A stretch of DNA of 20,396 bases from an uncultured bacterium (GTDB taxonomy: Bacteria > DRYD01), in NCBI GenBank assembly GCA_937139605.1, contig CAKZQG010000012.1, positions 1 to 20,396 on the forward strand. The letters are read 5' to 3'. Shown piece by piece: positions 1 through 20,396 of this stretch. Made by a program: the position numbers and the translations under genes. Positions within the stretch are counted from its first letter, which is position 1. Every line of letters begins with the position of its first letter. The notes under the pieces are model-generated. The model was not told the origin of the DNA. It ran no database searches and worked only from the letters and a program-made list of their open reading frames with translations.

Positions 1-120
1 TATTTTTTAATCAACCTGCTTTTATTTTTTAATCAATCTGCTTTTATTTTTTAATCAACCTGTTTTTATTTTTTAATTAACCTGTTTTTATTTTCTAATC
101 AATCTGCTTTTATTTTCTAA
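1..120. repeat. 22-bp tandem repeat array directly downstream of dnaN
   Basis: Read on the minus strand, the unit TTARAAAATAAAARCAGRTTRA (22 bp, R = A or G) occurs five times without spacers, at 120-99, 98-77, 76-55, 54-33 and 32-11. A matching 10-nt partial copy at 10-1 shows that the array continues past the window edge. It begins one base after the dnaN stop codon. Only four positions of the unit vary (4, 14, 18, 21), and every difference is an A/G transition. The unit length is not a multiple of three, so it is not a coding repeat in one frame. No DnaA-box consensus (TTATNCACA) is visible. It could be a protein-binding iteron array or a neutral minisatellite; the sequence does not decide. 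Confidence 0.93.
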
Positions 121-121
121 G

Positions 122-1249
122 TTAAACTACTGCAGATATCCTAACAGGCATTAGTAAATACAAAAATCCTTCTTTTTCAGCTAATTCACATTTTAATGGA
201 CTATCAGTATCAATAAAACTTAAAATTAATTCATCCTCTTTAAGTTTATTTAGCATATCTTCTAAGAATTTGCTATTAAAAGCAACACTTAAAGGTTCTC
301 CCTTAAAATTACTAATAATTAATTCTTCTTGTGCTTTTCCTATTTCACTTTCTATAGATTCAATTACTAATTTATTTTTAGATATATCAAAAATAACAAC
401 TCCAGAAAGCTCTTTACTTTTACTAAGAATAGATACCCTTTTAATTGCATTTAAAAGGGGTTTTCTGCTAATATTAAAAGATGTTTTAAATTTAGAAGGG
501 ATAACTTCTTTATATTCTGGGAAATTACCTTCTATTAACTTAGAATTGATTATAATTTTTCCAAATTCAGTATCATAACTAAAACTAATACTATTTTCAT
601 TAAAACTAATATTAACGTTTTCTTGTAATTCTTTAATAACAGCATTCAAGCTTTTAACAGGAACTATTAATTTATATTCATTTAATTTTTTAGAAGATTC
701 ATATTTAATAGAAGTTAAAGCTAATTGGCTACCATCGGTAGCAACAAAATTAATCTTTTCTTTAGTAATTTCAAATAAAATACCAGCAAAAACTGGATTA
801 CTATCTTCAGGATAGCTACTAGCATATACAACAGAATTTATAGCTTCTTCAAAATCATCACTATTTAAAGTTATAGAATCATTAAATTCTCCAAAATCTA
901 TTTCAGGATACTCACTTTCACTAATTACACTTAATTCTGCTTTAAATCCTAAGGAATTAATAATTAATTTATTATCTTGAACTTCTAATTGGATTTCAGG
1001 GTAATCTATTCTGGATACAATTTTAAGAAACTCCTTAGAAGGTAAAATAACACTTCCTTCACTAAATACTTCACAATTAATATGAGCTTTAAATTCATTT
1101 TCTAAGTCTGTGGTAGTTAAGATTAAATTATTATCAATAGCTTCAATTTTAACTCCTTCTAAAACAGTTAAAGGAGTTTTAGATGGAATGATCTTATTAG
1201 CTACACTTAAAGCTTTTTCTAAATAAACCGTTGATAAATTTACTTTCAT
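122..1249 (-). CDS. dnaN: DNA polymerase III sliding clamp, beta subunit
   Basis: The 375-residue protein matches the bacterial beta clamp in length (usually about 365-375) and in overall pattern. The N-terminal domain contains LEGVKIEA and the ending reads YLLMPVRI, close to the family's conserved C-terminal hydrophobic pocket motif (MPMR or MPVR). In the cell it forms a dimeric ring that tethers replicative polymerase and other partners to DNA. The ATG start is supported by an AGGTG ribosome site about eight bases upstream. The gene is not next to dnaA or recF as in many bacteria: its upstream neighbour on the same strand is a rhomboid protease gene, and downstream lies a tandem repeat array. 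Identification is secure; the unusual context is seen directly for the upstream side only, because the window ends downstream. Confidence 0.96.
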   Translation of the reverse strand: MKVNLSTVYLEKALSVANKIIPSKTPLTVLEGVKIEAIDNNLILTTTDLENEFKAHINCEVFSEGSVILPSKEFLKIVSRIDYPEIQLEVQDNKLIINSLGFKAELSVISESEYPEIDFGEFNDSITLNSDDFEEAINSVVYASSYPEDSNPVFAGILFEITKEKINFVATDGSQLALTSIKYESSKKLNEYKLIVPVKSLNAVIKELQENVNISFNENSISFSYDTEFGKIIINSKLIEGNFPEYKEVIPSKFKTSFNISRKPLLNAIKRVSILSKSKELSGVVIFDISKNKLVIESIESEIGKAQEELIISNFKGEPLSVAFNSKFLEDMLNKLKEDELILSFIDTDSPLKCELAEKEGFLYLLMPVRISAVV

Positions 1250-1321
1250 ATCTTTTACACCTTTATCATAACCTTTATTTATTATAATTATTCAATTTTT
1301 TTAAATTATTTCCTTCTTAAT

Positions 1322-1987
1322 CTAATTATAAAAATACTTTTTTCTTTTTTTATATTTTTTTGTTTTAAAAAATCCATAAAATAAATTGATAAATAAAAAT
1401 CCATAAATAAACCCAATAATATGAGCTAAGTAAGCAACATTAGAAGAAGAATCAAAAAATAAATTAAATACATTAACTAAAAACCAAAAAACAATAAAAA
1501 CAAAAGCAGGTATATAAGTTAAACCTATAAATATCAAAAAGAAATAAAGAGTTAAAATAGGAGCAGTAGGATATAATTTTAAATAAGCACCTAAAACAGC
1601 ACTAACTGCTCCACTTGCACCTATTAAACTAATATCAATATTTTCAATAAATATAATCTGAATTAAAGCAGCTAAAATCCCACCTATTAAATAAAATATC
1701 AAAAACTTAAAACTACCTAATTCATCTTCTATATTATTACCAAATATCCATAAATAAAACATATTAAAAAATAAATGAAAAAAATTGCCATGAATAAACA
1801 TATGACTTATCAAAGTATAATATTCTTTTGAATAAAATAAATTTTTAAAACTTAAACCATATTTTTCAACAATCAATTCTTTAGAAAAAATAATTTCCAA
1901 AATAAAAACAATAATATTTATTAAAATAATAAGAGTAGTAACAAAAGGGAAATTATTAGTAGGATTAATATCTTTTAATGGAATCAT
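1322..1987 (-). CDS. Rhomboid family intramembrane serine protease
   Basis: This 221-residue polytopic membrane protein carries the rhomboid hallmarks. HLFFN (residues 71-75) is the HxxxN motif, GASG (123-126) holds the probable nucleophile Ser125, and AYLAHIIGF places the partner His at 189. Six or so hydrophobic helices are visible (about 15-35, 57-80, 94-114, 122-138, 143-177, 184-207), followed by a Lys-rich cytoplasmic tail. Rhomboids cut substrate helices inside the membrane; the substrate here cannot be told. The gene starts 17 bp after the PIG-L deacetylase stop and has no clear Shine-Dalgarno sequence, so it is probably cotranscribed with that gene. The catalytic dyad looks intact, so an inactive homologue is unlikely. 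Confidence 0.92.
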   Translation of the reverse strand: MIPLKDINPTNNFPFVTTLIILINIIVFILEIIFSKELIVEKYGLSFKNLFYSKEYYTLISHMFIHGNFFHLFFNMFYLWIFGNNIEDELGSFKFLIFYLIGGILAALIQIIFIENIDISLIGASGAVSAVLGAYLKLYPTAPILTLYFFLIFIGLTYIPAFVFIVFWFLVNVFNLFFDSSSNVAYLAHIIGFIYGFLFINLFYGFFKTKKYKKRKKYFYN

Positions 1988-2004
1988 AATATAAATTAAT
2001 TTAA

Positions 2005-2739
2005 TTAATCAAAAAGTACTTCAATAGAATTAATTTTAAATATTTCATGATTATAAAATGGTTCTGCATAATCAGTTCTAGCTAATAATCCCCAATACTG
2101 GGCAAAAGTTTTAATATAATGTTCTACTTGAAAAGAAGAAAACTGGCTCTCATAAGCCTTACAAGCTTCTATTTTCTTATCAATAAAATCGCTTATATCT
2201 ATCACAAACGAAGGAGTTAAATTCATCCTTAAATGATTAGAAAAAAATCTAAATATTTTTTTAGGATAATAATTAGTTTCAATTTCCTTAAAATTCAAAT
2301 CTTCATTAGTAGTATTTAATAAAATAAAATCCTTAAATAAATCAAAATTAAGTTTAGTTAATTTAGAATAAAATCTGGAAGCATAAGAGATATTAAAAGC
2401 TTGGATATGATCAGGATGAGCATCTAATTCTAAATGAGAAAATATAATCTCAGGTTTAAAATTCCTTATAATAGAAGCTACTTTAATTCTTGCTTCGATA
2501 GTATCAAATAGGAACCTATTTTTGAGATCTAAGGTAATCCTATAAGCTCCTAAGATTTCTGCAGCTTTTTTTGCTTCTTTTAGTCTTTTTTCCGGATCCC
2601 CCTTAGGAGTAGGTTCCCCATTAGTTAAATCCAAAATCAAAACTTTATAACCTTTTGATACAAATTTAGCGATAGTTCCTCCCATAGAAATTTCACAGTC
2701 ATCCGGATGCGCCCCTATTGTTATAACATCTACCTTCAT
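2005..2739 (-). CDS. PIG-L/LmbE-family zinc-dependent deacetylase
   Basis: The 244-residue protein belongs to the LmbE/PIG-L family, whose members remove N-acetyl groups from GlcNAc-containing small molecules or lipids. The N-terminus has the metal-binding AHPDD motif at residues 10-14, and a second HPDH motif (in DAHPDH) lies near residue 108. The stretch DLTNGEPTPKGDPEKR is typical of the general family and differs from the GELGTRG version usual in bacillithiol enzyme BshB1, so I do not assign bshB1. A strong AGGAGG site sits seven bases before the ATG. No bacillithiol, mycothiol or glycolipid synthesis partner is visible nearby, so the substrate is open. Confidence 0.9.
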   Translation of the reverse strand: MKVDVITIGAHPDDCEISMGGTIAKFVSKGYKVLILDLTNGEPTPKGDPEKRLKEAKKAAEILGAYRITLDLKNRFLFDTIEARIKVASIIRNFKPEIIFSHLELDAHPDHIQAFNISYASRFYSKLTKLNFDLFKDFILLNTTNEDLNFKEIETNYYPKKIFRFFSNHLRMNLTPSFVIDISDFIDKKIEACKAYESQFSSFQVEHYIKTFAQYWGLLARTDYAEPFYNHEIFKINSIEVLFD

Positions 2740-2788
2740 ATCTAATCCTCCTATCCCTTAATTTACAATTACAATTTTATTAATTTAA

Positions 2789-3184
2789 TTAGTAAGGAAA
2801 CCAAAATAAAGCAACCCATAAAGCACAAATAAATCCTAAAGATAACAAACTAAAAAAAACATACGATAAAATCTCTTTAGCTTTTTTAAAATCTTTATTT
2901 CTATATTTTAAATATACATAAACACTATTGATTGAGCTTATTAAAACAATAAAAGTAGGAATAATAGCAAAAAATATCTTACAAAAAAATATTAAATCGT
3001 AAGCAAAAAAAGCAAACAAAAAATAAGTAAGAAAACAACTTGAAACTGACAATAATGCTAAAACTCTACTTACATAAGAATAATCTACTTCAATAAAATT
3101 AGTTTTTACATCTTGTTTATCTAAGCTAACTCTTAATTCCATAGGATTTTTTTCTTTCTTCTCCTTTCTGTCTTCAAATCCCAT
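2789..3184 (-). CDS. Small membrane protein of unknown function
   Basis: I do not recognise this 131-residue protein. The first 30 or so residues are strongly charged (Lys/Glu/Asp-rich, MGFEDRKEKKEKNP), followed by a short segment ending FIEVDYSYVSR. Three to four hydrophobic helices then span about 38-58, 60-90 and 105-129, with a charged loop KYRNKDFKKAKE between the later ones. There is no signal peptide cleavage motif and no catalytic signature. The ATG has no convincing ribosome site; a second ATG 14 codons in is an alternative. The next upstream gene on the same strand encodes a protein of similar size and plan, so the two may be distant duplicates, though I see little sequence identity. 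Confidence 0.72.
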   Translation of the reverse strand: MGFEDRKEKKEKNPMELRVSLDKQDVKTNFIEVDYSYVSRVLALLSVSSCFLTYFLFAFFAYDLIFFCKIFFAIIPTFIVLISSINSVYVYLKYRNKDFKKAKEILSYVFFSLLSLGFICALWVALFWFPY

Positions 3185-3208
3185 ACTTTGATATATTCTT
3201 AGTAGATT

Positions 3209-3625
3209 TTATAAAATACCTAATGATAAAAATAAATAAATAAAAATGAAAACAAACGAACAAATACTGAATAAAAGAGAAATAAAATTTAATTCTTTTT
3301 TTTTTATAGAATCTTCAGATTTAAAATACCCAAAAATACTTATTAAAAATATTATCAAAGAAAACAAAAATAAAATACCAACTACTAAATATTTTACTAA
3401 ATTACTTAAACTATCGCTTAAAAATAAACTACTCATAAAAAAGAAACTAAAACCACAATTTAACATTGAAGCTAAATATAAGAATTTAACAAAAACTAAA
3501 TTTTTAGATTCATAATAATTATAATTACTTTGTAGTTTAGAAAATACTGAATTAGTAACCATATTTTTATCATAATCTACATATATTTCGTTCTCATTAC
3601 TTTTTTGTTTATTAAACTTCTCCAT
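3209..3625 (-). CDS. Small membrane protein of unknown function, same plan as its downstream neighbour
   Basis: This is an unrecognised membrane protein. I start it at the ATG at 3625 (138 residues, MEKFNKQKSNENE) rather than the TTG three codons upstream, although neither has a good ribosome site. A hydrophilic N-terminus of about 45 residues containing YVDYDKNM is followed by three to four hydrophobic helices, with a charged loop FKSEDSIKKKEL before the last helix. The plan (charged head, a DYS or DYD sequence, hydrophobic pairs, charged loop, last helix) resembles the gene just downstream. It sits 24 bp before that gene, so the two are probably cotranscribed. No function can be inferred. 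Confidence 0.7.
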   Translation of the reverse strand: MEKFNKQKSNENEIYVDYDKNMVTNSVFSKLQSNYNYYESKNLVFVKFLYLASMLNCGFSFFFMSSLFLSDSLSNLVKYLVVGILFLFSLIIFLISIFGYFKSEDSIKKKELNFISLLFSICSFVFIFIYLFLSLGIL

Positions 3626-3658
3626 AAAGATCAAAATAAAATTAAATAAAAACTTAAT

Positions 3659-4075
3659 TTAAATAGAAAGGAGGATAATAGCAATAAGAGATAAAACCAA
3701 AGCAATAGCTTGAAATAATGTTATTTTTTCTTTTAAAATGAAAAAAGCTAATAAAATAGTAACAATAGGATATAAAGCAGTTAATACAGTAACAATTGAT
3801 AGATTACCTTTTTCGTAAGCTTTCAATAAAAAGAAAGTACCAATCCCACCTGTTAAGCCCGCTAAAAATGGATACCAAAAACCTAATTTACTAGTTAAAT
3901 TAAATATATTAGAGATTAGAAATAAAGCGGTAAAAATAGAAACTAAAAATCCTCCTAACATTTGATAAAAAAATCCTAACTTAGGATCAATATAATTAGT
4001 TCCTAATTTCATAAAGAATCCGGATATCCCCCAAAATATAATACTTAATAAACTAAAAATTAACCAATCCTTCAT
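3659..4075 (-). CDS. Half-size EamA/DMT-superfamily transporter
   Basis: The 138-residue protein is a single EamA domain with five hydrophobic helices. It begins with the typical pattern of a short N-terminal helix carrying FWGISGFFMKLG and ends with the characteristic TALYPIVTILLAFFILKE segment and a final helix. Full drug/metabolite transporters of this group have two such domains in about 290 residues; single-domain versions of about 140 residues exist and are thought to dimerise. The substrate is unknown. No Shine-Dalgarno sequence is visible before the ATG. Both ends are clean and the frame is open, so it does not look like half of a broken gene. Confidence 0.88.
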   Translation of the reverse strand: MKDWLIFSLLSIIFWGISGFFMKLGTNYIDPKLGFFYQMLGGFLVSIFTALFLISNIFNLTSKLGFWYPFLAGLTGGIGTFFLLKAYEKGNLSIVTVLTALYPIVTILLAFFILKEKITLFQAIALVLSLIAIILLSI

Positions 4076-4121
4076 AAATTATATTTCATTATATTAAAAT
4101 ATTAAAAATTCTATTAAAAAT

Positions 4122-4697
4122 TTATTGGCTGCCTAAAAACATTAAAACTCCAAATATAGAATTCATACAAGATAAACCCAGCATAATAAAAGAAATCCCA
4201 ATCCCAACACCATTAATAATTTTATCAGTTTGTTCTTGGGATTTAACAAATCCAAAAATACCTACAGCTAAACCAATAAATGAAAAAAATATTCCACATA
4301 TAGCTAATATATTAGCAGGGCAAGCAATAATACCTAATCCAATAGAAGAAAACCCCAAAATTTTAGGTAAATTATCAGTAGTAGAAGTGGTAGAAGTAGT
4401 AGAAGTAGGATAATTAACATTGGGATTTACTGGGTTTTGCTGATAACTTTGTGGGGGTACTTGATAAGGGGGTTGCTGTATTTGATACTGTTGTTGATAA
4501 GGCGTTTGTTGATTAGCTCCTTGATATGGCGGTACTTGATACCCTTGATCATAATTACGAGAAGATAAATCCTGATAAGAAGGATTATAAGATTGATAAC
4601 TACTTTGAGTATAACTTTGTTTTAAATCAGCACCACAAAATGGACAAACATTAGCATCCTCTGGTACAAAATTCCCACATTTTATACACTTATTCAT
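4122..4697 (-). CDS. Zinc-ribbon protein with Tyr/Gln/Pro-rich linker and C-terminal membrane helices (DUF4190-like)
   Basis: Three parts are visible in 191 residues. A zinc ribbon at the N-terminus has CxxC pairs at 4/7 and 18/21. A low-complexity linker of about 80 residues is rich in Tyr, Gln, Pro, Ser and Asn, with recurrent PPYQ and YQ units and an STTSTTSTT stretch. The C-terminal 80 residues form three hydrophobic helices of the DUF4190 type, including the FFSFIGLAVGIFGF glycine-rich pair. Such proteins are common and mostly uncharacterised. The Thr/Ser stretch is coded by three 9-bp DNA repeats at 4381-4407, so length could vary in frame. An AAGGAG sequence lies just before the ATG with unusually short spacing. 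Function is unknown. Confidence 0.8.
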   Translation of the reverse strand: MNKCIKCGNFVPEDANVCPFCGADLKQSYTQSSYQSYNPSYQDLSSRNYDQGYQVPPYQGANQQTPYQQQYQIQQPPYQVPPQSYQQNPVNPNVNYPTSTTSTTSTTDNLPKILGFSSIGLGIIACPANILAICGIFFSFIGLAVGIFGFVKSQEQTDKIINGVGIGISFIMLGLSCMNSIFGVLMFLGSQ

Positions 4698-4740
4698 TAC
4701 TCCTTAACCCCCCATAATTATTTATACTATATTATTTATA

Positions 4741-6168
4741 CTATTTCCAAATAGAACTAACATCAAATTGTAAATACTTAATATTTATATTCTTATCAAT
4801 TTTAAAGGTATTATCTTGAGAATCTTTAGAATAAACTAACTTAGTATTCATAAATAAATCATAAGATTCTAAATTAGGATACTTAGAAACTCTAAGATAG
4901 TATTTTAATATATTATAATCTTTTAATTTTTTGTTTTTATATAATTCATCAATAAAATTATCTACTTTAAAAACAGCGTAATCTTCTAAGGTATCAGTAT
5001 TAACTACATTAACAGCAAAATCAATGTATCTTGAATTGTTATTTAAAACAAATAAATTTCTCAATCTATTAAAGTAACTATATGAATCCTTAGCTAATAA
5101 ATCTTCTAAATTAATAATTTTAGTTAAATTTAAACTATTAGGATCTAATAGAACTAAAAATACATTAGAAGTATCTTTATTTCTACTATCAATAAATAAA
5201 ATAAGCTTATCATTATCTAAAATATAATTTAAATAATAATCATCATTAAGAGTACCCAAAGCTAAAGATCTCAAAATTTTCATAGATTTTAAATCAATTA
5301 AATTAATTAAAACATTTTCTTTTTCATGAGGCTTAAAAGATCTAGTTTGAGAAACAAGAATCAATTTATCTTTATATAAAATAGAATCTTTGATATTTTC
5401 ATCAAAAGCTCCCCCTAACCCAAAAGCCCTAATAAAATTAAAATTACCATCTAATATAGAAAAATAAATATCTTTATTACCAGTAGCCTTCAAATAATTC
5501 CCTAATAATAAATATTTATTTAAAGATAATTTTATTAAATTATAAGGTTTATCCTCAGAATTAGTACCAATTAAGTGTATGTTATCTGCATTAAAATTAC
5601 TATCTAATTTTATAATTAAAGAATTTTCTTTACCAAAAGTAGCACTTCTAGTAGAAGATAAAATAAAAGGAGTATTATCAACAAATACGATATTAGATAC
5701 ATCTTCTTGCCTACTACCACTTATAACATAATAATCTATTAAATTTAAATTTTCATCTAAAACAGAAACAAGAATATCTTCTAATGTATCTTGACTATAA
5801 CTCCAAGTATTACCTACAGCTAATAGATAATTATTAAATTTTTTAACACTAACCAAACTATCATTGAATAACCCACTTAAAACTGAAGCATTAGCTTCAT
5901 AATCATTGTTAGTTTCATTAACTTTAACAAAAAGAAAATCACTACCATTTTGAGTAAAGCTCTTAGTATCTCCATAAAATAAATATTCATTATTATTTAC
6001 CTGAATAACCCCTTTTAAATCGTCAATAGAAGAAGCCTGTAGAACTTTCTTATTCTTTATTTCATAATCTAGTTTATAATTTTTAACAGCATATCCAATA
6101 CTTAAAAATAAACTTAAATAAAAAACAGCAAATGATAAAATGAAAAAAATATATTTAATATAATTCAT
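4741..6168 (-). CDS. Membrane-anchored extracytoplasmic protein, probable beta-propeller repeats
   Basis: I do not recognise a named family. The 475-residue protein has one N-terminal hydrophobic helix (about 5-28) and then a long soluble part with no further helix, so it is probably exported and anchored. Within it, stretches of roughly 50 residues recur with a shared flavour: a G-x-T/S-x-S-like turn (GDTKSF, GNTWSY, SSTRSA), then two acidic or glycine positions, then a strand such as LIIKLDSNFNADNI. This resembles the repeat seen in large secreted beta-propeller proteins that read out as 'G.T.S.G..D..v.kld.nG'. There are no cysteines in the soluble part. AGGAGGGG sits eight bases before the ATG, the strongest ribosome site in this block. 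A lipoprotein box is not seen. Confidence 0.72.
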   Translation of the reverse strand: MNYIKYIFFILSFAVFYLSLFLSIGYAVKNYKLDYEIKNKKVLQASSIDDLKGVIQVNNNEYLFYGDTKSFTQNGSDFLFVKVNETNNDYEANASVLSGLFNDSLVSVKKFNNYLLAVGNTWSYSQDTLEDILVSVLDENLNLIDYYVISGSRQEDVSNIVFVDNTPFILSSTRSATFGKENSLIIKLDSNFNADNIHLIGTNSEDKPYNLIKLSLNKYLLLGNYLKATGNKDIYFSILDGNFNFIRAFGLGGAFDENIKDSILYKDKLILVSQTRSFKPHEKENVLINLIDLKSMKILRSLALGTLNDDYYLNYILDNDKLILFIDSRNKDTSNVFLVLLDPNSLNLTKIINLEDLLAKDSYSYFNRLRNLFVLNNNSRYIDFAVNVVNTDTLEDYAVFKVDNFIDELYKNKKLKDYNILKYYLRVSKYPNLESYDLFMNTKLVYSKDSQDNTFKIDKNINIKYLQFDVSSIWK

Positions 6169-6202
6169 AAATTTATCCCCTCCTTTTTATATTTTTATAT
6201 TT

Positions 6203-6982
6203 TTATTTTTTATTATGTTTTATAAATTTTTTATAATAAAATTGTACGATAAAAGAGGCTACGTCAGATGGAGTAGTACCTGGCCCAAAGCCCGCATCAT
6301 AACCTAACTCTTTTGCTAACCTATGATCTATTCTACTACCTCCACATATAACAATAACTTTATCCCTAATTCCTTCAGCTTCCAATATATCAACTAGCTC
6401 TGTTAAATTCCTAATATGCATATTCTTTTGGGTAATAGTTTGTGAAACCAATATAACATCTGCATTTAGTTCTTTAACTTTTTGTACTAAAACAGCAGGT
6501 ATAACTTGCGGTCCTAAATTATATACTTTAAAAACTTTATAAGCTTCTAATCCTTTTTCTCCTTTAAATCCTTTGATATTTAATATACTATCCAACCCTA
6601 CAGTATGGCTATCAGTACCAATAGTTGCACCTATTATTATTAGTTTCCTTTTAATATAGTTATTAACAAAATTTTCTACCTCATCTTTTGACATTTTATC
6701 ATATTCTGGAATAATTGGTTTTATATTATCTATATCAACTTCGTAAGAAGTAGCTGCATAAACTACAAAGAAATAAAAATACTCTAAAGGTTCTTCAACA
6801 GTAGCTATTTTTATTTCTTTAAATCCCATTTTACTTAATAAAACTTTCGCAGCTTCTATTGCTATATATTTATCTTTAGCAGGAATAGTAAAACTCAATT
6901 GAACTATTCCATCATTAAAAGTATCCCCATAAGGCCTTATATACCTATTATTTAATAATTCTTTTATATCTACACCCTTCAT
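6203..6982 (-). CDS. kamE: Lysine 5,6-aminomutase beta subunit (cobalamin-binding)
   Basis: This 259-residue protein matches KamE, the adenosylcobalamin-binding subunit of the enzyme that moves the terminal amino group of beta-lysine or D-lysine during anaerobic lysine fermentation. The DxHxxG cobalamin-binding motif appears as DSHTVG, with the cobalt-ligating His at 126. LNIKG places Lys137 where the family's PLP Schiff-base lysine sits (Lys144 in the clostridial protein, by remembered alignment). LLSKMGF near the start, VSQTITQKN and CGGSRI further on, and GYDAGFGPG near the end are also family hallmarks. The alpha subunit (kamD) and the other lysine-fermentation genes are not in the window, so the gene is split from its partner here. 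A related ornithine 4,5-aminomutase subunit is much longer. Confidence 0.93.
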   Translation of the reverse strand: MKGVDIKELLNNRYIRPYGDTFNDGIVQLSFTIPAKDKYIAIEAAKVLLSKMGFKEIKIATVEEPLEYFYFFVVYAATSYEVDIDNIKPIIPEYDKMSKDEVENFVNNYIKRKLIIIGATIGTDSHTVGLDSILNIKGFKGEKGLEAYKVFKVYNLGPQVIPAVLVQKVKELNADVILVSQTITQKNMHIRNLTELVDILEAEGIRDKVIVICGGSRIDHRLAKELGYDAGFGPGTTPSDVASFIVQFYYKKFIKHNKK

Positions 6983-7029
6983 AAATTGCCCTATTTTAAT
7001 TCACTTGATTTTTAATTACCTTATATTTA

Positions 7030-8289
7030 TTATTTTTTCTTTTTTAATTTATACCTATCTAATACACTCTTTTTATTTTTTAAATTAGTTTTAGATAAAT
7101 CTGAAAGTTGATCATCATGATGAGTTTGTAAATCATCTTTTTGTTGTATAATTTCTTGAGGTAATTCTTCTTGATGAGCAAATATACTAGAAATATCAGA
7201 AGGTACAAAAATAGGTTTAACCTCTTGTTCTTCTTGCTTTATATTTTTGATATCCTTAGGTAAGATTTTAGCTTTAAAAATAGAGACTAAAGGAGCAGCG
7301 ATAAAAATTGAAGAAAAAGCTCCACTAAATGTCCCAATAGCTAAAGCAATAGAAAAACTCCTTAAAGTTTCCCCTCCTAAGAATATTATCCCAAATAAAG
7401 TTAATAAAACAGTTAGAGTAGTAAAAACTGATCTAGTTATAGTTTGAACTACCGATTTATTTACCAAATCATCAAATTTACCTAAATTAATTTCATTATT
7501 AGTATTTAATTCTATTTTAATATTTTCTCGGATTCTATCAAAAATAATAATAGTATCCATAACGGAGTATCCTACAACAGTAAGAACAGCAGCTAAAAAT
7601 ATACTATTTATTTCAAATCCAGCAAACCCACTTAACCCCAATATTACATAAATTCCTAACATTACAATAACATCATGTAACAAAGCAATATCAGCAATAA
7701 CTCCATATAAAATATTATTACCAAACCTAAAAGCAATATAAATCACTTGAGCAATAAGCGCAATAAATAATGCAATAAATGCATTATTCAATGTTTGCTT
7801 ACTTATAGACGAACTAATATTTTCTGATCTTCTTATAATCCCACCAATACTCTCTAAATCTTTATTTATTTTATTTTTTTCTAATTCATCCATAGGCTTA
7901 GTTTTAAGAACTACTATTCTTTTATATTCACTAGAAGGTAAAATAACTTCTTGAATTATAAGCTCTTTATCTTTATTATATTTTTTATAAATATCAATTA
8001 TTTTAGCATTATCAATATTATCTTTAAAAGCTACTTCAGTTAAAGTTCCACCAATAAAATCTATTCCCAACATATTTACTATCTTTAAACTAAAAATGGA
8101 ATATAATATAATACTTAATAAAATGACACTATATATCAAAACAATATTTAAAATAATCTTGGAATTTTTTATTAAATTAAATCCTTTTTCCTGAAATTTC
8201 TTAGTAATAAAACTTAAATAAAAAGAAACTCCAATAAAGATTAAGAATAAAATTATATCCATTATGTTTAATTCAGTAATAAATGACAT
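7030..8289 (-). CDS. secF: Protein translocase subunit SecF, with extra N-terminal helix and long C-terminal tail
   Basis: SecF assists Sec-dependent export, working with SecD at the membrane. Family signatures are GIDFIGG (75-81) after the usual first helix, LLHDV (203-207), and GYSVMDTIIIFDRIREN (240-256). The last normally reads GYSxNDT, so Met replaces Asn here. The usual six helices fall at about 44-66, 167-188, 192-218, 228-250, 285-304 and 310-338. Two things are odd. An additional hydrophobic segment at about 9-28 precedes the normal first helix. The tail from 345 to 419 is hydrophilic, with Glu/Gln-rich and basic stretches. The start has AAGGAG eight bases upstream, so the N-terminal extension is translated. 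secD is not adjacent on either side; secY lies 35 bp upstream. Confidence 0.93.
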   Translation of the reverse strand: MSFITELNIMDIILFLIFIGVSFYLSFITKKFQEKGFNLIKNSKIILNIVLIYSVILLSIILYSIFSLKIVNMLGIDFIGGTLTEVAFKDNIDNAKIIDIYKKYNKDKELIIQEVILPSSEYKRIVVLKTKPMDELEKNKINKDLESIGGIIRRSENISSSISKQTLNNAFIALFIALIAQVIYIAFRFGNNILYGVIADIALLHDVIVMLGIYVILGLSGFAGFEINSIFLAAVLTVVGYSVMDTIIIFDRIRENIKIELNTNNEINLGKFDDLVNKSVVQTITRSVFTTLTVLLTLFGIIFLGGETLRSFSIALAIGTFSGAFSSIFIAAPLVSIFKAKILPKDIKNIKQEEQEVKPIFVPSDISSIFAHQEELPQEIIQQKDDLQTHHDDQLSDLSKTNLKNKKSVLDRYKLKKKK

Positions 8290-8324
8290 AACTTTAACTC
8301 CTTAACTATTTTTTAGTTTTTTTA

Positions 8325-9761
8325 TTAATATTTTTTAAATAATTCCCTAGGGTTAGCAGCAACTAAGAAAGCATTCATTTGTTTTAAAATATCTAAAACT
8401 ACTCCAACTATAATTAACATAGAACTACCACTAATATAATATCCAACTAATCCCATTAAAGATAATTCTTGAACACCTGTTATTTTAGATAATATCCAAT
8501 TAAGGATATACATAACATAAGGGGGAGCAATAGTAATAAAAGCTAAAGCTAAACCAGATATAAAAGCTAATTTATATAGTGTTTGTTCTAGAAAAACTTT
8601 AGTATCCTGTCCGGGCTTTATTCCTAAAATAACAGCCCCACTTTTATTCAAATAATCACTTAAATCATCTACATTTATTATAATAAAAGTATAAAAGTAA
8701 GTAAAGATCATAATTAAAATAGCATAAACTATAGAATGCCATAAATTCCATCCTAAAGTTCCAAAAAATACTTGTAAATTATTTAAATTAAATTCAGAAG
8801 GGATAACCAAAGTAGGAGGAACTATAGTTTTATAAATAAAACTTAGTATAGCATTATTAGAAATTATGGTTTCATTAATTTTAAAAGCTTGTAAAATAGT
8901 AATAGGGAAGTAAAGCAAAGCTACAGCAAATATGATAGGTAAAACCCCAGCAGCTATTAAAGGCAAAGGTAAAAACGTACTTCTTTGCTGTAAAACTTTA
9001 TTTCCTCCAAAAACCCTTTGAGTTATCATTATAGAGATTTTTCTTATAGATAATGATAGAAACGCAACAACTGCTACAAATAATATAAAAAACCCAATCT
9101 GAATAGCTATAACTAAAAAATTATTTAATAAATTAGAACCAATAGATACCACAGAGTCAATAATAAATCTAGGTAATCTAAATAAAATGGAAACAAAGAT
9201 TAAAATAGAGCTTCCATTACCTATCCCTTTTTCATTAATTTGATCAGCTAAATACATTAAAAACATGCTACCACCAACTAAAGAAGCAATAACTACAAGT
9301 AATCCTAACAAAGAGTGATCATAAAAGATACTGGGATTAATTCTATAGAGAGTAATAGTAGCAAAAGTGGATTGAAGTATAGCGATTAAAATAGCTAACC
9401 ATTTTGTATAGAAATTAATTTTTCTTCTACCTTCTTCACCGTATTCTTTTTGTAAAGCAGCTAATTGTGGGAATCCTGCTATTAATAATTGCATTATAAT
9501 AGCAGCATCAATATATGGGATTATCCCTAAAGAAGTTATTGCAAAATTATTCAATGCACCTCCAGTAAATAATCCAAAAAACGCAAACAATGTTCCTCCA
9601 CTTGAAATAAATTGTTTCCAAACTTCTAAATTAATCCCAGGAACAGTTATATTTGTAGATATTACAAATAAAAATATAGCAAATAACACAAATTGGATTC
9701 TACTTATTAGCTGCTTATATTGTACACTTTCATATATTTTATTTATTTTATTATCTATCAT
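8325..9761 (-). CDS. secY: Preprotein translocase channel subunit SecY
   Basis: This 478-residue, ten-helix protein is the Sec export channel. Diagnostic parts include GIIPYIDAAIIMQLL in the second helix region, EEGRRKINFYTKW in the cytoplasmic loop, DQINEKGIGNGSSI in the C-terminal half, and KPGQDTKVFLEQTLYKLAF before the ninth helix. Unlike in most bacteria it is not in a ribosomal protein operon: upstream on the same strand is a small YtxH-like gene two bases away, then tyrS. The ATG is two bases after that gene's stop, and its ribosome site lies inside the previous gene's end, implying translational coupling. SecE and SecG are not in the window. Confidence 0.96.
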   Translation of the reverse strand: MIDNKINKIYESVQYKQLISRIQFVLFAIFLFVISTNITVPGINLEVWKQFISSGGTLFAFFGLFTGGALNNFAITSLGIIPYIDAAIIMQLLIAGFPQLAALQKEYGEEGRRKINFYTKWLAILIAILQSTFATITLYRINPSIFYDHSLLGLLVVIASLVGGSMFLMYLADQINEKGIGNGSSILIFVSILFRLPRFIIDSVVSIGSNLLNNFLVIAIQIGFFILFVAVVAFLSLSIRKISIMITQRVFGGNKVLQQRSTFLPLPLIAAGVLPIIFAVALLYFPITILQAFKINETIISNNAILSFIYKTIVPPTLVIPSEFNLNNLQVFFGTLGWNLWHSIVYAILIMIFTYFYTFIIINVDDLSDYLNKSGAVILGIKPGQDTKVFLEQTLYKLAFISGLALAFITIAPPYVMYILNWILSKITGVQELSLMGLVGYYISGSSMLIIVGVVLDILKQMNAFLVAANPRELFKKY

Positions 9762-9763
9762 AA

Positions 9764-10000
9764 TTAATCTTCCTTTATTATATTGTTAATTAAATTTTTG
9801 ATATTATTTTTAATTTGTTTATGTAAAGAAGATTTAGTTTCAGAATCTAAATTTTCATAGATAATATAAGATACAACTCCTAAAACTGCACCAATTATTG
9901 CAGAAAATAATAACTTCCTTTTAGAAATTCTTTTAATTTTACTATCATTACTTAAATCATCAATATTTTTAATACTTTCATTTTTAAATATTTCGCTCAT
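9764..10000 (-). CDS. YtxH-like small single-span membrane protein
   Basis: The 78-residue protein has a charged N-terminus with a KRISKRK patch, one hydrophobic helix at about 29-48 (IIGAVLGVVSYIIY), then an amphipathic Lys/Asn-rich C-terminal helix. That plan fits YtxH-type proteins, which are widespread and poorly understood. SecE was considered because secY is next door, but SecE carries its amphipathic helix before the membrane span and ends shortly after it, the reverse of this order. AGGAG lies seven bases before the ATG. The stop codon is two bases from the secY start, so the two are cotranscribed and probably coupled. Confidence 0.78.
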   Translation of the reverse strand: MSEIFKNESIKNIDDLSNDSKIKRISKRKLLFSAIIGAVLGVVSYIIYENLDSETKSSLHKQIKNNIKNLINNIIKED

Positions 10001-10018
10001 AGAAATTCTCCTTTTTAA

Positions 10019-11236
10019 TTATTTTTTTTCTATTTTATAATAATTAAATTTTCCTATTTTAATTATCATGGGCTCAGTAAATTGTATAAATTTATTAGAT
10101 AAATCTATTCTTTTAGTAATATCATTAGAGATAACATAAACACCACCTTGAGAGATAAGTCTTTTAGCTTCTGATTTACTTTCTACTATCCCAGAGATAT
10201 ACAATAAATCAATTATATTAACTTTATTTTCTTCATTAATAATATTAGGAGGTATATAATGGGTTGGGATATCAGAAGGCAAGTCTTTTTTAGAATAGAT
10301 TTTAATAAACTCTTCAAATGCTAAATTAGCTAGTTCTTCAGAGTGATAGATACTAACGATTTCCTTAGCTAGTTCTAATTTAACATCTCTTGGGTTTCTG
10401 TTTTTATTAATTTCTTTTAATTTTTCAATAGTTTCAGTAGGCAAATTAGTACATAATTCATAATATCTATATATCAAGTTATCAGGGATAGTCATAATTT
10501 TAGAGAACATAGTTAATGGCTCTTCATCTATTCCAACATAATTATTTAAAGATTTACTCATTTTATTAACTCCATCTAATCCTTCTAAAATAGGCATCAT
10601 AACAGCTACCTCAGGCTCTTGATTATATTTCTCCTGGATGTATCTCGTTACTAAGAAATTAAATTTCTGATCGATTCCCCCTAATTCTACATCAGCTTTT
10701 AAATAAACACTATCATAAGCTTGAAATAATGGATACATTAATTCATGTAATGATATGGGTTCTCTATTTAAGTACCTATTTTTAAAGTCTTCTCTTTCTA
10801 ACATCTGTGCTAAAGTATATCTAGAAGTTAAGGATATAATTTCATAAGGAGTTAATTTATTTAGCCATGTTGAATTGTAAACTATTTTTGTTTTATTGAG
10901 ATCTATTATTTTTGCTAATTGTTTAAAGTAAGTTTTCAAGTTTTCTTCTATTTCTTGTTTAGTAAGCATTGGTCGAGTTTTAGATTTTCCACTAGGATCT
11001 CCTATTAATGCAGTGAAATCTCCTAAAACTAAATAAGTTTCATGTCCTAAATCTTGAAATAATCTAAATTTCCTTAAAACTACAGCAAACCCTAAATGAA
11101 TACTATTAGCTGTAGGATCTATTCCTAATTTTACTATTAATTTTTCTTTCTGTTTTAATTTATCTTCTAATTCTTGTAAATTAATTATTTCTTGAGTACC
11201 TTTTAAAATCATCTTAATTTGATCAGTTAGCAACAT
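10019..11236 (-). CDS. tyrS: Tyrosyl-tRNA synthetase
   Basis: This class I aminoacyl-tRNA synthetase charges tRNA-Tyr. The HIGH-type motif is HLGF (47-50), the KMSKS motif is intact at 225-229, and the final 65 residues form an S4 RNA-binding domain (GIVESKSEAKRLISQGG onwards). At 405 residues it is of normal length and of the type that carries an LGDFTALIGDPSGKS block around residue 71-85. The ATG has AGGGG eight bases upstream. It follows sufU by 42 bp on the same strand and precedes the ytxH-like and secY genes by 18 bp. No T-box leader can be accommodated in the short upstream gap. Confidence 0.96.
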   Translation of the reverse strand: MLLTDQIKMILKGTQEIINLQELEDKLKQKEKLIVKLGIDPTANSIHLGFAVVLRKFRLFQDLGHETYLVLGDFTALIGDPSGKSKTRPMLTKQEIEENLKTYFKQLAKIIDLNKTKIVYNSTWLNKLTPYEIISLTSRYTLAQMLEREDFKNRYLNREPISLHELMYPLFQAYDSVYLKADVELGGIDQKFNFLVTRYIQEKYNQEPEVAVMMPILEGLDGVNKMSKSLNNYVGIDEEPLTMFSKIMTIPDNLIYRYYELCTNLPTETIEKLKEINKNRNPRDVKLELAKEIVSIYHSEELANLAFEEFIKIYSKKDLPSDIPTHYIPPNIINEENKVNIIDLLYISGIVESKSEAKRLISQGGVYVISNDITKRIDLSNKFIQFTEPMIIKIGKFNYYKIEKK

Positions 11237-11278
11237 AACTATTACCCCTTTTTATAATTATCTAAATAAATCAATTTT

Positions 11279-11752
11279 TTATGTTAATTCTTCTAATATT
11301 TCTTTTAAAGTAATCCAACCAAGTAAAGCACATTTTAATCTAACAGGAATTTTATATATATCTTTTAAAGCTAATAAATCCTGAAATTCTTGTTTTAATT
11401 CTCTAAAATTCTCATTAAAAATATTTTCATATTCTATTTTACCTTTAATATAGTCAATGATATTATCAATTAAATCTTTGATATCTTTAATATTATATTC
11501 TTTAAGAGTAGATATTAAATAGCACATAATAGAAGCAGAAGCAATAGATACTGAACAGCCTTTTCCTTGAAAAGACAGATCCTCTATTTTTTGATTATTT
11601 ATTTTTAAATATAATTCTAATTCATCTCCACAAGAGGGGTTAATTCCCTCTTGCTTTATATTATAATTCTCAATGATTTTTTTATTAAAAGGTCTTTGGT
11701 AATGTTCTATTAATATATCATTATATAAGCTATTTATATTATCTAATTCCAT
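11279..11752 (-). CDS. sufU: SufU-type iron-sulfur cluster assembly protein
   Basis: The 157-residue protein is a SufU/IscU-type sulfur-transfer protein that hands sulfur from a cysteine desulfurase to cluster assembly. Its metal and sulfur ligands are all present: Cys41 and Asp43 in PSCGDELEL, Cys66 in GKGCSVS, and Cys141 in RLKCALLGW. Cys66 and Cys141 are separated by the insertion typical of SufU rather than IscU. It stands alone: sufB, sufC, sufD and sufS are not in the window, and its neighbours are a MetE-like gene (22 bp upstream) and tyrS (downstream). AAGGG precedes the ATG by about nine bases. Confidence 0.92.
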   Translation of the reverse strand: MELDNINSLYNDILIEHYQRPFNKKIIENYNIKQEGINPSCGDELELYLKINNQKIEDLSFQGKGCSVSIASASIMCYLISTLKEYNIKDIKDLIDNIIDYIKGKIEYENIFNENFRELKQEFQDLLALKDIYKIPVRLKCALLGWITLKEILEELT

Positions 11753-11774
11753 ATATCAATCCCTTTTAAAAATT

Positions 11775-12758
11775 TTATTTTTTAACTAAGTTTATTATAT
11801 TGATTATATTTTTTAATTTATTATCCATAATGTTTCTAGGCAATAAATATGGAATAAAATCAATAGTTAAAATAAGATTATTTATATTAACATAATTGCT
11901 AATTTTATTAAAAAATTCAATAATTTTTTGATCATTTTCTATTAAAGATGATTCAGTAGAGATTACCCCAGCTAATAATTTTTTATTTTCTAATTTTTTA
12001 AAATCAATTTCATTTAGATTATTTCTATAAAAATTAACAGATATTCCTAAAACTTCTAATGAAAATATCTCATTAATAACTTTATTTAAATTAGAATAAG
12101 TAAAATAAAATATTTTAAAATTCTCTTTATTTATTTCATCAATTAATTTTACTAATAGATTATAATTTTCTTTAAATAGATTATAATCATTAGGATAAAG
12201 GAAATCAAGGTATTCAACTAAAGTAATTATAATGTTTTCATTATTAAATTTAGAATCATTTAAATAATTTTTTAAATTTTTAATTAATTCTATTAAAACC
12301 AAGATAATTTGTTCGAAATTTAAATTAGAATATTTATAGAAAGTAAAAATAGATGGTAATGTAATATTTATATTACTTAAACCTTTTAGATAATTTAAAA
12401 TATAATTTAAATTAAAATATTGATTAAATAATATTTCAAAGTTATTATAATTAAAATCAAAAGAAGATATTTCTAGTTTTCTCCAGAATGTATTAGTTTC
12501 TTCAAATCTGAGTAAAGTATTAGCTAATGAATTTTTTAAAATTAAAGTAAATGGCCTTAACAGATCTTTAAATTTAAACATTCCAGTAGAATAATAAGAA
12601 AAATTCAAATTATTTTGTAAATTAAGGAAATCAGATAGATCTTTATCAAAATATTTTTCTAACTCTTTTTCTGTTATTCTATTTCTATCAAAATCTCTTG
12701 TTTTTTTAATTAACTCTTCACTTCTAGGATATAAAGAAGGGATAACAATATTATTCAT
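11775..12758 (-). CDS. MetE-like TIM-barrel protein lacking the zinc ligands
   Basis: The first 100 residues clearly match the catalytic-domain family of cobalamin-independent methionine synthase and its archaeal-type relatives: SLYPRSEELIKKTRDFDR (8-25), an S-T-G-M-F-K-F-K-D-L-LRPF block (57-70) and RFEETNTFWRK (84-94). At 327 residues it has the length of one such barrel. The family binds zinc through a His-x-Cys, a Glu and a later Cys. Here the His-x-Cys region reads KIFYFTYSN (215-223) and the late Cys region reads TIDFIPYLLPR, and the whole protein contains no His and no Cys. Zinc-dependent thiol methylation therefore looks impossible. The reading frame is intact, with AGGAG seven bases before the ATG, so it is probably a repurposed or regulatory paralogue rather than a pseudogene. 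Its Asn/Ile/Leu-rich late half has diverged most. Confidence 0.74.
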   Translation of the reverse strand: MNNIVIPSLYPRSEELIKKTRDFDRNRITEKELEKYFDKDLSDFLNLQNNLNFSYYSTGMFKFKDLLRPFTLILKNSLANTLLRFEETNTFWRKLEISSFDFNYNNFEILFNQYFNLNYILNYLKGLSNINITLPSIFTFYKYSNLNFEQIILVLIELIKNLKNYLNDSKFNNENIIITLVEYLDFLYPNDYNLFKENYNLLVKLIDEINKENFKIFYFTYSNLNKVINEIFSLEVLGISVNFYRNNLNEIDFKKLENKKLLAGVISTESSLIENDQKIIEFFNKISNYVNINNLILTIDFIPYLLPRNIMDNKLKNIINIINLVKK

Positions 12759-12794
12759 TATTATACTCCTATTTTAATGTAATATTTTATTTTA

Positions 12795-14126
12795 TTATAT
12801 AGTATTTTGAGCTGGTAGATTTTCTTTAGTTTGTAAATCTTTTACATATTTTACCTTAATTTTTTTATAAACTTCTTCTTTTAATTTTTTAAGAGTAATA
12901 AAATATATTAATCTTTGAGTTATTAAGTTTTGATCTAGCTTTAATTGAGATAATTCCATAACAAACCTTTGAGTTTCTACATCATTTTTTAAATAATATT
13001 CTATCTCTAAATTATCAACATTTATATTATATTTTCTTATGAGATTATTAAGGATAATAGATCTTTTGATATTATCTTTAGCAATATTTTCTACTTGTTT
13101 ATTAAATTCTTCCTCAGTTTGATTAACTGATTTAAGATAATCTTGTAAGGTTCTATTCTGGTTTTTGAGAATCATTAGGAAATTATTTTTTTGATTTTCA
13201 ATTTCTTTTTTAAGCATAGTTTCAGGTAATTCAAAATCAATTTTATCTTTTAAATAACTTAAAAACCTATTAAAAACTAAATCTTTTTTAAGATTCTCTA
13301 TATCTTGACTTACAACTTTATCTAAATCACTTTTTAATTCTTCAACAGAATTATAATTAACTAATTTAATTAATTCTTCATCAGTAGGTAATAATTTTTC
13401 AAAAACATTATTAACTTTGATTTTTATTTTAAGGGTTCTATTTTTAAGGAGTTCTATATTATCAGGCCCGGGGATAGTGAATTCTTTTTCTTCTTCTTTT
13501 TTCATTCCAAGAATATTCTCGAATAATCCAGGTAGTAATAATTCTTTTTTAGCGATAACAGAATAAACTTTATTATCTCCCCCAGAAAGTAATTCATTAG
13601 TATTAGCATCTCTAATTTCAAAAATAATATCAGCTCTATTACCTTCTTTTATCCCTTCATTACTTTCAACAAACTTAACATATTGTTCTTTTATATATTC
13701 CATCCTTTTATTTAATTCTTCCTCTTTATTTATATCAATTTCATTTACTTCTAATTCTATGTTATCATCTATTTCAATAACAGGTTCAATTTCTAAAGTT
13801 ATTTCATATTCAATTTTTTCATAATTTGCATTCTTTAATTTTATATTCAAAATAGATATTACATTAAAATTAAAAGAGGATAATAAGTCTTTAATAGATT
13901 GATTAACTGCTTCTTCAACTACTTTTTGGAAAATATATCCCTGTCCTAATTTATTTTCTATTATATTAAAAGGGACTTTCCCTTTTCTAAAGCCAGGAAC
14001 TACAAAATCTTTTTGAATTTCTCTCATTATTTTAGAATAGATTTCATCTATAAAATCTTTATCTAATTCGATGTCTAACATTTTTATAGTTTGAGTTCTA
14101 TTTTGTTCATTTAAAATTTTAGGCAC
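12795..14126 (-). CDS. tig: Trigger factor, ribosome-bound folding chaperone
   Basis: Trigger factor meets nascent chains at the ribosome exit. The N-terminal ribosome-binding signature GFRKGKVP is at 45-52. A PPIase (FKBP-like) domain follows at about 156-240, and the remainder is the long helical C-terminal chaperone part, for 443 residues in total, a normal length. Translation starts at GTG: an AGGAGG sequence lies eight bases before it. clpP and clpX, the common downstream partners, are absent; instead a MetE-like gene follows after 36 bp. Acidic and Lys-rich helices with few aromatic residues fit the family. Confidence 0.96.
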   Translation of the reverse strand: MPKILNEQNRTQTIKMLDIELDKDFIDEIYSKIMREIQKDFVVPGFRKGKVPFNIIENKLGQGYIFQKVVEEAVNQSIKDLLSSFNFNVISILNIKLKNANYEKIEYEITLEIEPVIEIDDNIELEVNEIDINKEEELNKRMEYIKEQYVKFVESNEGIKEGNRADIIFEIRDANTNELLSGGDNKVYSVIAKKELLLPGLFENILGMKKEEEKEFTIPGPDNIELLKNRTLKIKIKVNNVFEKLLPTDEELIKLVNYNSVEELKSDLDKVVSQDIENLKKDLVFNRFLSYLKDKIDFELPETMLKKEIENQKNNFLMILKNQNRTLQDYLKSVNQTEEEFNKQVENIAKDNIKRSIILNNLIRKYNINVDNLEIEYYLKNDVETQRFVMELSQLKLDQNLITQRLIYFITLKKLKEEVYKKIKVKYVKDLQTKENLPAQNTI

Positions 14127-14134
14127 TGTAATTA

Positions 14135-14140
14135 CCTCCT
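14135..14140 (-). promoter_or_regulatory. Ribosome binding site fixing the GTG start of trigger factor
   Basis: On the minus strand AGGAGG lies eight bases before GTG at 14126. There is no ATG at that spacing, so this site supports the non-ATG start. Confidence 0.8.
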
Positions 14141-14167
14141 TTTATTAATTATTTTATTTTTTTAGAT

Positions 14168-14956
14168 TTATTTTAGGGATTTAATAGCATTAGAAAGCCA
14201 CTCAGCCATAAAATCATAACTTAAATAATTATTATTAAATAATTCAATTATATAGGGTACAGTTAAAGATAAAATAAATACACCAATCATAAAATTAATA
14301 GGGAAAGATAGCATAAATACATTAGACTGAGGAGCAACTCTTGCAATTAGTCCTAATCCCACTTGTCCGATAAAAACAGCAACTAAAACAGCTCCAGCTA
14401 CATGTAAAGCTATATAAAAAAATAAATTAGTTAAACTTATTAAGGTATCTATAAAATCTTTTGAATAATTATAATAAGTAGTTACTGGTAAAACAGTAAA
14501 TGAGAAATCAATAACTTTTAATATAAAATAAAATCCTCCATTAAGTATAAAAAAAGTGAAAGCAAAATAGAAGAAGAATCTTGCGTTCATATTAACTGCT
14601 CCTAATTGCGGATCAAAGGAAGCACCTGTAGATAAACCCAATTGTTGATCTAATAATCCACCTGCTCCTTGAATAGCATATAATATAAATATCATAAAAT
14701 ACCCCATAATTAAACCTATTAAAAATTCCTTAGCGACATTAAAAGTTATCCAAGTTAAATCAAAAGAAATAGAATTAATATCTATAGGTAATCTCCAAAA
14801 GAAGATTAAAGAAATAACGGCAATAAATCCGATTTTTAAAGGGGTAGGCATATGTGGGCTTGCAAACAATGGTGCTTGTATAGCTAAGCCTCCTATGCGC
14901 GCAAATATTAATAAATAAAAAACTAATGCTTTTAAACCTAAAACTTCTGAATTCAT
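14168..14956 (-). CDS. fliR: Flagellar type III export apparatus protein FliR
   Basis: FliR is one of the membrane proteins of the flagellar export gate. The 262-residue length is normal. Diagnostic parts are FARIGGLAIQAPLF at 18-31, a helix with FLIGLIMGYFMIF, LLDQQLGLSTGASFDP near residue 102-117, and IGQVGLGLIARVAPQSNVFMLSFP in the last third, which is strongly conserved in FliR and SpaR-type proteins. Six or so hydrophobic helices are visible. FliP, FliQ and FlhB, normally neighbours, are not in the window; trigger factor is downstream and a DUF6580 gene upstream. No ribosome site is evident. This is the main evidence that the organism has flagella. Confidence 0.94.
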   Translation of the reverse strand: MNSEVLGLKALVFYLLIFARIGGLAIQAPLFASPHMPTPLKIGFIAVISLIFFWRLPIDINSISFDLTWITFNVAKEFLIGLIMGYFMIFILYAIQGAGGLLDQQLGLSTGASFDPQLGAVNMNARFFFYFAFTFFILNGGFYFILKVIDFSFTVLPVTTYYNYSKDFIDTLISLTNLFFYIALHVAGAVLVAVFIGQVGLGLIARVAPQSNVFMLSFPINFMIGVFILSLTVPYIIELFNNNYLSYDFMAEWLSNAIKSLK

Positions 14957-15011
14957 AACTTATATTTTAACTTAAAAATAACTTTTTAAAAATACCAAAA
15001 TTTCCCTTACT

Positions 15012-15581
15012 TTAATTTAATTCAACATTATCTACATCTTTACCTTTTAAAAATGATTTAATAACTATTTCATATGAATAAAATATTAAAATAGAAAAGA
15101 TAAAAGCACTAATTATAGAGTTAGCTAAAAATGGGATGGCATTAATATAGCATAAAATTAGTCCATTAAAATCCTTTGAATACATTTCACTTAATAACCA
15201 GACCCCAAAGTTAGAAACAATAAAAAACCAAATAGAACTTAATAAAGATAGCCCAATCCCTAACTTAGTCTTAGAAACTCTATTATATTTACTAAAAATA
15301 AAATAAGAAAAAAATGAGATACTCAAAAAAGCTATATAATTAAATATCATAGTCCTATGAATTCCTAAAATTAAATCAGTTATAAATAATATCGCAATAG
15401 GAATAAAAAAAGAAAAATACTTAAGAATTTTGTTATTAGATATTTCTAAGGGTAAAACAGCCGAAAATACTGAAATAGAATATATCGGAGAAAAATTAGC
15501 AGGATGCGGAATTAATCTATAAAATATTCCTAAAATTATTATAAAAATTATATAAATTATTTTTTTTGATATTCTAAACAT
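15012..15581 (-). CDS. DUF6580-family membrane protein
   Basis: The 189-residue protein fits the DUF6580 family of putative transport proteins. The first helix ends with FYRLIPHPANFSPI (21-34), followed by an ISDLILGIHR-type motif here reading FITDLILGIHR, and SNFGVWLLSEMY (123-134) then CYINAIPFLANSII (144-157), which are the conserved family blocks. Five to six hydrophobic helices are visible. Some such proteins resemble substrate-binding parts of ECF transporters, but the substrate is not known. AGGAGG precedes the ATG by six bases, and an upstream promoter candidate lies at 15636-15665. It is divergent from comEA. Confidence 0.85.
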   Translation of the reverse strand: MFRISKKIIYIIFIIILGIFYRLIPHPANFSPIYSISVFSAVLPLEISNNKILKYFSFFIPIAILFITDLILGIHRTMIFNYIAFLSISFFSYFIFSKYNRVSKTKLGIGLSLLSSIWFFIVSNFGVWLLSEMYSKDFNGLILCYINAIPFLANSIISAFIFSILIFYSYEIVIKSFLKGKDVDNVELN

Positions 15582-15587
15582 AATTTT

Positions 15588-15593
15588 CCTCCT
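15588..15593 (-). promoter_or_regulatory. Strong ribosome binding site of the DUF6580 gene
   Basis: On the minus strand, AGGAGG is six bases before the ATG at 15581, a textbook spacing. Confidence 0.8.
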
Positions 15594-15637
15594 AACTCAT
15601 TTTAAATATTACTAAATATATTTGATATTCTTTATCT

Positions 15638-15665
15638 TATATAAAGATTTCTTTTATTTTCTCAA
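15638..15665 (-). promoter_or_regulatory. Candidate sigma-70-type promoter of the DUF6580 gene
   Basis: On the minus strand TTGAGA (15665-15660) is followed after 16 bases by TATATA (15643-15638), and an overlapping TATAAG at 15641-15636 would give an 18-base spacer. The position, about 55 bases before the start codon, is plausible. In DNA this AT-rich such matches arise by chance often, so this is only a suggestion. Confidence 0.35.
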
Positions 15666-15740
15666 TAAATCCTTTTTATATTAGATAACAAAATAAACAA
15701 AAAGGAAAAGTATTCAAAATAAAAAATAAAATTAATAGCT

Positions 15741-16241
15741 ATGGATAATGATTTAAAAAATAAAATTTTAGTTGTTATTTTAATCATCAGCTTGGTTTTT
15801 ATAATAAGTCTTTATAAAATAGATAGTATATTTTTAAAGAAAGATATTCAAAATTATAAGATTAAAGTGTATATATGTGGAGAAGTAGAGAATCCTGGAG
15901 TATATGAATTAAGTTATAATTCAAGGCTTGAAGATCTCCTTATAATAGCTAAAGCTAAACCCAATGCGGATTTACAAAATATTAATTTAGCTAAAAAACT
16001 TAAGGATGAAGATTTCATTAGGATATACCCCAAAAATAGTAATTATGAGATAAAAGTGAATATAAATAAAGCCAATTTAGAAGAATTAACTAAACTTCCA
16101 GGGATATCCAAAAAAACTGCACTAAATATATTAGAATACCGAGAAAAATATGGGAACTTCACTAACTTATCTGAACTACTTAAAATCAAAGGAATAACCA
16201 TTGAAGATTTAGAAGAACTAAAAAAATATATTACCTTTTAA
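15741..16241 (+). CDS. comEA: ComEA-like DNA-binding protein with SLBB and helix-hairpin-helix domains
   Basis: The 166-residue protein has a single N-terminal membrane helix (about 10-28), an SLBB domain (about 41-95, starting KVYICGEVENPGVYEL), and a C-terminal double helix-hairpin-helix region (about 105-165) with the classic NINKANLEELTKLPGISKKT sequence. In transformable bacteria ComEA binds double-stranded DNA outside the inner membrane and feeds it to the ComEC channel. No comEC is present in the window. The gene is divergent from the DUF6580 gene and 34 bp before the LptC-like gene. No ribosome site is seen, so translation may rely on an AT-rich leader. Confidence 0.9.
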   Translation: MDNDLKNKILVVILIISLVFIISLYKIDSIFLKKDIQNYKIKVYICGEVENPGVYELSYNSRLEDLLIIAKAKPNADLQNINLAKKLKDEDFIRIYPKNSNYEIKVNINKANLEELTKLPGISKKTALNILEYREKYGNFTNLSELLKIKGITIEDLEELKKYITF

Positions 16242-16275
16242 AAAATAAATAAAAACTATAAAAGCAAAAACAAAA

Positions 16276-16791
16276 TTGCTAAAAGAGAATCCAGAACTAA
16301 GAACATCTTTTTATCTTATTCTTTTTTCCATTATATTCTTATTTTTAATATTTTTAACTTCAAGGTATGAAAATCTAACTTATATAAATATCCAAAAGCC
16401 TAATTCTCAAAATCTTTTTGCTTATAATGTAGAATTTATAAAATGGAATAATTATGATAAGATAAATTATTACGTTAAAGCAAAGAGGATATATACTCCT
16501 ACTTTTGAATCATTTTTCACTATAGATTCTGCTAATTTTATTATTTATGAAAAAAATAAAAATATAAAAGGGTATATTTCTAATGCTTTAATTTATAAAA
16601 ATTTATATTATGGAAAAGCAAACAATATCATTATATATTATAATTATTCTATTCTTTATGCACCATTTATGAAAATAAAACAAAAAAATATATACCTATA
16701 TGACTGCTATATAAACAATAATATAAAATCAGATAAAAATAATATTTTTATTAAATCTACAATCCCTTTAATAATAATCTACTTAAAATAA
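16276..16791 (+). CDS. Possible LptC-like single-span periplasmic protein
   Basis: The 171-residue protein has one N-terminal hydrophobic helix (about 11-26) followed by a soluble, beta-rich part with many Tyr, Ile and Asn residues. The pattern YYVKAKRIYTPTFESFFTIDSANFIIYE resembles the start of LptC, in which an extended strand-rich domain carries lipopolysaccharide between the inner-membrane transporter and LptA; the resemblance is mainly in fold rhythm, not strong identity. It starts at TTG; an in-frame stop 28 bases upstream limits extension and no ATG precedes the helix. No lptA or lptB is in the window. It lies directly after comEA and may be cotranscribed. The family call is tentative. 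Confidence 0.45.
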   Translation: MLKENPELRTSFYLILFSIIFLFLIFLTSRYENLTYINIQKPNSQNLFAYNVEFIKWNNYDKINYYVKAKRIYTPTFESFFTIDSANFIIYEKNKNIKGYISNALIYKNLYYGKANNIIIYYNYSILYAPFMKIKQKNIYLYDCYINNNIKSDKNNIFIKSTIPLIIIYLK

Positions 16792-16792
16792 A

Positions 16793-16807
16793 AATTACTT
16801 AAGGTAA
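16793..16807. repeat. Left copy of 15-bp direct repeat flanking a broken transposase remnant
   Basis: The 15 bases AATTACTTAAGGTAA occur here and again, identically, at 17269-17283. The flanking bases on both sides differ. The core has short inverted arms TTAC and GTAA. It could be a target duplication, although 15 bp is long for common insertion sequence families. Confidence 0.85.
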
Positions 16808-16865
16808 ATCGATTACTTAATTAATTCCACCCCTATTAAAATTAAGTTAAACAGATAGAGAAAAA

Positions 16866-17265
16866 ATGAAAATAGTTGAACTTTCAAAACTAATAACTAA
16901 CTAAAAGCACAAGATTTTTTGAGATAAAAGGGTATTTTAAAATATTTATGCATTGCCCATATTGTAAAAATAAGCACATTGTGACTATTAAACTTTTTAA
17001 GCTTGAAGTTTTTGTGTTTGAAACTTTGGAAAAGAGAAGGAAATGAAGAAGGTGAAATAGTAAATGCTGAAACCATCCTAAAAGAAGCGATAAAGAAAGT
17101 CAGCATGGGGGAGTTTGATATACACTGATAAATTCAAAAGCATTACTTAGATATCAAAAAATTGACTAAAAATAAATGTTTTCTAATTGTAGGGTTTATA
17201 TAAATGAGATAGTAAGTTTTAAAGTAAGGTTATTAAAGTATCATAGAAGAAAGTGGAATAAATAA
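16866..17265 (+). pseudogene. Degraded transposase-like remnant, three frames
   Basis: No single open frame spans this stretch, but protein-like pieces follow one another on the plus strand: MKIVELSKLITN from 16866 (frame 3), a zinc-ribbon-like MHCPYCKNKHIVTIK from 16948 ending at a stop after 32 codons (frame 1), a middle piece containing EGEIVNAETILKEAIKKVS in frame 2 ending at 17128, and a terminal piece INEIVSFKVRLLKYHRRKWN in frame 1 ending at 17265. The start with CPYC and a basic C-terminus suit transposases of the zinc-ribbon type, but I cannot name a family. This is the only sequence content of the 490-base stretch between the LptC-like gene and the epimerase gene. It is bounded by a perfect 15-bp direct repeat. 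Confidence 0.6.
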
Positions 17266-17268
17266 AGC

Positions 17269-17283
17269 AATTACTTAAGGTAA
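17269..17283. repeat. Right copy of 15-bp direct repeat
   Basis: Identical to 16793-16807. It overlaps the region just after the epimerase stop codon, which ends at 17285 on the minus strand. Confidence 0.85.
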
Positions 17284-17284
17284 C

Positions 17285-18292
17285 TTATAGTATATATTTT
17301 TTTAGATTTTCGAAGGTTTTTTTTAAATAATATTCCAAGTTATTATTATCTACGTTATAATTTAGTAATTTTTTAGCTTTAGTTATATCAGCCCAAGTGG
17401 ATTTCATTTCATAAGGGTTATAATCTTTTATTACTATTTTTGTTTCTTTATTAGCTACTTTAAATATTAAATTAACATAATCAATGACCTTTATAGGGTT
17501 ATCTGAGCCTATATTTATTATTTCAAAAATATTATTATTATTTTTAAATAGGTTAATAGCGTTAATCGTTGCAATTGCTGTGCTTTCAACATATGTCCAA
17601 TCCCTACTTATATCTTTTCCATTTATGTATATTGGTTTAGATTTTAATAAATTATAAAAGAATTTAAAGGTAGCCATGTCAGGTCGGTTATATGGTCCAA
17701 ATACCGTAAAATATCTTAATATTACTACGTTAAAATTATAGATTTTGTGATAAGTTTTTAAAATATTTTCGCAACAAAATTTAGTATATGAATAAGGTGA
17801 TAAAAAATTGGTTATACAATTTTCTTCTTTAAATGGTAAAGGGTTTCCATCATATACTGAAGAAGTTGAAGAAAATATTATATTTTTACTAATAAAATCT
17901 TTTTTATTTACTAAATTTAATAGTTTTTGGGTTGCTATAATATTGTTTTTTATATATTTTTCGGGGTATTTTAAGCTATATTTTACTCCAGCATATGCTG
18001 CTAAATGTATTGTTATATCAATACCTGATATCTTCTTTATCTCCTGTTCTAATATTAATATATCTTTATCCTTAGTTAAATCTAATTTCAAAAAATTATA
18101 ATAATTCTTTTTCTTAGAATTATTATATATTTTTTGTAATTCTTTTAGTCTTTGATTTTTAAAAATTACGTTTATTTTTCCTGCATAGTTATTAATATTA
18201 TCTACTAAAATTAAGTTATATCCTTTTTCCAATAAGGATTTAGCTACAAAAAATCCAATAAATCCTAACCCTCCTGTTAATAATACATTCAT
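17285..18292 (-). CDS. UDP-glucuronate 4-epimerase-like NAD-dependent sugar epimerase
   Basis: This 335-residue short-chain dehydrogenase-type sugar epimerase has the GGLGFIG nucleotide-binding loop (7-13), the catalytic Tyr-x-x-x-Lys at Tyr167 and Lys171, and Ser-rich SSTSSVYDG just before it. HLAAYAGVKYSLKYPEKYI (97-115) and FGPYNRPDMATFKFF with SRDWTYVE are typical of the UDP-glucuronate 4-epimerase group (CapI, GAE), which supplies galacturonate for capsule or lipopolysaccharide. Other epimerases or dehydratases of the family remain possible. AAGGGG precedes the ATG by about eight bases. It is the leftmost of a divergent pair with the MATE gene. No glycosyltransferases lie nearby in the window. 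Confidence 0.85.
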   Translation of the reverse strand: MNVLLTGGLGFIGFFVAKSLLEKGYNLILVDNINNYAGKINVIFKNQRLKELQKIYNNSKKKNYYNFLKLDLTKDKDILILEQEIKKISGIDITIHLAAYAGVKYSLKYPEKYIKNNIIATQKLLNLVNKKDFISKNIIFSSTSSVYDGNPLPFKEENCITNFLSPYSYTKFCCENILKTYHKIYNFNVVILRYFTVFGPYNRPDMATFKFFYNLLKSKPIYINGKDISRDWTYVESTAIATINAINLFKNNNNIFEIINIGSDNPIKVIDYVNLIFKVANKETKIVIKDYNPYEMKSTWADITKAKKLLNYNVDNNNLEYYLKKTFENLKKYIL

Positions 18293-18390
18293 TCTTTACA
18301 CCCCTTATTTTTTTATAAATTATATTTTTTAGATTTTATTAATTTTTTATTCTACGTTTTCTTTTTTGTTCCTTAATTTTTTAGAAGAAC

Positions 18391-18419
18391 TTATTTAAAT
18401 TATATAGAATTCTTATAAT
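18391..18419 (+). promoter_or_regulatory. Candidate promoter of the MATE transporter gene
   Basis: A perfect TATAAT lies at 18414-18419 with TTATTT 17 bases upstream at 18391-18396, a weak match to the -35 consensus. This would start transcription about 25 bases before the ATG. Low-confidence because the region is nearly all A and T. Confidence 0.35.
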
Positions 18420-18450
18420 AGTCTTAAAAATTTTTATAATATTATAAAAA

Positions 18451-19884
18451 ATGAGAAGTATTTTTTTGAATTTATTAAATAATTTCATTAATAATTTTAA
18501 AAAAGATAGGATATTTTTTGAGATATTAGTTATTTCGTTTCCGTTTATGGTTTCTATTTTTTTTGAAGCTACTTCTTTTACTTTCATGCTTTTTATTATT
18601 TCTTATTTAACTAATGATGTTAACTTAATAGCGGCATTAGGGAGTAGTATCTATGTTATTTGGGTTTTATATGGGATTGCTACTTCTTTTTCTAATGGTT
18701 TAGTTAGTGTTATTTCTCGATTGCTTGGAGATAAGAATCATAAAGAAATAAATTACACTTTTTCTATTTCCTTTATATTTGGTACTTTTTGGGCGTTTAT
18801 TATTTTTTTATTTTCTAATTTCTTTTTATTAGATTTAATTTTTAGATTCCTTAATTTAAGTGTTAATGAAATAAAAATAGCTAAGGATATTAGTTATTAT
18901 TTTGGGTTTGTTATATTTTTTAGTGTATGGGCTGCTGTTATTTTTGGGACTTTACAAGGATTAGCTAATACTAAAGCCATTATGTATATGAGTATATTTG
19001 CTGTTTTATCTGAAGTACTTTCTATTTTTATTTTTATTAAAATTTTTAATTTATATATTCCTTTAGCTATAAATTTAGCTTGGATAATTGGAGAATTAAT
19101 CAGAATTTTTATTGGGAATTTATATTTAATTAAAGATAAAGTTTATTTTAATTTTAGCTATATTTTTAGGATTTTTAGGAATGATTTTATGAGATCTTTA
19201 AAGAGATTTATAGAATTAATTTACATTGGGATTCCTGTTAAAGTTGGTTCTTTAGTTTTTGGGGTTGTGTATTTCTTTTTAATCTCTATTTTAAGTAGTA
19301 TTGGGAAACTGGAAGGGTATGAGGCTCAAGCAGTTGCTGGATTAACTATATCCCAAAGATTTGAGGTTATTATCTGGATGATTGATGGTGGATTAACTGT
19401 TGCTTGTGCTAACCTTATTGGTAGAACCTTAGGTTATGAGTATAAAAAAGATTCTGAGCTTTCTAAAAAAATAAGGCAATCTAACTTAATTGCTTTTAAA
19501 ACTTTCATTGTTGGATTTATTTTATTTATTCCAGCTTTTATTTTATTTACTTTTTTTCCTAATTCTTTACTTTCACTTTTTATAAAAGATTCCATAACCG
19601 TTAATATTGGTAGTGGGTATTTATTTTACACAGGGATTTTTGGGTTAGCTATGGTTATTAGTTCTGTTATTTCTGGTTATTTTATTGCTTTAGGCTATAC
19701 TTTACCTTTAACTATTTCTATGGTTATTTTTTCTATTTTAAGGATCCCTATTTCCAATTTTTTAGCTCCTTATTTAAAATATGATGCTGTATATTTAGCT
19801 ATTAACCTTACTAATTTATTTATGGCTGTTTTTTTAATATTATTCCTTTATTTTCATATTACTTCTTTAATTCGTAAAAAATAA
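18451..19884 (+). CDS. MATE-family multidrug/sodium antiporter
   Basis: This 477-residue protein has the MATE family plan of twelve hydrophobic helices in two halves. The first half begins with ISFPFMVSIFFEATSFTFM (28-46) and continues with ALGSSIYVIWVLYGIATSFSNG and ISRLLGD, the usual first-half pattern. The second half begins at about 262 with GIPVKVGSLVFGVVYFFL and shows QRFEVIIWM and GRTLGYEYKKD. MATE proteins expel drugs or metabolites in exchange for sodium ions or protons; which one cannot be told. No clear ribosome site is present and a TATAAT lies close upstream, so the leader is short. The gene lies between the epimerase and an edge fragment of a nuclease-like protein. Confidence 0.92.
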   Translation: MRSIFLNLLNNFINNFKKDRIFFEILVISFPFMVSIFFEATSFTFMLFIISYLTNDVNLIAALGSSIYVIWVLYGIATSFSNGLVSVISRLLGDKNHKEINYTFSISFIFGTFWAFIIFLFSNFFLLDLIFRFLNLSVNEIKIAKDISYYFGFVIFFSVWAAVIFGTLQGLANTKAIMYMSIFAVLSEVLSIFIFIKIFNLYIPLAINLAWIIGELIRIFIGNLYLIKDKVYFNFSYIFRIFRNDFMRSLKRFIELIYIGIPVKVGSLVFGVVYFFLISILSSIGKLEGYEAQAVAGLTISQRFEVIIWMIDGGLTVACANLIGRTLGYEYKKDSELSKKIRQSNLIAFKTFIVGFILFIPAFILFTFFPNSLLSLFIKDSITVNIGSGYLFYTGIFGLAMVISSVISGYFIALGYTLPLTISMVIFSILRIPISNFLAPYLKYDAVYLAINLTNLFMAVFLILFLYFHITSLIRKK

Positions 19885-19932
19885 ATATCAAAAAATCAGA
19901 CAAAGTTAATTACAAAAAAAAATGATTCTAAA

Positions 19933-19956
19933 AGAAAAAAAATAGTTTTTTTTTCT
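19933..19956. terminator. Weak AT-only hairpin after the MATE gene
   Basis: AGAAAAAAAA (19933-19942) pairs with TTTTTTTTCT (19947-19956) across a loop of four bases. It is almost free of G:C pairs, so it is a weak terminator candidate at best. It sits 49 bases past the MATE stop in the 292-base stretch before the nuclease fragment, where no gene I would support is seen. Confidence 0.3.
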
Positions 19957-20176
19957 CTAAGTAAAAAAATACTTATCTATCAGCAAAAAAATAACCTTTA
20001 AAACACTTAAATCTAAAACAAAAACTATCTATAAAATGAGCTTCCAATCAAAAATATTTAGCTTAATAATGAAAAAAGTAACCCCAAATCCAAACAAAAA
20101 ACTAAAATATAAAAAAATATACAAAACAGAGTTCCCAAAGTATTTGACTATTTTATTATTAACTACTATTCTTTTT

Positions 20177-20396
20177 TTAATATAATAATTCATATTCAAA
20201 ATTAACTAAATTTTTATTTATCCTATCAAACTCTATCCCTAATAAATAAACTTTTTCATAATTCAAATATTTTTTAAAGTATTCTTTTTCTTTTATCTGT
20301 TTTAACGCTTTCCCTTTTTCCATTTCATTCTCTAACACCTTAAACTCTATTATAACGAAAGTTATATGAAATATATATACTATTTTTTTATCTACT
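20177..20396 (-). CDS. C-terminal end of a DUF1703-type PD-(D/E)XK nuclease, cut by the window edge
   Basis: The last 72 codons of a gene run in from the right edge and end with TAA at 20179-20177. Near the edge lies the catalytic-type strand VIIEFK, then a helix with ALKQIKEKEYFKKYLN, then YEKVYLLGIEFD and NLVNFEYELL. That order (E-x-K strand, Gln-containing helix, short strand with GIEFD) is typical of the C-terminal nuclease domain of DUF1703 proteins, which often follow an AAA-ATPase-like domain. The N-terminal part is outside the window. Members are common in anaerobes; their role is not established. There is no reading-frame break in the visible part. Confidence 0.85.
   Translation of the reverse strand, partial: VDKKIVYIFHITFVIIEFKVLENEMEKGKALKQIKEKEYFKKYLNYEKVYLLGIEFDRINKNLVNFEYELLY

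Follow-up and report, generated by a model that had tools for sequence, protein, structure and literature searches.

In the fused methionine synthase MetE, the N-terminal barrel arose by duplication, and its zinc and homocysteine sites were obliterated (Pejchal and Ludwig, 2004, PMC539065). This barrel faces the catalytic barrel and forms the folate cleft with it, and its residues Arg15, Lys18 and Lys104 touch the folate, but the same work cautions against the name “folate-binding domain”, as the other barrel supplies most of the contacts to folate (PMC539065). A split MetE, in which the two halves are separate genes, was reported in 2021, for the most part from archaea but also from Sulfobacillus, and in Pyrolobus the two genes are unlinked (Price et al., PMC7857596). 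The detection criterion in that study was a PF08267 score above the cut-off, which was stated to miss divergent members (PMC7857596).

The pair of proteins described here resembles the archaeal split MetE (Pyrococcus furiosus PF1268/PF1269, Pyrolobus fumarii; PMC7857596) in that an N-terminal-like and a catalytic protein are separate, that a divergent N half is not easily recognized, and that, as in Pyrolobus, the genes are not linked. Compared by description, it differs in being bacterial (Calescibacteriota, Anaerolineales and others), in having an N half that stays under the Pfam cut-off, and in that both halves constitute their own subtype in the tree. In the literature that was searched, we found no mention of a split MetE in this bacterial lineage.

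The gene at 11775-12758 and its zinc-free protein

The window, i.e. the whole analyzed stretch of 20,396 nucleotides from an uncultured bacterium, probably of the Calescibacteriota, carries a MetE-family open reading frame on the minus strand (11775-12758; 327 aa, ATG start, bounded by stop codons at both ends). An AGGAG ribosome-binding site can be read from the sequence 7 nt upstream of the ATG (12759..12772, minus strand), and same-strand neighbors, which encode a SufU-like protein and trigger factor, lie at 22 and 36 bp. A sequence-only reading had described an intact MetE-family gene with a good ribosome site and a product devoid of histidine and cysteine, and this holds: the open reading frame, the residue count (no His and no Cys in 327 aa) and the NCBIfam matches (PRK06438, 4.8e-14; PRK04326, 9e-11; TIGR01371, 1.7e-5) agree with it. 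The size is that of a stand-alone half (≤400 aa). Elsewhere in the window, positions 6203-6982 encode a B12-binding protein, the beta subunit of lysine 5,6-aminomutase (NF052385, 335 bits), with no alpha subunit among the neighboring open reading frames, and the product of 4122-4697 combines a zinc-ribbon-like CxxC...CxxC motif at its N terminus with hydrophobic segments and a stretch rich in Q, Y and P.

That the protein lacks His and Cys is largely a matter of composition and by itself weak evidence, because both residues together make up only 1.2% of the other proteins of this window of 23% GC, so that their absence from 327 aa has a chance probability of about 0.02, and because the adjacent trigger factor (12795-14126, 443 aa) contains neither residue as well. 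Orthologues of the window protein have 0-3 His and 0-1 Cys.

More informative are the positions of the zinc ligands. In an alignment that may be off by one or two residues around these sites, the His, Cys, Glu and late Cys of the catalytic barrel are replaced by F217, F219, N242 and F301, in line with the earlier observation that the ligand sites are substituted. A zinc site built from shifted His or Cys residues is ruled out, as the protein contains neither. All five known Calescibacteriota copies lack the ligands, and the loss is identical in every aligned homologue. The MesA-MesD core synthases are single-barrel MetE relatives like the window protein, but their zinc site (H-x-C, E/D, C) is missing in the latter.

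Missing ligands would also be expected of a decaying pseudogene copy of MetE. However, the frame is open in five of five genomes, dN/dS among orthologues is 0.08-0.27, many columns are invariant among the five orthologues, and the uniform ligand loss in all aligned homologues likewise does not fit decay. The gene is conserved and under purifying selection, and the pseudogene explanation, which we reject on conservation, has next to no chance of being correct.

A close known counterpart is the N barrel of Thermotoga maritima MetE (1t7l; PMC539065), in which the zinc and homocysteine sites have also changed to aromatic and other residues. The position of its Lys104 remains basic in the window protein and its relatives (R84 in all), and this is the only basic residue kept among Arg15, Lys18 and Lys104: the folate-tail residues Arg15 and Lys18 have Glu and Ile as their counterparts, and His111 has Phe. 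The window protein thus differs from the T. maritima barrel in being encoded by a separate gene and in the loss of Cys309 (the late Cys), Arg15, Lys18 and His111.

A catalytic half elsewhere in the genome

The window gene occurs in five of seven Calescibacteriota genomes, with the other four copies being 40-69% identical to that of the window, and each of these five genomes encodes exactly one MetE catalytic-domain protein (372-383 aa), always on a different contig. In the genome of the window, where no second MetE catalytic domain was found, this partner is a 381-aa protein encoded on contig C38 (G000:C38:26168-27127; L001:1477-2619, minus strand) with the zinc ligands H255, C257, E281 and C352, which are invariant in eight partner orthologues. 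Both genes are missing in the two remaining genomes, which are the least complete ones (71 and 73%), and the MetH homocysteine domain was not found in any of the seven. If, as is most likely, the window protein is the helper of this zinc-bearing half, its own lack of zinc residues is to be expected. The two genes are unlinked in all five genomes; adjacency of split-MetE genes is usual but not required, as unlinked pairs are already documented by Price et al. (PMC7857596).

Could the catalytic protein be a lone core methionine synthase of the MesA-D type, which receives its methyl group from a corrinoid or another donor and has nothing to do with the window protein? Core synthases that lack an N half do exist (PMC7857596), and the model of the catalytic half finds its best structural match in MesD (3rpd, Z 32.8), with MetE C barrels scoring about equally. 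On the other hand, the partner corresponds to the C-terminal barrel in solved structures of MetE and scores best with PRK01207/PRK04326 (234-261 bits), while PRK09121 reaches only 78-80 bits, and it co-occurs with the N half and adjoins it in other bacteria. The corrinoid protein CdhD was searched for in the genomes and not found, on which ground the corrinoid-fed variant is rejected, and we regard a lone core synthase as very improbable altogether.

As to the methyl donor, all the genomes have FolD, and four of the five genomes with the pair encode a divergent, only marginally recognizable MetF-like protein. In the genome of the window this is a 331-aa protein (L023 952-1947, on G000:C28) with a marginal MTHFR (MetF) match of 22 bits, and similar matches occur in three of the four others; perhaps it is a very divergent MetF that feeds the split MetE. 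The presence of FolD, the marginal MetF-like protein and the lack of CdhD fit a folate donor, which is compatibility and not proof.

Genomic context, profiles and trees

Searches with the window protein itself gave little. The MetE match in the Pfam scan was below threshold and the cut-off of PF08267 (Meth_synt_1) was not reached, phmmer with the single protein against PDB sequences had no match, a five-sequence profile gave only marginal MetE matches mixed with chance ones, and neither a scan of viral contigs (no relatives) nor a PHROGs search (nothing useful) helped. The PF08267 cut-off is a detection threshold that misses divergent members (Price et al.), and the protein was therefore placed by homology and synteny.

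A DNA scan detected homologues in four Anaerolineales genomes, with E values from 6e-21 to 2e-27 and, over their best segment, 25-26% identity. In three of them (L013, L014, L015), the window-type gene is immediately followed by the gene of a catalytic half that is 55-57% identical to the C38 protein. In the fourth assembly (L012), no catalytic partner was found; there, a transposase-like frame (4645-6052) starts 66 bp downstream of the zinc-free half, at the position of the catalytic half in the sister genomes, and is followed by the end of the contig. Among 151 Anaerolineales genomes, a strong homologue (>390 bits) is present in four, and three of these four have a strong partner (>700 bits), which occurs in none of the 147 genomes without a strong homologue. 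The arrangement extends further: a scan of 386 bacterial genomes revealed 20 stand-alone zinc-free MetE halves, with a catalytic half directly alongside in 16 of the 20 loci, from about ten families, two of these 16 being truncated where the contig ends. Outside the group, the nearest relative (L067) adjoins the same type of partner (568 bits). Four zinc-free halves (L068, L069, L076, L081; three from one family) have no catalytic half within 1.5 kb and are possibly unlinked pairs. The zinc-free half of L086 has an H-x-C.

The Anaerolineales homologues are also those that connect the window protein to known MetE halves. PF08267 is passed in all four genomes with a homologue, and the two proteins that were scanned reach 44-45 bits (cut-off 27) with no PF01717 match. 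A profile of nine homologues has MetE chains as top PDB matches, and its best-matching stretch lies in the N barrel (1t7l 126-331), whereas the profile made from the partner matches the C barrel (458-763). In hhalign, the family profile gave 98.3% against the MetE N half (E 2e-13) and 74% against the C half (E 4e-6). The Calescibacteriota proteins alone have weak and about equal scores with both halves, and hhalign with these sequences alone aligned them to neither. The assignment of the window protein to the N half leans on the Anaerolineales intermediates.

Trees of 31 and 56 sequences, in which long branches meet and composition is skewed, separate the zinc-free halves from the catalytic halves with support of 100/99 and 100/100. 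Fused or split, the catalytic halves form one group (100/100) that includes no zinc-free half, and the subgroup of window-type zinc-free halves on one side of the tree is mirrored by a subgroup of their partners on the other. Family profile and tree thus place the window protein closer to the N half of MetE than to its catalytic half, and it is the N-terminal half, not the catalytic one used by the sequence-only reading, that is the right comparison. The structure model (pLDDT 88) is a MetE-type barrel with Z 24-25 to MetE barrels, and these Z values tie between N and C barrels, so that the fold alone does not separate them.

The proposed split methionine synthase

From homology, profiles, synteny and tree, the product of 11775..12758 (minus strand) is most probably the N-terminal-barrel half of a split MetE, i.e. 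its folate-side, zinc-free subunit, with the catalytic half encoded elsewhere in the genome. An alternative is that a former split-MetE subunit has acquired a new function, such as that of a regulator or of a sensor of folate or an amino acid, which is close to the binding, regulatory or sensing role that had been suggested from the sequence. The long and divergent Calescibacteriota branch, the loss of Arg15/Lys18 and His111 and the lack of linkage to the partner would suit such a change, but the protein has no extra domain, it co-occurs one-to-one with a single catalytic half in genomes in which MetH was not found, and the partner's subtype adjoins this N half in other bacteria. We therefore consider a new job improbable. 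A conserved group of ligand-free homologues does exist, as the earlier reading had envisaged, but it is a split-MetE subunit; what stands of that reading is that the protein is not itself a zinc enzyme and likely has a role on the folate side, while the novel sensing or regulatory job is not supported, in view of synteny, co-occurrence, profiles and tree.

As half of a split MetE, the window protein would contribute the non-catalytic (beta-alpha)8 barrel to an enzyme encoded by two genes. It would dock face to face with the zinc/homocysteine barrel of the C38 protein, and this docking would close a cleft for 5-methyl-tetrahydrofolate, to which the window barrel may add some contacts. The catalytic subunit would then be able to transfer the methyl group of this folate to homocysteine bound to zinc. 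Complex formation, folate as methyl donor and activity of the pair are all inferred here. It is conceivable, though rather doubtful, that the Calescibacteriota pair is a distinct subtype that has lost the folate-tail contacts and uses another methyl carrier or another geometry.

Only a modest part is new, namely a bacterial subtype of split MetE with divergent sequence and unlinked genes; otherwise, the window protein is an ordinary subunit of a known enzyme type. The useful result is a correct annotation, by which an apparent zinc-free oddity turns into a recognizable enzyme subunit. A divergent split-MetE half can escape standard Pfam annotation in bacteria, and the split MetE, reported mainly from archaea, is present in many bacterial families. 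For the uncultured phylum to which the window belongs, the pair would fill the missing methionine-synthase step.
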